Shown here: positions 1 through 64,000 of the stretch, piece after piece | How positions within the stretch are numbered: position 1 is the first letter of the stretch | How the letters are laid out: each line of letters begins with the position of its first letter | DNA from: Clostridiaceae bacterium BRH_c20a | GTDB taxonomy: Bacteria > Bacillota > Peptococcia > Peptococcales > BICA1-8 | DNA: 64,000 nt | Reading direction: 5' to 3' | Assembly (NCBI GenBank): GCA_000961765.1 | Contig: LADT01000002.1 | Span: 62,001 to 126,000, forward strand | Position numbers and translations under genes: made by a program | The notes under the pieces: model-generated | Seen by the model: the letters and a program-made list of their open reading frames with translations, nothing else | Database searches by the model: none | Told to the model about the DNA's origin: nothing

Positions 1-32
1 GCTAAACCAATTTTCCTGCCATCTAATTTCAT
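1..32 (-). CDS. dpaB: Dipicolinate synthase subunit B, 5' end only
   Basis: Only the first ten codons are inside the window (MKLDGRKIGL, then cut). The ATG overlaps the dpaA stop codon as ATGA, so the two are translationally coupled. The short N-terminus fits the flavoprotein-type subunit B (SpoVFB), which always follows subunit A and with it makes dipicolinic acid in the mother cell. The identification rests on position and the K-G/D-x-K-I-G start pattern only. Confidence 0.75.
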   Translation of the reverse strand, partial: MKLDGRKIGL

Positions 33-952
33 TCCTTTTTACCTCCTACCTTGTTTGTTTCAGGTAAGGAGATTTGCTCTAGTATAAGCTTGGGCAGAGC
101 TTCAGCTAAAATTAGACCGGCAGTTTTAGGGGCAACTAATCCCGGTAAACTAGGAGCTAATATGGCTTCAATACCTAATTTTTCTGCAGCTTGAAAATCG
201 GTACCACCCGGTGCTGATGCTATATCAATTATTAGTGCTTCTCTATTGGTTACCTCTAAGCGATTTTCAGTAAGTATTTGAATAGGGATAGTATTAATAA
301 TCAAATCTGCCTGGGGTAATAATCCTGTTAATTGGTCTAGATTATAGGCATTTAAACCCATTTCTTTGATACGGGCCAAATCAGCAGTTTTACGAGCAAA
401 AACAGTAGTTTTTGCCCCTAAAGCACCAAGCATTCTAGCTATAGTTCTACCACACCGCCCAAAACCAATTACAAAACTATTGCTTCCATGAATTGTAATC
501 GATAGCTTTTCCATGGCCATTTGCAGACATCCTTCAGCAGTCGGAATGGAGTTTGGGATAGCAATCTCATCTAATTCAGCAATTTCAATTAGTTTCTTTT
601 GATAAAAACGAGCCCATTCTTTAAGAAAAGGTTTAGCAACACCAACAAATATGGGTATCTCATTTGGTATGCTCTGGAAAATCTGTTGAGTTAATTGAAT
701 TTTCTGTTTTGAAAGGGCTGTGATAATATTGCCCTCAAAATCTGTTCCCGGCATTGGTAAAATAATAGCATTTGCAACTCTAATTACTTCTAAAAAGTCC
801 TGGCAAAAATCACACCCGGTCAGTTCCTTCCTTTCCGGTAAGCCCATAACTTTTACTTCTGCCCCTAAATGCAACAACTTATTTACCAATACTATTTGCC
901 GCTCGTCTCCCCCAATTACAGCAACTGTAATCCCAGTTAACTTTTCAGTCAT
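29..952 (-). CDS. dpaA: Dipicolinate synthase subunit A
   Basis: A 307-residue protein that with DpaB converts dihydrodipicolinate, the DapB substrate, into dipicolinic acid for spore heat resistance. An N-terminal segment reads AVIGGDERQ (residues 11-19), typical of DpaA. A second nucleotide-binding Rossmann motif GFGRCG lies at residues 163-168. Length agrees with SpoVFA of Bacillus (about 297 residues). The start is supported by GGGAGG seven bases upstream. It lies 98 bases downstream of dapB and overlaps dpaB. A sigma-K-like promoter sequence lies just upstream, suggesting mother-cell expression independent of the dapB promoter. Confidence 0.95.
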   Translation of the reverse strand: MTEKLTGITVAVIGGDERQIVLVNKLLHLGAEVKVMGLPERKELTGCDFCQDFLEVIRVANAIILPMPGTDFEGNIITALSKQKIQLTQQIFQSIPNEIPIFVGVAKPFLKEWARFYQKKLIEIAELDEIAIPNSIPTAEGCLQMAMEKLSITIHGSNSFVIGFGRCGRTIARMLGALGAKTTVFARKTADLARIKEMGLNAYNLDQLTGLLPQADLIINTIPIQILTENRLEVTNREALIIDIASAPGGTDFQAAEKLGIEAILAPSLPGLVAPKTAGLILAEALPKLILEQISLPETNKVGGKKE

Positions 953-982
953 TTGTAAACCTCCCTACCTTTTAGCTATAGT

Positions 983-1010
983 CAGTATATGAAATAGGGA
1001 GATATTACGT
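983..1010 (-). promoter_or_regulatory. Sigma-K-like promoter of dpaAB
   Basis: On the minus strand a -35 AC (1009-1010) is followed after 17 bases by CATATACTG (983-991), close to the sigma-K pattern AC-N16/17-CATAnnnTA. The -10 also resembles sigma-E (CATACAnT with one change). Known biology: the Bacillus spoVF operon is sigma-K dependent. The assignment is by motif only. Confidence 0.4.
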
Positions 1011-1050
1011 GCATATTTGAAGTTTTTTAAAAAAAAATATAGCTTTTTAA

Positions 1051-1857
1051 TTAAGCATCGGGCAAAATGTTTTCTAGTCCATATACCAATCCCTTCCAGG
1101 TTATTACTTTTTTACACGCCAGAATTATACCAGGCATAAATGACTCCCTAGATAATGAGTCATGTTTTATTGTCAACGTTTGCCCGACTCCACCAAATAT
1201 AATCTCTTGGTGGGCAATAAGCCCCGGCAGACGCATGCTGTGCACTTTTATTCCTTGATAATCTCCACCCCTAACTCGGGAAATTTTTTCGTATTCTTTT
1301 GGGTTACCTTGAACTAAAGGCATTCTAATTTTTGATATTTCTTCTAAGGTTTTAATTGCAGTACCAGAAGGGGCATCCAATTTCTGATCATGGTGTTTTT
1401 CAATTATTTCAATGTGGGGTAAATATTTGGCTGCTTCTTTAGCAAACTTTATCATCAGTACCGCCCCGATAGCAAAGTTAGGGGCTATAAAAACGCCGGC
1501 GTTATTATCCTCAGCCATTTTTTGAATATCTTCTATTTCCTCTGAAGTTAACCCAGTAGTTCCAATAACAAGATTAATACCTTGACTTAGAGCTTTAGGC
1601 ACATTATTTAATAAAGCTTGAGCATTTGTAAAATCTACCAGTACATCTAGTTTAATACTTTGTACTAAATTATTAAAATTAGTTTCAATACATACCCCTA
1701 CTTTTGGTCTTCCAACTAATAAACCGATATCATAGCCCTGATTAATTACATCAATAGCTGCGGCAAGTTCTAAGTCGGAGTCATCTAATATAGTTCTGCA
1801 TATTTCCTGTCCCATCTTACCACAAGCACCCATTACTCCAATTTTAATCTTATCCAT
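1051..1857 (-). CDS. dapB: 4-hydroxy-tetrahydrodipicolinate reductase
   Basis: A 268-residue NAD(P)H-dependent enzyme of the lysine/diaminopimelate pathway. The N-terminal Rossmann motif GACGKMG is at residues 10-16, with IGTTG near 99-103 and APNFAIG near 125-131. The catalytic signature EKHHDQKLDAPSGTA (His155-His156, Lys159) is complete. Length is normal. It is the first gene behind a lysine riboswitch, so lysine should lower its expression. In a spore former its substrate is also the precursor taken by DpaAB, whose genes follow directly. Confidence 0.97.
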   Translation of the reverse strand: MDKIKIGVMGACGKMGQEICRTILDDSDLELAAAIDVINQGYDIGLLVGRPKVGVCIETNFNNLVQSIKLDVLVDFTNAQALLNNVPKALSQGINLVIGTTGLTSEEIEDIQKMAEDNNAGVFIAPNFAIGAVLMIKFAKEAAKYLPHIEIIEKHHDQKLDAPSGTAIKTLEEISKIRMPLVQGNPKEYEKISRVRGGDYQGIKVHSMRLPGLIAHQEIIFGGVGQTLTIKHDSLSRESFMPGIILACKKVITWKGLVYGLENILPDA

Positions 1858-1930
1858 AATGCCCCTCTCTCTTGTTTTTAAATAAACAAACTCTTCGTGT
1901 GGAAGAATATGGAATATGAATTACTATAAT

Positions 1931-1963
1931 AAAAACCAAAGGGAAAAATATCCCTTTGGTTTA
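1931..1963 (-). terminator. Attenuator terminator of the dapB lysine riboswitch
   Basis: Minus-strand hairpin with perfect 12-base arms (1951-1962 and 1933-1944, core AACCAAAGGGA/TCCCTTTGGTT) and a six-base loop. The 3' arm runs into a U-rich stretch. A competing antiterminator is visible: CTTTGG just upstream (around 1966-1971) can pair with CCAAAG of the 5' arm. It sits between the aptamer and dapB, as expected for transcriptional control. Confidence 0.85.
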
Positions 1964-1991
1964 GTCCAAAGTAAATATCCCCATTCTCCAA

Positions 1992-2170
1992 TGAGATAGC
2001 ACTCCACTTATGACTTGGGTAGCCATAAGTGACAGTACTGTACTTATTCAGCACAGTCCCAGCCTAATAATTTAGGGTAATTATCAGACTTCGGCGAAAT
2101 CCCCTTTCTACCAGTTCATAAATTCCCTTATCTCCCTGGTAATACTAATGAGTTTCGCACCTCTACCTCA
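1992..2170 (-). promoter_or_regulatory. Lysine riboswitch (L box) controlling dapB
   Basis: The leader of dapB carries the conserved L-box blocks on the minus strand: GAGGTAGAGGTGCG at the 5' side, GGGGATTTCGCCGAAG (2089-2104), GGCTGGGACTG, ACTGTCAC (2029-2036) and GGAGTGCTATCTCA at the 3' side. P1 is formed by TGAGGTAG (2163-2170) and CTATCTCA (1992-1999), eight pairs including one G-U. The 11-base inverted repeat at its 5' edge can compete with P1. A terminator and antiterminator follow, so lysine binding should stop transcription before dapB. This fills the roughly 420-base gap between dapB and the upstream PRC-barrel gene. Confidence 0.93.
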
Positions 2171-2189
2171 TCTCTAGTGAGATGAGGTA
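2164..2189 (-). repeat. Perfect 11-base inverted repeat overlapping riboswitch P1
   Basis: TACCTCATCTC (2179-2189 read on the minus strand) and GAGATGAGGTA (2164-2174) are separated by only four bases. The 3' arm contains most of the P1 5' strand of the lysine aptamer, so this hairpin and P1 cannot form together. Confidence 0.85.
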
Positions 2190-2205
2190 ATATTGATTTT
2201 TTGCC

Positions 2206-2234
2206 ATTATAACATGGGCATTTTTTTGTGTCAA
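2206..2234 (-). promoter_or_regulatory. Sigma-A promoter of the dapB leader
   Basis: Consensus -35 TTGACA (2229-2234) and consensus -10 TATAAT (2206-2211) with exactly 17 bases between them on the minus strand. Initiation would fall near 2199, about ten bases before the 5' hairpin of the riboswitch leader. Confidence 0.92.
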
Positions 2235-2276
2235 TGCTTACCAACTCATTTATTAATGCCCTTAGAATTTATGAGT

Positions 2277-2546
2277 TTAATAAGAATACCTTTTAAGCCG
2301 AATATGACTTTGGTCTAATTCTACGATTATCACTTCTTTACCTATTTTCTTAACTGAATCCCAAGGAATTGTTAAACTGGGCTTATCCATCCAAATGCTC
2401 AAAATATTCCCTCTATTTGGTAAGATCATTGAATCGATTTCTCCCGTTTCCGTATGAATTACTAAATCAGATTCTGCCACCGTTCCTAAGCGGGCACCAT
2501 CATAGATATTAACTATATGTTTACCTATTAACTCACTTAAACGCAT
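2277..2546 (-). CDS. YlmC/YmxH-family PRC-barrel protein
   Basis: An 89-residue PRC-barrel domain protein. The pattern MRLSELIGKHIVNI, then GARLGTV, a SMILP strand and a C-terminal tail is that of the YlmC/YmxH family common in spore formers. The ATG at 2546 is chosen over the upstream candidates because GGAGG lies about seven bases before it. In Bacillus, ymxH sits between the M16 peptidase gene and the dpa genes, and the same neighbourhood is seen here. The biochemical role is unknown. Confidence 0.8.
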   Translation of the reverse strand: MRLSELIGKHIVNIYDGARLGTVAESDLVIHTETGEIDSMILPNRGNILSIWMDKPSLTIPWDSVKKIGKEVIIVELDQSHIRLKRYSY

Positions 2547-2570
2547 AAGCATCCTCCATAACAAAAAGAA

Positions 2571-2882
2571 TTAAATTTTTTGAAATACCCGCATTAACAA
2601 TGGTTGCAGAAGGGTAATTAGTATTGAAAAAAAAGCTAAAGGATCTATAGACCACTGTAAAAATAGAGCTTTATCCGGCACATTAATACCTAAAAATGAA
2701 GCAAGCATAACTAAGGATAAATATATACCCCCAGCAGCCCCCAATAACTGGGTTAAGGCTTGAGAAACTGGACTACTTATAACCTCCGGTAAGTCTTTCC
2801 TTCTCTGATTTATATAAATTTTTGACCTTACTGACCATATTATTAATACAAATAAAAGTAATAAGACAATTATACTAAACAA
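2571..2882 (-). CDS. Small membrane protein of unknown function
   Basis: I do not recognise this protein of about 103 residues. It starts with a hydrophobic helix (IIVLLLLFVLIIW), then a short basic segment (SKIYINQRRKD). A second hydrophobic region rich in Gly/Leu/Ala follows (about residues 45-65), then a third leucine-rich stretch near the C-terminus (ILITLLQPLLM). Two or three membrane segments are likely. The TTG at 2882 is preferred because GAGGTGAT lies just before it; a GTG at 2891 would be inside that ribosome-binding site. It sits between a dUTPase gene and the PRC-barrel gene. Confidence 0.65.
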   Translation of the reverse strand: MFSIIVLLLLFVLIIWSVRSKIYINQRRKDLPEVISSPVSQALTQLLGAAGGIYLSLVMLASFLGINVPDKALFLQWSIDPLAFFSILITLLQPLLMRVFQKI

Positions 2883-2933
2883 GTCTATCACCTCAATATA
2901 TTATTATGATAGACCTGTATGTTTTATGAGTGC

Positions 2934-3293
2934 TCATTCATTTAAGGAGTACCCTTTTTTTTCCGTTAAACCTTCTTGCCGGAGAATATTTTCTTTATTT
3001 TTATCTAGATATGCATCATAAAGTTCCTGAGGGGTAATACCTACTTTTAGGCATATACTTATTACAAAATGAAACACATCTATTATTTCTCCTTTAATGG
3101 CTGAATTATCAATTTTTTTGGGATTCTTCCACCATTTAAAGTTGGTTTCATTCAACAGCTCAGCTAATTCAGAAATGATAGCTAATACTTCCTTTTCTAT
3201 CCAAATCTCTAAATCAAATTCCACATTTCGCTGTTGTATTATTTTATCATCAAGTTTTTTTTGTAAATAAAAAATTTTTTCTAGTTTATCCAT
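2934..3293 (-). CDS. Dimeric (all-alpha) dUTP diphosphatase
   Basis: A 119-residue protein resembling the dUTPase_2 / MazG-like all-alpha NTP pyrophosphatase fold. The metal-binding acidic motifs appear as ISELAELLNE (about 38-47) and GEIIDVFHF (about 68-76). KWWKN lies between them and YLDKNKENILRQ near the C-terminus. Members hydrolyse dUTP to dUMP, limiting uracil in DNA. It starts three bases after the M16 peptidase stop codon, with GGAG inside that gene's end as ribosome-binding site. Confidence 0.8.
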   Translation of the reverse strand: MDKLEKIFYLQKKLDDKIIQQRNVEFDLEIWIEKEVLAIISELAELLNETNFKWWKNPKKIDNSAIKGEIIDVFHFVISICLKVGITPQELYDAYLDKNKENILRQEGLTEKKGYSLNE

Positions 3294-3296
3294 GAT

Positions 3297-4565
3297 TTAC
3301 TCCATTAAAAAATATTCTTTATTTTTTACAGTTTTAATAGGTCCGATAGTTGCAATTGTAAATTTCTCTCGGTTGAAGATATTATGAGCTAATTCCTTTA
3401 CTTCTTTTAAGGTGACAAGATCTATATTACTTACTACTTCTTCAGGAGTAATTAACCTATTTAAACTAAGTAGAGACCTGCCAATACGAGTCATTCTACT
3501 GCCCACACTTTCTAATCCTAAATATAAGTTGCCTTTTAACTGCTCCTTGGTTTTCAGCAATTCTTTTTCCGTTATACCTTCATTTGCAATATCAAAAGCT
3601 TCTTTTAATATCAGTTGAATTACTTGTTCATAATTATCTGGCCTAGTGCCTGCATAAAAGGTGAATAAACCTGCATCGGAAAAGGCTGAATGATAGGAGT
3701 AGACGGAATAAGCCAAGCCTCTTTCTTCTCTGACCTCTTGGACTAGACGGGAACTAAGTCCGCCCCCTAAAACACTATTTAATATGTAGAGAGGATAAAT
3801 CTGAGGATGATCCTGAGGTAATCCAGGTGAACCTAGACAAATTTGTACTTGCCCTACATCACGATAAATATTTTGTATTTGAAAATGATTATGGGGTGGG
3901 AAAGGGTATCTTTCCACTGCCCCTTTGGTAGCATCACCAAAGAGCTTATCCAAAACCTCAATAATTTTATTGTGTTCTATCTTACCTGCTAATGAGATTA
4001 CAATATTATCCGGTACATAATGGGACCTAATAAATTGCAAAAAGTCATCCCTAGTAAATGTGCTTATTATTTCTTCTGTACCTAGCACTGGTCTTCCCAG
4101 GGGATGCCCTTCCCAAATTGTTTGGGAAAAAATATCATGGATAATTTCATCGGGTGTATCTTCATACATTTTTATTTCTTCAATTATTACTTCCCGCTCT
4201 TTTAAAATATCCTTTTCGGAAAATTTGCTGTTAAAAAACATATCACTTAGTACATCTAGAGCTAATTCTAAATGTTCATCTAATACCTTTGCATAATAAC
4301 AGGTATATTCTTTAGTTGTAAAAGCATTCAGCTGTCCTCCAACTGAATCCAAACTTTCCGCAATATCTTTTGCACTCCTTTTCTCCGTTCCTTTAAAAAA
4401 TAGGTGTTCTAAAAAATGAGAAATACCGCTGTATTTTTCACTTTCAAACCTTGATCCAGCTCCTACCCAAATACCAACTGCTACTGATTTAACATAGGGT
4501 ATATGTTCAGAAACAACCCTTATACCATTCTTTAATATACTTGTTTCATATTTTGTTGCATACAT
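3297..4565 (-). CDS. M16-family zinc metallopeptidase (MlpA/YmxG-like)
   Basis: A 422-residue processing-peptidase-like protein. The inverted zinc motif HFLEH is at residues 50-54, with the third zinc-ligand glutamate expected near residue 130 in EEIKMYED. The C-terminal half carries the usual GLSSRLVQEVREERGLAY motif of the second M16 domain. The length is that of a single-chain, cytosolic bacterial M16B protein and no signal peptide is seen. Bacillus has its homologue mlpA/ymxG in the same place after ylxY. The substrate is not known from the sequence. Confidence 0.92.
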   Translation of the reverse strand: MYATKYETSILKNGIRVVSEHIPYVKSVAVGIWVGAGSRFESEKYSGISHFLEHLFFKGTEKRSAKDIAESLDSVGGQLNAFTTKEYTCYYAKVLDEHLELALDVLSDMFFNSKFSEKDILKEREVIIEEIKMYEDTPDEIIHDIFSQTIWEGHPLGRPVLGTEEIISTFTRDDFLQFIRSHYVPDNIVISLAGKIEHNKIIEVLDKLFGDATKGAVERYPFPPHNHFQIQNIYRDVGQVQICLGSPGLPQDHPQIYPLYILNSVLGGGLSSRLVQEVREERGLAYSVYSYHSAFSDAGLFTFYAGTRPDNYEQVIQLILKEAFDIANEGITEKELLKTKEQLKGNLYLGLESVGSRMTRIGRSLLSLNRLITPEEVVSNIDLVTLKEVKELAHNIFNREKFTIATIGPIKTVKNKEYFLME

Positions 4566-4649
4566 TTTTTTACCCCCTTTAATTCACTTTGTCTGGAGCA
4601 GCTTTACTTATTTCCAGTCTAATTATTCGTGTTTTGTGGGCTTTACCCT

Positions 4650-5759
4650 TTATTTATCCCTAAATATCTTCCAAAAATTACTGGATTCTTTATTTTCAAC
4701 CATTTCCTGAGCGGTTAATATTGGCACTGAGCCTACTTCTACACCGGAATTTAAATATTTTAGCCTCCCTACCACATCATTGGCATTTACATTATTTTTT
4801 ATTTTATCCATATCTAGTTGCAGCTCCTGAGTAATATTTACTTTTTCTTTATTATTAACTGTGACCGTCAAATTTTTTCCCGTATATAGGTATAAATCTT
4901 TACCAATTTCAGAGCTTTGATAATTAATTTGTTTATTCTCTTGGATAATATTTATATTCCTGAAGTTATTAAAACCATAATCCAATAAGATTTCAGCATC
5001 ACGAAATCGGTTATTACTCTTTAACACTACTACAATTAAATTTCTGTTATCCTTCTTTGCCGACGCTACCAAACAATATCCTGCCTCATCGGTTGTTCCT
5101 GTTTTAATCCCTGTAGCACCGTAATAAGTTGTTAGCAGCTTATTGGTGTTTTTGATCACTCTTTTTCTATTACTTTCCTCCCATATAATCGTATAATTAG
5201 CTGTAGCTACGATTTGTGCAAAAATCTCGTTTTTTAGCCCATATCTAGCTATTTGAGCTAAGTCATAAGCAGTACTATAGTGATTTTTTGCAGGAAGGCC
5301 ATTAGTATTAACAAAATTAGTATCATAGCATCCTAAAAGTTGAGCTTTCAAGTTCATTAGGGCAACAAATTCTTCTACTGTTGAGGCTGTATGTTCTGCA
5401 ATTGCCACACATGCATCATTGCCGGATCTTAGAAGTGCACCATATAATAAGTTCTTTAATGTAATTCTTTCACCGGCAACAAGATTTAAACTGGCTTCAC
5501 CCGTCTGAGAAGCTCTGTCTGAAATAATAATAATATCATCTAAATTTCCTTTTTCTATGCTAAGTATAGCTGTTATCATTTTTGTGGTGCTAGCAGGAGG
5601 TCTATATTGTTTATGGTTTTTTCCATAAAGCACTTTGCCTGTTTCAGCATCAATAAGCACAGCTGCTTGAGCCCCGATTACCGGCTCATTTGCCCAAAGG
5701 GAAGTTGTTAATCCTAAAGAAAACCATATTATAAAAAAAACCAAGATGACTCTGCGCAT
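4650..5759 (-). CDS. D-alanyl-D-alanine carboxypeptidase, DacF/DacA type
   Basis: A 369-residue S11-family low-molecular-weight penicillin-binding protein. It has a hydrophobic signal peptide ending near ANEP (residues 1-24). The SxxK nucleophile motif STTK is at 57-60, SGN at 112-114 and KTG at 219-221. After the catalytic domain comes a beta-rich C-terminal domain, as in DacF. It trims D-Ala from muropeptide stems outside the membrane. A sigma-G-like promoter sequence and the neighbouring sporulation genes suggest a role in spore peptidoglycan, like Bacillus DacF. Confidence 0.9.
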   Translation of the reverse strand: MRRVILVFFIIWFSLGLTTSLWANEPVIGAQAAVLIDAETGKVLYGKNHKQYRPPASTTKMITAILSIEKGNLDDIIIISDRASQTGEASLNLVAGERITLKNLLYGALLRSGNDACVAIAEHTASTVEEFVALMNLKAQLLGCYDTNFVNTNGLPAKNHYSTAYDLAQIARYGLKNEIFAQIVATANYTIIWEESNRKRVIKNTNKLLTTYYGATGIKTGTTDEAGYCLVASAKKDNRNLIVVVLKSNNRFRDAEILLDYGFNNFRNINIIQENKQINYQSSEIGKDLYLYTGKNLTVTVNNKEKVNITQELQLDMDKIKNNVNANDVVGRLKYLNSGVEVGSVPILTAQEMVENKESSNFWKIFRDK

Positions 5760-5794
5760 TTTTAAGTCTCCTTTACGACTAATTATGTCCTAAA

Positions 5795-5824
5795 TAGTAT
5801 GACCTCTGATTTACATGTTTATCC
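5795..5824 (-). promoter_or_regulatory. Sigma-G (forespore) promoter candidate of the dacF-like gene
   Basis: Minus strand GGATA (5820-5824), 18 bases, then CATACTA (5795-5801). The -10 is an exact match to the sigma-G pattern CATWMTA and the -35 deviates at one position from GHATR. The spacing is ideal. The start codon is about 36 bases downstream. Confidence 0.45.
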
Positions 5825-5862
5825 GATAACTAACTGCCACTAAAAGTTATAGGTAATACGTT

Positions 5863-5884
5863 AAAAACGGGCTTTAGCCCGTTT
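5863..5884 (-). terminator. Terminator after the polysaccharide deacetylase gene
   Basis: Arms AAACGGGC and GCCCGTTT (5877-5884 and 5865-5872) with a four-base loop, followed by a run of T on the minus strand. The 5' arm overlaps the stop codon of the deacetylase gene. Confidence 0.85.
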
Positions 5885-6596
5885 AAATAACTTCTGATAC
5901 CTTTTGAATCTTATAGCCCTTTTTTATAATTACATCAATAATCACTGGTAAAGCTTCTAAAGTATGAGGCTTAGGATGCATCAGAATAATAGTTCCGTTA
6001 GTTAGTTTTTTCCCCGTAACTCTATTAACCAATGTATTTACTGAAGGTGGTGGTTCTTGCCAATCAATGGTATCAGCAGTCCAGAGAATTGTCTTATAAC
6101 CTGCCTTTTGTGCAGCTTTTAAGCAATTGGTTCCCCTCTCACCATATGGAGGAGCAAATAATGAAATATCTTTTTGTGTTATTTCTTTTAAAATATCGTC
6201 AGTTTTTTTAATTTCTTCAAGATTTTTTTCTACAGAAAGTTTATCAGGGTGAGGATGGGAATACCCATGATTACCAATCTCATGATTTTTTTCACTAATT
6301 TCTTTAACTATTTCCGGAAATTTAGCAGCAAAACGCCCTGTTATAAAAAAAGTTGCGTTTACTCTTTTTGCATCAAGTACAGCCAACATATCAGGAATAA
6401 TATCCTCACCCCAATCAACATTAATAGTTAAAGCGACCCAAGGTTTATCCGTATTGCCTTGATAAATAGGCTCAATTTGCATGGTAGGAGTAGTACTGAA
6501 ATTTAATAAATTTATAATTAGTACTAATACAAATAAGACTATTATCCCGCCAAGGATAAGAAAAATATTCCTTTTCCTTAAAAAAATTACCTTCAT
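5883..6596 (-). CDS. YlxY-like polysaccharide deacetylase, membrane anchored
   Basis: A 237-residue protein with one N-terminal membrane anchor (about residues 11-33) and an extracytoplasmic NodB-type domain. Motifs are NVDWGED (59-65), ATFFITG (81-87), the metal histidines HGYSH (110-114), APPYGERG, and HPKPHT near the C-terminus. The usual TFDDGP has become NVDWGED: the first Asp is kept and the second, metal-binding Asp is replaced by Trp. This matches the divergent YlxY/PdaB branch, so activity on peptidoglycan is uncertain. The ATG at 6596 is chosen because the longer GTG candidate lies in the ribosome-binding site. A sigma-E-like promoter precedes it. Confidence 0.85.
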   Translation of the reverse strand: MKVIFLRKRNIFLILGGIIVLFVLVLIINLLNFSTTPTMQIEPIYQGNTDKPWVALTINVDWGEDIIPDMLAVLDAKRVNATFFITGRFAAKFPEIVKEISEKNHEIGNHGYSHPHPDKLSVEKNLEEIKKTDDILKEITQKDISLFAPPYGERGTNCLKAAQKAGYKTILWTADTIDWQEPPPSVNTLVNRVTGKKLTNGTIILMHPKPHTLEALPVIIDVIIKKGYKIQKVSEVI

Positions 6597-6629
6597 ATTA
6601 AAGTCCCTCCTCACCAGATAATGTTGGAG

Positions 6630-6658
6630 AATGTATGATATCCTCCGATACTAATTAT
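6630..6658 (-). promoter_or_regulatory. Sigma-E-like promoter of the deacetylase gene
   Basis: ATA (6656-6658), 18 bases, then CATACATT (6630-6637) on the minus strand, an exact match to the sigma-E -10 pattern CATACAnT with permitted spacing. Transcription would begin about 25 bases before the start codon at 6596. Confidence 0.55.
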
Positions 6659-6699
6659 CTTTTTAAGGGATTATATTTTATTATCCTCTCAAAAAGAAC

Positions 6700-6734
6700 A
6701 AAAAAATAAGCCGAAATATTATTTCGGCTTATTT
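6700..6734 (-). terminator. Terminator after pnp
   Basis: Fourteen-base perfect arms AAATAAGCCGAAAT/ATTTCGGCTTATTT (6721-6734 and 6704-6717), three-base loop, followed by six T on the minus strand. The 5' arm overlaps the pnp stop codon. Confidence 0.92.
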
Positions 6735-8858
6735 CATTTCATTATTTTTTTCTTGTTCTTTTAAGAGTTCTTTTCGAGATAAATTTACTCTACCCTGACG
6801 GTCAACTTCAATTACTTTGACCATAATTTCATCGCCAACTTGTACAACACTTTCTACTTTTTCTACCCTTTCTAATGCCAACTGAGAAATATGCACCAAG
6901 CCTTCTTTCCCTGGTAACACTTCTACAAAAGCGCCAAAGTTTGTAATCCTTGCAACTTTTCCTAGATAAATTTGTCCTACTTCTAATTCTTTAGTTAAGT
7001 TTTCAATCAATTTTATTGCTTTCTGAGCTGAGGACACATCGACAGAGGCAATAAATACTTTACCATCATCTTCAATATCTATTTTAACTCCGGTTTCCTC
7101 AATTATCTTCTTAATGGTCTTACCCCCAGGACCAATAATATCTCTTATTTTTTCAGGGTCAATCATTATAGTAATAATTCTCGGTGCATATGGGGATAAA
7201 TCAGCACGGGGCTCTGTAATTACTTCCAGCATTTTATCCATAATAAACAGCCGTCCCTTGCGGGCCTGTTCTAAAGCCTCTTTTAATATATCTCGGGAAA
7301 TTCCAGCAATTTTGATATCCATTTGAATTGCTGTGATACCGGTTTTAGTTCCTGCAACTTTAAAGTCCATATCACCTAAGGCATCTTCCATTCCTTGAAT
7401 ATCAGTTAATATTGAAAAATCATCACCATGTTTAACTAGACCCATGGCTATACCTGAAACAGGTTTTTTAATGGGTACACCGGCATCCATTAAGGCCAAA
7501 GTACTTCCACAGACACTGCCCATTGAGGTAGATCCATTTGATTCTAAAGCTTCGGAAACTATCCGAATTGCGTAAGGAAAATCCTCCTCTGAGGGAATCA
7601 TAGGTTCTAATGCTCTTTCGGCTAATGCACCATGCCCTATTTCTCTTCGACCCGGTCCTCTCATAGGTCTTGCTTCTCCTACACTAAAGGGGGGAAAATT
7701 ATAATAATGCATATATCTTTTCGATTCTTCCAGCCCTAAGCCATCAATAATCTGTTCTTCACCTATAGCCCCTAGAGTTAATACCGATAATATTTGAGTT
7801 TGTCCCCTAGTAAATAAACCGCTGCCATGGGTTCGGGGAAGTATACCGGTTTCACAAGAAATTGGCCTAACTTCATCTAAAGCTCTACCATCAGGACGAA
7901 TTTTATCAACAGTAATCAATTTGCGAACAATCTCTTTTAACAAGCTATCCAGCACAGTTTTTATCATTTTTAATGCATCGGGAAATTTTTCTGTAAAATA
8001 GTTAAAGGTTTCTTCCTTAACCTTACTGATATTTTCTTCTCTCTCATGCTTATCCTTTGTTTGAACCGCACTATAAAGCTTGTCCATAGCATAAGCCCTA
8101 ACTTCTGTTTCAATTTCAATGGGTATTTCCCCTAAAATGGGTTCTTCCTTAGCTTTTGCTAAACCTTTTTCTAAAGCTTCCCGACGGAACTCCTCAATAA
8201 ATTCTATAATTTTTTTTATTTCACTGTGTCCCTGCATAATAGCTTCTAAAACTATTTCCTCAGATACTTCCTCAGCTCCTGCCTCAACCATCATCACAGC
8301 ATCTTTGGTTCCGGCAACAACTAAGTGCAGCTTGCTTTTCTCGGCTTGCTCGATATTAGGATTAATTATTAGTTCATCATTAACTAATCCCATAGTTACT
8401 GCACAAATAGGACCTTGAAATGGTATTTGGGATATATGTAAGGCCGCAGAAGCACTAACCATTGCTACCATATCAGGTGGATTGTTTTGGTCAACTGAAA
8501 GCACAGTTGACACAATATGTACGTCATTACGATAGCCCTTAGGAAAAAGAGGTCTAATTGGCCTGTCAATAAGACGGCAGGACAAAACAGCTTTTTCACT
8601 GGGCCTACCTTCTCTTTTCATAAATCCACCCGGAATTTTACCTACTGCATATAACCTTTCCTCATAATCAACAGTTAAAGGGAAAAAATCTATTCCTTCC
8701 CGTGGTTCTTTAGAGGCGGTTGCAGTAGCTAAAACTGCAGTATCGCCATATTGGGCAAATACAGCACCACCAGCCTGTTTTGCCAGACGACCTGTTTCTA
8801 AGGTTAAGGTGCGTCCGCCTACATTTATTGCTTTTCTTAAAATATTTTTGTTCTCCAT
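6729..8858 (-). CDS. pnp: Polyribonucleotide nucleotidyltransferase (PNPase)
   Basis: A 709-residue phosphorolytic 3'-5' exoribonuclease of the RNA degradation machinery. Two RNase PH-like domains (about 1-145 and 310-550) flank an alpha-helical linker. A KH domain with [12 protein letters not shown] (about 560) and an S1 domain with the NFGAFVEV signature near 640 follow. Length is normal. The start ATG has AGGAGG about six bases upstream. It follows rpsO, as in most bacteria, with a hairpin and its own promoter candidate between them. Confidence 0.98.
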
Positions 8859-8928
8859 AAATACCTCCTACTTAAAAAGTGAGTAATTGTTAAGCAATCA
8901 TATTGTTACCTGGAAAAACTTTATTTTT

Positions 8929-8957
8929 ATTATATCCTATCTTTACTAATATAAATA
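8929..8957 (-). promoter_or_regulatory. Promoter candidate of pnp
   Basis: Consensus -10 TATAAT (8929-8934) on the minus strand, with a weak -35 (TATTTA) 17 bases upstream. It lies just downstream of the rpsO hairpin and about 70 bases before pnp. Confidence 0.5.
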
Positions 8958-8960
8958 CTT

Positions 8961-8984
8961 AAAGAGCGGTATAAACCGCTCTTT
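8961..8984 (-). terminator. Hairpin between rpsO and pnp, terminator-like
   Basis: Perfect ten-base arms AAAGAGCGGT/ACCGCTCTTT with a four-base loop, 9 bases after the rpsO stop codon. The following T-tract is short and interrupted, so it may be a leaky terminator or an RNA processing site rather than a full stop. Confidence 0.7.
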
Positions 8985-8992
8985 TGTGTCGA

Positions 8993-9262
8993 CTATCTAC
9001 GTATGCCAAGAATGGATATAATTTTACGATATCTTTCGATATCATTTTTTATTAGATAATTCAAAAGACCCCTTCTTTGTCCAACCATTTTCAGCAAACC
9101 CCTACGGGAATGATGGTCTTTTTTATGTTCTTTTAAATGTTCAGTCAAATAGTTTATTCTATTAGTTAGAATTGCTATTTGTACTTCCGGTGATCCTGTA
9201 TCACTTTCATGAACTTGGAACTGTTTAATAAGTTCTTGTTTTTGGTCACTTTTTAGAACCAT
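8993..9262 (-). CDS. rpsO: 30S ribosomal protein S15
   Basis: An 89-residue protein that binds the central domain of 16S rRNA. The conserved sequence [13 protein letters not shown] (18-30), [19 protein letters not shown] (about 39-57) and the C-terminal YLIKND..RY segment are complete. The start has AGGAGGTGA a few bases upstream. A structured leader of about 80 bases precedes it, which may carry an S15 autoregulatory site. Confidence 0.98.
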
Positions 9263-9265
9263 CTA

Positions 9266-9352
9266 TGTCACCTCCTTAAATTTATTGAACCCCATAAGCC
9301 AAGAATAACGTCGGAGAATCATTAATCTGAGCTTAAGGTTTATCAGCATTAA
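9266..9352 (-). promoter_or_regulatory. Structured rpsO leader, possible S15 autoregulatory site
   Basis: The leader contains a stem made by ATTAATGCTGA and TCAGATTAAT (one bulged G). In its loop, AACCTTAAGC can alternatively pair with GGCTTATGGGGTT close to the ribosome-binding site. Bacterial rpsO leaders often bind S15, in several unrelated folds. Here the function is inferred from position and pairing potential only. Confidence 0.4.
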
Positions 9353-9354
9353 TA

Positions 9355-9383
9355 AGTATATATAAAATAAATTATTTATGCAA
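9355..9383 (-). promoter_or_regulatory. Sigma-A promoter of rpsO
   Basis: TTGCAT (9378-9383), 17 bases, TATACT (9355-9360) on the minus strand. It lies immediately after the stop codon of the small upstream gene. Confidence 0.7.
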
Positions 9384-9384
9384 G

Positions 9385-9606
9385 TTATTTTCCTATAACA
9401 GTAATAACTAAGCGCCCTGTTTCAATATCTTTAGCTACAATATCAAACATTCTTCCGGATTTGCTTATAAATCCACGAAGTCGGGTAGCTGTTGGAACAT
9501 ACCCGGGAATTTGTTTAGCTGCTAAGACAATATCAGATATTTCGATTTTATCCTGTCTGTAATCTTTTAAGCGTTTTTTAGCGTGTTCAGTTATTATTAC
9601 CCGCAC
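9385..9606 (-). CDS. Small basic protein, possible RelE/DUF4258-like toxin
   Basis: About 73 residues from a GTG start. The sequence begins VRVIITEHAKKRLKD and continues with a short helix (ISDIVLAAKQIPG). It ends with a beta-rich half (RLRGFISKSGRMFDIVAKD, then LVITVIGK). The HAKKRLK start and the strand-rich end recall DUF4258 and RelE/ParE-like small toxins, but I cannot name the family. A longer reading to 9708 would run through the preceding gene, so I reject it. The gene starts 14 bases after the stop of the 72-codon gene, as in a two-gene unit. Confidence 0.6.
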   Translation of the reverse strand: MRVIITEHAKKRLKDYRQDKIEISDIVLAAKQIPGYVPTATRLRGFISKSGRMFDIVAKDIETGRLVITVIGK

Positions 9607-9619
9607 AGTCTTGCACCCA

Positions 9620-9838
9620 TTAATAAGCTTTAACAGGTAATAAACGTTCTTCTTGAACCAAAAAACTATATAATGCATCTTGAAAAGCATGTTTTTTGGG
9701 TTTTTCAAAACCCAATTTTAAATATAATATTTCTAACTCTGACTGCAGGCTATTAAACTCTTTGTTATGAACTATATTCGTAATCTTCTCAGCTAAATCT
9801 CTATAAAAGCTATGGTCTTCATCAATGTAATACGACAT
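9620..9838 (-). CDS. Small acidic protein, possible antitoxin partner
   Basis: A 72-residue protein of mainly helical appearance (FYRDLAEKITNIV, SLQSELEILYLKLG, FQDALYSFLVQEE) with no recognisable DNA-binding motif. The start is well supported by AAGGGGGAG seven bases upstream. It is the first gene of a two-gene unit between ribF and rpsO. An inverted repeat lies directly before the gene, overlapping a promoter candidate, as in self-regulated toxin-antitoxin operons. The function is a guess from layout. Confidence 0.6.
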   Translation of the reverse strand: MSYYIDEDHSFYRDLAEKITNIVHNKEFNSLQSELEILYLKLGFEKPKKHAFQDALYSFLVQEERLLPVKAY

Positions 9839-9849
9839 AAAAACTCCCC

Positions 9850-9898
9850 CTTATTAGTTATATTAAATATATATCTAATAAGAAGGTGATAATGTCTA
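9850..9898 (-). promoter_or_regulatory. Promoter and operator-like inverted repeat of the small gene pair
   Basis: Eight-base arms CTTATTAG (9875-9882 on the minus strand) and CTAATAAG (9850-9857), with an AT-rich 17-base spacer that is itself partly palindromic. A candidate -35 TAGACA (9893-9898) and -10 GATATA, 17 bases apart, overlap the upstream arm. Confidence 0.4.
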
Positions 9899-9957
9899 TT
9901 AAATAAAAGTATTTGCGTAAATTCGTCTGTTGGTTTATTCGTCTATTGGTGTAAAAT

Positions 9958-10899
9958 TTAAGGTGTTGATGGATTGGTATCTCGGAAATACTTTATAGTT
10001 GTTTGAACATCATTAGAAATTTGTTTTTTTAACTCTATTATACTTGCAAATTTCGTTTCATCTCTTAATTTTTTATAAAAAATTATTTTTATTTCACAAC
10101 CATAAATCTCCCTTTGGAAATCCAGGATATTTACTTCCATGGTAATTGTAATATTTTGTGTTACCGTCGGTTTTTTTCCAATATTTAGTACTCCCATGTA
10201 GAGAACATTATCAAATTCTACTCTAACAGCATATACACCGGTAGCAGGAATTAGCAAATTATTATCCCACTCTAGATTAGCGGTAGGAAAACCCATTTGA
10301 CGACCAATTTTATTTCCCTCAATAACCTTACCAATAATTGCAGGCTGATATCCTAAAAGTCTGGCAGCTTCGGCGATTTTACCTATTTTTATATAATCTC
10401 TGATTTTTGTACTACTTACTAATTTACCTTCTACATAAAAGGGTTCTATAATAGTTACTTTAATATTTTGTTCTGCTGACTGTTTAATTAGGTCTTCAGC
10501 TTTACCTTTTCCTTTATGACCAAAAGTGTAATTAAATCCGGCTACAGCATGGGATATTTTAAGTTTATTACTGAGAATTTCATGAACAAAACAAGGGGGA
10601 GACAGTTCTGCAATAGTTTTAGTAAATGGAATTACTAAAACATTTTCCACTCCCAAAGATTTTAGCAAATCAATCTTCAATTTCAGGGAATTTATTACTT
10701 CAATATGGTTGTTAAATAATAACTGAGGATGGGGGAAAAAGGTAAAAACTAATGTCTCCCCATTAATGCCCCTTGCAATATCCTTAGCCGCGTTAATTAA
10801 ATGCTTATGTCCCAGGTGAACACCATCAAAATTACCTAAAGCTGCTACTACAGGTTTTTCAGGACTAATATATTGTTCTAAGCTTCTGAATACCTTCAT
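9958..10899 (-). CDS. ribF: Bifunctional riboflavin kinase / FAD synthetase
   Basis: A 313-residue enzyme making FMN and then FAD. The N-terminal nucleotidyltransferase domain shows FDGVHLGH (about 24-31) and NYTFGHKGKGKAED. The C-terminal flavokinase domain shows GRQMGFPTANL (about 200) and the GVYAVRV strand. The ATG at 10899 is preferred; a GTG twelve bases upstream is part of the GGTGAGG ribosome-binding site. The extended site overlaps the end of truB. No FMN riboswitch is visible. Confidence 0.95.
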   Translation of the reverse strand: MKVFRSLEQYISPEKPVVAALGNFDGVHLGHKHLINAAKDIARGINGETLVFTFFPHPQLLFNNHIEVINSLKLKIDLLKSLGVENVLVIPFTKTIAELSPPCFVHEILSNKLKISHAVAGFNYTFGHKGKGKAEDLIKQSAEQNIKVTIIEPFYVEGKLVSSTKIRDYIKIGKIAEAARLLGYQPAIIGKVIEGNKIGRQMGFPTANLEWDNNLLIPATGVYAVRVEFDNVLYMGVLNIGKKPTVTQNITITMEVNILDFQREIYGCEIKIIFYKKLRDETKFASIIELKKQISNDVQTTIKYFRDTNPSTP

Positions 10900-10907
10900 T
10901 ATGTTCC

Positions 10908-11780
10908 TCACCTAAATACCTTTACAGGCTTAAAATAATTATCTTTTAAAATTCCAACAGCCAACAATTCTTTATTTTTATCCAATACTTTGTACTTAAT
11001 TCCTTCCAAAACTGAACTAGAAGAAGTCCCGAAAATAACTTTATTGCCGTGGCTTATTTTAACAATATCATCTTCACTAAAATCCAATTCCTGCAAATCC
11101 GGAAGGCTATCAGCCATTTTTATCAGAAACTTATTAGCTTCCAGCTGCTTTATTTCATCCAAAGTATAAGAGCTATCAATATGAAAAACTCCTGATTGTA
11201 CTCGTAGTAAAAATGACATATAAGCGCTGGAGTTTAAAGCCTTTCCAATTTCCTCACAAAGGGTTCTAATATAGGTTCCTTTACTGCATGTGACATCAAT
11301 AAGAGCGCTGTGTTGATTGTAATTAATCAATTTAAGGTCATATATCTCTATAATACGAGACTGCCGGGCAATTTCCTTACCTTCCCTGGCTAATTTATAT
11401 AAAGGCTGTCCATTAATTTTAACAGCGGAGAACATTGGTGGTACCTGTTCTAGTTCACCTATAAAGCTTTCTAGAACCTTTAGTAATTCATCTTCTAAAA
11501 CTATAGGAAGGTCTGTCTTTTTAGTGACCTGACCTGATCCATCCTGGGTATCGGTTTCATAACCAAAGCAAATTAGGGCCCGATAACGTTTAGCAGCAGA
11601 AGATAAATACTCTGCCAAACGAGTAGCCTTTCCAATACATAAAGGAAGAACACCTACAGCATCAGGATCTAATGTTCCGGTATGACCAACTTTTTTTGTT
11701 TTTAAAATTTTTCTGACTTGATTTACAATATCATGGGACGTAACACCTGGCTGTTTAAGTACATTTATTATCCCATCCAA
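10908..11780 (-). CDS. truB: tRNA pseudouridine(55) synthase
   Basis: A 290-residue enzyme that isomerises U55 in the T-loop of tRNAs. The N-terminus NVLKQPGVTSHDIV and the catalytic-Asp motif GHTGTLDPDAVGVLP (about 36-50) are typical. CSKGTYIRTL and a C-terminal PUA-like region follow. It begins with TTG, with AAGGAGGG about ten bases upstream, and overlaps the end of nrnA by 26 bases. Confidence 0.96.
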   Translation of the reverse strand: MDGIINVLKQPGVTSHDIVNQVRKILKTKKVGHTGTLDPDAVGVLPLCIGKATRLAEYLSSAAKRYRALICFGYETDTQDGSGQVTKKTDLPIVLEDELLKVLESFIGELEQVPPMFSAVKINGQPLYKLAREGKEIARQSRIIEIYDLKLINYNQHSALIDVTCSKGTYIRTLCEEIGKALNSSAYMSFLLRVQSGVFHIDSSYTLDEIKQLEANKFLIKMADSLPDLQELDFSEDDIVKISHGNKVIFGTSSSSVLEGIKYKVLDKNKELLAVGILKDNYFKPVKVFR

Positions 11781-12765
11781 ATTTCGAAGTCCCTCCTTGA
11801 GCGATACTTTGTACTACCCAATTTATTACTCCATCAACAACGCTGTCTAGGTTACCGGTTATGGTACAGCCGGCGGCTCTCGGATGGCCTCCTCCGCCAT
11901 ATTTAGAGGCCAATTGATTAACATCAGCCCATTTCTTTGAACGAAAACTTAATTTTATAGTATCAGATGTAGTTTCTCTAAAAATAATTGCTACTTCTAC
12001 GCCTGAGATACTTTTAAGATGATTTATTAATCCTTCTCCATCGGCATCAGTAGCATTTGCATTATTAAATACATCTCTAGTAAAGGCTACCCAACAAACC
12101 TGATTATCAACACTAAAAGAAAGATTATTAAGTCCATACTTTAATAAATTAATTTTGCTTATGTTAATATTTTCATAATAACTATTTCTTACAAGATTTA
12201 TATCTGCACCCCGGTTGATTAAATCTGCTACAACAATATGGGTTGTTGCTGTAGTATTTTCATAAAGAAAAGAACCTGTATCAGTGCTTATTCCTGTATA
12301 TATTGAAGTTGCTATTATTTTATCAATTTTCACCTGCAGTAACCCTAGTAAATCATAAATTAATTCTGCTGTTGCAGCGGCATTAGGATCAACCCAGTTT
12401 AAATGACCAAAATTCGTATTACTGATATGGTGATCAATATTAATAACAATAGTTTTTTCTCCAATCAACTGCTCTTTAAGATACCCGGTTCTTTCCCAAG
12501 TTGCGCAATCTACACAAATAATAACAGATGCAAAATCAGGTATTTCTTCAAGTGGTTTGATGCATTCCCAATTTTTTAGAAATTGGTAAGCATCTGGAAT
12601 GGGGTCTTTGTTAATTAGACTTATCTCTATTTCTATTTGTTCTAAACCTCTTGCAAGAGCTAATTGGGAGGCCAAAGCATCACCATCAGGAGAGTAATGG
12701 GATATTATGGTAACTTTTTGGCTATTCTTGATTACTTCTTTAATCTTTAGAATATCTGTCATCAT
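11755..12765 (-). CDS. nrnA: NrnA-type oligoribonuclease / pAp phosphatase
   Basis: A 336-residue DHH-DHHA1 phosphoesterase that degrades short RNAs and 3'-phosphoadenosine 5'-phosphate. Motifs are SHYSPDGDALAS (about 22-33), the VDCATW aspartate, IDHHISN (about 115-121) and the DHHA1 motif GGGHPRAAGC near the C-terminus. The gene overlaps rbfA by 26 bases and truB by 26 bases, so translation is coupled. This position between rbfA and truB is usual in Clostridia. Confidence 0.93.
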   Translation of the reverse strand: MMTDILKIKEVIKNSQKVTIISHYSPDGDALASQLALARGLEQIEIEISLINKDPIPDAYQFLKNWECIKPLEEIPDFASVIICVDCATWERTGYLKEQLIGEKTIVINIDHHISNTNFGHLNWVDPNAAATAELIYDLLGLLQVKIDKIIATSIYTGISTDTGSFLYENTTATTHIVVADLINRGADINLVRNSYYENINISKINLLKYGLNNLSFSVDNQVCWVAFTRDVFNNANATDADGEGLINHLKSISGVEVAIIFRETTSDTIKLSFRSKKWADVNQLASKYGGGGHPRAAGCTITGNLDSVVDGVINWVVQSIAQGGTSKFGWDNKCT

Positions 12766-13120
12766 TATTTTCCTCTTTGGGTTTTATTTCTGTTAGAATA
12801 GCTGATATCCTTGCTCCATGTTCGATTGAATCATCGGGTTTAAATAAGAGTTCAGGTACATACCGTATTTTAATCCTTTTGCCTAATTCAATCCGGATGA
12901 AACCCGCTGCCTTAATTAATGTATTAATTACTTCTTTTTTCTCTTCATTTTTGCCATAAAAACTAATGTATACTTCAGCATAGCGCAAGTCTCCCGTAAC
13001 TTGTACACTAGTAATGCTTAATAATCCTTGGACTCTTGGGTCTTTTAATTGAGTTCTAATAATATCAGCCAGTTCTTTTTTAATTTCTTCAGCAATCCTA
13101 TTATTACGGTTTTTACCCAT
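12740..13120 (-). CDS. rbfA: Ribosome-binding factor A
   Basis: A 126-residue KH-like protein that matures the 30S subunit and the 16S rRNA 5' end. Conserved features are RIAEEIKKELADII (about 8-21), LKDPRVQGLLSIT and LRYAEVYIS. The segment RIKIRYVPELLFKPDDSIEHG closes the domain. The C-terminal tail is acidic and extends into the start of nrnA. It follows infB by 17 bases. Confidence 0.96.
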   Translation of the reverse strand: MGKNRNNRIAEEIKKELADIIRTQLKDPRVQGLLSITSVQVTGDLRYAEVYISFYGKNEEKKEVINTLIKAAGFIRIELGKRIKIRYVPELLFKPDDSIEHGARISAILTEIKPKEENNDDRYSKD

Positions 13121-13137
13121 ATAAACCTCACCCCAAA

Positions 13138-15384
13138 TTATAGTTCCCTTTTTATTTCTTCAAAGGTATATGCTTCTAGAATATCTCCTTCTTTAAGGTC
13201 ATTAAATCGTTCTACCCCTATTCCACATTCATAACCGGCAGCAGCTTCTTTAATATCATCCTTAAAACGCTTCAAAGATGCAAGTTCGCCATCATGAATA
13301 ACAACACCATCTCTTACTATTCTAATTTTTGCATTTCTTAGTATTTTGCCCTCAGTCACATAGCATCCTGCAATTGTTCCTACTTTGGGCACTTTAAAAG
13401 TAGCCCTTATTTCTGCTTGACCTAATTCTACTTCTTTAATTTCTGGTGCTAATAATCCACTTAAGGCTGCTTTTACATCTTCAATTGCATCGTAAATCAC
13501 CCGATATGTTCTAATATCAATATCTTCCTTTTCTGAAACTTTTTTGGCATTAGTATCTGGTCGGACATTAAACCCAATAATTATTGCATTAGATGCGGCA
13601 GCAAGCATAACATCAGTTTCTTTTATTCCGCCCACAGCAGAGTGAATAATGTTTACCCTTACTTCCTCGTTGCTTAACTTATCCAAAGATTGTCTTATCG
13701 CTTCAATTGATCCCTGGACATCTGCCTTAAGTATTATATTTAAATCTTTAACCTCACCTTGTTGAATCTGAGAAAACAAATCATCCAAAGAGACTTTAGT
13801 TCTTTTGGTAATTTCCTCTTGATGTTTTTCCTGATGCCTTTTTTCTGCAACTTGTTTAGCTAATTTTTCGTCATCAACTACAATAAAGTCGTCACCGGCA
13901 CTGGGGACTTCAGACATGCCTAAAATCTCTACCGGAGCTGAAGGTCCTGCAGTTTTTAGTTTTTTACCTTTATGATCAAACATTGCCCTTACTCTACCTT
14001 GAGTTGAACCAACAATTAGGAAATCTCCAACATTTAGAGTGCCTGTCTGAATAAGTAATGTTGCAACTGGGCCTCGACCTTTATCTAATTTTGCCTCGAT
14101 GACATTACCTTTAGCATGGCGGTGAGGATTAGCTTTTAATTCTGCAATTTCAGCTACCAGGAGAATCATTTCTAATAAATTATCTATTCCAGCTCCTGTA
14201 ATTGCTGACACAGGAACCATAATAGTTTCTCCACCCCATTCTTCAGCAACCAAACCATACTCAGTCAATTCCTGTTTTACTCTATCTGGATTACTATTAG
14301 GTTTGTCAATTTTATTAATTGCAATTATTATCGGTACCTTTGCTGCTTTAGCATGATGGATAGCCTCAACTGTCTGGGGCATTACTCCATCATCAGCTGC
14401 AACTACTAAAATAGCTATATCAGTAACTTGTGCACCCCGAGCCCGCATTGCTGTAAAAGCTTCATGACCTGGTGTATCTAAAAATGTAATTTTTTCTCCC
14501 CTAATCTCAACCTGATAAGCACCAATATGTTGGGTAATTCCTCCGGCCTCGGTGGCAATTACATTAGCCTCTCTGATTTTATCTAACAAGGAAGTTTTTC
14601 CATGGTCAACGTGTCCCATTATTGTTACGATAGGTGGCCGTACTTCTAAATCCTCATTTTTATCTTCGCTTTCAGCAAAAAGGACCTCTTCCTTACTGGT
14701 TTTAACCTCAACAGTGGCGCCATAATCTCTGGCAATAATTGTTACAGTATCAATATCTAACTCCTGGTTTATGGTAGCCATTGTGCCCATTAGCATCAAT
14801 TTTTTTATTACTTCGGTAGCTTTTTTACCTAATTGATGGGCAAGGTCCTGTACACTTAGGGAGCCTTCAATTACTACATTTCTTTTTACTTCAATTAAAT
14901 CTTTGGTATTGTCTTTAAAGTTTCTAAATTTATTTTTAGATTTACCCTTTGCTTTGTTTTTAGAAAAAGATTTGTTTGTTGTGTTATCGTTATTTTTAGT
15001 TGTTTTGGGAACTATTTTTTTTGTTTTTGGTGTATTAATATGATACTCCTCAAATTTATCGCTGTTTTTTCCTGTTTCTTCAGTACTATTGGCATTTATA
15101 ACGGCCTGAGGTCTTTTGTTTTGCTCATTAGAAGGTTTCTCAACCTTTTTTTGTTTATTATCATTATTTATATTATCTGTTCCACTGACTGATTTATTAG
15201 CTTTCTCTTCTTGCTGCACACTACTTAAATTTAAGACCATATTTTGGATCCGCTTTACCTCATAAGATGGAATTGTACTCATATGGTTTTTTACGGGTAA
15301 ACCTAAATTAATTAGCTTATCTAATAAATCTTTGCTGCTTATACCCATATCTTTAGCTAATTCATGAATTCTTTTATTAACCAT
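13138..15384 (-). CDS. infB: Translation initiation factor IF-2
   Basis: A 748-residue GTPase that brings initiator tRNA to the ribosome. One IF2_N helical domain lies at 1-50 and a second around 170-220. They are separated by a low-complexity Asn/Lys/Thr-rich linker. The G domain (about 250-420) has [20 protein letters not shown] and NKIDK. Beta-barrel domain II and the C-terminal domains C1 and C2 follow. Length is typical of a clostridial IF-2. It is part of the nusA operon. Confidence 0.98.
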
Positions 15385-15401
15385 CTAATCACCCCCAGAA
15401 T

Positions 15402-15707
15402 TTATTGCATATACTTTTCAATGGCTATGGCCATCTGTTTGTCAGTTATACCTAACAGTGCCCGTGGTGATAATCCAACTGCCACACCTAATTCCTTTTT
15501 GCTGCTCACTACAATAACTGGAATGTTGTCCTCGGCAGCAATATGTGACCAAAACTTTTTGCGATTTTCTCCGAAGTCATCAGCCAATATTAATAAATAT
15601 ATTTGCCCTTTTTTATACACAGCTTTAACAGCAGATTCACCTGAAACAAGCTTGCCTGCTTTTTGGGCAAACCCTAACATACTAAGAACTTTATCTTTAT
15701 TATTCAT
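15402..15707 (-). CDS. ylxQ: L7Ae-family RNA-binding protein YlxQ
   Basis: A 101-residue L7Ae/L30e-fold protein. The features GFAQKAGKLVSGE (12-24), LLILADD, a PVIVVSS strand and a GLSPRALLGITD segment match the YlxQ group encoded next to infB. Members bind kink-turn RNA; the biological target is not settled. The start overlaps the end of ylxR by eight bases. Confidence 0.9.
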   Translation of the reverse strand: MNNKDKVLSMLGFAQKAGKLVSGESAVKAVYKKGQIYLLILADDFGENRKKFWSHIAAEDNIPVIVVSSKKELGVAVGLSPRALLGITDKQMAIAIEKYMQ

Positions 15708-15960
15708 GAAAGTGTACCTTTAAACTTTCATAGACTTCTTCGGGTATTGCCGTCTTTAATGCTTTTGCTAATTTCTTTGTTTTAACAACTTTTTTAAAAC
15801 AATCCATGCCGGAACATATATACGCTCCTCTACCCGATTTTTTGCCTGTATTATCAAGTAAAATTTCCCCTTCAGGAGTTCTAACAATACGCAGGAGTTC
15901 CCGTTTATCAAACATCACTTGACAACCAATGCACATCCGCTGTGGTATTTTTTTTGGCAA
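15700..15960 (-). CDS. ylxR: YlxR/RnpM RNA-binding protein
   Basis: An 86-residue protein with RMCIGC (8-13) and GRGAYICSGMDC (about 44-55), giving the paired Cys features of the DUF448 family. The YlxR homologue in Bacillus has been described as a modulator of RNase P (RnpM). It begins three bases after the nusA stop codon, within the conserved nusA-ylxR-ylxQ-infB order. Confidence 0.92.
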   Translation of the reverse strand: MPKKIPQRMCIGCQVMFDKRELLRIVRTPEGEILLDNTGKKSGRGAYICSGMDCFKKVVKTKKLAKALKTAIPEEVYESLKVHFHE

Positions 15961-15963
15961 TGC

Positions 15964-17043
15964 TCATCCCTCCTGGTTCTCGTTAGTTTCCTCAATCAAA
16001 ACTCCTGCTTCTTTTGCCTGTGTTTCACTCTTTATATCTATTTTCCAACCCGTTAGTTTAGCTGCTAATCTAGCATTCTGCCCTTCTTTTCCAATAGCTA
16101 ATGATAGCTGGTAGTCAGGAACAATTACCCTAGCCTTTTTCTCATCACCAAAGACTTGAACATCTAATACCTTAGCAGGGCTTAACGAATTGGCAATGTA
16201 TATATTCATATCTTTATCCCATTTAACTATGTCAATTTTTTCACCCCGTAATTCATTGACAATTGTCTGCACCCTCATACCTTTTGGTCCAACACAAGCA
16301 CCAACAGGATCAACATTTCCATTATGAGAATGTACTGCTATTTTAGAACGGGAACCGGCTTCTCTGGAAACTGATTTTATTTCAACTACACCATCATGAA
16401 TTTCAGGTACTTCCAATTCAAATAACCTTTTTAATAACCCGGGATGGGTTCTAGAAACAATAATTTGAGGTCCTTTTGGGGTTTTACGAACTTCTACAAT
16501 ATATGCTTTAACACGTTCATGAACAATATAGTTTTCCCCGGGAATCTGCTCAGTTGGGGTCAAAACCGCTTCAGTCTTACCTAAATCAACAAAAACATTT
16601 TTAGCCTCTAATCTTTGAATAGTTCCAGTTACTATATCGCTTTCTCTATTAGAAAACTCATTATATATTAATGCTCTTTCTGCCTCTCTTATCCTTTGTA
16701 CTACTACCTGCTTAGCTGTCTGGGCTGCTATACGTCCGAAATTTCTAGGAGTAACCTCCGATTCTACTATATCATTTAACTCATAGTTAGGGTTTATTTT
16801 TTGCGCATCCTCAATAGAAATATCTAAACGGTCATCATCAACTATGTTTACAACTTTCTTTTGGGAAAATACTTTAATTTCACCTGTAATTCGATCGAGA
16901 TAAACTCTCACATTTTGTAAAGATGCAAAGTTTTTTTTGTAAGCTGATATTAAAGCTGCCTCAATCGCTTCTAGAATAACTTCAGCATCGATGCCCTTTT
17001 CTTTTTCCAGTGCATTTAAAGCTTCAATCAACTCCAGATTCAT
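15964..17043 (-). CDS. nusA: Transcription termination/antitermination factor NusA
   Basis: A 359-residue protein that binds RNA polymerase and nascent RNA and affects pausing and termination. The N-terminal domain (about 1-125) includes EVILEAIEAALISAYKK. An S1 domain lies around 135-200, then KH1 with DPVGACVGPKGMRVQ (about 246-260) and KH2 with SLAIGKEGQNARLA (about 315-328). It lacks the proteobacterial C-terminal acidic repeats, as usual in Firmicutes. Confidence 0.97.
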   Translation of the reverse strand: MNLELIEALNALEKEKGIDAEVILEAIEAALISAYKKNFASLQNVRVYLDRITGEIKVFSQKKVVNIVDDDRLDISIEDAQKINPNYELNDIVESEVTPRNFGRIAAQTAKQVVVQRIREAERALIYNEFSNRESDIVTGTIQRLEAKNVFVDLGKTEAVLTPTEQIPGENYIVHERVKAYIVEVRKTPKGPQIIVSRTHPGLLKRLFELEVPEIHDGVVEIKSVSREAGSRSKIAVHSHNGNVDPVGACVGPKGMRVQTIVNELRGEKIDIVKWDKDMNIYIANSLSPAKVLDVQVFGDEKKARVIVPDYQLSLAIGKEGQNARLAAKLTGWKIDIKSETQAKEAGVLIEETNENQEG

Positions 17044-17070
17044 CTCAAATTACCTCCTTTTATGTAATTT

Positions 17071-17526
17071 TCAACCTTCCCATACTAAATTAGCTTTTGA
17101 TATCTTCTCTCTTGGAATAATAATTGTTTCTTTTTCAACCTCCATGCTAATATCAACATCGTTAGTATTTATTAATTTACCTATAAACTTCTTCTTGCCA
17201 GCTATAGGAATGAATGTTTTTACCTGGATTAAACGACCTTGAAATCTCTGAAAATCCCTGGTTTTTTTTAACGGCCTTTCCAGACCGGGCGATGATACTT
17301 CCAAATGATACACTTGGTTTATTGGGTCTTGGTCATCTAGTATTTTTTCCACAGACCTGCTGATTAGTTCACAGTCATCTAATGTTATGCCGGTCTCTTT
17401 ATCAATAAATATTCTTAAAAACCATTCCTGACCTTCTTTTACAAATTCAATATCTACAAGCTCCATCCCATTTTCTTCAATAATAGGTCCAGTTATGCCG
17501 GCAATTATTTCTTCAATTTTTGCCAT
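17071..17526 (-). CDS. rimP: Ribosome maturation factor RimP
   Basis: A 151-residue protein required for 30S assembly. The N-terminal domain shows NGMELVDIEFVKEGQEWFL and the conserved RIFIDKETGITLDDCELISR. The motif LEVSSPGLERPL lies near residue 85, followed by a small Sm-like C-terminal domain. The ATG at 17526 is selected because AAGGAG lies seven bases upstream. It is the first gene of the nusA-infB operon. Confidence 0.95.
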   Translation of the reverse strand: MAKIEEIIAGITGPIIEENGMELVDIEFVKEGQEWFLRIFIDKETGITLDDCELISRSVEKILDDQDPINQVYHLEVSSPGLERPLKKTRDFQRFQGRLIQVKTFIPIAGKKKFIGKLINTNDVDISMEVEKETIIIPREKISKANLVWEG

Positions 17527-17607
17527 AAACACACTCCTTCCTTAACTTGGTAACTATTATTTTTAGCATTAACTGTTACGGGTATACAATAAAGGAAAAA
17601 TAATATG

Positions 17608-17633
17608 AAAGAGTGGGCACAAACCCACTCTTT
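17608..17633 (-). promoter_or_regulatory. Leader hairpin (attenuator-like) upstream of rimP-nusA
   Basis: Perfect ten-base arms AAAGAGTGGG/CCCACTCTTT with a six-base loop, between the promoter and rimP. A T-rich segment (ATTATTTTTCC) starts a few bases later, so it resembles a weak intrinsic terminator. The operon encodes NusA, so autoregulation through this hairpin is plausible but not shown. Confidence 0.65.
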
Positions 17634-17674
17634 AGCAACAAAAATATCGTCATCTTCTGCAAAAATCCAAAATC

Positions 17675-17703
17675 AGTATACCATATACCGCAACTATTGG
17701 CAA
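17675..17703 (-). promoter_or_regulatory. Sigma-A promoter of the rimP-nusA-infB operon
   Basis: TTGCCA (17698-17703), 17 bases, TATACT (17675-17680) on the minus strand, directly after the polC stop codon. It gives a leader of about 140 bases before rimP. Confidence 0.8.
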
Positions 17704-17705
17704 GA

Positions 17706-20700
17706 TTAACTAAATAAGGCAAGTTGGTCTGTTTCTGGAAGTTCTGAAAGGCAGCCATGATCTTGGAGAGTCTCAATAACAGTCTTGCTTAGCTTAGCTC
17801 TAATTCTTAGGTCTTCTATAGATGTAAAGAAATATTCTTCTCTTGCCTTAATAATATTTTCTCCTGCCGTTATACCAACCCCTTGTAAAGCAACAAAAGG
17901 TGGAATTAAAGAGTTATTACTAATAATAAATTTTTGAGCATTAGATTTTTTTAAATCAACTCTAGTAAAGGTAAACCCTCGTAAATACATTTCCAGAGCT
18001 AACTCTAGTATGATCAACAGCTTGATTTCTTTTGCAGTAGCAGAATTTCCTTTCTCCTTAATAGATGTTAGCATCCTTTTCACTTCATAAATTCCGCCAG
18101 ATATAACCTGGGCATCAAACTCATCAGCACGAACAGAGAAAAATGTTGCGTAAAATGCTTGCGGGTAATTAACTTTAAAATAAGCAATTCTAAAGGCCAT
18201 CATCACATAAGCAACAGCATGGGCTTTAGGGAACATATATTTAATTTTTTTACAGGATTCAATATACCATAGGGGTACATTATGAGCCAACATAACGGCT
18301 TCATATTCAACTGGTACACCGTTACCTTTTCTAACTGACTCCATTACTTTAAAAGCCGTACTGGGGTCTACTCCCTTAAGAATTAAAAATGTCATTATAT
18401 CATCCCGGGTAGAAATTGCTTCAGATAATTTTGCGATAGAGTTTTTAATAAGGTCCTGAGCATTATTAAGCCATACATCTGTTCCATGGGAAAAACCACT
18501 TATGCGAACTAGTTCAGAAAATGTTTTGGGTTTAGTATCCTCAAGCATCTGGCGTACAAACTTTGTTCCAAATTCAGGTATCCCATATGTACCTACAGTT
18601 GAGCCTAGTTCTTCCGGTTGAATATTTAAGGCTTCAGGACTTGAAAACAGACTCATGGTTTGAGGGTCATCTAAGGGTATTTTCCTAGCATCAACTCCCG
18701 TTAAATCCTCGAGCATTTTTATTACTGTGGGGTCATCATGACCCAATATATCAAGTTTAACTAATCTGCTGCTAATTGAATGATAATCAAAATGAGTCGT
18801 AATTGTCTCTGTATTTTGGTCATCTGCAGGTCTCTGTAATGGAGTAAAGTCATGAATATCTATGCTTTTAGGAACAACCATCAAACCTCCTGGATGCTGA
18901 CCGGTAGTTTTTTTTACGCCACTACATCCTTCTACTAAACGATTTATTTCCGCTGAACGTTTTATCTGCTGACGTTCATCAAGATAATTTTTGACAAAGC
19001 CAAAAGCCGTTCTGTTGGCAATAGTAGAAATTGTCCCCGCCCGAAAAACATTATCCTTACCAAATAATTCTTCAGTATATTTATGGGCTCGAGGCTGATA
19101 TTCACCAGAAAAATTTAAATCAATATCAGGTACTTTATCACCTTTAAATCCTAAAAAAACTTCAAAAGGAATATCATGGCCGTCTTTAACCAAGGTATAT
19201 TCACAGTTAGGACAGGATTTATCAGGTAAATCTGCACCAGAACCATAGGATCCATCAGTAATAAATTGGGAATAAAAACATCTTGGACATTGATAATGGG
19301 GTGGAATTGGATTTACCTCAGTTATACCTGTTAAAGTCGCAACAAATGAGGAACCCACAGAACCTCTAGATCCTACTAAGTAACCATCATCATTTGATTT
19401 TTTAACCAATTTATGTGCAATCAGATAAAGAACAGCAAAACCATTATTTATTATAGAATCAAGCTCTTTTTTTATTCTTGCTTCTACTATTTCAGGAAGA
19501 TTTGGTCCATACATTTTTTTTGCTGTTAAATAGGTTAAATTAATTATTTCATCTTCAGCTCCAGAAATTTCCGGAGGAAAAAACTCATCAGGTATCGGTT
19601 TTATTTTTTCTATTTGGGAAACCAAATATTTTGGATTCTCTACTACTACTTTCTTTGCTTCTTTTTCTCCCAAATAGGAAAATTCTTCAAGCATCTCATC
19701 AGTTGTTTTTAAATACAGCGGCCCCTGCTGATCAGCATCAGAAAAGCCTTTACCCGCCATTAATATTCTCCGAAATATCTCATCCTCCGGATTTGCAAAA
19801 TGTACATCACCGGTAGCAACAACAGGTATATTCATTTTTAGTCCTAAGGAGTACAAATCTTGATTTAACTTTTTTAGTTCTGAATCAGAATTTAATGTTC
19901 CGTTTCGAATTAAAAATTCATTATTACCTATGGGTTGAACTTCGATAAAATCATAAAATTGTGCAATTTCTGTTAGTATATCAAAATTATTTTTCACCTC
20001 TAAGTATTTACTAATTAGTTCTCCTGCTTCACAAGCAGTACCAATTAATATTCCTGTTCTTTTTTCCCTTAAAAGACTCTTAGGAATCCTAGGTACCCGA
20101 CTAAAAAATTTTAGGTGGGATTCAGTAACCAAATTATATAAGTTTTTCAAACCTTCTTTATTTTTTACTAAAAGAATACAGTGATAGTTAGGTATTTTCC
20201 CTTGGTATTTAATACTATCATCGAAAATATATGCTTCTATTCCATAGATAATTTTAATATTGTATTTTTCCCCTGCTTCATAAGCTTCCGGAAAGGACTG
20301 AACAACACCATGATCAGTAATGGCAATAGCTTCATGTCCCCACCCTGAAGCTATTTTAATGAGATCTTTAGCCGAACTAACACCATCCATACTACTCATT
20401 TTTGTATGTAAATGTAGTTCAACCCGCTTCTCTTTCGCAGTATCTGTACGGCCTTTAGCTATCAGTAAATTAATATCATTGACCATAAGAGTTAACTCTT
20501 GAGAAAATTTATCTATTTGAACCGTGCCCTTTACTTTAATTCTTGGACTATTAGTGATTTTTGCCATTATATCCTCTATTTCTTTCAATTCCCTAATTAT
20601 TTTACATGTAACCGAATCAGTTAAATCAGTTACACAAAAGCTAAGAATAGCACGTCCAGTTTTTAGCTGTCTGATATCTAAAGAAAAAGGAGTTCCAATT

Positions 20701-21398
20701 ACCACAACATTATGCTCTTCTTCAACCACTTCTTTGATAGGTTTTGCTTCTCCTTTTATTTTTTTACCAAATAGTATTTCATTAGTCTTATTATTATCTT
20801 TTGGGGGTTGGTTTTTTTGTTTGCCGCTAAGCTGTAAAGGAATATACTCTGAATTTTGTTTTTCCTCTATCTTATTTAATACAACTGGTAAAATCTGTTT
20901 ATCCCATTTTAAGTTTATTCTCGGCGAATAATCTAAGAAAACAGTAAATAATTCTTCCAGGTATTTTGCACAACCCTTATTGGTAAGATATTTCACCCCC
21001 AATGCCGAACCCAAATAAATTTCTAAAATATCTTCATTTATGATTTTCCAATAACTATTAGACATCCATCCCTGGGTACTGGGGTATTTGCCCATTAAAA
21101 AGCTTAGGATATTTTCCCAATTCTCTTCTAAAAAAAATTGTAATGTAGTATGCTGTTGAATTTTTGGTTTTAGAATTATTTTATCAACCTCTGGTAAGAA
21201 CCTAGCTAGATTATTGCTGCAATTTTGTAATAATTTAAGGGAAGGAAGGTGCTGACAAAAAAAATAGATTTCCCAAGTATTTTGTACTTGGGAAACTTCA
21301 ACCTTAGAAATGTTTATTTTTTTGAAAAATCTTTTTACTTCTTCAGGGATTGAAATATCTTTATTATTCATGACTTCTGATAAAAAACTTAGTTCCAT
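17706..21398 (-). CDS. polC: DNA polymerase III PolC, lacking the exonuclease domain
   Basis: A 1230-residue Gram-positive replicase. Order: N-terminal region, OB fold, PHP domain opening VELHLHTKMSSMDG, polymerase core with GSRGSVGSSFVA, a four-Cys zinc motif (CPRC/CPNC) and DKVPDIDLNFSGEYQPRAH. The C-terminus ends in a sliding-clamp-type motif QLALF. PolC is usually about 1430 residues because a DEDDh 3'-5' exonuclease of about 190 residues interrupts the PHP domain. Here EAYIFDDS passes through a short linker straight to HCILLVKNKEGLKNLY, with no FD-x-ETTG motif and no frame break. The ATG at 21398 has GTGAGGT upstream. Proofreading must come from another protein. Confidence 0.95.
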   Translation of the reverse strand: MELSFLSEVMNNKDISIPEEVKRFFKKINISKVEVSQVQNTWEIYFFCQHLPSLKLLQNCSNNLARFLPEVDKIILKPKIQQHTTLQFFLEENWENILSFLMGKYPSTQGWMSNSYWKIINEDILEIYLGSALGVKYLTNKGCAKYLEELFTVFLDYSPRINLKWDKQILPVVLNKIEEKQNSEYIPLQLSGKQKNQPPKDNNKTNEILFGKKIKGEAKPIKEVVEEEHNVVVIGTPFSLDIRQLKTGRAILSFCVTDLTDSVTCKIIRELKEIEDIMAKITNSPRIKVKGTVQIDKFSQELTLMVNDINLLIAKGRTDTAKEKRVELHLHTKMSSMDGVSSAKDLIKIASGWGHEAIAITDHGVVQSFPEAYEAGEKYNIKIIYGIEAYIFDDSIKYQGKIPNYHCILLVKNKEGLKNLYNLVTESHLKFFSRVPRIPKSLLREKRTGILIGTACEAGELISKYLEVKNNFDILTEIAQFYDFIEVQPIGNNEFLIRNGTLNSDSELKKLNQDLYSLGLKMNIPVVATGDVHFANPEDEIFRRILMAGKGFSDADQQGPLYLKTTDEMLEEFSYLGEKEAKKVVVENPKYLVSQIEKIKPIPDEFFPPEISGAEDEIINLTYLTAKKMYGPNLPEIVEARIKKELDSIINNGFAVLYLIAHKLVKKSNDDGYLVGSRGSVGSSFVATLTGITEVNPIPPHYQCPRCFYSQFITDGSYGSGADLPDKSCPNCEYTLVKDGHDIPFEVFLGFKGDKVPDIDLNFSGEYQPRAHKYTEELFGKDNVFRAGTISTIANRTAFGFVKNYLDERQQIKRSAEINRLVEGCSGVKKTTGQHPGGLMVVPKSIDIHDFTPLQRPADDQNTETITTHFDYHSISSRLVKLDILGHDDPTVIKMLEDLTGVDARKIPLDDPQTMSLFSSPEALNIQPEELGSTVGTYGIPEFGTKFVRQMLEDTKPKTFSELVRISGFSHGTDVWLNNAQDLIKNSIAKLSEAISTRDDIMTFLILKGVDPSTAFKVMESVRKGNGVPVEYEAVMLAHNVPLWYIESCKKIKYMFPKAHAVAYVMMAFRIAYFKVNYPQAFYATFFSVRADEFDAQVISGGIYEVKRMLTSIKEKGNSATAKEIKLLIILELALEMYLRGFTFTRVDLKKSNAQKFIISNNSLIPPFVALQGVGITAGENIIKAREEYFFTSIEDLRIRAKLSKTVIETLQDHGCLSELPETDQLALFS

Positions 21399-21408
21399 AT
21401 TTACCTCA

Positions 21409-22077
21409 CTATTCGAACTTAACTTTGTGTACACCTTTTAAACTTTCCAAGGAGGAAATGACTTTCGATGTTTCAATACTAGCAGGGAGTTTAACATGCA
21501 TTTCCAATTGAATAGTATCATCATCAAGTTTTTCGCGTATTAGCTCAATGTTTATTACATTTATATTAAAGTCACCTAAAGTACTGCAAACTAATCCGAT
21601 TTGGCCTGGCCGATCATCTACTTGGACATTTAGACTTTGCAGTCTTTTTCTTTTACTAACTACATCTTCTAATTTAGAAAGATATACTAAAGAGATATAA
21701 ACTATCAATGTAGTGATAAGTGCTGCCAGATAAGCTCCTGACCCGACAGCTAAACCTATGCCCGCCACCACCCAAAGAGTTGCAGCAGTTGTCAGACCTT
21801 TAACATTACCCCCTGAACGCATTATGGTGCCTGCTCCTAAAAAACCTATACCGCTTACAACTTGAGCAGCAATTCGACCAGGATCAATGTTAGTACTCTC
21901 GGCGAACTGCAAATAAATGGAAATAGAAACAATCATTATCAAACAAGAACCCACGGAAACCAAAGTATGGGTTCTAAATCCTGCTGACTTATTTAAAGCT
22001 TCTCTTTCTAATCCAATAATTCCTCCTAAGACAGCAGACAACACAAGCCTTATTATTATTTCTAATTCCCATATCAT
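21409..22077 (-). CDS. MgtC/SapB-family membrane protein with C-terminal ACT-like domain
   Basis: A 222-residue protein with about four membrane helices (residues 5-135) and the family motif GGIIGLEREALNKSAGFRTHTLV. It continues with AAQVVSGIGFLGAGTI and GLTTAATLWV. The soluble tail (about 145-222) contains VDDRPGQIGLVCSTLGDFNINVI, an ACT-like fold. MgtC proteins are linked to magnesium homeostasis and modulation of membrane ATPases; the role here is unknown. It stops ten bases before polC. A gene of this kind between proS and polC is not part of the usual block. Confidence 0.88.
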   Translation of the reverse strand: MIWELEIIIRLVLSAVLGGIIGLEREALNKSAGFRTHTLVSVGSCLIMIVSISIYLQFAESTNIDPGRIAAQVVSGIGFLGAGTIMRSGGNVKGLTTAATLWVVAGIGLAVGSGAYLAALITTLIVYISLVYLSKLEDVVSKRKRLQSLNVQVDDRPGQIGLVCSTLGDFNINVINIELIREKLDDDTIQLEMHVKLPASIETSKVISSLESLKGVHKVKFE

Positions 22078-22087
22078 AAAAACACCC

Positions 22088-22714
22088 CTAGCCGTGGGTT
22101 ACATTTTTAGCGATTTCCCAATACATTTTAAGACGATAGGCAAACCCTTTGACTAAACCTAATTTTTCTTCCTTCATAACATGGGATAAATCCCTCAAAA
22201 GAACTTCTTTTACCATTAGGTTATTCTGAGCAGCATATTTTGTTAATGCAACTTCTACTCCAAACCTTGAGATATGTAAATTACTAATCTTAAACAGATG
22301 TTCTTTTTTGACAATTCTCTGACCTGAGAGAAAAGGTGCAATAACTTGAGCTAAGTCCGTTGTTTTCCTGCCATTATCAAAAATACCAACAATCATATCA
22401 TAGTTATCTTTAATACTTGCTAACATACACTTAATGTGCTCTACCTTAAGGCCAACTAAATCAGCATCCAAAAACAAAATATAATCTCCCTGGGCAGCTT
22501 TTGTCCCAATAATCATTGCGCCACCTTTACCTAAGTTTTCAGGGAGAGCAATAAGTTGTACGGGGTAAGTTTTAACTATAGCCGCAGTATTATCTGTAGA
22601 TCCATCGCTTACCACTATAACTTCTTTTAAGTCCGGAACTTGAGTAACTACATCAAGAACAAGGCTGATATTTTTCTCTTCATTATATGCGGGGATAACA
22701 GCACTGACAACCAT
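22088..22714 (-). CDS. Family 2 glycosyltransferase
   Basis: A 208-residue GT-A fold enzyme without membrane helices. Motifs are VIPAYNEEKNI (6-16), VSDGSTDNT (about 35-43), LPENLGKGGAM and the metal-binding DADL (about 83-86). It lacks the C-terminal membrane domain of dolichol-phosphate mannose synthases, so it may act on a soluble or membrane-edge acceptor. The donor sugar cannot be told. It lies 16 bases after proS and ten bases before the MgtC-like gene, so all three are probably cotranscribed. Confidence 0.88.
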   Translation of the reverse strand: MVVSAVIPAYNEEKNISLVLDVVTQVPDLKEVIVVSDGSTDNTAAIVKTYPVQLIALPENLGKGGAMIIGTKAAQGDYILFLDADLVGLKVEHIKCMLASIKDNYDMIVGIFDNGRKTTDLAQVIAPFLSGQRIVKKEHLFKISNLHISRFGVEVALTKYAAQNNLMVKEVLLRDLSHVMKEEKLGLVKGFAYRLKMYWEIAKNVTHG

Positions 22715-22730
22715 TTTAATCCTCCCAAAT

Positions 22731-24440
22731 CTATGACCTTAGATAATTAATAACAGTCTCTGCAATAATTGATAAAGGAATTTCCTTAGAACTATCTTCA
22801 GTACGCAATTTATATTCAATAAGACCTTCATTAACACTTTTCTTTCCTATCGTTAACCTTATAGGGAACCCAATAAGGTCGGCATCTTTAAACTTTACAC
22901 CAGGTCGTTCATTTCTATCATCTAACACAACCTCTATTCCCTGTTGTGTTAATTCTTTATATAACTTTTCGGAAATTTCCATATGATCCTTATCTTTAGT
23001 AGATATTGGAATTATAACAACATGATAAGGTGCAATAGACATTGGCCAAATTATGCCATCATCATCATAATTCTGTTCCACGGCAGCCGCCATAGTTCTT
23101 GTTACTCCAATTCCATAACAACCCATAACTATTAAATTTTCCTTACCATTTTCGTCCAAATACGTAGCATTCAAAGCAGTACTATACTTTGTCCCTAATT
23201 TAAATACTTGTCCTACTTCAATACCCCTAGTAATTTCTAAATGGCTCCCGCATTTTGGACATGGTTCACCTGGTTCCGCAAAGCGAAAATCAAAATATCC
23301 ATTAACTCGGAAATCCCTTTCACTATTAACATTATTCAGATGATATGGTACTTCATTAGCACCACAAATAGCATTGACTAATCCCTTTATCTCTAAATCA
23401 GCATATACAGGGATATTCTTAAGCCCCACAGGGCCAACAAAACCTATTTTACATCCAGTAATTTCTTCAACTTTTTCCTCTGAAGCAAACTGCAAATTAT
23501 AACAGGGATGTACTTTTTGAACTTTTATCTCATTGATATTTCTGTCACCCCTAATTAGTACAGCAATTACCTGCTCATCTGCCTGATAAAATAAAGTTTT
23601 AATGCACTTCTTAGAGTCGATATTCATAAACCCAGTTAATTGCTCAATTGTTTTTATATTTGGCGTATGTACTTTTTCCATTTCTTTATTATCTTCAGGT
23701 ATGATATTATCAGAATCTCCAATACCACAGGGTGCAATCTCGATGTTTGCAGCATACTCACAATCATTACAATAAACTATTGAAGCCTCACCATTTTCGG
23801 CTAAAACCATGAATTCGTGGCTTGCATCACCACCTATTGCACCGGAATCAGCTTCTACAGGTCTAAATTCCAAACCAAAGCGGGTAAAAATATTAATATA
23901 AGCATCATACATTTTCTTATAACTCACAGCTAAGCCTTCTTCATCTTTATCAAATGAATAAAGGTCTTTCATAATAAACTCCCGACCTCGCATTAAACCA
24001 AACCTGGGCCTTCTTTCATCACGATATTTGTTTTGAATTTGGTAAAGCCTTAAGGGCAGCTGTCGATAAGAACTAACCTCACCTCTAATTAAATCAGTAA
24101 TAATTTCTTCATGGGTAGGTCCTAGACAAAAATCCCGGTTATGACGATCTTTTAACCGAAACATTTCATCCCCATAAACGTGCCACCGACCTGTTTCCAG
24201 CCATAGCTCAGCCGGCTGCATAATTGGCAGTAATACTTCAAGACCGCCGGCTTTATTCATTTCATCTCTAATAATATCCTGAATTTTCCTTAATACCCTG
24301 TGGGCAAAAGGTAAATATGTATACACACCTGCTGCACCTTTTCTGATATAACCTGCCCTTAAGAGAAGTTGATGGCTAATAATCTCTGCTTCAGCAGGGG
24401 TTGAACGAAGGGTTGGTACAAAAGTTTCAGTCATTCTCAT
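22731..24440 (-). CDS. proS: Prolyl-tRNA synthetase, bacterial type
   Basis: A 569-residue class II synthetase. Motif 2 region [16 protein letters not shown] (about 143-158) and motif 3 [13 protein letters not shown] (about 442-454) are present. The editing insertion (INS) domain of about 180 residues lies between them. The anticodon-binding domain is C-terminal. The ATG at 24440 gives the usual [11 protein letters not shown] start and has AAGGAG 11 bases upstream. It overlaps the end of ispG by 14 bases. No T-box leader is visible. Confidence 0.96.
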
Positions 24441-25506
24441 GGCTATCACTTCTCCTTATCTTGTCAATCTCACTTAGTAAAGCGGGTAAAAGCTGGTCTT
24501 CTGTAACTTTTTTAATTATTTTTCCTTTTTTGAATATAAGACCCTCCCCCTTACCTCCTGCTATCCCCAAGTCAGCTTCTCTGGCCTCGCCTGGGCCATT
24601 GACAATGCATCCCATAATAGCCAGTTTTAAGGGAAAGTCTAAATCTGCTATCTGTTTATCTACTTCATTTACTAATTTATCAAGATCAATTTGACAACGG
24701 CCACATGTTGGACAGGATATAATCTCAACTCCGCTTCTTTTTAAATCTAAGGATTCTAATATTTTTATTGCAACTGGAATCTCTTTCAATGGATCACCAG
24801 TTAAGGAAACCCTAATTGTATCACCAATCCCCTCTGCTAAAAGAGTACCGATACCAATAGCTGATTTTACAACTCCGTATTTTTCTGTCCCCGCTTCAGT
24901 AACTCCTAAATGTAAAGGATAGGGAACTTGCTCAGCTATTTTACGATAAGCATCTATCATTAAAGGTACGTGGGAGGCTTTGAGTGACACTTTTATTTTT
25001 GTAAAGTGATTTTTCTCCAGCAAGACTACATGTCGTAATGCACTCTCTACTAGACCTTGAGCTGTCACACCTTGATATTTTTCCAGTATATCCTTTTCCA
25101 AGGAACCTGAATTGACTCCAATCCTAATTGGCACATCATAATAGACGGCAGCTTTTACAACTTCTTTTATTCGCAGGTCACTACCAATATTTCCTGGATT
25201 TATTCTCAATCCAGCCACACCATTTTCTAGTGCCTCAATTGCTAGTCGATAGTCAAAATGTATATCTGCAATAACAGGAATAGGACTTTCTGTACAAATT
25301 CTATTTAAGCCTTGGGCGGCTTGTCCATCAGGTACGGCTACCCTAATAATCTGACAGCCCAAGCGGAAAAGTTCTTTGATTTGCTTTAGGGTAGCCAGAG
25401 TATCTCGGGTATCTGTATTTGTCATTGATTGAATACTTATTGGGTTATCGGAGCCAATTCCTATTGCTCCCAAACTAAAATTAATAGTCTTTCTTCGTGA
25501 AATCAA
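24427..25506 (-). CDS. ispG: 4-hydroxy-3-methylbut-2-enyl-diphosphate synthase
   Basis: A 359-residue [4Fe-4S] enzyme of the methylerythritol phosphate isoprenoid pathway. The N-terminal TIM barrel shows [10 protein letters not shown] and [15 protein letters not shown]. The cluster ligands are CPTCGRC near residue 264 and GCIVNGPGE near residue 301. The start is taken as TTG at 25506, giving MISRRKT as in other IspG proteins, with GGTGA five bases upstream. A GTG at 25518 is the alternative. Confidence 0.94.
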
Positions 25507-25566
25507 AATAATCACCACTATTATTAATTATTTACGAAATGAAATGCCAACCGGACTTCTACCATT

Positions 25567-26613
25567 TTAATCAAAAAGTTTAATAATATCCCGATAAGTT
25601 ATAATAAGCATTAAAGTCATTAATAAAGCAAAACCAATAATATGAACGAAATTTTCCTTCCGTGCGTCGATAGGTTTACCTCTTAAGCCTTCGATTCCCA
25701 AAAAAATTAGTTTACTTCCATCTAATGCCGGAATTGGCAAAAGGTTTAATAACCCTAAATTTATAGATATAAGGGCGGTCAAGTTTACTAAATATATTAA
25801 TCCAACCTGAGCAGATTCACCGATAAGCTTCACAATTCCTACCGGACCAGTAACTTCACCAGCACCCAATTTTCCAGTTATCATTTGGACTATGGCTATA
25901 AAAGTAAATATAATAATCTCAAAAGTACGTTGAAGCGCAATTCCCAAGGCTTTTAGGGGGTTTACCTTATTCCATTGGCTATTGGGAGTGACGCCTATCA
26001 AACCGACCTTGCTTTCAGTATCTAGTTTGGGTATTATATTCAACTCCAATTTATTGCCACTACGATCAATTATAAAGTGTAGTTCCTCACCTGGTTGATT
26101 ATGGATTAATTCTACCATTTCCGACCATTGCTCAACATTCTTTCCATCTATAGCAATTATTTTATCTCCTGCTCTTAAACCTGCATTTTCAGCAGGACTA
26201 CCCGCAACAACTTCACCAATTATAGTACTAGTATCTGCAGTTGGAATTCCAACTAAGGTAAAAAATAATGCAAATAAAAAAATAGCTAATAAAAAATTCA
26301 TCAATGGACCTGCAATAACAACACCTGCTCTTTGAGCCACTGATTTACTACTAAAACGTCCCGGGTCATTAGCTGTCAAAATATCCTCTTCTTCAATTCC
26401 TGATTCACCGGTCATTTTAACATATCCGCCAATGGGTAAAATTCGGATTGAGTAGAGTGTTTCTCCTTTTTGAACAGAATAGGCTTTAGGTCCCATACCA
26501 ATGCTAAATTCTTCTACTCGAATTCCTACGAATTTAGCTACTATAAAGTGTCCGAATTCATGGACAAATATCAATAAACCAAAAATAATTATTGCTAAAA
26601 AAGCTGTCTGCAA
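25567..26613 (-). CDS. rseP: RseP/RasP site-2 zinc metalloprotease
   Basis: A 348-residue intramembrane protease that cleaves anti-sigma factors and signal-peptide remnants. The zinc motif HEFGH is at residues 18-22 in the first membrane helix. A PDZ domain follows (about 120-200, VVAGSPAENAGLRAGDKI). The second active-site motif NLLPIPALDGSKL lies near residue 294. Four membrane segments are expected. It stands between dxr and ispG, as in Bacillus and Clostridia. Confidence 0.95.
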   Translation of the reverse strand: MQTAFLAIIIFGLLIFVHEFGHFIVAKFVGIRVEEFSIGMGPKAYSVQKGETLYSIRILPIGGYVKMTGESGIEEEDILTANDPGRFSSKSVAQRAGVVIAGPLMNFLLAIFLFALFFTLVGIPTADTSTIIGEVVAGSPAENAGLRAGDKIIAIDGKNVEQWSEMVELIHNQPGEELHFIIDRSGNKLELNIIPKLDTESKVGLIGVTPNSQWNKVNPLKALGIALQRTFEIIIFTFIAIVQMITGKLGAGEVTGPVGIVKLIGESAQVGLIYLVNLTALISINLGLLNLLPIPALDGSKLIFLGIEGLRGKPIDARKENFVHIIGFALLMTLMLIITYRDIIKLFD

Positions 26614-26619
26614 TTTTAA

Positions 26620-27768
26620 TCACCTCATATTTTTATACTGTCTGCTTTCCATTCTAGCCCAATTATCCACTTCCAGCAAATCCTCTAAACTATATTCTAA
26701 AAAAGGATTATGTTTTTCTAACACTGTCTCAATCAAAACAGGAATTTCTAAAAAAGAAATTCTTTCCTCTAAAAAAAGCTCAACTGCAACCTCATTAGCT
26801 GCATTTAAAACAATGGGTAATGTTTCTCCTCGTTTGCCAACATGATACGCTAAACTTAAACAAGGAAATTTAGCATGGTCCGGGGCAAAAAACTCCAGTT
26901 TTTGAATTTGGGTTAAGTCTAGTTTTGGAAAGGAGTTATTGATACGATTAGGATATGTTAGAGCATATTGAATAGGAACCTTCATATCAGGCAGACCTAA
27001 ATGAGCTAAAAATGATCCATCACCATACTGAACCATTGAATGAATAATACTTTGCGGATGTATAACAACATCAATTTTATCATAAGCCACATTAAATAAC
27101 CAATGGGCTTCAATTACCTCTAAACCTTTATTCATTAATGTTGCAGAATCAATGGTTATTTTTTTGCCCATATTCCAGTTGGGATGTTTTAGCGCTTCTT
27201 TAGGTTTAACATTGTATAAATCTTCATGCTTGTAAGTCCAGAAGGGTCCACCAGAAGCGGTAAGTATAATCTTTTCCAAGGACTGGCTATCTGGTTCTAA
27301 ACACTGCATTATTGCAGAATGTTCACTATCAACCGGTATTATTTCTGCTCCTGTTTTAACCTTAATTCGCTCTGCTAGGTACCCTGCTGCAACAATGGTT
27401 TCTTTATTAGCCAGTGCTACATTAATTCCTAACTCTAAGGCCTTTAGAGTAGGCTGTATGCCACTAGCACCAGATATGGCTGCCACTACTAAGTCAAGTT
27501 CTGTTTCAACTAAACTACGAAGAATTCCATCTATCCCCAACATTACATTTATGGGTAAATGCTCTAAAGCAGCTTTTGCTTTATGAAAGCTTCCTTCATC
27601 GGTAAGAATCACAAATTGGGGCTGGTATTTAAGGGCCTGTTGGATAATTAGTTCAGTATTTTTATGGGCAGATAGAATTTGTATTTTAAATCCCTTGATT
27701 TCATCAATTACTTGTAAGGTTTGAGTTCCTATAGAACCGGTACTACCTAAAAGGGCAATGTTTTTCAA
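26620..27768 (-). CDS. dxr: 1-deoxy-D-xylulose 5-phosphate reductoisomerase
   Basis: A 382-residue NADPH-dependent enzyme of the methylerythritol phosphate pathway. The cofactor motif LLGSTGSIGTQT is at 6-17. ANKETIVAAG (about 120-129), metal-site VDSEHSA (about 146-152) and ASGGPFW (about 171-177) are intact, with NMGKKITIDSATLMNKG further on. It works with IspG two genes downstream and supplies isoprenyl diphosphate for UppS upstream. Confidence 0.97.
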   Translation of the reverse strand: MKNIALLGSTGSIGTQTLQVIDEIKGFKIQILSAHKNTELIIQQALKYQPQFVILTDEGSFHKAKAALEHLPINVMLGIDGILRSLVETELDLVVAAISGASGIQPTLKALELGINVALANKETIVAAGYLAERIKVKTGAEIIPVDSEHSAIMQCLEPDSQSLEKIILTASGGPFWTYKHEDLYNVKPKEALKHPNWNMGKKITIDSATLMNKGLEVIEAHWLFNVAYDKIDVVIHPQSIIHSMVQYGDGSFLAHLGLPDMKVPIQYALTYPNRINNSFPKLDLTQIQKLEFFAPDHAKFPCLSLAYHVGKRGETLPIVLNAANEVAVELFLEERISFLEIPVLIETVLEKHNPFLEYSLEDLLEVDNWARMESRQYKNMR

Positions 27769-27826
27769 TTTATCTTCTCCTTCGTTTATTTTTTGCTTGT
27801 ATAAACGACTTATTATTCACCCCATC

Positions 27827-28615
27827 TTATTTATCCAAAAAAATTAATAGATAAAATAATGCAGGTGCTGTTAATATTGTACTATCAAATCGATCTAAAA
27901 TACCTCCATGGCCAGGAATTATTTTACCTGAATCTTTTATTCCTGCTAATCTTTTAAAACAGCTTTCTGCCAGGTCTCCTACTTGCCCTAGTACAGAGAT
28001 TAAAAATGCTGTAACAAATAAGATAGGTAATGTAAAGATTGGGAAGAAAATATTGAACATAAACGCAGCCAGCAGACTTAATAACAAGCCTCCTATTGCG
28101 CCTTCAATAGTCTTATTTGGGCTTACCAGTGGGGCTAGTTTTGTCTTTCCTAAAAACCTGCCGGCAAAGTAAGCTCCTGTATCAGTTGACCAGATTACTA
28201 AAAATAAATATATTAAAACAAGTGCACCATTAGGAATATTCCTTAATAAAACTATGTGGGTTAATGACCAACCAACATATATTAAGATAAAAATGCTAGC
28301 TGCAATGTCCTCTAAATTGATCTTTGGGTATTTTAATACAGAAAGAAATAAAATAATTAAAAAACTTAATCCCAATCCATAATTAAACCAGTTTGCAGAT
28401 TGGGTCCAAGCACCCCAGATCAGGACTAACTCACCTAATATTATTGGAAACATAAGTATTTTATTGCCTCTATTCTTTAACATTGCTTTAAATTCAAATG
28501 TACCATTAATAATTAGAAATAAAACAGCTAATGCTAACCAACTCTCACCTATTGATATGATAAAAACCAACAAGGGTATACCTATTAATGCACTAACAAT
28601 TCTTAACCACAGCAT
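27827..28615 (-). CDS. cdsA: Phosphatidate cytidylyltransferase
   Basis: A 262-residue membrane enzyme making CDP-diacylglycerol for phospholipid synthesis. It has about seven or eight hydrophobic helices. The C-terminal signature SPNKTIEGAIGG (about 164-175), GDLAESCFKR and KDSGKIIPGHGGILDRFDS is complete. It is placed directly after uppS, 13 bases away. Confidence 0.95.
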   Translation of the reverse strand: MLWLRIVSALIGIPLLVFIISIGESWLALAVLFLIINGTFEFKAMLKNRGNKILMFPIILGELVLIWGAWTQSANWFNYGLGLSFLIILFLSVLKYPKINLEDIAASIFILIYVGWSLTHIVLLRNIPNGALVLIYLFLVIWSTDTGAYFAGRFLGKTKLAPLVSPNKTIEGAIGGLLLSLLAAFMFNIFFPIFTLPILFVTAFLISVLGQVGDLAESCFKRLAGIKDSGKIIPGHGGILDRFDSTILTAPALFYLLIFLDK

Positions 28616-28628
28616 GATTACACCACAC

Positions 28629-29387
28629 TTAACTAAAATTTAATCCACCAAATCTTCTCTCACGATTTTGGAAATCATATATAGCATCAACTAGATGCTG
28701 GGGCTTAAAATCAGGCCATAATACATTAGTAACCCAAAATTCAGTATATGCCAGCTGCCATAAAAGGAAATTGCTAATTCGCATTTCCCCGGAAGGCCGA
28801 ATCATCAGGTCGGGGTCTGGCTGATTATGGGTATATAAGAATTGTCCTATTAGCTCTTCATTAATTTCTTCACAAGTTAATTCACCCTTTTTTATCTTTT
28901 GACAAATCAAGCTTACAGCCTGAGTTATTTCAGTCCTGCCTCCGTAATTTAGAGCAACGTTTAAAACTAGTTTATCATTTTCTTGGGTACTATTTCTTGC
29001 ATTGATTATATATTCCAATGTTTTTTCCGGTAAATCTTCAATTTTGCCAATAGGATTGATTCTTACACCATTCCTATGTAAAATATCCAGTTCTCTTTGG
29101 ATGTATTCAATAATTAAGTTCATTAAAGTGCTAACCTCTTCTTTGGGTCGTTTCCAGTTTTCGGTAGAAAAGGCATATACAGTTAAGTAAGGTATTTTTA
29201 TATCTAAACAAAACTGAACAATATTTTTAAGGGACTCCACGCCGGCACGATGTCCAGCTACCCTAGGCAGCCCTCTCTTAGAAGCCCATCTGCCATTACC
29301 ATCCATAATTATGGCGATATGCTTTGGCAATGGTTTAGCTAGTATATCCTCTTTATTAATAGATTTTTTCCTAGAAAAAAAAGCCAT
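28629..29387 (-). CDS. uppS: Undecaprenyl diphosphate synthase (cis-prenyltransferase)
   Basis: A 252-residue enzyme that makes the C55 lipid carrier for peptidoglycan and other wall polymers. The signature IAIIMDGNGRWASKRGLPR (catalytic Asp near residue 30) and AGHRAGVESLK are present. The FSTENWKRP motif and the C-terminal RPSGEMRISNFLLWQ with YTEFW follow. The ATG at 29387 is chosen; the upstream GTG lies in the GTGGAGG ribosome-binding site. A promoter and a terminator are packed just upstream. Confidence 0.96.
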   Translation of the reverse strand: MAFFSRKKSINKEDILAKPLPKHIAIIMDGNGRWASKRGLPRVAGHRAGVESLKNIVQFCLDIKIPYLTVYAFSTENWKRPKEEVSTLMNLIIEYIQRELDILHRNGVRINPIGKIEDLPEKTLEYIINARNSTQENDKLVLNVALNYGGRTEITQAVSLICQKIKKGELTCEEINEELIGQFLYTHNQPDPDLMIRPSGEMRISNFLLWQLAYTEFWVTNVLWPDFKPQHLVDAIYDFQNRERRFGGLNFS

Positions 29388-29421
29388 TATAACCTCCACT
29401 TTTACTGTCTTTTCCTTATAT

Positions 29422-29450
29422 ATAATATAAGAAAACCCCCTTTATGTAAA
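29422..29450 (-). promoter_or_regulatory. Promoter candidate of uppS-cdsA-dxr
   Basis: TTTACA (29445-29450), 17 bases, TATTAT (29422-29427) on the minus strand. The -35 lies in the loop of the preceding terminator hairpin, so the two signals overlap. Confidence 0.55.
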
Positions 29451-29463
29451 CTATAGGGGGTTT
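29433..29463 (-). terminator. Terminator-like hairpin upstream of uppS
   Basis: Arms AAACCCCC/GGGGGTTT (29456-29463 and 29433-29440), a loop that can form a small inner stem TTTA/TAAA, then TTTTCTT on the minus strand. It would end transcripts coming from frr and the small gene before uppS. Confidence 0.7.
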
Positions 29464-29489
29464 ATATGAGAAATTATAAAGCCGAACTT

Positions 29490-29568
29490 GTTCAGATGGA
29501 GTTTTGACTCCACCTGAACTTAGGGAGACTTATCCTAATTCCTTATCTCCCGCTTATAGAAGCGGGAG
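29490..29568 (-). repeat. Pair of palindromes resembling an IS200/IS605-type element end
   Basis: Two hairpins lie close together: CTCCCGCTT/AAGCGGGAG (29560-29568 and 29547-29555, four-base loop) and GTTCAGGTGGAGT/ACTCCATCTGAAC (29507-29519 and 29490-29502, four-base loop, one G-U). The minus-strand RNA pairs better than the plus strand. Between them GGAGA/TCTCC can also pair. From memory such CTCCCGC palindromes occur near ends of IS200/IS605 copies; no transposase is present here. Confidence 0.45.
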
Positions 29569-29775
29569 TCTTATACGATTGGATAAACCTAGCATATTGT
29601 TATGATAAGTAACAACTAATTCTACATTTTTAGGAAAACCTTCTCTTATTCTAACAATCTTAATGGCACCGGGCGGGTTATTTAAGTACTTTATATCATT
29701 AATATTATAGCCCAATTCTATCAATTCCTTTTGGGCATCTTCAAAATCACAAGCTAAAAGAGCATTTAGTTCCAT
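29554..29775 (-). CDS. Small protein of unknown function after frr
   Basis: I do not recognise this 73-residue product. It reads as an alpha-beta protein: a helix (DFEDAQKELIELG), a NDIKYL segment, then strands (IKIVRIREGF, VELVVTYHN). The ATG follows the frr stop codon by three bases. The last five codons and the stop lie inside the GC-rich palindrome downstream, so the C-terminus RLPLL may be supplied by inserted sequence and the gene may be truncated. Confidence 0.6.
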   Translation of the reverse strand: MELNALLACDFEDAQKELIELGYNINDIKYLNNPPGAIKIVRIREGFPKNVELVVTYHNNMLGLSNRIRLPLL

Positions 29776-29778
29776 GGC

Positions 29779-30336
29779 TTAAATCTCCATTATCTCCTGT
29801 TCTTTATTACTAAGCACTTTATCCACCTCAGCAATATACTTATCCGTTACTTTTTGTACGTCTTCTTGAGCCTTTTTGCCCTCATCCTCAGTAATATCTT
29901 TAGATTTTTCTAAAGATTTAAAGTGATCATTTGCATCTCTACGAATATTTCTAATACCTACCCTAGCATCCTCGGCTTTTTTCTTAATAACTTTAACAAG
30001 CTCTTTTCTTCTTTCCTGCGTTAATTGGGGGATGATAATCCGAATAACAGTTCCATCACTTGAAGGATTTAATCCCAAGTCAGATTTTAAAATCCCTCTT
30101 TCAATATTGGGAATAATACTCTTGTCCCAAGGCTGGATAACTAGGAGTCGGGCTTCAGGTGCATTTACATTAGCCATTTGGTTAATGGGTGTAGGTACAC
30201 CATAATAATCAACCTGAACTTTTTCTAAGATAGCCGGATTTGCTTTACCTGCTCTTAAACTGGCAAAATCTTTTCGTAAAACTTCAATGGTTTTCTGCAT
30301 TCTTTCTTCCGAATCCATAATAATTTCATCAATCAT
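29779..30336 (-). CDS. frr: Ribosome recycling factor
   Basis: A 185-residue tRNA-mimic protein that splits post-termination ribosomes with EF-G. The sequence [23 protein letters not shown] (about residues 12-34) opens the three-helix bundle. [16 protein letters not shown] and a NIRRDAND segment are also present. The ATG at 30336 gives the standard family length and has GGGAGGG six bases upstream. It overlaps the end of pyrH by eight bases. Confidence 0.97.
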
Positions 30337-31057
30337 TTTTTTCCCTCCCAACATAGGTTCCAATATTTTCACCCATTATTACTTTTTTAATATTACCTGT
30401 TTCATTAAGACTAAAAACAATTATTGGAATATTATTATCCATACAAAGGGATGTTGCAGTAGAATCCATAACACCAAGCCCTTTATTTAATACATCAATA
30501 TAACCCAAGTCACTAAATTTTTTCGCACCAGGATTAGTAACTGGATCAGCATCATATACACCATCTACTTTTTTTGCCATTAATATCACTTCTGCTTCAA
30601 TTTCAGCTGCCCTTAAAGCCGCTGTAGTATCTGTAGAAAAATAGGGATTTCCTGTTCCTGCTGCAAAGATTACTACTCTGCCTTTCTCAAGATGGCGAAT
30701 AGCTCTTCTTCTAATATATGGCTCGGCAATTTGCCGCATTTCGATGGCTGTTTGGACTCTGGTTACAACCTGGTGGTTTTCCAAAGCATCTTGTAAAGCT
30801 AAAGAGTTTATTACTGTTGCTAACATTCCCATATAATCTGCAGTGGCCCTATCCATTCCCCTCGAGCTGCCCGCAACACCTCGCCAAATATTACCGCCTC
30901 CTACTACTATGGCTACTTCTACTCCTATGTCAACAATTTCTGAGACTTGATGGGCGATAGAATTTAATATTTCTTGGTTTAATCCATAACCAAAATCTCC
31001 GGCTAAGGCTTCTCCACTGAGCTTTACAATAACCCGTTTGTATTTAGGCTGATTCAT
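30329..31057 (-). CDS. pyrH: UMP kinase
   Basis: A 242-residue amino-acid-kinase-fold enzyme making UDP from UMP. The features [15 protein letters not shown] (6-20), [10 protein letters not shown] (about 51-60), [20 protein letters not shown] and [19 protein letters not shown] (about 131-149) are complete. The gene lies between tsf and frr in the conserved order, after a terminator-like hairpin. Confidence 0.97.
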
Positions 31058-31123
31058 AAGGCATAATACCTCCAGTATATTATCTTCTACATTTTACCTA
31101 TAATTCCTTTTTTCTATTCCTTT

Positions 31124-31148
31124 AAAAAAGAGAACACAATGTGTTCTC
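31124..31148 (-). terminator. Terminator between tsf and pyrH
   Basis: Arms GAGAACACA/TGTGTTCTC on the minus strand, followed by six T. It lies eight bases after the tsf stop codon. Confidence 0.8.
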
Positions 31149-31155
31149 CTTGTGG

Positions 31156-31809
31156 CTATTTTTTATTAACTTCAGCCATTACTTCATCAGCAAAATTATC
31201 TTTTTTCTTTTCAATACCTTCACCTAATTCATACCGACTAAATCTACGAATATTGATATTTTCACCGATTTCGACAATAGCCTCGGATATCATTTTGCTT
31301 ACTGTTTTATCACTGTCTTTGATAAATGGTTGTTCTAACAAACACACATCTTTATAATATTTTTCTATACGTCCTTCAACCATTTTATCAACAATGCTTT
31401 CAGGTTTGCCTTCATTTAAAGCTTGAGCTCTCAATATTTCTTTTTCTTTTTCAATCAGTTCTTGAGGAACTTCTTCTTTTTTAATAAATTCCGGTTTGCT
31501 TGCAGCAATTTGCATAGCTACATTTCTCGCTAATTCTTGAAATTTCTCGGTTTTAGCAACAAAATCCGTTTCACAGTTTACTTCAACTAAAACACCAATT
31601 TTACCACCCATATGTATATAAGAAGCAACAACTCCTTCAGCAGCAATTCTACCTGACTTTTTAGCTGCCGCCGCTAAACCTTTTTCCCTTAGGTATTCTA
31701 TTGCCTTTTCTATATTTCCATTGGTTTCCACAAGAGCTTTTTTGCAATCCATCATTCCCGCACCGGTTGTTTCTCTCAATTCTTTTACCATTCCAGCAGA
31801 AATAGTCAT
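31156..31809 (-). CDS. tsf: Elongation factor Ts
   Basis: A 217-residue guanine-nucleotide exchange factor for EF-Tu. The N-terminal UBA-like domain [20 protein letters not shown], followed by [12 protein letters not shown], is typical. [17 protein letters not shown] (about 79-95) marks the dimerisation core. The length is that of the short Gram-positive type. The ATG at 31809 follows GGGGG at suitable distance. A longer reading to 31902 would cross the intergenic hairpin and is rejected. Confidence 0.96.
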
Positions 31810-31840
31810 ATAAGTACCCCCTTTTATTTTTTCATTTGGT

Positions 31841-31893
31841 AAAAAGAAGGGGTAGCCACAACTGGGGTCCCTGTTCCCCGTTTGGTTACCCCC
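31841..31893 (-). terminator. Large hairpin with U-tract between rpsB and tsf
   Basis: Outer stem GGGGTA/TACCCC, further pairing through CCA/TGG and AAC/GTT, and inner GGGG/CCCC, then TTCTTTTT on the minus strand. It starts 13 bases after the rpsB stop and ends about 30 bases before tsf. It looks like an intrinsic terminator, probably partial because no separate tsf promoter is evident. Confidence 0.75.
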
Positions 31894-31906
31894 TTTATAC
31901 AATGTG

Positions 31907-32614
31907 TTATTCTCCAGCCGCTAGATTAGCATCACTTTGTTTAGCTTCTAAAACCGCATCTGACATAACAGATGAAAGTAATTTAACTGCTCTAATAGCA
32001 TCATCATTACCAGGAATCACATAATCAATTTCATCCGGGTCACAGTTAGTATCAACTATTGCAACAACTGGTATACCTAACCTTTTTGCTTCTGCAACAG
32101 CAATACGTTCTTTTCTCGGGTCAATAACGAAAAGTGCACCTGGAAGTTGTGGCATATTCTTGATACCACCTAAAAATCTTTCCAAACGTTCGCTTTCAGC
32201 CCTTAACTTAATTACTTCTTTTTTGGGTAAAACGGACATTGTACCGTCTTCTTCCATTTTTTCTAGTTCAAAAAGACGATCAATCCGTTTTTTAATAGTA
32301 TTATAGTTGGTCAGCATTCCGCCCAACCATCTTTCATTAACAAAATATTCTCCACATCTTATGGCTTCATCTTTTACAGTTTCCTGAGCTTGCTTTTTTG
32401 TACCTACAAAGAGAATGGGCTTTCCGTCCATTGCTACTTCACGAACAAATTCATATGCTTCAACTACTTTTTTTACAGTCTTTTGTAAATCAATAATATA
32501 AATACCATTCCGCTCGGCAAATATATATGGAGCCATTTTGGGATTCCAGCGTCTTGTTTGATGTCCAAAATGAACGCCTGCTTCTAAAAGTTGTTTCATG
32601 GAGACTATAGCCAT
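31907..32614 (-). CDS. rpsB: 30S ribosomal protein S2
   Basis: A 235-residue ribosomal protein. Signatures are [20 protein letters not shown] (about 6-25), the [12 protein letters not shown] segment, [15 protein letters not shown] (about 92-106) and [17 protein letters not shown]. Length is typical. A strong AGGAGGTG ribosome-binding site precedes the ATG. It starts the block rpsB-tsf-pyrH-frr directly downstream of the fla/che operon, as in Bacillus. Confidence 0.98.
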
Positions 32615-32730
32615 TGTTTCGGCACCTCCTTTCCTCGTTGGTTTTTTTCCTCCGCCTTCTTCAACTCTATTTTAGACCTAAGCGGCACCCTAAAATAAAT
32701 CCAAAGACGTGTGTAGTAACACCAAAAGTT
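32615..32730 (-). promoter_or_regulatory. rpsB leader with hairpin and repeated GGTGCCG
   Basis: About 110 bases of leader. ATTTTAG and CTAAAAT can form a stem whose loop carries GGTGCCG (32683-32689). The same seven bases occur at the ribosome-binding site (32620-32626). This could be an S2 binding or mimicry site; no described S2 leader class was recognised. Confidence 0.35.
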
Positions 32731-32759
32731 ATTTTATCACAGTAGATTAATTTAAGCAA
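32731..32759 (-). promoter_or_regulatory. Promoter candidate of rpsB
   Basis: TTGCTT (32754-32759), 17 bases, TAAAAT (32731-32736) on the minus strand. The -35 matches three of six consensus positions and the -10 five of six. Confidence 0.5.
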
Positions 32760-32772
32760 TATCTTATTCCGG

Positions 32773-32797
32773 AAATTATCAGTAAATTATCAGTAAA
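32773..32797. repeat. Eleven-base tandem repeat upstream of rpsB promoter
   Basis: AAATTATCAGT occurs twice in direct succession (32773-32783 and 32784-32794), followed by AAA. It lies just upstream of the rpsB -35, with a period of about one helical turn. Confidence 0.7.
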
Positions 32798-32816
32798 GGG
32801 AGTAAACATAAGTATA

Positions 32817-33263
32817 TTATAAAGCATCATCACTATATAGATGTAAAACCATAGAGACTTGGTCTTGCCCAACCCCTAAGTTTTGAGAAATATCTTTAAT
32901 ACTCCAGCCTGCTTTAGCTAATTGGAGCATCGATTGTTGTTTTGGCGACATCTTTAATTCATATGCTTTCTTTTCCTTTTTATTATTACGAATATTTCTA
33001 GTAGTAATTGGTCTATTAGCATTTGGAATTTCCATTGAGGTCTTTTCAATATCAATTAAAACTTCTTTGCCTTTTTCAATTTTTTGCTCTAATTCATTTA
33101 ACATTTCATCAGAAATTTTCATGTACTGCTCATAAAGTTTTTCTAAATTACTCTCGATGGCTTTAGCTTCAGCAATAGCTTTTAAGAATACATTTGCATG
33201 CATCCTCATAAATAGCCAAACTATCAGCAAAGTTGTTAAAACTCCTAAAATATATCCTATCAT
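32817..33263 (-). CDS. SwrB-like membrane protein with C-terminal HTH
   Basis: A 148-residue protein with one N-terminal membrane helix (about residues 3-20). A coiled-coil region rich in Glu/Lys follows (about 28-75), then a polar linker. A C-terminal helix-turn-helix-like segment has AKAGWSIKDISQNLGVGQDQVSM (about 116-138, part of it quoted by key residues). In Bacillus the gene between sigD and rpsB is swrB, which has the same layout and promotes flagellar export. Sequence identity cannot be judged here, so this is a positional and architectural match. Confidence 0.65.
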   Translation of the reverse strand: MIGYILGVLTTLLIVWLFMRMHANVFLKAIAEAKAIESNLEKLYEQYMKISDEMLNELEQKIEKGKEVLIDIEKTSMEIPNANRPITTRNIRNNKKEKKAYELKMSPKQQSMLQLAKAGWSIKDISQNLGVGQDQVSMVLHLYSDDAL

Positions 33264-33271
33264 TTTTTCAC

Positions 33272-33595
33272 CTATATATGAATATCTAATATATTACCTA
33301 GATGTTTTGGTGAGATTTCTTCTTTCTCTTCTTTCTCTTCTTGCTCCCTTGGTTTAGATGAATTGTTTCGCCTTTTAGACCCATCTTCATTAGATTCTTT
33401 GTTATTATCCATTATTTTTGTTTCACTATACTCTGATTTGTTTACAGAGATTTCTCTAACATTAATATCTCGGCGCAGCTCAACTCCGGTATGGTGACTT
33501 TGATTCTGTTGATGTTGTAATTGTAATTGCTGAATTTTACCTACATCGTGACTTCGAGGAACGAGGACCTGCATATCTATAGCTTTTAAAGACAT
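33272..33595 (-). CDS. Unknown flagellar-operon protein, polar
   Basis: I cannot assign this 107-residue protein. The N-terminus MSLKAIDMQVLVPRSHDVGK is ordered-looking. It is followed by a Gln/His-rich stretch (KIQQLQLQHQQNQSHH), a charged low-complexity middle rich in Asn, Ser, Lys and Glu (EQEEKEEKEE), and an ordered-looking end GNILDIHI. No signal peptide or membrane helix is seen. It lies five bases after the fapA-like gene, with GGAG inside that gene as ribosome-binding site. The two conserved-looking ends around a variable middle suggest an adaptor or chaperone-like role, a guess only. Confidence 0.6.
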   Translation of the reverse strand: MSLKAIDMQVLVPRSHDVGKIQQLQLQHQQNQSHHTGVELRRDINVREISVNKSEYSETKIMDNNKESNEDGSKRRNNSSKPREQEEKEEKEEISPKHLGNILDIHI

Positions 33596-33600
33596 TCATT

Positions 33601-35199
33601 TCACTCCCCTTTTTCATCATCTAAAGGAGAAATACTGATATCTACACCTTTTTGCCGCAACATAACCTTATATTGTTCCGTAGTAAAATGTTTATTAGCC
33701 CGCCCGATAACGACATTTACTCCGCAATTAATTACTCCTGATACTTTAATATATCCGTCTTCAAGTTCCTTAATTTGCTCCTCTAGCTTTTGTTTAATTA
33801 AGGATAAATCTTCCTCCTGTTTTTCTAATTGACTTTTTGTGAGAAGTAATTTAGTTAATAATGTATTTTTATCTGCAGGAAGATTGCCTATTTTTTCTTT
33901 TAAGTCGCCTAAAAGTTTTATTCCTTTCACTGTTTTTTCATAGTTTCCTTTTGAATGTACAAGTTGTCCACAGACATCTTTATATTCTAAACGCAGTTCC
34001 GGTTTTAGTCCGACTTCTATAGTTGTAAAAGTTGCAAGATTTGAACCCATATTTTTGCAAATCAGGGCTTTACCCGCCCGACAAATACCTCCTACTACTA
34101 AACCTTTTCTTCCACCAACCTGTATTGTTGATCCACTGTTTACAATGCTATGCATAACTGCTTCATTAACTATAACATCTTCACCAGCACTGATATGGGC
34201 ATATTCCACGAAATTACAGTAAACACTACCTGAAGCTTCGACTTGACTCTTTTTTAGTCCCCTGACTCCTTTTTTGATAAAAATATTCCCGGAAGCAAAA
34301 ACGTGTCCACCTTCTACACTCCCGTATATTTCCACATCACCCTTGGCTTTAACACTAAAACCATCTTTAATATTACCTTTTATCACTACATTTCCTACAA
34401 AATCAATATTCCCGGTAGAAAAATCAACATCACTGTTCACCTCAAAGACAGGTAGTACCGAAATCCGACGATCTGCTATTACAACATGACCCTCACAGCT
34501 AGCATATCCTTTTAAACAATCTTCTGATAAGACTAAATTTTTACCTATAGGAAGAATAGCATCTTTTCCGTTTAAGGCAGGTATCTCCCGTCCAGTAATT
34601 GTAATACCTGGCGTTCCTTTTGTTGCAGGGATTTTCTCAACTAGAAGTTGTCCTTTTTGTACGATTTGAATTAAACTAATATTATAAAAATCCACTTTTC
34701 CATTTTCTAATTCCTTCGGTTTTATTTTTAACCCTTTTTCATGAAAATAGTATTTTATCTCTGCATTATTACCTGCCATTGGTTCGCGACCTTTGGCAAT
34801 AGGCAGCCTTCTAACAAGCTTATTTTCTGCTATTGCAATCATAATTTTTACTTCATCAACACCATAGGTAACCCCTCTACTGATTAACATACCTTTTATA
34901 TCAGACAAATTTGTTTTCTGTTGACCCTCAATGGCTGGGAAAATCGTCAAATATGCGTTTAATAAATGTTCATCAACCTCAACATCAAATATTTCACCTA
35001 AATCTAAATTCAAACTATCAGTTAGCTTAAATGGCTCTAATGAATTTGCCGCAATCCATTGTTCCAGTGTTTGGTAGTTTATTTGTACTTTTCTTAATGT
35101 CAATTCTTTTTTTAGTATAGCTAGAACTGGTTCCCTGTCCTCAGTGTCCGTGGTTACATATAACCCATCTTTTTTTAATATAAATCTATATAAGTCTAT
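33601..35199 (-). CDS. FapA-family (DUF342) polymer-forming protein
   Basis: About 532 residues if translation starts at an AUA codon at 35199, or 500 residues from TTG at 35103. The central part is a series of short beta-helix-like repeats (VNSDVDFSTGNIDFVGNVVI, KGDVEIYGSVEGG, ASGSVYCNFVEYA). A C-terminal coiled coil follows (TKSQLEKQEEDLSLIKQKL). The AUA has AGGAGGTG at an ideal seven bases. The 32 codons between AUA and TTG read as normal protein (RFILKKDGLYVTTDTEDREP). The TTG has no ribosome-binding site. Members of this family occur in flagellar operons, but the exact function is not established. Confidence 0.8.
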   Translation of the reverse strand: MDLYRFILKKDGLYVTTDTEDREPVLAILKKELTLRKVQINYQTLEQWIAANSLEPFKLTDSLNLDLGEIFDVEVDEHLLNAYLTIFPAIEGQQKTNLSDIKGMLISRGVTYGVDEVKIMIAIAENKLVRRLPIAKGREPMAGNNAEIKYYFHEKGLKIKPKELENGKVDFYNISLIQIVQKGQLLVEKIPATKGTPGITITGREIPALNGKDAILPIGKNLVLSEDCLKGYASCEGHVVIADRRISVLPVFEVNSDVDFSTGNIDFVGNVVIKGNIKDGFSVKAKGDVEIYGSVEGGHVFASGNIFIKKGVRGLKKSQVEASGSVYCNFVEYAHISAGEDVIVNEAVMHSIVNSGSTIQVGGRKGLVVGGICRAGKALICKNMGSNLATFTTIEVGLKPELRLEYKDVCGQLVHSKGNYEKTVKGIKLLGDLKEKIGNLPADKNTLLTKLLLTKSQLEKQEEDLSLIKQKLEEQIKELEDGYIKVSGVINCGVNVVIGRANKHFTTEQYKVMLRQKGVDISISPLDDEKGE

Positions 35200-35227
35200 T
35201 CTTCCACACCTCCTATTCTTAAATTAA

Positions 35228-35989
35228 TTAAAGAGAAAACACCAGTTTCATTTTTCCTTTCATCTTTAAAATAGCCTTTTTATGAATTTGAGATATCCGC
35301 CCTTCTGTTAATTCCAAAATCTTGCTGATTTCCTTTATTGTTAATTCCTCATAATAAAATAGAGTGATTACTAATTTTTCCTTTTCATTTAAACCAAGTA
35401 AAGCTTTTTCTAAATGTATCTTCATTTCGTCTTTTTCAAGACTCTCAATAGGATCTGGGCTTGTATTATCTGGTAAAAAGTCACCAAAAGTGAAGAAATC
35501 ACTTTCGCCATTATCTATTGGCTGTTCTAAAGATATTATTGACAAGTTACCTACAACTTGAAGTTGTTTTTCCAATTCATCTTTACTTATTCCCATAAAT
35601 TCCGCCACTTCATAATCAGAAGCACTTCTTCCAAGTTTTTGTTCTAGTAAGAAATAGGCCTTTTCAATTTCTTTAGCTCTTCTTCTTAAGGATTGGGGGG
35701 CCCAATCCATCTTTCTTAAACCATCAATAATTGATCCTCTTACTCTTAAAACTGCATAACCTTCAAAGTTATTGTTTTGCTTAGGATCATATTTATTTAT
35801 TGCATCAATAAGCCCAAAAGAACCATAAGATAAAAGGTCATCAAAATCAACACTACCCGGTAAGCCGTAATAAATTCTTTGAGCACAATACTTTATTAGA
35901 GGGGCATATGATAATATTAAATGCTCCCTATTTTCGCCACTGGGATTATTAAAGAATTGCTGCCACAGTTCTTTTCTGTCATCCATCAC
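35228..35989 (-). CDS. sigD: Flagellar RNA polymerase sigma factor SigD (FliA/WhiG family)
   Basis: A 253-residue sigma-28 factor for late flagellar, motor and autolysin genes. Region 2 shows SVDFDDLLSYGSFGLIDAINKYDP and RVRGSIIDGLRKMDWAP. Region 3 shows AKEIEKAYFLLEQKLGR, and region 4.2 shows LTIKEISKILELTEGRISQIHKKA. Length is normal. It is the last recognised flagellar regulator of the operon, after cheD, as in Bacillus. No flgM lies in the window. Confidence 0.96.
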   Translation of the reverse strand: MMDDRKELWQQFFNNPSGENREHLILSYAPLIKYCAQRIYYGLPGSVDFDDLLSYGSFGLIDAINKYDPKQNNNFEGYAVLRVRGSIIDGLRKMDWAPQSLRRRAKEIEKAYFLLEQKLGRSASDYEVAEFMGISKDELEKQLQVVGNLSIISLEQPIDNGESDFFTFGDFLPDNTSPDPIESLEKDEMKIHLEKALLGLNEKEKLVITLFYYEELTIKEISKILELTEGRISQIHKKAILKMKGKMKLVFSL

Positions 35990-36001
35990 ACCACTCCCGA
36001 T

Positions 36002-36484
36002 TTAGACAATCTTTTCCCCTTGATTAATTGTTTTAATATGCAGTTTACCGTTTTCCGGATCAAAGGTTATTGTTCTTCCAAAATTACCTCCAGTATCTTC
36101 AGCCACAATTCTAATCCGCAACAGTTCTAAATGTTTTTTTACAGCTTCAGTATTTCTATCACCAATTCTCATAATACTACTTGTACCAGCAAAATTAAAC
36201 ATTTGGGCACCACCGGCAATTTTAGCAAAAATACGACTTTTTTCTGCACCTAAAACAAGCATTTTGTTTATTATCTCAACTAATGCTGTGTCAGCATATT
36301 TTGCTTTATTTTGGTTGTTTCTGGCCTGTGCACTATCTGGAAGCATAATATGTGCAAGCCCTCCCACTTTGCTTCCTGTGTCATAGAGACAAATACCCAC
36401 ACACGAGCCTAAACCGGTTGTAATTAGTTTTTGAGGTGCTTTACAAACAGCAAGATCAGCCATGCCAACTTTAATTACATCCAT
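36002..36484 (-). CDS. cheD: Chemoreceptor glutamine deamidase CheD
   Basis: A 160-residue enzyme that deamidates receptor glutamines and stimulates CheC. The catalytic Cys motif GLGSCVGICLYD (about 25-36) and the His motif GLAHIMLPDS (about 42-51) are present. It abuts cheC at a single base junction, matching the functional CheC-CheD partnership. Confidence 0.95.
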   Translation of the reverse strand: MDVIKVGMADLAVCKAPQKLITTGLGSCVGICLYDTGSKVGGLAHIMLPDSAQARNNQNKAKYADTALVEIINKMLVLGAEKSRIFAKIAGGAQMFNFAGTSSIMRIGDRNTEAVKKHLELLRIRIVAEDTGGNFGRTITFDPENGKLHIKTINQGEKIV

Positions 36485-37099
36485 TTAAAATACAACTCCT
36501 AATTCCCTAAACATAATTTCTAAAGAACCTGGTTCTGGTAAAAGGAAAAAATGCCCCTTGACTTCCTTTTCTTCTTCCTCAAATACACTTTCAATTACAA
36601 GAGCATAATCACTTACTTCTCCATAAAGCTGTAAAACATTTCCCAAAATTGCTCCTACCATATCAAAAGCAAGGGCAGGCACCGAAGGATTAAACTCCAT
36701 GTTCGTGAACCCGCTTAAAGCAGTTAAATATGACCCGGCTAATATATTTGTAACTTCCTTTAAAGCCGATATATCCAACTCATCTAAAGTTATAGTTGCT
36801 GTTTCTTGCTTACCAACTAGAATTTTTAAAAATAACTTTAGACTTTCTTCAGGTATCACAAAAAGTATACTCATTGGTGCCTTTGCCTCAACCTGCAAAT
36901 ATCCTCCCGCCACAGGGGTGTCATCACCACCCATTAGTTCTACAACTTGGGAGAAAGGTAAAATAAATATATTGGGGACAGACATATTTATTTTTTTATT
37001 GAGCAGGGTAGACAAAGCTGTTGCAGCATTTCCTGCACCTATATTTCCAATTTCTTTTAAAGCATCTTTTTGTAAACAATTTAGTTGTTCAAAATCCAT
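36485..37099 (-). CDS. cheC: CheY-P phosphatase CheC
   Basis: A 204-residue CheC/FliY-family protein. Both phosphatase half-sites are intact: ALKEIGNIGAGNAATALS (about 13-30) and ALKEVTNILAGSYLTALS (about 110-127), each with the Glu and Asn residues. It dephosphorylates CheY-P and is regulated by CheD. It follows cheW by five bases. Confidence 0.95.
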   Translation of the reverse strand: MDFEQLNCLQKDALKEIGNIGAGNAATALSTLLNKKINMSVPNIFILPFSQVVELMGGDDTPVAGGYLQVEAKAPMSILFVIPEESLKLFLKILVGKQETATITLDELDISALKEVTNILAGSYLTALSGFTNMEFNPSVPALAFDMVGAILGNVLQLYGEVSDYALVIESVFEEEEKEVKGHFFLLPEPGSLEIMFRELGVVF

Positions 37100-37104
37100 T
37101 TAAC

Positions 37105-37566
37105 TCACTCCTTAGAATTAGCTGTTTTGTCATTGTTTTCAGACCCTAACTCTAAAATTTCTTGTAAATCAAGTAAAATAATTAAACGGTTATCATGTTT
37201 TCCCACTGCCTGAACATATTTATTGTCTAAAAACTCAATTAGATTAGGTTCTTCAATATTTTCTTTAGTAATCCGTTGTACTTCTGTAACACTATCCACT
37301 ATAATCCCGACTTTTAAATCAGAAACATTAAGAATAATAATCCTGGTATTGTTATCATTATTTTTTTCTTCATTTATTCCGAATCTTTTTCGCAGGTTAA
37401 CTACCGGTACAACATTACCTCTTAGATTAATTACCCCGGTAAGATAACTTTGTGCTTTGGGAACCCTTGTAACCAAAGTGGGGCGAATTATTTCCTGAAC
37501 GTTTAAAATATTGACCCCATACTCTTCATTTGCTAAGCGAAATGCAACAATTTGAATATCATCCAT
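37105..37566 (-). CDS. cheW: Chemotaxis coupling protein CheW
   Basis: A 153-residue SH3-like protein linking receptors to CheA. Features are FRLANEEYGVNILNVQEIIR (about 9-28), VPKAQSYLTGVINLRGNVVPVVNLRKRFG in part, and VGIIVDSVTEV. The length is normal with a polar C-terminal tail. It starts 13 bases after the cheA stop codon. Confidence 0.96.
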   Translation of the reverse strand: MDDIQIVAFRLANEEYGVNILNVQEIIRPTLVTRVPKAQSYLTGVINLRGNVVPVVNLRKRFGINEEKNNDNNTRIIILNVSDLKVGIIVDSVTEVQRITKENIEEPNLIEFLDNKYVQAVGKHDNRLIILLDLQEILELGSENNDKTANSKE

Positions 37567-37579
37567 CTATATACCCCCT

Positions 37580-39547
37580 CTAAAACAGTGTTCCTACATC
37601 TAGAATTAAGGAAACCTTACCATCACCTAGGATAGCAGCACCAGCAATTCCCGGTATACCTAAAAGCAGTTTCCCTAAAGATGTGATTACTATCTCCTGT
37701 TGTCCTATTAACTCGTTGACAACTAACCCTATCTGTTTTTCACCTTTTCTTACCACAACCACATAAACTTCTTCGGAGTTTTCAGTGCCTCCAGCCTCAA
37801 AAATTTCTGATAATCGTATTAAGGGTAAGACTTTACCCCGTAAAACCATTACTTCCTGACCTTGTATATTCTTTATCAAGTCATCGGTAATACCAGTAGT
37901 TTCATCAATATTAGCAAGAGGTACAGCATATATTTCAGTCCCTAGTTTTACTAGTAGGGCCTGAATAATAGCCAAGGTTAATGGTAATTTAATAGTAAAC
38001 TTTGTTCCTTCACCTTCTCTATTTTCTACATACACTTTTCCACTCAAAGCTTGGATTTTCGATTTTACTACATCAAGGCCTACTCCCCTACCCGAAACAT
38101 CAGTAATAGTACTTGCGGTACTAAAGCCTGGACTAAAAATTAAATTAAGGATGCTGTTTTGGTCCATTTGTTCAAGCTCTTTATTTGTTACAACACCTTT
38201 TTCTAAAGATTTTTCTTTAATTTTATTAAGGCTTATTCCTTGTCCATCATCTTGAACAATAATAACAACAGAATTTCCTTCTTGTCTTGCAATAAGCCTT
38301 AAAGTACCAACCTTATTTTTACCTTTACCATTTCTTATTTCAGGATTTTCAATTCCGTGGTCAATAGCATTTCGTAATAAATGAACCAAAGGATCTCCGA
38401 TCTCATCTATAACTGTTCTATCTAATTCTGTTTCTTTACCTTCTAAGATTAAATTAACCTCTTTTCCAAGCTCTTTAGAAAGGTCTCGAACCATTCTAGG
38501 GAACCGGTTAAATACCTGTTCTATTGGCACCATCCGAACATTCATAACTACATTTTGCAGATCTGTTGTTATTCTATCAATTTGTTCCACCGTTTCATTT
38601 AAAGACGCTACATCATTTGTCCTAAAAATCTGTTCTAGTCTGGTTTTATTAATTACTAATTCTCCTACTAAGTTCATTAAGTTATCTAATTTATTTATAT
38701 CAACCCGAACTGTTTGGTGAATTTTTGTCTTAACATTATTTGTTATTTCTTTAGTTTCTTCTTGATCCAAGCCCACATCTGCATTCTCAGCATTTTCTGT
38801 ATTATCATAGCTATAAATCTCAAGCTTACCTATTGATATCTCACTAATTTGATTAATTATTTTTAGAATATTTTCCTTATCTTTATTAGATACAAAATAA
38901 ACTGTAAATTGATTATCAAACTTTTCATCTTCCAAATCCTGGGAACTAGGTACAGATTTTATTATTTCCCCAATTGCCTCTAGACTTTTAAAGACCATAA
39001 AAACCCTGACTGATTTCATAACACAATCAGACGATATATTTATCAAGCATCTATAAATATTTAAATTTTGTTTTTGTGCTTCAATTATTACTTTTTGCTC
39101 ATATTCATTTAATTCTTTCCAGGAGTTATTTGCTAATTCATTAATAGTATCAATATTGATGTTATGAGTAGGGTTTTCAAAATTATTTAATTGAATAATT
39201 AAATACGAGATATCAATTTCTTTCTTTTTACCTTGGATAATGTTTTCTAGCATTTGCTCTAAAGTATCCACACAGGCAAATAATAAATCACTTATTGCAG
39301 AAGAAAGAACTAAATCCTTTTCCCGGATTTTCACTAATAAACTCTCCATTTTATGGGTAAGTTCTGTGATCTGCTCAAAACCCATGGTTGCAGCCATCCC
39401 TTTCATGGTATGGGCCGCCCGAAATATCTCATTTATAGGTCCATCATCACCAGGTTTTTTTTCAATCTTTAGTAAGCCTTCATTTAATAATTGTAAATGT
39501 TCCCGTGTTTCCTCGATAAACAACTCCATATACTCACTTTTATTCAT
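37580..39547 (-). CDS. cheA: Chemotaxis histidine kinase CheA
   Basis: A 655-residue kinase. The P1 phosphotransfer domain carries AAHTMKGMAATMG (phospho-His near residue 46). A P2-like CheY-binding domain lies around 165-245. Dimerisation helices P3 are near 275-340. The ATPase domain P4 has LLRNAIDHGIEN, DDGQGI and GRGVGLDVV. A CheW-like P5 domain ends the protein. All catalytic boxes are intact. Confidence 0.97.
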   Translation of the reverse strand: MNKSEYMELFIEETREHLQLLNEGLLKIEKKPGDDGPINEIFRAAHTMKGMAATMGFEQITELTHKMESLLVKIREKDLVLSSAISDLLFACVDTLEQMLENIIQGKKKEIDISYLIIQLNNFENPTHNINIDTINELANNSWKELNEYEQKVIIEAQKQNLNIYRCLINISSDCVMKSVRVFMVFKSLEAIGEIIKSVPSSQDLEDEKFDNQFTVYFVSNKDKENILKIINQISEISIGKLEIYSYDNTENAENADVGLDQEETKEITNNVKTKIHQTVRVDINKLDNLMNLVGELVINKTRLEQIFRTNDVASLNETVEQIDRITTDLQNVVMNVRMVPIEQVFNRFPRMVRDLSKELGKEVNLILEGKETELDRTVIDEIGDPLVHLLRNAIDHGIENPEIRNGKGKNKVGTLRLIARQEGNSVVIIVQDDGQGISLNKIKEKSLEKGVVTNKELEQMDQNSILNLIFSPGFSTASTITDVSGRGVGLDVVKSKIQALSGKVYVENREGEGTKFTIKLPLTLAIIQALLVKLGTEIYAVPLANIDETTGITDDLIKNIQGQEVMVLRGKVLPLIRLSEIFEAGGTENSEEVYVVVVRKGEKQIGLVVNELIGQQEIVITSLGKLLLGIPGIAGAAILGDGKVSLILDVGTLF

Positions 39548-39562
39548 TTGACCACCTCCAGA

Positions 39563-40636
39563 CTATAAGATTAGATTTAAGCTTTTGATAATTTCGTTAG
39601 GAATATTAAATAAGGGAACTATCTTGTCCACACATCCTGCTTGTATAGCTGCTTTAGGCATTCCGTAAACAACACAGGTATTTTCCGCCTCGGCTATAGA
39701 AATACAGTTTTTTTGTTTTAAATTAATAAGCCCATCCCTTCCGTCATGACCCATACCGGTCATTATTACAGCTACGACTTTATTAATATCTGTTTTGGCC
39801 ACTGAATTAAACAAAGCATCTACTGAGGGTCTATGACCTGTAATCAATGGTCCCTGGTGTATGTATAAGTATGGCTGACAAATATTTTTTACCTTTACTT
39901 CCATTTGATAATTACCCGGTGCGATGTATACAACACCTGGTTTAATTTCCTCACCGTTTTCTCCCTCTTTTACTTCTAAATGAGTTAAACTGTCTAGTCT
40001 ATGGGCTAAAGACTTTGTAAAACCAGGAGGCATGTGTTGAACTACAAGAATAGCGGCATTTGTTATTTCTTTTAAATTCTCGATAAGTTTATGCAGAGCT
40101 TTAGGTCCTCCCGTTGAAGTACCAATTAATACCAAGGGGAAACCTAGTTGACTAGAATCATTTTTTATAAATGGCTTATTAACTAAAGTCTTTTCTACAT
40201 TAATACTTAAAGGAGGATTATATAATTGCTTTAAATTAGCCTTGGAGGCAAGTATTATTTTTTCTACGATTTCCTTTTCTACTTCATGAATATTTAAAGA
40301 TATTGAACCTCCGGGTTTTTGTACAAAGTCAATAGCACCCTTAGCTAAGGCTTGGATAGTTATATCAGCTCCGGCTTGAGTTAATGAACTAAGCATAATT
40401 ACTGGTGTAGGAGCAATAGTCATGATTTTTTCTAAAGCCTCTAAGCCGTTCATTTCAGGCATCTCTACATCTAAAGTAATTACATCTGGATTTAGTAAAC
40501 TTAATTTGGCTATAGCATCCTTTCCATTTCTGGCAGTCCCCGCCAATTCAAGATTACTATCTTTAATTACAATGTCGGAAATTACTTTTCGCATAAAGGC
40601 TGAGTCATCTACAACTAAGACCCGGATCCTGGACAT
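39563..40636 (-). CDS. cheB: Receptor methylesterase CheB
   Basis: A 357-residue response regulator with methylesterase output. The receiver has VDDSAFMRKVI and the phospho-Asp in VITLDVEMPEMNG (about residue 56). The esterase triad lies in IGTSTGGPKAL (Ser), VQHMPPGFTKS (His) and MTGMGHDGRDG (Asp). The cognate methyltransferase cheR is not in this window. The ATG follows a weakly spaced GGGG site. Confidence 0.96.
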   Translation of the reverse strand: MSRIRVLVVDDSAFMRKVISDIVIKDSNLELAGTARNGKDAIAKLSLLNPDVITLDVEMPEMNGLEALEKIMTIAPTPVIMLSSLTQAGADITIQALAKGAIDFVQKPGGSISLNIHEVEKEIVEKIILASKANLKQLYNPPLSINVEKTLVNKPFIKNDSSQLGFPLVLIGTSTGGPKALHKLIENLKEITNAAILVVQHMPPGFTKSLAHRLDSLTHLEVKEGENGEEIKPGVVYIAPGNYQMEVKVKNICQPYLYIHQGPLITGHRPSVDALFNSVAKTDINKVVAVIMTGMGHDGRDGLINLKQKNCISIAEAENTCVVYGMPKAAIQAGCVDKIVPLFNIPNEIIKSLNLIL

Positions 40637-41283
40637 TACAACACCCCTTTTCGGATCAGTTCTCTTTGTCGCTCGAAAACATATTTTATTAATTTATCTA
40701 TAATCTTTTCAGGAACATCAAGATATTTGATTCCAATCAAATATCGTTGATTATTATCTTTTTCTTCAGTATAAACCCGCATAACCTTTGCAGTGCATGA
40801 AATAATCTCAGTAGGAAGAAATACATTTATTTTTAAAATATCCCCTTTTATTAGTTTGCTTTTTGAAACAAACTGGGCACCACCACCACTTAAATCACGA
40901 ATAAAGGCCTTTTTGAAAGCATCCTCATTAGCTAATTTATATTCTAACTGCAGATTAGTTGGAACTCTTACAGAAAGCCGTCTCTGAACCTTTTTTTTCT
41001 TATAAGGCCATTCTAAAAAAACTAAAGGAATAGGTTCAAAAGTACGGTCTCTTACTTTGCAGTAGTAAGCATAGGAGGCTGAGTTATCCCAATGCCAAAG
41101 TATTACCTCCTGACCGGGTCTTAAAGGTACATAGTTTCCTTTATCAATAGGCATCCCAATAGCTATACCCTCTTGTTTAATATCTTCAACCCTAGTCCTA
41201 TATGTATCACTAAAATCTGTATTTAGTTCTACTTCAATTTCTATAATCTGATTGATTTTTAAAAAATCCAACATCAAGCTCAC
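40636..41283 (-). CDS. YcgR-like PilZ-domain flagellar brake protein
   Basis: A 215-residue protein with an N-terminal YcgR-like domain (about 1-95) and a C-terminal PilZ domain. The c-di-GMP-binding features are RRLSVRV (about 105-111, RxxxR type) and RDLSGGGAQFV (about 132-142, D/NxSxxG type). Members bind c-di-GMP and slow the motor or switch. Its stop codon shares one base with the cheB start, inside the fla/che operon, which ties motility control to c-di-GMP. Confidence 0.88.
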   Translation of the reverse strand: MSLMLDFLKINQIIEIEVELNTDFSDTYRTRVEDIKQEGIAIGMPIDKGNYVPLRPGQEVILWHWDNSASYAYYCKVRDRTFEPIPLVFLEWPYKKKKVQRRLSVRVPTNLQLEYKLANEDAFKKAFIRDLSGGGAQFVSKSKLIKGDILKINVFLPTEIISCTAKVMRVYTEEKDNNQRYLIGIKYLDVPEKIIDKLIKYVFERQRELIRKGVL

Positions 41284-41317
41284 CTACCCCATTGACAAAA
41301 ATAAACACAATACAATG

Positions 41318-42211
41318 CTATGTCTTAAAAAAGGAAACAATCTTATAAAAATAATCTTTAAGACCATTGGCTTGATTAGTCTCATAAAGCTGATTACACA
41401 TTTTAGAAGCTAAACTATAAATTCCATCAGCAGCTTTTGAAGTAGGACTATCTAATAAAAATGGCTGCTGTTTTTTTACAGCTAATGGCACAGCCTTATC
41501 ATCAAGTATAAATCCGAATATTTCTAATTTGCAATTTTTTAAAAATCTACTAACAACAATTTTCAGCTTATTAGCTGCAATTTCCCCTTCTTCATAATCA
41601 ATGGCCTTATTAATAACTAATTTTATAACACCTATATATTTATGTTTGTTTAAGGTTTTTATTAAACCATATGCATCAGTAAGGGAAGTAGGTTCCGGAG
41701 TTGTTATTACAATAATTTCATCGGCAGCTAATGTGAAGTTTAAAACACTTTTTGAAATACCAGCCCCGGTATCAATTAATAAATAATCACTTTCCTTTTC
41801 CAAAGATGAAAGTTTTAATAAGAATCTTTCTAGCTCCCATTCTTTTAAATCAGCAAGCTCAGAAATCCCTGAACCACCAGGTATTATTTTAATACCATTT
41901 GGTCCTTCTAAAATAATATCAGCAATATCCTTTTCTCCATTAATAACGTGATATAAGTTGAATTTAGGTGAGACACCAAGAATAACATCAATATTTGCTA
42001 AACCTAAATCAGCATCTAATATTAGAACACGTTGTCCAAATTCAGCCAAAGCTAAACCTAAATTTAAGGTAAAATTTGTTTTTCCTACACCACCTTTGCC
42101 TGATGCAACAGTAATAACCTTGGTGAACTTTTCATTACCACTTAAATCATGCTCTGCCTTCATTTTTAAGTTCTTAGTCAATGCCCTTAATCGGTCAAGT
42201 TGGGAACTCAT
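41318..42211 (-). CDS. flhG: Flagellar number regulator FlhG (MinD-like ATPase, YlxH)
   Basis: A 297-residue ParA/MinD-type ATPase. The deviant Walker A VASGKGGVGKTNFTLNLG (about 35-52), LILDADLGLANIDVILG and the switch-II region LLIDTGAG are present. It regulates flagellar number and placement with FlhF. A four-base overlap with flhF shows coupling. Confidence 0.94.
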   Translation of the reverse strand: MSSQLDRLRALTKNLKMKAEHDLSGNEKFTKVITVASGKGGVGKTNFTLNLGLALAEFGQRVLILDADLGLANIDVILGVSPKFNLYHVINGEKDIADIILEGPNGIKIIPGGSGISELADLKEWELERFLLKLSSLEKESDYLLIDTGAGISKSVLNFTLAADEIIVITTPEPTSLTDAYGLIKTLNKHKYIGVIKLVINKAIDYEEGEIAANKLKIVVSRFLKNCKLEIFGFILDDKAVPLAVKKQQPFLLDSPTSKAADGIYSLASKMCNQLYETNQANGLKDYFYKIVSFFKT

Positions 42212-43413
42212 CTGGCACCATCCCTTAAAATAAGTTGAGCAATTTTATCTTGATCTGCTATTTCAATGTCATCAGGAACACTCTGTCCGGTAGTTACATA
42301 GGAAAGATACTTTTTGGTTTTTTGAATAACATTTAATATTGGACCATAAGTAGAAGTTTCATCAAGTTTAGTGAATATTATTCTATTAAAATTTAATTTT
42401 TCATATTTTACAACTATTTCCAACATATCTTTATATTTAGTAGTTGCACTTAAAACCAAAAATATTTCATCAGGTTCGGCTGCATCCAAAAAACCTTTTA
42501 ATTCGCCCATTTGTAAAGCATGTTTATGACTACGACCGGCGGTATCTATAAAAATCAGATCTTTATCAGAATGATTTATAATACTGTTTTTCATGTTTTG
42601 AGGGGTGAATACAACTTCTACTGGAATTCCAATAATGTCACCAACTGTTTTTAGCTGTTCAACGGCAGCTATTCTATATGTATCAGAAGTAATTAGAGCA
42701 ATACTTTTTTGATTATTTAAAGCAAAATTTGCGGCTAATTTAGCAATAGTTGTAGTTTTTCCCACTCCGGTAGGCCCTACCAAAGCCAAAACTTGTTGTT
42801 TTCTTTTTTTATGAATAATAATTGGTTTAGGTTTTTTAATTATGCGGCAAATATTATCTAAAAATTGCATTCTAATAAATTCCATATCTTCATATTTGGC
42901 AGGAGGAACGCTATCTAAAGATTTCTTAATCAACCTTTTGGCTAGTTTTCCTTCAACTTCATTATCTATTAAACAATGATAAAAATGCTCTCCTACTTTA
43001 TTTAAACCGATATTTAAACTGGCGTTTTCAATCTGTTCCATCATTTCCTGCATCAACATTCTCATATCTTGCAGTTCATTGGAACCGTTTTTTAAATTTA
43101 TCTCTAAGTCATTTTCTATTAATTTTTCCTCAATTTCACTTATTTCTGAGATATCTTTTTGCTCAGTAACCTGTGGCCAAACAATTTGTTTTTTACTTTC
43201 CGGAATTTCTTTTGGCGTTGGAGGAGGAGCATGTACAGGATATTCATTATCAGTTGCTGCAGTTACCTCTACAAATTCTTTAGCAAAAAGACCCAGAAAT
43301 CCGCCTTCCTTAAATCTTCGGGTATGAAGGATGACCGCTTCTTTTCCCATTTCAATCTTAACCTGCAACATAGCTTCTTGAATATTATTTGCCACAAATC
43401 TTTTTACTCGCAT
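42208..43413 (-). CDS. flhF: Flagellar SRP-like GTPase FlhF
   Basis: A 401-residue protein with a B domain at the N-terminus (MRVKRFVANNIQEAM), a variable acidic linker, then an N-G GTPase module. The P-loop ALVGPTGVGKTTTIAKLAAN (about 211-230), TSDTYRIAAVEQL, DTAGRSHK and TKLDET are intact. FlhF positions the flagellar base at the membrane. It abuts flhA. Confidence 0.95.
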   Translation of the reverse strand: MRVKRFVANNIQEAMLQVKIEMGKEAVILHTRRFKEGGFLGLFAKEFVEVTAATDNEYPVHAPPPTPKEIPESKKQIVWPQVTEQKDISEISEIEEKLIENDLEINLKNGSNELQDMRMLMQEMMEQIENASLNIGLNKVGEHFYHCLIDNEVEGKLAKRLIKKSLDSVPPAKYEDMEFIRMQFLDNICRIIKKPKPIIIHKKRKQQVLALVGPTGVGKTTTIAKLAANFALNNQKSIALITSDTYRIAAVEQLKTVGDIIGIPVEVVFTPQNMKNSIINHSDKDLIFIDTAGRSHKHALQMGELKGFLDAAEPDEIFLVLSATTKYKDMLEIVVKYEKLNFNRIIFTKLDETSTYGPILNVIQKTKKYLSYVTTGQSVPDDIEIADQDKIAQLILRDGAR

Positions 43414-45483
43414 CTAAATATTCACCACCCCTACGGCCTCAATATCAATATTAATTGGGATTTCATTATATGATAATACAGGTATATTAGGGTAATTGCG
43501 TTCTATCAGCCTATGAAAATAGAGTCTCACCATTGATGGACACAAAATCACAGTTTGAATTCCTAATAACGAGGATTGTTCTAGCGCGCTATTTAATGAC
43601 CTTAATATTTGCTGGGCTTTCTGAGGCTCAATTGCTAAGTAATTACCTTGCTCAGTTTCTTTAACACTATTTCTTATGATCTGCTCCACTTCAGGGCTCA
43701 AAGTAATCACTGAAATCCTATCATTTTCATCAGTATAAATATTTGTTATCTGTCTTCCTAAGGCCTGTCTCACGTATTCAGTTAATAAGTCTATATCCTT
43801 AGTAACAGGTGAATAATCACTTAAAGCCTCCAAAATTGTTACCATATCCCGTATAGGAACCTTTTCTTTTAATAAGTTTGCAATAACTTTATGAACTTCA
43901 CTCAATGTCATTAACTGAGGAATTATTCCATCAACAACTGCAGGTGAATCCTTCTTAACATAATCAATAAGAGCCTGCAAATCCTGCCTTGTTAAAATTT
44001 CCGCAGCATGATTTTTTATAAATTCCGTCAAGTGTGTTGCTAGCACAGATGGCGGATCTACCACAGTATAACCTGATATTTCTGCTTCATCTCTTTGCTC
44101 TTCTCGAATCCAAGTTGCAGGCAAACCAAAAGCAGGTTCTTTAGTTTCAATACCAGCTAAAGGAGCTGCATCACCTGGATTCATGGCAAGATAATTATCC
44201 AAAAGCAACTCACCATGGGCCATATGGACACCTCTAAGTTTTATTAGATATTTGCTGGGCTCTAACTGCATATTATCTCTAATTCTTACCGGTGGAACAA
44301 CTAAACCTAATTCAAGAGCAATTTGACGTCTTATTAGAACTACCCGATCGAGCAAATCTCCTCCTTGACTTGTATCTACTAGAGGAATCAATGCATAGCC
44401 CAGCTCCAATTCTAATGTATCAATATTTAATAAAGAATAAACACTTTCTGGTTTTTTAATTTGTTCTACTTCAATATTTTCTTCTGCTTGAGCCTGTTTA
44501 TCTTTGGAATCCTGGATAGATTTATGCATTAAATAGGCTAAAATTCCACATACGAAAGCAATAAAAAGAAAAGGGAATGTTGGCAGACTAGGAACCAAAC
44601 CTAAAAGAGTTAGTACTAAAGCAGTAATAGTTAGTACTTTGGGATGGGAAAAAATCTGCCTAGTTAAGTCTTGCCCAAGATTTGATTCTGAAGCAGCTCT
44701 AGTTACCGTAATACCTGTGGCTGTAGATAAAAGCAGAGCCGGAATTTGAGAAACTAATCCATCTCCTACAGTCAATAAAGTAAATGTTGCGGCGACCTCT
44801 GCCAAGGAGCCCATCTGAAGCTGAAAGGTACCTACTATTATACCGCCTAATATATTAATAATAATAATTACAATGCCGGCAATGGCATCTCCTTTAACAA
44901 ATTTACTAGCCCCATCCATTGCTCCATAAAAATCAGCTTGTCTTTGAATATCAACCCGCCGTTTCCTGGCATCAATTTCATTTATTAAACCCGCATTTAA
45001 ATCAGCATCTATAGCCATTTGTTTACCAGGCATGGCATCTAAGGTAAACCTCGCCGCAACTTCTGCTACCCTTTCAGACCCTTTGGTAATTACAACAAAT
45101 TGGATAACTACCAAAATCAAAAATACTATTAATCCTACAATTGGATTACCCCCAACTACAAAGTTTCCAAACTGGGCAATAACCTCACCGGCATAACCAT
45201 GTAATAATATTAATCGAGTTGAAGAAACATTTAAAGCTAGACGGAATAGTGTCATAATTAATATTAATGAAGGGAAAACAGAAAATTCTAAAGGTTCCAA
45301 GTTATACATGGAAACAAGAATGATTATTAATGCAATGGTAATATTAAAAACAATTAAAAGGCTTAAAAGCCAATCAGGTAGAGGAATTATCATCATTACG
45401 ATAATTCCAATAATTCCAAAGGCAATAATCAAATCACTATGTTTAAAGATTCTATTAATAACCGATGTTTCCGATCCTGCCAT
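43414..45483 (-). CDS. flhA: Flagellar export gate protein FlhA
   Basis: A 689-residue export apparatus protein with about eight N-terminal membrane helices (about 15-325). The FHIPEP-type cytoplasmic loop contains RFTLDAMPGKQMAIDADLN, a conserved motif. A large C-terminal cytosolic domain docks substrates and chaperones. It forms the nonameric proton-driven export gate with FlhB. Confidence 0.97.
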   Translation of the reverse strand: MAGSETSVINRIFKHSDLIIAFGIIGIIVMMIIPLPDWLLSLLIVFNITIALIIILVSMYNLEPLEFSVFPSLILIMTLFRLALNVSSTRLILLHGYAGEVIAQFGNFVVGGNPIVGLIVFLILVVIQFVVITKGSERVAEVAARFTLDAMPGKQMAIDADLNAGLINEIDARKRRVDIQRQADFYGAMDGASKFVKGDAIAGIVIIIINILGGIIVGTFQLQMGSLAEVAATFTLLTVGDGLVSQIPALLLSTATGITVTRAASESNLGQDLTRQIFSHPKVLTITALVLTLLGLVPSLPTFPFLFIAFVCGILAYLMHKSIQDSKDKQAQAEENIEVEQIKKPESVYSLLNIDTLELELGYALIPLVDTSQGGDLLDRVVLIRRQIALELGLVVPPVRIRDNMQLEPSKYLIKLRGVHMAHGELLLDNYLAMNPGDAAPLAGIETKEPAFGLPATWIREEQRDEAEISGYTVVDPPSVLATHLTEFIKNHAAEILTRQDLQALIDYVKKDSPAVVDGIIPQLMTLSEVHKVIANLLKEKVPIRDMVTILEALSDYSPVTKDIDLLTEYVRQALGRQITNIYTDENDRISVITLSPEVEQIIRNSVKETEQGNYLAIEPQKAQQILRSLNSALEQSSLLGIQTVILCPSMVRLYFHRLIERNYPNIPVLSYNEIPINIDIEAVGVVNI

Positions 45484-45494
45484 CTATGTGCCTC

Positions 45495-46577
45495 CTAAGC
45501 TTTTTGCTTGAGTCGATAAACAAAGGCTAAAATTTCCGCAACAGCTTGAAACATGTCTTCCGGGACTTGTTGGTTAATATCAACATTATGAAATAAAAGT
45601 TGCGCTAAGGGCTTATTTTCTACAGTAACTATACCGTTTTTATGTGCTAATTCCTTTATTCTCAGGGCTACTAAATCTTGTCCCTTTGCTACTACCATTG
45701 GAGCATCCATGGTTTGTGTCTCATATTTTAAGGCTACAGCAAAATGAGTGGGATTTGTAATAATAACATCAGCATGGGGAACCTCTTGCATCATTCTGCT
45801 CATAGCCATCTGCCGCTGTTTTTCTTTTATCTTGGCTTTCACTTGAGGATCTCCTTCAATATTTTTATACTCGTCTTTTATTTCTTGTTTGGACATTTTT
45901 AAATTTGTTTCATACTCATATTTTTGATATAGGTAATCTAAAATGGCTAAAAAGATTAAAAGCAAAATAACTTTCCAAAGAATTGTAAAAAGAATTTGAC
46001 CCAAAAACTTAATTATAGCAGCAATTCCCATATCCATTAAATATGGGAAAGAATCAACATTGCTTTTAATACTCGAATATGTAATAAAGGAAATAAGTCC
46101 TATTTTACCAATAGATTTAAATAACTCGGCCAAGGCCTTTTTAGAAAAAATTCTTTTAAAACCTTCTAATGGATTTATGCGTGAAAGTTTAATCTGCAAA
46201 GGTTCCGTTGTAAATAAAAAACCTACCTGAACTAAATTTGCTATAACTCCCACAACCACTATTACTACTAACAAAGGCAGAATAAGCTTTAAAAATAAAA
46301 TAACAAGGCTATTCAATAATGGAGCAATAGTTTCAACACTGATAATTCCAATGGTCATTTGGGACCAAAGATTGAAAATATATACTTGCATTTCTTCAAG
46401 CATAGCAGGAATAATTAACTTCAAAAGTAAAAATGCAACAAAAAGTATAACTGCCGAGTTAATTTCAGTACTCTTAAGTACTTGGCCACGTTTTCTAGCT
46501 TCCTGCCTTCTTTTGGGAGTAGCTTTTTCTGTTTTTTCTCCTGCAAACAATTGTAAGTTTAGATAATACTTCTTCAT
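45495..46577 (-). CDS. flhB: Flagellar export protein FlhB
   Basis: A 360-residue export switch protein with four membrane helices (about 35-210) and a cytoplasmic domain. The self-cleavage motif NPTH is present in VIITNPTHFAVALKY (about 270-284). Conserved GEKTEKATPKRRQEARKRGQV lies near the N-terminus. It overlaps fliR by four bases. Confidence 0.97.
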   Translation of the reverse strand: MKKYYLNLQLFAGEKTEKATPKRRQEARKRGQVLKSTEINSAVILFVAFLLLKLIIPAMLEEMQVYIFNLWSQMTIGIISVETIAPLLNSLVILFLKLILPLLVVIVVVGVIANLVQVGFLFTTEPLQIKLSRINPLEGFKRIFSKKALAELFKSIGKIGLISFITYSSIKSNVDSFPYLMDMGIAAIIKFLGQILFTILWKVILLLIFLAILDYLYQKYEYETNLKMSKQEIKDEYKNIEGDPQVKAKIKEKQRQMAMSRMMQEVPHADVIITNPTHFAVALKYETQTMDAPMVVAKGQDLVALRIKELAHKNGIVTVENKPLAQLLFHNVDINQQVPEDMFQAVAEILAFVYRLKQKA

Positions 46578-47350
46578 ATCAGCACCTTGATAATTTGAAA
46601 GACATCTTTAAAAGATTTTTCAAATAAACTTGTTAGAAGATAAACATATAAAGGTATCATAAGCATTAAGAGGAAAAAACCTAATAAAATTTTCGCTGGC
46701 ATTCCAACTAAAAATACATTCATTTGTGGAACAGTCCTGGCAATGATGCCCATTACAAAATCTGTTATAAATAAAGCACCTACTAATGGAGCGGATAGTT
46801 TTAGAGCTATCAAAAATAACTCAGAAGTAAATTCAATTAGTAAGTTAATCAAGGAGGAGTTAATATTAAAGCCTGCAATAGGCACTAGCTGATAAGAATA
46901 AAACAATGCCTCAAGAAGAAAGTGATGACCATTTATGAGAAAGAAAACCAAAACCGCTAGGAGATTTTTAAATGTACCCATCAAAGGGACTTGAAGGCCA
47001 CTCTGAGGGTCCATAATGTTTACAATACCAAAACCCATCTGCATATCTATGCTTTGTCCAGCTAACTGAATTGCTGAAAACAATAGTTGTGCAGTAAATC
47101 CAATAACTATCCCAATGAGAAATTCACTAATCAATAAAAAAATATATCCAATATTAATCTCGGGAATGCTTGTTTTAGTATAAATCATAAAATATACCAA
47201 GACACTTAAAATTAGGGCACAGGCAATTTTTAGCTGGATAGGTATGTTGCGACTATTAAAAACCGGAGCAGATATGAAAAATCCAGTAATGCGTAAAATA
47301 ATCGCTAACAATAAAGGGTAAAATTCAAACATTATGGCTATATTATCCAT
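46574..47350 (-). CDS. fliR: Flagellar export protein FliR
   Basis: A 258-residue membrane protein with about six helices, forming the export gate with FliP and FliQ. Motifs include RITGFFISAPVF near the N-terminus, SIDMQMGFGIVNIMDPQ (about 96-112) and FITDFVMGIIARTVPQMNVF (about 194-213). It stands four bases after the fliQ stop. Confidence 0.95.
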   Translation of the reverse strand: MDNIAIMFEFYPLLLAIILRITGFFISAPVFNSRNIPIQLKIACALILSVLVYFMIYTKTSIPEINIGYIFLLISEFLIGIVIGFTAQLLFSAIQLAGQSIDMQMGFGIVNIMDPQSGLQVPLMGTFKNLLAVLVFFLINGHHFLLEALFYSYQLVPIAGFNINSSLINLLIEFTSELFLIALKLSAPLVGALFITDFVMGIIARTVPQMNVFLVGMPAKILLGFFLLMLMIPLYVYLLTSLFEKSFKDVFQIIKVLI

Positions 47351-47354
47351 TTTT

Positions 47355-47624
47355 TTAAGATCCCAGCTTTGGAATTACTTCAAAAAGATTAGTGGTAAAA
47401 TCAATTAATACATTTAACATCCAAGGTCCGGTTACAACAACTATAACTAGAATTACAATAAGTTTAGGCACAAAGGTAAGGGTCTGCTCCTGAATTTGGG
47501 TAGTAGCTTGAAAAATACTGACGGCAAGACCAATTAAGATACTTCCCGCTAATAAAGGACCAGCAATCAATAATACTGTATATACTGCTTCTTTTGCTAT
47601 GTAAATAATATAATCCTGGGTCAT
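47355..47624 (-). CDS. fliQ: Flagellar export protein FliQ
   Basis: An 89-residue protein with two membrane helices. The conserved core AGPLLAGSILIGLAVSIFQA, then TTQIQEQTLTFVPKL, identifies the family. It lies 14 bases after fliP. Confidence 0.95.
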   Translation of the reverse strand: MTQDYIIYIAKEAVYTVLLIAGPLLAGSILIGLAVSIFQATTQIQEQTLTFVPKLIVILVIVVVTGPWMLNVLIDFTTNLFEVIPKLGS

Positions 47625-47638
47625 TTATATATACCCCC

Positions 47639-48388
47639 TTAGCCAAAACTCAGCATCAAGGATTTCACTATGAGATGCCAGCCGTCAACTAGGACAAAAA
47701 GTAAAAGCTTAAAAGGTAAAGCAATCATCATGGGTGGGACCATTAACATCCCCATCGACATTAAAGTGCTAGCAACAACCATATCTATTACAATAAAAGG
47801 AATAAATATTAGAAAGCCTATTTGAAATGCAGTCTTTAATTCACTTATTGCAAAAGAAGGTATTAAAACATAAGTAGGTATGTCCCCTTTAACTTCTGGT
47901 CTCTCAATACCAGCTAAATCTATAAATAAAGCTAAATCTGTTTTTCTTGTATGTTCAAACATAAAATCCCGTATGGGCATCATAGCATTTTCAAAAGCTT
48001 GTCCTTGATCGATATTCCCCTCCAAATAAGGTTGTAGGGCATTTTGATTAACATCAGTCCAGACGGGTGCCATAATGAAAAATGTTAGAAAAAGGGCTAA
48101 GCCAACTAATACTTGATTAGGAGGCATCTGTTGGGTTGCTAAAGCATGTCTGACAAAAGACAAAACCACAATAATGCGGGTAAAGGATGTCATTAATATT
48201 AAAATAGCCGGTGCCAAACTTAAAATTGTTAGTATTGCAAGAAGCTGTAAGGTTAGAGCTGTATCCTGAGGAGTTTGGGCTTCTCTAATACCTAGTTCTA
48301 AGCTAGGAAAAGGTAAGGGCTCAGCAAAGGCACTACCGGGAAAAATAAAAAGGAAAAAAACCAAAAGGAAAATCCACTTATTCTTCAT
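47639..48388 (-). CDS. fliP: Flagellar export protein FliP
   Basis: A 249-residue protein with a cleavable signal peptide (about 1-22, ending SAFA) and four membrane helices. Conserved motifs are MTSFTRIIVVLSFVRHALATQ (about 66-86), PPNQVLVGLALFLTFF and the C-terminal MGMLMVPPMMIALPFKLLLF. It overlaps fliO by four bases. Confidence 0.96.
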   Translation of the reverse strand: MKNKWIFLLVFFLFIFPGSAFAEPLPFPSLELGIREAQTPQDTALTLQLLAILTILSLAPAILILMTSFTRIIVVLSFVRHALATQQMPPNQVLVGLALFLTFFIMAPVWTDVNQNALQPYLEGNIDQGQAFENAMMPIRDFMFEHTRKTDLALFIDLAGIERPEVKGDIPTYVLIPSFAISELKTAFQIGFLIFIPFIVIDMVVASTLMSMGMLMVPPMMIALPFKLLLFVLVDGWHLIVKSLMLSFG

Positions 48389-48948
48389 AAGTTTTTATCT
48401 CCTTTTTTATTGTTAAAATAAATTTCTTGTGTGTGCTTAATATGATGTTCTAATGATTCCTGAAAATTATTCTTTTTTTTAGGCTTAAAAAAATTAAGTT
48501 TAAGTTTTTGGGAATAATTATTTTTTACGGATATCCCTCTTAATTCATCCAATCTCACTTGATCATCAATAGTTGTAAGAATATTAATCTGTTGTTCGGT
48601 AATTCCCAAAACATATCCTTTATTTTCTATTTCCACTAAATAAATACCTCTGTTAGTACCTAAAGGCATATGGTCAAGTATTTGGATCCAATCACCATAT
48701 TCCGTTTGGGGATTTGTTCCACGCACAAAAAACTTAACACCAAAATAGGTTAAAATAAGCACTCCCAAAACAGAAAGAATATATCTAAAAAGTAAGCTGC
48801 CAATTTTTATGGATTGGCTTATTTCAGTTTCTTCCTCAGTATTATCTAAATCAAGTTTGTCTTGATTAGATGCTGTTAAACCGGTAGTTATAGTTATACA
48901 AAACAATATTATTAGTAAAATAATTGACAATAGCTTATTTTTACTCAT
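48385..48948 (-). CDS. fliO: Flagellar assembly protein FliO (FliZ)
   Basis: A 187-residue protein with an N-terminal hydrophobic segment that looks like a signal peptide (about 6-25) and a second membrane helix (about 50-70). The cytoplasmic part has the conserved LGTNRGIYLVEI and GYVLGITEQQI. It assists FliP assembly. The Lys/Asn-rich tail is variable. It overlaps cheY and fliP by four bases each. Confidence 0.88.
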   Translation of the reverse strand: MSKNKLLSIILLIILFCITITTGLTASNQDKLDLDNTEEETEISQSIKIGSLLFRYILSVLGVLILTYFGVKFFVRGTNPQTEYGDWIQILDHMPLGTNRGIYLVEIENKGYVLGITEQQINILTTIDDQVRLDELRGISVKNNYSQKLKLNFFKPKKKNNFQESLEHHIKHTQEIYFNNKKGDKNL

Positions 48949-49307
48949 GATAATGCTTTTCTCACTGCCTCCAATACCCGATCAGGCTGGAAAGGCTTAA
49001 CTATAAAGTCTTTAGCCCCGGCCTGAATAGCATCAATAACCATTGCCTGTTGACCCATGGCACTACACATAACAATTTTTGAATTACCATCAATTTCTTT
49101 TAATCTTTTTACAGCTTGAATACCATCCATTTCCGGCATTGTTATATCCATAGTAACCAGATCTGGGTTAAGCTCCTTAAATTTCTCAATTGCTACTTTA
49201 CCGTTCTCAGCTTCACCTACAACATCAAAGCCATTTTTAGACAGAATATCCTTTATCATCATCCTCATAAATGCTGCATCGTCAACAATTAATACCTTAT
49301 GTCCCAT
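48945..49307 (-). CDS. cheY: Chemotaxis response regulator CheY
   Basis: A 120-residue single receiver domain. Acidic pocket VDDAAF (about 8-13), phospho-Asp in DLVTMDITMPEMDG (about residue 55), Thr/Ser position in KIVMCSAMG and Lys in DFIVKPF are intact. When phosphorylated it binds FliM/FliY. It follows fliY by 16 bases. Confidence 0.96.
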   Translation of the reverse strand: MGHKVLIVDDAAFMRMMIKDILSKNGFDVVGEAENGKVAIEKFKELNPDLVTMDITMPEMDGIQAVKRLKEIDGNSKIVMCSAMGQQAMVIDAIQAGAKDFIVKPFQPDRVLEAVRKALS

Positions 49308-49323
49308 TAATTATTACTCCTCC

Positions 49324-50433
49324 TTATTGAAGATTTTTAACCCGTTCGAATGGACTGATAATATCTGTAATTCTAACTCCAAAATTCTCGTCAATTACAA
49401 CTACTTCACCTTTTGCAAATAATTTACCATTTATTAGCATATCTACCGGCTCTCCTGCCAATTTATTAAGTTCAATTATTGAACCCGTTGAAAAATCCAA
49501 TATTTCTTTTATAGTTTTATTAGTCCTGCCTAATTCCACCGAAACCTGTAGAGGAACATCCAATATTAAATCGAGATTTTGGGGTGGAGATTGGTGTATC
49601 TGTGGATTTAGTTGACTAAATTTGGCAGTCTGAACCATTACAGAATTCTGCTCAATGGCTTTTTCAGTCTTAGACTGCTTTTCTTCATGAGTAAATTTAG
49701 GATATTCTTCTGCTGGAGGTTCAGCATAGTTATCATTACTACTCATAAACGTTTGAGATTTTGTATTATAGTTATCAAATAGTTCATTAAGCATTAATTT
49801 AGCAAAACTAAAGGGTATTAACTGCATTATTTCACTTTCAATCAAGCCTTGTATTACCATCCTAAAAGCTATTTTCACAATGGGCTCTGTATCTTCGTCA
49901 CTAAAACCAATATCCTGATTTTGTAAATTAACTAAATCAATTAATGGCGGAGATATATCAATACGCTTATCAAGAATAGTAGCCATTGATGTGGAAGCTG
50001 AACCCATCATTTGGTTCATAGCTTCACTTACAGCACTCATATGCAGTTCACTTAGCTTATCTGGTGGATTTTGTCCTGTTCCGCCCATCATCAAATCTGA
50101 AATAACTGCAGCATCATTAACATTAACAAAAAGAATATTAAGCCCCTTTAAACCTGCAGTGTATTTTACATTAATTGCCACATAAGGTTTAGGGTAATCC
50201 TCTCTAAGCTTGGATTTGGAAGTCAATTGAATTTTTGGTGTTGTTATTTCTACTTTTTTACCTAGTAAAGAAGATAAAGTAGTCGCCGCAGTACCCATAG
50301 AAATGTTAGCTACCTCACCTAGTGCATCTTTTTCCATTTCATTTATTACATCATTATTTTCTTCATGGGAAAAATCATTACCTCTTAAAAGAGCATCAAT
50401 TTCAGCTTGTGATAATATACCTTCACTCATCAT
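49324..50433 (-). CDS. fliY: Flagellar switch phosphatase FliY
   Basis: A 369-residue fusion of a CheC-like phosphatase domain and a FliN-type switch domain. A short FliM-like N-terminal motif LSQAEIDALLRG (about 6-17) precedes the CheC-like part, with the half-site ALGEVANISMGTAATTLS (about 33-50). The C-terminal SpoA/FliN domain (about 285-365) has LDVPLQVSVELGRT. It dephosphorylates CheY-P at the motor. It overlaps fliM by 11 bases. Confidence 0.95.
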   Translation of the reverse strand: MMSEGILSQAEIDALLRGNDFSHEENNDVINEMEKDALGEVANISMGTAATTLSSLLGKKVEITTPKIQLTSKSKLREDYPKPYVAINVKYTAGLKGLNILFVNVNDAAVISDLMMGGTGQNPPDKLSELHMSAVSEAMNQMMGSASTSMATILDKRIDISPPLIDLVNLQNQDIGFSDEDTEPIVKIAFRMVIQGLIESEIMQLIPFSFAKLMLNELFDNYNTKSQTFMSSNDNYAEPPAEEYPKFTHEEKQSKTEKAIEQNSVMVQTAKFSQLNPQIHQSPPQNLDLILDVPLQVSVELGRTNKTIKEILDFSTGSIIELNKLAGEPVDMLINGKLFAKGEVVVIDENFGVRITDIISPFERVKNLQ

Positions 50434-51421
50434 CCTCTCCCTCCCCTTCTATAGAACTAATTATCTGTACAGCTAAATGACTGCCGCTAAGCCCAACTTG
50501 ACCTTTAAATTTAGCTTTAGCGCCGACAACAAGGTGAATCTCACCATTTACAGGATTATCTAAAGCTATAACATCGCCCTTTTGTAAATCTAAAAGTTCC
50601 TTTAAGGTAATAGTTGTTTGTCCTAGTAAAGCTGTTACTGGGACTTTAGCTTTTTTTACTTTACTTTTAAGGTAATGTAAATATTCCGTAGTCTGTTCTT
50701 TAGCTGAAGTACCATACCAAAACCTAGCATTCAAGTTATTTGAAATTGGCTCAAGCATAATACAGGGTAAACAGATATTCACAAAACCTTCAGTTTCACC
50801 CAACTGCATATCTAAGGTAATCAACACCACCATTTCTGAAGGAGAAACAATTTGGGTAAAGCTAGGATTAGTTTCTAAATTTTCAAATTGTGGTGTTAAC
50901 TCTATTACGTTAGCCCAGGCATCCTTAAAATAATCCAAAAGCTTGGTAATTGTTTTGGTTATAATTATTTGTTCAATTTCTGTTAATGGTCTTCCCTTGA
51001 TATTGGATGTACCAGGTCCCCCAAATAACCTATCAATTATGTAAAAAACAAGATGTGGATTTATTTCAAAAATCCCTTTGCCTTCAAAAGGCAGTAGCCC
51101 AAAAATATTTAAAATTGTAGGATTAGGAATGGAACGAATAAATTCTTCATAGCTTAATTGCTCCACTGAAGCAACTTTTATCTGAACCCTAGTTCTTAAT
51201 TGTCCGGAAAGGTATGTGGTTATAAGCCTACAGTAATTTTCACTAATTACCTCGATAGTATTTATTTGTTCTTTAGAGAATTTATTGGGGCGACGGAAGT
51301 CATAAATTCTTATCTTTTTTTCGTTCTCTTTTAGCTTTATAGTTTCTGCATCAATTTCACCTGTCTGTAAAGCATTAAGTAGTGCATCAATTTCTGATTG
51401 GGATAATATTTCAGCCACCAA
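50423..51421 (-). CDS. fliM: Flagellar motor switch protein FliM
   Basis: A 332-residue C-ring protein. The CheY-P binding peptide ILSQSEIDALLNAL is at the N-terminus. The middle CheC-like domain (about 45-230) includes FDRPNKFS-like YDFRRPNKFSKEQ, and a FliN-like SpoA domain is at the end (about 250-325). Length is normal. Confidence 0.96.
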   Translation of the reverse strand: MVAEILSQSEIDALLNALQTGEIDAETIKLKENEKKIRIYDFRRPNKFSKEQINTIEVISENYCRLITTYLSGQLRTRVQIKVASVEQLSYEEFIRSIPNPTILNIFGLLPFEGKGIFEINPHLVFYIIDRLFGGPGTSNIKGRPLTEIEQIIITKTITKLLDYFKDAWANVIELTPQFENLETNPSFTQIVSPSEMVVLITLDMQLGETEGFVNICLPCIMLEPISNNLNARFWYGTSAKEQTTEYLHYLKSKVKKAKVPVTALLGQTTITLKELLDLQKGDVIALDNPVNGEIHLVVGAKAKFKGQVGLSGSHLAVQIISSIEGEGEDDE

Positions 51422-51435
51422 TTCACCCCCAAATA

Positions 51436-51909
51436 TTACTGATAAACAAATTTATTAAAAAATATATTTTTTACCTTTCCTTCAGTCAAAATATTATTAA
51501 TATTATCCACCAATTCTTTTTTAACTATTTCTTTACCCTCAAGGGAATCGAGATCTTCCACAGTTTTACCACTTAAAACAATTATTACTTTATCCTGAAA
51601 AACAGGGAGCTTATTATTTAATTCTTTTAAGACTTTCTTATTCTCAACTTCTAGTGAAAACTGAGTCATTAAAAATCTCCGTCCGCCGGAGTTGGCAATA
51701 TTTACTGTGAATTCAGGTGAATTATATAAAGGTCCTATTTCCATTACTTGATTTGCATTAGCATCAGGTGCACTAAATAACGCTTTTCCAACCACAAAAG
51801 TAATAGCAAAGGATATTAAAAGGATAATAACAGCGCCAATAATATATTTTACACTAAATTTTTTCTTAGGAACGGCACCAATATCATCTATTTTTTCAGT
51901 ATTATCCAT
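51436..51909 (-). CDS. fliL: Flagellar basal-body associated protein FliL
   Basis: A 157-residue single-pass membrane protein (helix about 23-45) with an extracytoplasmic domain containing EFTVNIANSGGRRFLM and VEVENKKV-type strands. It supports the stator and the motor. It shares one base with the motB stop codon. Confidence 0.93.
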   Translation of the reverse strand: MDNTEKIDDIGAVPKKKFSVKYIIGAVIILLISFAITFVVGKALFSAPDANANQVMEIGPLYNSPEFTVNIANSGGRRFLMTQFSLEVENKKVLKELNNKLPVFQDKVIIVLSGKTVEDLDSLEGKEIVKKELVDNINNILTEGKVKNIFFNKFVYQ

Positions 51910-52694
51910 TAATATCCATCTCCTTTACCATTGGGCTCCTGCAATGCCAGGCTATCACGCAAAATCACAATATCAACCCGGCGGTTTTTCTTCCTTGTTT
52001 TTTCATCTTGATTAGGTACAATAGGATGATATTCTCCATAACCTACCGCTGAAATTTTCTTTGGTTCTAAACCATGTTCTAATAAGTACCTTAGGACATT
52101 AGTTGAACGGGTAGTGGATAATTCCCAGTTTGAAGGAAATTGTACAGTATTAATCTGCAGATCATCAGTATGTCCTTCAATACGAATGTGATTGTCTAGT
52201 GGCCTTAATAGTTGACCTATTTTATTTAAAACATCTTTTGCATCAGGTTTTAAGTGTGCTTTACCTTTATCAAAGAGAACACTGTCTTCAAAGCGTAGAA
52301 TAACCCCCCGCTGGTCGGTATCGACAATTATTCTTTGATCAATCTCAATTAATATTTCACTTAAAAGGGATTCAAGGTTTTCCATTTCATTTTTTTCCTG
52401 TTGCAGTCTTTCTAAATCCCGAAGTGCTTCTTCGGTTATCCTTTTGTCCATAGTACTATCGTCAGGCTTACCTTGTCCAACTAATTCTATATCATTTAAG
52501 GTTGTACCACCATCCATAACCCCTAAAGAGCCTTTAACAGAAGAAAGTACCTGTTGCCATTTTAAAGCATCTAATGATGAATATGAGTATAAAAGTATAA
52601 AGAATGTCAAAACTAGAGTAATCATATCCCCATAAGTTACCATCCACAAGGGAGCACCCTTAGGACGCTCTTCTTTTTTCCTCTTTCTGGACAT
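51909..52694 (-). CDS. motB: Flagellar motor stator protein MotB
   Basis: A 261-residue protein with one membrane helix containing the ion-binding Asp in WMVTYGDMITLVL (about residue 23). It ends in an OmpA-like peptidoglycan-binding domain (about 125-245, with EGHTDD and RRVDIVI). Whether the motor uses protons or sodium cannot be decided from the sequence alone. It is joined to motA by a one-base overlap. Confidence 0.95.
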   Translation of the reverse strand: MSRKRKKEERPKGAPLWMVTYGDMITLVLTFFILLYSYSSLDALKWQQVLSSVKGSLGVMDGGTTLNDIELVGQGKPDDSTMDKRITEEALRDLERLQQEKNEMENLESLLSEILIEIDQRIIVDTDQRGVILRFEDSVLFDKGKAHLKPDAKDVLNKIGQLLRPLDNHIRIEGHTDDLQINTVQFPSNWELSTTRSTNVLRYLLEHGLEPKKISAVGYGEYHPIVPNQDEKTRKKNRRVDIVILRDSLALQEPNGKGDGY

Positions 52695-53476
52695 TAGTTT
52701 TCACCATCATCTTTTTTATCAAGTTTCCTTCGGGCTATTGGGTCTAAAAATGATTTCATTTTTTCAGCAACAATTCTAGGATTTTCACCGGCTTGTATAG
52801 AAAGAATGCCTTCTAACATGAGTTCTTTATTTAATATTTCCTCACTGCTTCGAATTTTTAATTTTCCTGCAATGGGCAGAAAAATTAAATTGGCAAAAAG
52901 AGAACCATAGAAAGTTGTTATTAAGGCTATCGCCATACCAGGACCAATTGTTGAAGGATCCTCTAAATTGCGAAGCATCAAGATAAGTCCAATAAGGGTC
53001 CCTATCATGCCAAAAGCCGGTGCACTGGCTCCCATATTTTCAAAAATCAGTGCTCCTTGTTTATGTCTCTCCTCAACAAAAATCAATTCAGTATCTAAAA
53101 TACTTCTAACCAATTCAGGATCTGTTCCATCGACAATTAACTGTATACCTTTTTTCAGGAAAGATTCATCAATTACTTCAGCCTCAGCTTCAAGTGCTAA
53201 AAGACCTTCCCTTCGAGCCTTTTCTGCAAAAGCTACCAAAGTACCTATGATTTCCCCTGGTTCAGTTGTATGGTTTCTAAATGCAATCCTAATAATTTTC
53301 ATAGTTCCTACAACCTGATTTAATGGGAAATTAATTAAAGTAGAAGCTAATGTGCCACCAAGGACTATCATTAAAGATGATACACTCCAGAATGCACTTA
53401 AGCTACCTTCGATTAAAATAGAACCTAATAATAGAACAATCCCAAAAATAATTCCCACTATTGTTGCAATATCCAC
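52694..53476 (-). CDS. motA: Flagellar motor stator protein MotA
   Basis: A 260-residue protein with four membrane helices (about 5-25, 33-50, 150-170, 180-205) and a cytoplasmic loop that contacts FliG. Motifs include GGTLASTLINFP and a family-typical GTLIGLILMLRNLEDP. It forms the ion-conducting stator with MotB. Confidence 0.95.
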   Translation of the reverse strand: MDIATIVGIIFGIVLLLGSILIEGSLSAFWSVSSLMIVLGGTLASTLINFPLNQVVGTMKIIRIAFRNHTTEPGEIIGTLVAFAEKARREGLLALEAEAEVIDESFLKKGIQLIVDGTDPELVRSILDTELIFVEERHKQGALIFENMGASAPAFGMIGTLIGLILMLRNLEDPSTIGPGMAIALITTFYGSLFANLIFLPIAGKLKIRSSEEILNKELMLEGILSIQAGENPRIVAEKMKSFLDPIARRKLDKKDDGEN

Positions 53477-53505
53477 AGCCTCACTCCATTCCCAGCCAAT
53501 CCTTA

Positions 53506-53697
53506 CTAAAGTTGCCGAAGATTAATTTCCTTGCGAAATTTTTTAATTCTCTCAACAATTTCATCAGGGGTTTCCATGACAACAATTTTTTTACTGGATG
53601 TTAAAGTAATAACTGTATCTGGATTATCTTCAATAAATTCTATTAAATCACTGTTTAGATAAAATTCTTTGCCTTGAAAACGGGTAACTTTTATCAT
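53506..53697 (-). CDS. FlbD/SwrD-family flagellar protein
   Basis: A 63-residue protein with MIKVTRFQGKEFYLNSDLIEF at the start (about 21 residues, key residues Arg6, Gly9, Asn15), EDNPDTVITLTSSKK and a PDEIV helix. This matches the FlbD/SwrD family, which supports flagellar torque in Bacillus. It precedes motA in transcription by 29 bases. Confidence 0.85.
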   Translation of the reverse strand: MIKVTRFQGKEFYLNSDLIEFIEDNPDTVITLTSSKKIVVMETPDEIVERIKKFRKEINLRQL

Positions 53698-53721
53698 AAT
53701 CGCAACCCTCCCAATATTTGT

Positions 53722-53754
53722 AAAAACAGGAGGGGGGATACTATCCCCCTACTG
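53722..53754 (-). terminator. Terminator-like hairpin inside the fla/che operon
   Basis: Inner arms GGGGGAT/ATCCCCC with a three-base loop, extended by outer CAG/CTG pairing, followed by five T on the minus strand. It lies between flgE and flbD and could reduce transcription of the motor and chemotaxis genes relative to hook genes. Confidence 0.7.
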
Positions 53755-53762
53755 TGTACTTT

Positions 53763-55346
53763 TTATCTCTTTAGATTAACCAATTCTTGCAGCATTTCAT
53801 CTGAAGTAGTTATGATCCGGGAATTAGCTTGAAAACCCCTCTGGGTGATAATCATATCTACAAATTCTTGGGATAAATCAACATTAGACATTTCTAAGGT
53901 TTCCGGCTTTATCACACCACGACCTGCAGTACCAGGAGTACCTGGTTGAGGATCACCGGAGTTTTTAGAATCCTTAAAAAGTGTATTGCCCACTTTACTT
54001 AAACCGCCAGGATTTGCAAAAGTAGCAATTGCCACTTGGGCTAAAGCCAGGTTTTGACCATTGGAAAACGTCCCGACAATAGTACCTGTTGTATCTACAC
54101 TTATACCTTGCAGACTACCCGGTTCAAAGCCATTTTGCCCTAGAGCCAGTGCAGTAGTATCTTGAGCTAATTGAGTAAGCTGGGATAAATCAATATCTAT
54201 GTTGACATTTCTGCCCCCTGTAAATGATCTTTGAACGCTATTAATCATTTTCCCATCAACAATATTACCGGCTCCATCGAATTTAATGGTATGTCCAGAA
54301 GCTACTTTTTTATATCCATCGATGATATTTCCGCCTATTTCCTCTTGACCTTTGATAAAAACATCAGCAGCCCATGTGAATGGATTATCGGAAATCTTTC
54401 TTAATTGCACCTTCAATTCATGGGGATCACCGTTTTGGTCATAAACAGTGATTGGGGTAATGTGGCTAGGCACATTTACAGCCGTTGCAGTATCAAGTGT
54501 GACACTGCCCGTAAGCGTATTCAAATCATGATCGGTGGGAGATACTGCATTTATATTGAATATCTCCAGCTTCCCGGTAACCCTGTTAAATCTATAGGCA
54601 TCGCCAGGCTTATATGTATCATCATTATGGGTAATTGTGACAGTATTAGGGGTTGCAACATCATCAGTTAACTTAATATCATCCTGAAAAACCGGCCCTA
54701 ATTCAATAACATAAGGTGCGGCATTTGGATTGGCGGTTAAATTTGGCATATCCGCTGCTTGCCAACTTGGGAAAGTAGTAAGTACTGGATTTAAAGCACT
54801 TCTAGTATCTAAGTTCTTACCAATTTTCACATCTGTAGTGGCACCGGCTACGGAGTTATCAGTCCAGGCACTCAAATCAACAACTACCTCATTGCCCGGG
54901 GAAATATTTATCCCAGTCTGACCTAATTGCCGCACATAACCCATTACTTTCAGACCATTAGGCGTAACTAAAGTATTAGACTCATCAAAATCAAAATTGC
55001 CGGCTCTAGTATAAAATTTATTCGAACCTTCACCAACAACAAAGTAACCTTCACCTTCAATGGCCATATCCATTGTTTTCCCGGTAGACTGTGGTGAGCC
55101 TGGCGCATGAATGACATCAATGCTCCCTAAATTAACCCCTAATCCGATTTGGGTGGGATTTGTACCCCCTCTATCACCTTGGGGTGAGGATGCACCACGT
55201 ATAGTCTGATTTAACATTTCTTGAAAGGTAACACGACTCTTTTTATAACCAGGTGTGTTTACATTTGAAATATTATTACCAATGACATCCATCCTTGTTT
55301 GATGGACCTTTAAACCGGATACCCCGGCAAATAATGAACGCATCAT
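53763..55346 (-). CDS. flgE: Flagellar hook protein FlgE
   Basis: A 527-residue hook subunit. The N-terminus MMRSLFAGVSGLKVHQTRMD with NNISNVNTPGYKKSR and the C-terminus ETLEMSNVDLSQEFVDMI with QRGFQANSRII are the rod/hook family ends. The variable middle forms the outer hook domains. The ATG at 55346 is taken because GGAGG lies ten bases upstream. It follows a TIGR02530-type gene after a short hairpin. Confidence 0.95.
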   Translation of the reverse strand: MMRSLFAGVSGLKVHQTRMDVIGNNISNVNTPGYKKSRVTFQEMLNQTIRGASSPQGDRGGTNPTQIGLGVNLGSIDVIHAPGSPQSTGKTMDMAIEGEGYFVVGEGSNKFYTRAGNFDFDESNTLVTPNGLKVMGYVRQLGQTGINISPGNEVVVDLSAWTDNSVAGATTDVKIGKNLDTRSALNPVLTTFPSWQAADMPNLTANPNAAPYVIELGPVFQDDIKLTDDVATPNTVTITHNDDTYKPGDAYRFNRVTGKLEIFNINAVSPTDHDLNTLTGSVTLDTATAVNVPSHITPITVYDQNGDPHELKVQLRKISDNPFTWAADVFIKGQEEIGGNIIDGYKKVASGHTIKFDGAGNIVDGKMINSVQRSFTGGRNVNIDIDLSQLTQLAQDTTALALGQNGFEPGSLQGISVDTTGTIVGTFSNGQNLALAQVAIATFANPGGLSKVGNTLFKDSKNSGDPQPGTPGTAGRGVIKPETLEMSNVDLSQEFVDMIITQRGFQANSRIITTSDEMLQELVNLKR

Positions 55347-55398
55347 AATTAGTTGACCTCCTCTAAAATTATTAACCGCATCTATCAATCAGCGGAAT

Positions 55399-55423
55399 GG
55401 GCTTCCTCAAAGAGGTCCAGCCC
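55399..55423 (-). other. Short hairpin between the TIGR02530-type gene and flgE
   Basis: GGGCT/AGCCC outer and CCTC/GAGG inner pairs with small internal bulges. No T-tract follows, so it is more likely a processing or stability element than a terminator. Confidence 0.4.
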
Positions 55424-55812
55424 TAAATAATAACTGCACTATCAATATTGGTAAAAACATTATCTTTCATGCTTTCTCCATCTACAGCAGTTATGACAGT
55501 TTTATTTTTTACACTTACAACAAAAGCTAGGTCATCCATTAAAATCAAGGATTCTTTAGCACCTTTTTCGGCTGCTTTATTAACTGCGACATTTAGCTTT
55601 TTTAAAGACTCCTGGTTCAACTCAATGTTTCGTAAGGATAGCCGTTCTTGAGCGTGTTTGGAAAACTTTATGTCTTGGGTTTTAACCAATTGTTTATCAA
55701 AAATTTCCTGGAAGTTACTACCTGCCTGCTTATTGGACAGTTTGCCTTTAGTTGTTTCTAGCGGTTGCCCTATTGGTCTAATGGGTTGCTGAATAAAAAA
55801 TTTATCATTCAT
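55423..55812 (-). CDS. TIGR02530-type flagellar operon protein
   Basis: A 129-residue cytosolic protein matching the small family found between flgD and flgE. The N-terminus is MNDKFFIQQPIRPIG. The conserved core is KFSKHAQERLSLRNIEL, VNKAAEKGAKESLILMDD and a VVSVKNKTVITAVD strand. The function is not established. The ATG at 55812 follows CAGGTGAAG and overlaps the end of flgD by eight bases. Confidence 0.85.
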   Translation of the reverse strand: MNDKFFIQQPIRPIGQPLETTKGKLSNKQAGSNFQEIFDKQLVKTQDIKFSKHAQERLSLRNIELNQESLKKLNVAVNKAAEKGAKESLILMDDLAFVVSVKNKTVITAVDGESMKDNVFTNIDSAVII

Positions 55813-56302
55813 TTTCTTCACCTGTATTACTATCGGCATTTTCAACTGGAGCAATTGGATTACCTATCTCAGTAATATCACTAATCTTTACTTCTTTACC
55901 GTTTATTAAAGCTATTGGTCCTTTATCGGTGAATCGCACCTTTTCAACAATTCCATTAACACTTTCACCATCAGCATCCTGACCTATTATCTCCTTGCCT
56001 ATTAAACTTAAGCCACCAAGGGTAGATTGCCAGGAGCTAAAACTTGATAGTAGTTCATATTGAGATACTAAAAGACTTTCTATTCCATTTTCAAAAGTTT
56101 TGTTCAGATTCTGCATTTGCTCCAATGTGGAAAACTGGGCAGTTTGAGCTATAAATTCTTTGTCCTGCATAGGATTTAAGGGATCCTGGTACTTAAGCTG
56201 AGTTACTAAGAGTTTCAAAAAATCATCTTTATCAAGAGTCTGGTTATCCTTTTTCTGAATCTGACTTTGGGAATTACCACTGCTTATCCCTTCTAAATTC
56301 AT
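55805..56302 (-). CDS. flgD: Flagellar hook assembly (cap) protein FlgD
   Basis: A 165-residue protein with the conserved N-terminal LDKDDFLKLLVTQLKYQDP (about 21-39), MQDKEFIAQTAQFSTLEQM and a small C-terminal domain (about 90-155, GKEIIGQDADG). It is shorter than the enterobacterial form, as in other Firmicutes. The ATG at 56302 has AAGGAG upstream. It lies 16 bases after fliK. Confidence 0.92.
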   Translation of the reverse strand: MNLEGISSGNSQSQIQKKDNQTLDKDDFLKLLVTQLKYQDPLNPMQDKEFIAQTAQFSTLEQMQNLNKTFENGIESLLVSQYELLSSFSSWQSTLGGLSLIGKEIIGQDADGESVNGIVEKVRFTDKGPIALINGKEVKISDITEIGNPIAPVENADSNTGEENE

Positions 56303-56318
56303 TTTTTTGGTCTCCTTT

Positions 56319-57767
56319 CTAGGCAAATAATTCCAGGCCATTTAGCATCCTTTTGTCTTGCCTAATAATCTCCGCTTTACTATATTCATCTATTTCTATT
56401 TCCTTTTTCCTGTTATGTGAAAATCGCAATTTACTCTGAGTACCATTTTTAGGATTATTAAACGGGTTATGGTTTTGTCCCATAAATTGGTTAAAACTGG
56501 TGTCAGTACCTACCTCTACATCAATACTAGTACATTTAATACCTTGATTTGCTAGATTCTGTTTTAAATGACCTAGATTTTGCTCCACCATTTCCCGCGC
56601 TCGAACATTTTCGGTAAGTATTTTTACACTTACTTGTCCATCCTGAGCCAATAATTGTAAAGTAATTTTTCCTAATTCTGCTGGCTTTAGCCTTAAATTT
56701 AGTTCTGATGAGCCCGTTAATTTATTAAATTTAACTCTTTCGCCTATCTGCTTCATTATAAACTCCGGCAATTCTTTTGGGGAAACAATTGGTTCTTGCA
56801 AAAACTTTGACTTTTCACCTTCAATAACAGGTTCAAATAGTTGTCCATTTGTTAGAGAAAAATGGGAATTGGATCCTTTGGACAAAAAAGAGCTTGTAGT
56901 GTTTTCACTTTTAGGTTGTTTTACGTCTTTGTCCTGTAAAGTTAGTAAATTCTCTTCTTGTTCTAGTAGAATGGAAGCTTTAATAGGTTCCTTCAGAACA
57001 TTCTCAACGCTTTCTTTTTTACCCCGTTTTACTTCCTTACCCTGGATGCTTGGCAAATTCACATTTTGTTCTAAAATAATGGGAGCTTTAATAGGTTCCT
57101 TCAGAGCATTCTCAACCCTTTCTTTTTTAGCATCCAAAAGATTTTGTATCTCCTTGCTTTTCTCTATTAAAGAAGTCTCCATAATATTTGCAGGACTAGC
57201 CTTGTTTTCTGAGCCATTAAATTGAACCTTAGTATCCTGACCTTCGGCTTCAGAAATTAGATTTGGCCCTTTGTTAACTTTAAATATTTTCAGGGAATTT
57301 TGCAAAAAAGCATTTCCTTTAAGCTCTTGATGGTTAGATTTGCCTTGATTTAAAAGGGGGTTTCCTTCTAAAATAGGAGATCCTGCTTGTCCTAGATTAG
57401 TATTCTGTTCAATTAGTGGACTAGTTGTATTACTAGACAAGTCTGCAATAAACTGATAAATTTCTGCGGCTTCCAATCTCTCACCATCTTCAGTTAAGAA
57501 GATTAATTCTTTTCCGTTATTTAACCTATCCTGAGGAAGACTGGGATTTAAAGTTGAGCATTTTGAATTAGCAGAAAGATCCACTCCAATCTGGTTTAAC
57601 ATATCTTTTGAAAAGTTTGAGCTTAAAATGGTTTCTGAAGAAAGAATTTGACTCAGAGCTTGTAAAAAACCGGAATCCTTCTCTGACAATAACTTTTCGG
57701 TTTTACTAAGCATGCCATCGCCTCTTTTTTGAGAAGCCAGTGAACTTAATAACTGCATCATTTCCAT
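56319..57767 (-). CDS. fliK: Flagellar hook-length control protein FliK
   Basis: A 482-residue protein with a long low-complexity N-terminal two thirds and a conserved C-terminal domain (about 335-430). The family core reads LNLRLKPAELGKITLQL, VSVKILTENVRAREMVEQNL and LANQGIKCTSIDVEVG. The variable region contains two 36-residue tandem copies starting VENALKEPIKAPIILEQ and VENVLKEPIKASILLEQ. FliK measures hook length and switches export specificity through FlhB. Confidence 0.92.
   Translation of the reverse strand: MEMMQLLSSLASQKRGDGMLSKTEKLLSEKDSGFLQALSQILSSETILSSNFSKDMLNQIGVDLSANSKCSTLNPSLPQDRLNNGKELIFLTEDGERLEAAEIYQFIADLSSNTTSPLIEQNTNLGQAGSPILEGNPLLNQGKSNHQELKGNAFLQNSLKIFKVNKGPNLISEAEGQDTKVQFNGSENKASPANIMETSLIEKSKEIQNLLDAKKERVENALKEPIKAPIILEQNVNLPSIQGKEVKRGKKESVENVLKEPIKASILLEQEENLLTLQDKDVKQPKSENTTSSFLSKGSNSHFSLTNGQLFEPVIEGEKSKFLQEPIVSPKELPEFIMKQIGERVKFNKLTGSSELNLRLKPAELGKITLQLLAQDGQVSVKILTENVRAREMVEQNLGHLKQNLANQGIKCTSIDVEVGTDTSFNQFMGQNHNPFNNPKNGTQSKLRFSHNRKKEIEIDEYSKAEIIRQDKRMLNGLELFA
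56920..57128 (-). repeat. 108-base tandem duplication in fliK
   Basis: Two adjacent diverged copies offset by exactly 108 bases; for example TTGTTCT at 56958 and 57066, and TTTCTTTTTT at 57011 and 57119. The frame is kept, giving a 36-residue repeat. Confidence 0.85.
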
Positions 57768-57802
57768 ACATTCACCCCCTTTCAGTAAATTAAAATGCCT
57801 TA

Positions 57803-58345
57803 CTAATTAATATCGGTTAAAAGTCTGGTTAATTTAGCAACTCTTAGAGGTTCTAATTCTGCTAAGATTTTAGCAGCAATATTAGCATCTAATTTGACTA
57901 AAATATCTAGAATAATTTCATCATCCAAATTATCAAAAATTGGGGCAATTTCTTTTGGTTTCATCTGACTGTAATACTCACCCATTTTTGCAGAGCTTAC
58001 TTCTTTTTCTTCTATAATCTTAATTTGGTTTTCTAATTTTGAAATTTGATTATTATATTCTGCAATTTCTTCTTGATACTTCATTTCTGTTGTCTTAAAA
58101 TTAGCTAACTGGCTCTCTAATTCTTGTATTTTTTCTTTTAAAGCTTTATTTTCGTCTTCTAATGGGGATATTTCCACACTAACCCCCTCATCTACAACTG
58201 CAAATTTACCTCCGATTATTGGAAGATCAGCTAGAACCGATGTTAAGTTTAGCAATCCTGCAGCATGGGATCCCCATAATGCACCAATTAATGCAAATAT
58301 TATACATATAATTACTATGTTAATAGGTATCTTAGGAACGCTCAC
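57803..58345 (-). CDS. MotE/YlxF-like membrane protein
   Basis: A 180-residue protein with an N-terminal membrane helix (about 7-33) and a long coiled coil (about 60-120). The C-terminal MgtE-N-like helical part has MKPKEIAPIFDNLDDEIILDIL and MDANIAAKIL-type repeats. It corresponds in place and layout to YlxF of Bacillus, between fliJ and fliK. MotE proteins act as stator or assembly chaperones in some bacteria; the role here is inferred. Confidence 0.8.
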   Translation of the reverse strand: MSVPKIPINIVIICIIFALIGALWGSHAAGLLNLTSVLADLPIIGGKFAVVDEGVSVEISPLEDENKALKEKIQELESQLANFKTTEMKYQEEIAEYNNQISKLENQIKIIEEKEVSSAKMGEYYSQMKPKEIAPIFDNLDDEIILDILVKLDANIAAKILAELEPLRVAKLTRLLTDIN

Positions 58346-58798
58346 TTATAATCCCCCTGCAGAAGTATAAAATAATTTAGTAGCTATTTCATCCAATTCT
58401 TTTTGCATACTTTTCTGTTCTTCAAACAAATGACTAGAATGCTGATTTTCCTTTAGTCGTTCTAAAACTTTTCTCCTTTTCATAATTTCATGCAACTTTT
58501 CTCGGGATTTTTCTACCTTCTCTTCTAACAAAATTACTTGCCTTTGCATATTTTCAACTTCTTCTTTAAGATACTGACAGTATTGGTGATTAGAAATTAG
58601 CTTATGGATGGATATTTTTCCTTTCTGGTCTTCCACTAAAGAACGCAGGGCATAGGTTTGCTTATGGGAGCATATAAGAAGCTGCTTCTGACCATCTTTA
58701 AGTTCCATAAGGCAGAGAGATAAGTTTTTTTTCGCGTCTTCTTCTTGATGAATAGCAATGTCTAATAATATCTCTAAACGAAAAGTGAATTTGCCCAT
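58346..58798 (-). CDS. fliJ: Flagellar export chaperone FliJ
   Basis: A 150-residue protein that is almost entirely coiled coil, beginning FTFRLEILLDIAIHQEEDAKK, the usual FliJ start. It couples the FliI ATPase to the export gate. It lies 20 bases after fliI and directly abuts the motE-like gene. Confidence 0.9.
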   Translation of the reverse strand: MGKFTFRLEILLDIAIHQEEDAKKNLSLCLMELKDGQKQLLICSHKQTYALRSLVEDQKGKISIHKLISNHQYCQYLKEEVENMQRQVILLEEKVEKSREKLHEIMKRRKVLERLKENQHSSHLFEEQKSMQKELDEIATKLFYTSAGGL

Positions 58799-58818
58799 TT
58801 ATCATTCCAACCTTTATT

Positions 58819-60129
58819 TTATAATCCAATATCCTTACATAGCAACTCTAAACTTTGTTCTGCTTGGGAGAACAGAATTTTTTCATCCACTTTCTGACTA
58901 AGAAAACGGTTAAAATCTTCAATCCTGGAAAGGGCTAAGTCTATTTGGCTATTTGTTCCATTAACATATGCACCTACATCTATTAAATCCTTTGCTTCAT
59001 AATATACAGCTAATAATTTGCGAAATTTCGTTGAATTTCCATAATGATCTTCAGAAGTAATATTTGGCATTACCCTGCTTATACTATTCAAGACATCTAT
59101 GGCAGGATAATGATTTAACGCCGCTAGTTTTCTAGATAAAACAATATGCCCATCTAGTATACCCCGTACAGCATCTGCTATGGGTTCGTTCATATCATCA
59201 CCATCAACTAGAACTGTATATAATGCAGTTATTGCACCTTTATCAGATGTACCTGACCTTTCTAATAATTTTGGCAAAGTAGCAAAAACAGATGGTGTAT
59301 AACCTCTTGTAGCGGGAGGTTCTCCAATAGCTAATCCCACTTCCCTAAGTGCCATAGCAAACCGTGTTACTGAATCCATCATCAATAAAACATTCTGTCC
59401 TTGGTCACGGAAATATTCAGCAATTGCCGTAGCTACATATGCACCTTTTATTCTGTAAAGGGCGGGTTGATCTGAGGAAGCCACAATAACGACGGAGCGT
59501 TTTAAACCTTCTTGACCTAAGTCAAGTTCTAAAAACTCCCTAACTTCTCGACCTCTCTCACCAATTAATGCAATTACATTAATATCAGCTTTAGTATTTC
59601 TCGCTATCATTCCTAAAAGAGTACTTTTACCTACACCACTACCGGCGAAAATCCCCATTCTCTGCCCTACTCCACAAGTAACTAAACCATCTAAAGCTTT
59701 TACACCTAACTCTAAGGGTTGTATTATTCTTTGCCGTTCTAAAGGATGGGGCGGTTTTTTTTCTAATGGATAACCAATGCCTTCAATCTTTCCCAAACTA
59801 TCTAATGGCTCTCCTAGCCCATCTAATACTCTGCCAATAAGATTAGAGCCAACCTTTACTTTCAAGGAATGACCAGATGCAATTACTTCAGATCCGGGTC
59901 TTATTCCTTGAAAATTTCCTAGAGGCATAAGTAAAGTCTTTTTATCTTTAAAACCTACCACTTCTGCCGGAATAAACAGTTTTCCTAACCTTATATAACA
60001 TAATTCCCCAATTGAAGTCCTGGGACCATAAGCGTGGATTATATAACCGATAATTTCTGCAACAAAGCCTTTCATTGTTTCTAGAGAAGCTTCCTTAAGA
60101 ACAGAATAGTATTTGTCTAAATTAACCAT
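58819..60129 (-). CDS. fliI: Flagellum-specific ATPase FliI
   Basis: A 436-residue F1-beta-like export ATPase. The Walker A FAGSGVGKSTLLGMI (about 160-174), ALIGERGREVREF, Walker B VLLMMDSVTRFAMA (about 240-253) and EPPATRGYTPSVFA are intact. It energises flagellar export together with FliH and FliJ. Confidence 0.97.
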   Translation of the reverse strand: MVNLDKYYSVLKEASLETMKGFVAEIIGYIIHAYGPRTSIGELCYIRLGKLFIPAEVVGFKDKKTLLMPLGNFQGIRPGSEVIASGHSLKVKVGSNLIGRVLDGLGEPLDSLGKIEGIGYPLEKKPPHPLERQRIIQPLELGVKALDGLVTCGVGQRMGIFAGSGVGKSTLLGMIARNTKADINVIALIGERGREVREFLELDLGQEGLKRSVVIVASSDQPALYRIKGAYVATAIAEYFRDQGQNVLLMMDSVTRFAMALREVGLAIGEPPATRGYTPSVFATLPKLLERSGTSDKGAITALYTVLVDGDDMNEPIADAVRGILDGHIVLSRKLAALNHYPAIDVLNSISRVMPNITSEDHYGNSTKFRKLLAVYYEAKDLIDVGAYVNGTNSQIDLALSRIEDFNRFLSQKVDEKILFSQAEQSLELLCKDIGL

Positions 60130-60847
60130 GATTTTCCACTTCCCGAAGAACTTCTTTAAGTTTTTCTAGTTGATCATTAATTTTTGCTGTTACAATCCCT
60201 GTTTCCGAAACAACAATACAATCCCCTTTATTTAAAGTACAATCGGATTCTAAATTTAGAAGTCCTTGATTCAAAATTGATTTAAGCTCCCCTTCTTTAT
60301 GTCGCATTTGTTCATAATCAGCAGTACTTAATTTTACCGTTACCTGCGTAGAATCTTGTACTATTCTTAGTAAATCTTCAATAATATTTTGGGTGATTTC
60401 CGGCTTATTCTCTAATTGGCTCCTGACTATTTTTTCTGCTAACTTTAGGGAGAAATCAATTATTTCTCCTTCCATTCGGGCTAAAATATTTTTCCTTTCA
60501 TTATATGCCTTCTGCACAATAATGTTGGCTTGACTTTTTAAGCCTTCTACCTCGGTTTGCCCTATTTCTTTTCCTGCCTCTAAACCTTCTTGGTAAGCCT
60601 TGGCTTTTATTTCGTCAGCTTCCTCATTAGCAGATTCAAGAATTTCTTTGGCTTCACAATTAGCCGCAAAAATTATTTTTTCTGACTTAGCCTTTGCCTC
60701 ATTAATTAAGTCCTCTACCATTAATTTTGCTTCCTGATAGAGCATATCCACGTTTTCTTTTGTTAAACCATCTTTAGAGGAGTCCTGGGGGTCAGCTTTT
60801 TCATCACAAATCACTATTAAATGGTTAGCTTTGATAATTTTAGACAA
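60122..60847 (-). CDS. fliH: Flagellar export stator FliH
   Basis: A 241-residue protein with a helical Glu/Ala-rich N-terminal part resembling ATP synthase b subunit (KAKAYQEGLEAGKEIG). The C-terminal domain resembles delta subunit (about 140-235). It regulates FliI. It overlaps both fliG and fliI by eight bases. Confidence 0.9.
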   Translation of the reverse strand: MSKIIKANHLIVICDEKADPQDSSKDGLTKENVDMLYQEAKLMVEDLINEAKAKSEKIIFAANCEAKEILESANEEADEIKAKAYQEGLEAGKEIGQTEVEGLKSQANIIVQKAYNERKNILARMEGEIIDFSLKLAEKIVRSQLENKPEITQNIIEDLLRIVQDSTQVTVKLSTADYEQMRHKEGELKSILNQGLLNLESDCTLNKGDCIVVSETGIVTAKINDQLEKLKEVLREVENHG

Positions 60848-61850
60848 TTAATTCATCCCCCCCGCCTCTAGAGATGACTATTTCGCCGGACTCTTCTAAT
60901 CGTCTAATAACACCAACTATCCTTTGTTGTGCTTCTTCTACATCTCTTAAGCGAACTGGTCCCATAAATTCTAGTTCTTCCTCAATTAATTCAGCTGCTC
61001 GTTTAGACATATTCTTTTTAACTTTGTTCTTAACATCCTCGCTAGAGCCTTTAAGGGCTAAAGCTAAATCCTTCTGATCTACTTCTCGTAAAACCTGCTG
61101 TATTGAGCGATCATCGAGATGAACAATATCTTCAAAGACAAACATTAATTTTTTTATCTCCTCAGCCAGGTCCGGATCTTGGACTTCTAAGGTTTCCAAA
61201 ATTGTTTTTTCTGTGGTCCTGTCAACCCTATTCAGGATTTGGACAACAGTTGCTATACCACCGGCAATACTAAAATCATGGGTAACTAAATTGCTGAATT
61301 TTTTCTCCAATACTGCTTCAACCTCTTTAATAATTTCGGGAGATGTTCTATCTAAAATAGCAATTCTCCTTGCAACCTCTGATTGCAATTCGGCGGGTAA
61401 GGAAGAAATGACGACCGCTGACTGTTCGGAGTCGAGGTACGCCATAATTAAGGCTATCGTCTGCGGATGTTCTCCCTGAATAAAGCTTAATAATTGCGAA
61501 GGGTCTGCCTTTCTTATAAAATCAAAAGGCCGCACTTGTAAAGAGGAGGTAAGTCTATTAATAATATTTAACGCCTTTTGATTTCCTAAGGCTTTTTCTA
61601 ATACTTCTTTGGCATAATCAATGCCGCCTTTTGCTATGTATTCGTTAGCCATGTATAGTTGATAAAACTCATCGAAAACTTTTTCTCTTTGCTCACTAGG
61701 AATTTTACGTATATTAGCAATTTCTAAAGTTATTTGTTCTATTTCCTCGTCATTAAAATGCTTCATAATCTGAGCGGAACGCTCCGGTCCTAAGCCAATA
61801 AGCAGCATGGCAGCTTTTTGTCGTCCTGTTGTTTTTTCAACACGAGCCAA
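60840..61850 (-). CDS. fliG: Flagellar motor switch protein FliG
   Basis: A 336-residue C-ring protein. Motifs are KAAMLLIGLGPERSAQIMKHF (about 12-32), EHPQTIALIMAYLDSEQSA (about 125-143) and the C-terminal torque helix region FVFEDIVHLDDRSIQQVLREVD. The start is placed at TTG 61850, which gives MARVEKTTGRQ and standard length with GAGGTGA upstream. The upstream ATG at 61880 lies inside fliF. Confidence 0.95.
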   Translation of the reverse strand: MARVEKTTGRQKAAMLLIGLGPERSAQIMKHFNDEEIEQITLEIANIRKIPSEQREKVFDEFYQLYMANEYIAKGGIDYAKEVLEKALGNQKALNIINRLTSSLQVRPFDFIRKADPSQLLSFIQGEHPQTIALIMAYLDSEQSAVVISSLPAELQSEVARRIAILDRTSPEIIKEVEAVLEKKFSNLVTHDFSIAGGIATVVQILNRVDRTTEKTILETLEVQDPDLAEEIKKLMFVFEDIVHLDDRSIQQVLREVDQKDLALALKGSSEDVKNKVKKNMSKRAAELIEEELEFMGPVRLRDVEEAQQRIVGVIRRLEESGEIVISRGGGDELIV

Positions 61851-61855
61851 ACTAA

Positions 61856-63406
61856 TCACCTCGAATCTTCTGTTAACCATGTCCTAATGACTTTTGCCAT
61901 ATTATCAGGTTGAGTTTTAGCAATTTTCTCTATTCTCTTTTGTATCTCTATTTTTTCCTGTTCCTGCGGGTTTAACTGAGTATATATGTCATCACTGGCA
62001 GCAGGTATTGTTCCAGTTAATGGATTAGGCTTTGAAGTCTTCACCATACCTCTTTTGGCTAAAAGGAAAACTAGGACTAAAACTGCTAGAATACCCAATC
62101 CCATAACTCCATACTTAATCAGCTCAAGCATATTCTGACGAGCCGTTTCTTTGGCTAACTGTTCTTGCAGTTGATTATAACCCTCGGTATTAAAAGCTAA
62201 ACTAGAAATACTTATCATATCTCCTCTAGTCTCATTAATACCTGCAGCCCTGGCTATAATATCTTGAATATCTGTTTTTTCCTCTTCAGTCATCTGACCA
62301 TCAATAATCACAGCAACTGACAATCTTTTTACTTCACCGGGAGCTTTCTTTCGTGTTTCTAAAAATTTATCTACTTCATAATTACGTATTATTTCAGATG
62401 TTTCAGAACTTGTTTCTCTTGTTTCCGAATTCTGGTAGCTAGGCATATCTGTAAGGTTACTTTCCGCACCAGGTATCCCAGCACCGGGATTAGCAGAACC
62501 TTCTTGAGAGTTTTCGCTGATTTGTTCACTGCGTAATACCTTATCACCGAACTCCTCTTTACTACTTTCTACCTGATCAAAATCCAATTCTACACTAGCC
62601 CTGACTACAGCCTTTCCTGGACCTAAAACTTTTTCCAGCATTGATTGCAGAGATTTAGATAGATTATCTTCAAACTGCTTTTTTATTGCTATTTGATTTA
62701 CGGAAAGACTAGCTGTCAAAAACTCACCATTTTCCTCTCTTGCAATTCCTTCTGACAAGAGGTTGCCATATACATCAATTACAGTAACATTTTCTGGCAA
62801 TAAACCTTCTACACTATTGGCCAGAAAAAAAATTATTGATCTAACTTTAGATGTATCCATATCAGCATAAGGTTTAAGTTTTAATAATACAGAAGCTGTG
62901 GCCAGTTTGTTTTCCCGTACAAATAATGATGGTTCCGGTAAGACAATATGTACTTTAGCAGAGTCTACCTCTGCCATTTGTTGAATAGTTCTGGTTAATT
63001 CCCCTTGCAATGCAGCTAAGTATCTGACTCTTTTATCGGTGTCAGTTTCACCAAATCTTGTCTCGTTAAAGCTTTCAAAGCCGATTACTCCACCTTGGGG
63101 CATTTCATTTGCAAGGTCTAATCGGAGTTGATGCTTCAGATTAGCAGGAACTAAAATGGTAGTACCATTTTTATCTAACTTATAATCTGTCTTCATATCT
63201 TTAAGCTTAGCAGCAATCATGGCTGAATCGTTTAAATTCAAATCAGGATAAAGGGGCTCGTAAGCAGTTCGGCCAAGAAAAAAAGCAGAAAACAATAATA
63301 AACTAAAAACGAGGATACTAACTCCGAGAGTAACTACTTGTTGAGATTTATTGAGATTAATCCAAATATTTTTTAATTGTTCCAGCAGTTGTTGCAAAAA
63401 AGTCAC
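61856..63406 (-). CDS. fliF: Flagellar MS-ring protein FliF
   Basis: A 516-residue ring protein with membrane helices near residues 25-45 and 430-450. The periplasmic YscJ-like domains carry YEPLYPDLN, LAALQGELTRTIQQMAEVDSAKVHIVLPEPS in parts and VIDVYGNLLSEG. The C-terminal tail binds FliG. GTG at 63406 is preferred for its GGTGG site; 63415 is an alternative start. Confidence 0.95.
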   Translation of the reverse strand: MTFLQQLLEQLKNIWINLNKSQQVVTLGVSILVFSLLLFSAFFLGRTAYEPLYPDLNLNDSAMIAAKLKDMKTDYKLDKNGTTILVPANLKHQLRLDLANEMPQGGVIGFESFNETRFGETDTDKRVRYLAALQGELTRTIQQMAEVDSAKVHIVLPEPSLFVRENKLATASVLLKLKPYADMDTSKVRSIIFFLANSVEGLLPENVTVIDVYGNLLSEGIAREENGEFLTASLSVNQIAIKKQFEDNLSKSLQSMLEKVLGPGKAVVRASVELDFDQVESSKEEFGDKVLRSEQISENSQEGSANPGAGIPGAESNLTDMPSYQNSETRETSSETSEIIRNYEVDKFLETRKKAPGEVKRLSVAVIIDGQMTEEEKTDIQDIIARAAGINETRGDMISISSLAFNTEGYNQLQEQLAKETARQNMLELIKYGVMGLGILAVLVLVFLLAKRGMVKTSKPNPLTGTIPAASDDIYTQLNPQEQEKIEIQKRIEKIAKTQPDNMAKVIRTWLTEDSR

Positions 63407-63428
63407 AAATTCCACCCCATACTAGTTA

Positions 63429-63719
63429 TTAGAGCTGCATCCGCATTATTTCCTGATAAGCTTCGACAAGTTTGTTTCTCACTTCAATAGTTAATTGTAA
63501 AGCTAATTGGGCTTTTTCCATGCCAATCATTACGTCGTGTATATCAATGTTAGGATGGCCGGAAGCAAAAGCTATGGCAGTAGAGTCTGCACTATTTTGA
63601 AGATTATTCACTTCTGCTAGAGCCTGCTCTAAAACATCTTTAAATCCTGCAGAAGTTTTTTTATCTTCCAAACTTTGCATAGTTTCAAGCTTGATGGGTT
63701 GAATTGATGAGATTTTCAT
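63429..63719 (-). CDS. fliE: Flagellar hook-basal body protein FliE
   Basis: A 96-residue junction protein between MS ring and rod. The C-terminal half carries the conserved HDVMIGMEKAQLALQLTIEVRNKLVEAYQEIMRM core (about 61-94). A GGAGGAG ribosome-binding site precedes the ATG. It follows flgC by 84 bases. Confidence 0.95.
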   Translation of the reverse strand: MKISSIQPIKLETMQSLEDKKTSAGFKDVLEQALAEVNNLQNSADSTAIAFASGHPNIDIHDVMIGMEKAQLALQLTIEVRNKLVEAYQEIMRMQL

Positions 63720-63803
63720 TTAACTCCTCCATTTAGATCTAATAGCAAATCGCCATTAAAACCCCAGCCTCCAAAAGAAAAATTACCACAAATCTAAGTT
63801 TAC

Positions 63804-64000
63804 TTATCCCCTACCAATTTCCAAAGCCTTAAAGGCCATAGATTTAGCGGCATTTAAGGAAGCAACATTAGCTTCATAAGCTCGGGTAGCGCTTATCATA
63901 TCTACCATTTCTTTTACAATATCGACATTAGGCATGGCTACATAGCCTTTCTCTTGCCCTTCCTGAATAGCATCCGGGTGTTCAGGACTATATACCAATT
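63804..64000 (-). CDS. flgC: Flagellar basal-body rod protein FlgC, 3' part
   Basis: The last 64 codons or so of flgC; the rest lies beyond the window edge. LVYSPEHPDAIQEGQEKGYV, then VAMPNVDIVKEMVDMISATRAYEANV and the end AMAFKALEIGRG-like KSMAFKALEIGRG identify the proximal rod protein. The ends of the rod family (RAYEANV) are intact. Confidence 0.95.
   Translation of the reverse strand, partial: LVYSPEHPDAIQEGQEKGYVAMPNVDIVKEMVDMISATRAYEANVASLNAAKSMAFKALEIGRG

Follow-up and report, generated by a model that had tools for sequence, protein, structure and literature searches.

Proteins with the RelE fold are familiar chiefly as toxins, and some BECR toxins use catalytic residues other than those of RelE itself. 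For E. coli RelE, an excerpted account names Arg61, Arg81 and Tyr87 as residues that matter for cleavage, which the R81A/Y87F change nearly abolishes (PMC2807027). Modules containing a DUF4258 protein are entered, in the excerpted listing of one survey, with the antitoxin (A) ahead of the toxin (T) and with the target given as unknown (PMC11980606). For the C-terminal domain of the tRNA methyltransferase TrmO, binding to tRNA has been hypothesised (PMC4132733, in extract).

The window considered here, the whole stretch of 64,000 nucleotides taken from contig LADT01000002.1 of Clostridiaceae bacterium BRH_c20a, carries two small genes, called A and B, beside rpsO. A literature search that left subscription journals mostly outside its coverage returned no paper on such a pair at this place. 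An earlier note described the genes as a toxin–antitoxin (TA)-like pair, a reasonable idea given the antitoxin-first order in the excerpted DUF4258 listing (PMC11980606). The predicted fold of B and the gene order bear out the likeness, but separate occurrence, a fixed place and the lack of a plasmid match speak against an addiction module, and the distribution of the pair fits a resident factor better than a TA module. The reading preferred here, which is given about an even chance of being right, is that the pair forms a resident, mainly vertically inherited unit in which B would be an RNA-binding RelE-fold factor, A its partner and the leader hairpin ahead of A a regulator.

Two genes between ribF and rpsO

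In the window, ribF, A, B and rpsO follow one another in this order, all co-directional on the minus strand (Table 1). The two open reading frames that had been placed between ribF and rpsO are confirmed; the spacer between them measures 13 bases, not the 14 first counted. Both are genuine genes, judging by homologues across genera and by low dN/dS, and purifying selection acts on both: 20 pairs of related loci give B a median dN/dS of 0.05, and 18 of these pairs give A one of 0.12, dS being not computable for the other two. A search of the organism's own genome finds the A–B stretch as a single copy, and a profile search with B gives no second B there even at E 10.

Table 1. Features of the ribF–rpsO interval, in positions of the window
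Feature	Positions	Strand	Description
ribF (riboflavin kinase/FAD synthetase)	9958-10911	minus	conserved 5' neighbour of A
leader hairpin before A	9846-9886	minus	12-bp stem; Shine-Dalgarno region of A within the 3' arm
gene A	9620-9838	minus	72 aa, ATG start; acidic, predicted three-helix bundle; no convincing family match
spacer, A stop to B start	9607-9619	minus	13 bases
gene B	9385-9606	minus	73 aa, GTG start; very basic; predicted RelE/BECR-like fold
rpsO (ribosomal protein S15)	8993-9262	minus	conserved 3' neighbour of B

Two further stretches of the minus strand were seen near these genes. A terminator-like hairpin with a T-rich tail (8961-8984) lies right after rpsO and ahead of pnp. 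In the gap between B and rpsO, positions 9289-9318 hold a stretch of approximately CTCCGRCGTTATTCTTGGCTTATGGGG that is almost identical in loci L060 and L061 and partly so in L063; it resembles an S15 leader, with no Rfam family at threshold there. An Rfam scan of 8800-10100 at E up to 1 gave three matches, with none of the three close to its gathering score.

The A–B pair is old, chromosomally fixed and common to many Bacillota families, and is no local oddity. In a phylum sample of 398 genomes from 267 genera, B occurs in 97 genomes (67 genera) and A in 78 (57 genera). A recount gives 105 genomes with either gene, comprising 70 with both, 27 with B only and 8 with A only; one of the A-only genomes (G061) has just a weak, probably spurious match inside a frame of 734 codons, and the B-only set includes one match with stops (G113) and two very short matches (G307, G392). 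Each carrier in this sample has one match per gene, the exceptions being two weak second matches to A. Five A matches cross a stop codon; in the two of these that were inspected (G088, G065), an intact open reading frame ends before the match does. Of 100 relatives, 28 carry A and 32 carry B; both genes are absent from all 16 genomes of other families (f2-f4) of the window's order. The earlier statement that most genomes have nothing between ribF and rpsO is right for many relatives, which are empty there, but it passes over the carriers of one or both genes counted above. Among 20 chosen pair-less genomes, 17 have a ribF–rpsO gap of 128-373 bases with A and B absent, one has the two genes 2.7 kb apart, and two are without a ribF match in the stretch.

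Synteny was counted on named contigs, where a scan found 156 relatives of B and the best 80 were kept. Named carriers of B include members of the Desulfotomaculum group, Pelotomaculum, Thermincola, Heliobacterium and many MAGs. Within these best 80 of 156, A comes before B in 79 loci, the remaining one (L131) having B without A. Downstream of B, rpsO is found in 78 of the 80, and ribF lies directly upstream in 75, with three loci cut by a contig end and two (L114, L117) in which ribF is not adjacent. Spacers between A and B are short or overlapping across loci. In two loci (L066, L084) rpsO is no longer downstream while the pair still sits behind ribF, so the link to rpsO is not absolute.

Three of the MAGs carry titles that are probably wrong: Armatimonadetes (L117), Deltaproteobacteria (L118) and Actinobacteria (L121). 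Their loci are typical of the Desulfotomaculum group. The titles are doubted because L118 and L121 fall within the Desulfotomaculum-group clade on the marker tree described below, and because the L117 B gene has 85% DNA identity to that of L114 (Desulfovirgula).

Searches of mobile DNA gave no match to A or B in 72,556 plasmid records and no match to A in 50,697 phage records; a scan of viral contigs confirmed no relative of B. The single B homologue among the phage records belongs to Moorella phage MTATph1. A recent or mobile TA insertion was considered as an origin of the pair and is ruled out by the synteny together with the plasmid, phage and viral-contig searches. The phage, of 177 kb, carries its B homologue (L181 2995-3222) at 42.5% identity, with no A-like gene directly upstream: the upstream product was weighed as a partner and rejected, having long hydrophobic stretches and no similarity to A. 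The target of B may matter to this phage.

Predicted folds of proteins A and B

The two products differ sharply in composition. The pI of B is 10.2 in the window, with a family median of 11.3 (80 sequences), and that of A is 5.5, with a family median of 4.6 and a range of 4.1-7.9 (79 sequences); the median charge is +8.5 for B and -6.3 for A. The model of B (pLDDT 95.1) runs strand-helix-helix-three strands. A Foldseek search with this model places HigB2, YoeB and ParE-type chains first, all at E of 0.06 or higher. In VIA-align, the top rows for B are tied between the TrmO C-terminal domain (7bu1; Z 6.9, rmsd 2.7, 66 residues) and RelE. RelE 2kc8 aligns at Z 6.4 (rmsd 3.3, 67 residues) and BrnT 3u97 at Z 5.0 (rmsd 2.8, 64 residues); RelE, ParE, HigB and BrnT together span Z 5.0-6.4, and Z stays below 8 for all B rows, values that alone could reflect a common arrangement. 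Most of the 50 VIA-align rows for B belong by title to the RelE/BECR superfamily, and the predicted RelE/BECR-like fold of B is drawn from these many rows, not from one strong match. A PDB sequence search with B gave nothing at E up to 10. Absence of a family from the structural neighbours listed for A or B is no evidence of a new fold.

The earlier note had compared B with RelE and DUF4258 folds, and both parts of the comparison are supported, the predicted RelE/BECR-like fold being joined by a weak DUF4258 profile match. The Pfam model (PF14076) scores 17.7 bits against the window's B, below its cut-off of 25, in an alignment that spans residues 5-71 of B and positions 1-70 of the model. Of 43 members of the B family, 31 match it at E <= 0.1, the best value being 0.0015. 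The organism's own genome has no DUF4258 match at E <= 0.001. Elsewhere in one B-only genome (G057, C1) lie three ordinary DUF4258 genes that score above the Pfam cut-off, so B and typical DUF4258 proteins exist there side by side as separate families.

The structural alignment pairs B residues 1-73 with RelE residues 3-81 and ends at B73–RelE81, so that B has no counterpart of RelE Tyr87. Residues that are invariant in 43 B sequences include H8, R12, R17, Q18, R42, R44, R52, D55, K59, D60, R65, T69, G72 and K73; K59 and K73 vary in a more divergent set of 28. B may still act in a RelE-like way, through binding to the ribosome or to RNA.

Protein A is modelled as three helices (pLDDT 85). The window's A has no Pfam or NCBIfam match, its PADLOC hit to HamA reaches only E 0.014, and 55 members of its family give only scattered weak Pfam rows. 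Its best PDB fold match has a Z of 4.9, and a PDB sequence search gives four chance-level rows, the best at E 0.062. In these weak-scoring searches A appears as a conserved family without a convincing match, and with no recognisable antitoxin or DNA-binding fold.

These predictions bring in one alternative, a genuine type II TA module, with A as antitoxin and B as a RelE-type RNase, that was fixed early on the chromosome and whose orphan B copies lost toxicity. The BECR-like fold predicted for B is what such a module would have, and so are the pairing of an acidic with a basic product and the short or overlapping spacers. The gene order agrees too, acidic A first and basic RelE-fold B second being the A/T order entered for DUF4258 modules in the excerpted listing (PMC11980606). 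On the other side, nothing in B can stand for Tyr87, as far as the excerpted account of RelE cleavage names the residues that matter (PMC2807027), and plasmids carry no match to either gene. This alternative is judged rather unlikely, and the pattern of loss and the evolutionary rates given below bear on it further.

The leader of gene A

The leader hairpin pairs positions 9886-9875 with 9857-9846 on the minus strand and has a stability of -16.6 kcal/mol, where shuffled sequences average -6.5 (z -4.75) and none of 200 is as stable. Its 3' arm contains the ribosome-binding region GGGGG(AG) of A. The inverted repeat pointed out earlier is thus real, but the promoter candidate that it was said to overlap was not recovered: on the minus strand, a consensus scan of 8900-10000 listed nothing sigma-70-like ahead of A. 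Three relatives reach z -2.75, -5.48 and -2.90; in L060, L061 and L063 a hairpin occupies this position although its arms have changed, and the leader hairpin is solid in the window's family. A promoter-like pattern, TTTACA...TATGCTACAAT, was noticed by eye, uncounted, ahead of the hairpin in many Desulfotomaculum-group loci.

Beyond the window's family the evidence for a leader hairpin is suggestive. A z below -2 is reached by 18 of 66 non-redundant A leaders; for the other genes the counts are 3 of 65 (B), 3 of 63 (rpsO), none of 57 (pnp) and 1 of 36 (ribF). Pairing of the Shine-Dalgarno (SD) sequence across 64 leaders is no higher than in shuffles (0.62 versus 0.60). For alignment, 36 of the 66 leaders were taken; 13 of the window's class, the window's own included, were aligned apart from these, and 17 were set aside as misaligned or having doubtful starts. 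RNAalifold gave no consensus structure for the 36, and covariation of a helix set by hand is mixed. In its favour, 78% of the cells of this helix are paired, versus 41-50% when it is slid, and among 500 shuffles its covariation score is reached by 8 and its percentage paired by 32. Against it, the number of two-sided pair changes is reached by 156 of the 500, and in three of the six slid versions two-sided cells are more numerous than in the hand-set helix. A universal leader that sequesters the SD sequence was considered and is unsupported by the SD pairing probability and by RNAalifold, with covariation mixed.

The leaders also bear on a second alternative, in which B would be a sequence- or structure-specific mRNA-binding regulator of its own leader or of the S15 and PNPase transcripts, with no nuclease role. 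The frequency of stable hairpins before A, against few before the other four genes, is in line with this, as are the position of B next to rpsO and pnp and the occurrence of a hairpin with z below -2 upstream of B in 3 of 11 B-only loci (L171, L172, L175). The other 8 of the 11 B-only leaders, taken over a 52-base stretch, are not below z -2, however. The hairpin arms differ strongly between families, with no shared motif seen, and the mixed covariation counts against such a regulator as well; it is held to be quite improbable. For the preferred reading, a resident unit, the hairpin would have a role in the window's own family, where it probably represses translation of A, and that of B by coupling.

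Inheritance, loss and likeness to known systems

The two genes do occur separately in part of the relatives, an outcome that the earlier note had named as counting against its reading. B persists without an A match in 27 of 97 B genomes, though in three of the 27 the match is decayed or very short; A is found without B in 8 of 78, and both are present in 70 of the 105 carriers. Twenty loci without one partner or with decay were opened (7 A-only, 11 intact B-only and 2 decayed), and each of the 20 has its remaining gene in the interval from ribF to rpsO. The two decayed loci belong to family f39, where B has decayed in place in L176 (5163-5360) and in L177 (3342-3610), with A also decayed in L177; from this decay it follows that the pair is not essential. 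Another member of f39, L051, has both genes intact. A candidate RibF–A fusion in a 441-codon open frame (G400) was rejected, the frame not being that of RibF.

On a marker tree built from RibF, RpsO, Pnp and TruB (82 rows, quick method, midpoint root), rows with both genes lie on both deep sides of the midpoint root. The minimum number of changes on this tree is 3 for A-only, 5 for B-only, 18 for both and 12 for neither, and the corresponding shuffled means are 6.8, 11.5, 27.6 and 18.1. Presence of A and B therefore follows the marker tree, yet with many changes, and the pair sits in a fixed locus though its presence, with the 12 changes to or from neither gene, is patchy. Since the position never varies, the many changes are best read as losses; some may be gains at this one place.

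An addiction module is disfavoured by the retention of B without A over lineages, which a needed antitoxin should preclude unless toxicity had been lost. The pair is not filed as a TA module because this persistence of B was tested for and found, and the orphan B copies may be toxins that lost activity. Repeated loss and decay agree with the type II alternative, as does the faster divergence of A; the occurrence of each gene without the other in separate lineages, the fixed locus and the slow evolution of B weigh against it.

The rates come from 30 loci that were found through B, a choice that favours B, with mean amino-acid distances of 0.25 for B, 0.28 for RpsO, 0.31 for Pnp and 0.62 for A. 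In this set B is about as conserved as S15, and A diverges faster than B. Distances of A and B correlate at a Mantel r of 0.50, with none of 2000 permutations as high; the correlation of B with Pnp is modest (r 0.30, 2 of 2000 permutations as high), and that of A with Pnp is 0.28. A third alternative, that A and B are unrelated small genes in one old locus that act independently, would explain why each occurs without the other in separate lineages. It sits poorly with the presence of both in two-thirds of the genomes that have either, and with an A–B correlation higher than that of either gene with Pnp, and it is considered very unlikely.

The inheritance of the pair is in line with the preferred reading, a resident unit, being more like that of a housekeeping unit than of a selfish TA module. 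In the truB-ribF-A-B-rpsO-pnp locus of Bacillota, A and B would form a unit of old standing, passed on mainly by vertical descent. B would most likely bind RNA on or near the ribosome as a regulator, an assembly factor or a turnover factor; it is possibly a slow or conditional RNase and would not be a plasmid-addiction toxin. A, where present, most likely binds and modulates B. Synteny, spread over the phylum, the marker tree, low dN/dS, the slow evolution of B, its fold model, the opposite charges of the two products and the hairpin in the window's family speak for this reading; the low scores behind the fold, the many changes on the tree, the decayed copies, the loci without rpsO, the modest B–Pnp correlation and the weak hairpin evidence outside the window's class speak against it. 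A more specific proposal, put forward tentatively and with considerable doubt, is that B is a housekeeping RelE-fold factor, bound to the ribosome or rRNA, that joins S15 and PNPase in the quality control of ribosomes or the turnover of mRNA and is tuned by A and the leader hairpin. A slow-evolving B in a Bacillota locus for translation and RNA decay would then be a rare case of a RelE fold serving the cell, and what a non-addictive RelE does could be tested directly. With gene A comes a conserved protein family as well, for which the searched libraries gave no convincing match.

Compared with DUF4258 modules, the pair shares a weak match of near full length, a predicted BECR-like core and the antitoxin-first order; it differs in that the score lies under the cut-off and B forms a separate syntenic family. 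The mRNA interferases RelE, HigB and BrnT are fold neighbours of B, but identity in those rows is about 11-15% and B is not always beside a partner gene. The C-terminal domain of TrmO, which is no toxin, is a top structural neighbour; it differs in being fused to a methyltransferase barrel, with a Z under 8 and no sequence relation shown to B. If B is a housekeeping factor of the kind proposed, the RelE proteins of TA systems and B would be two branches of one RNA-binding fold.
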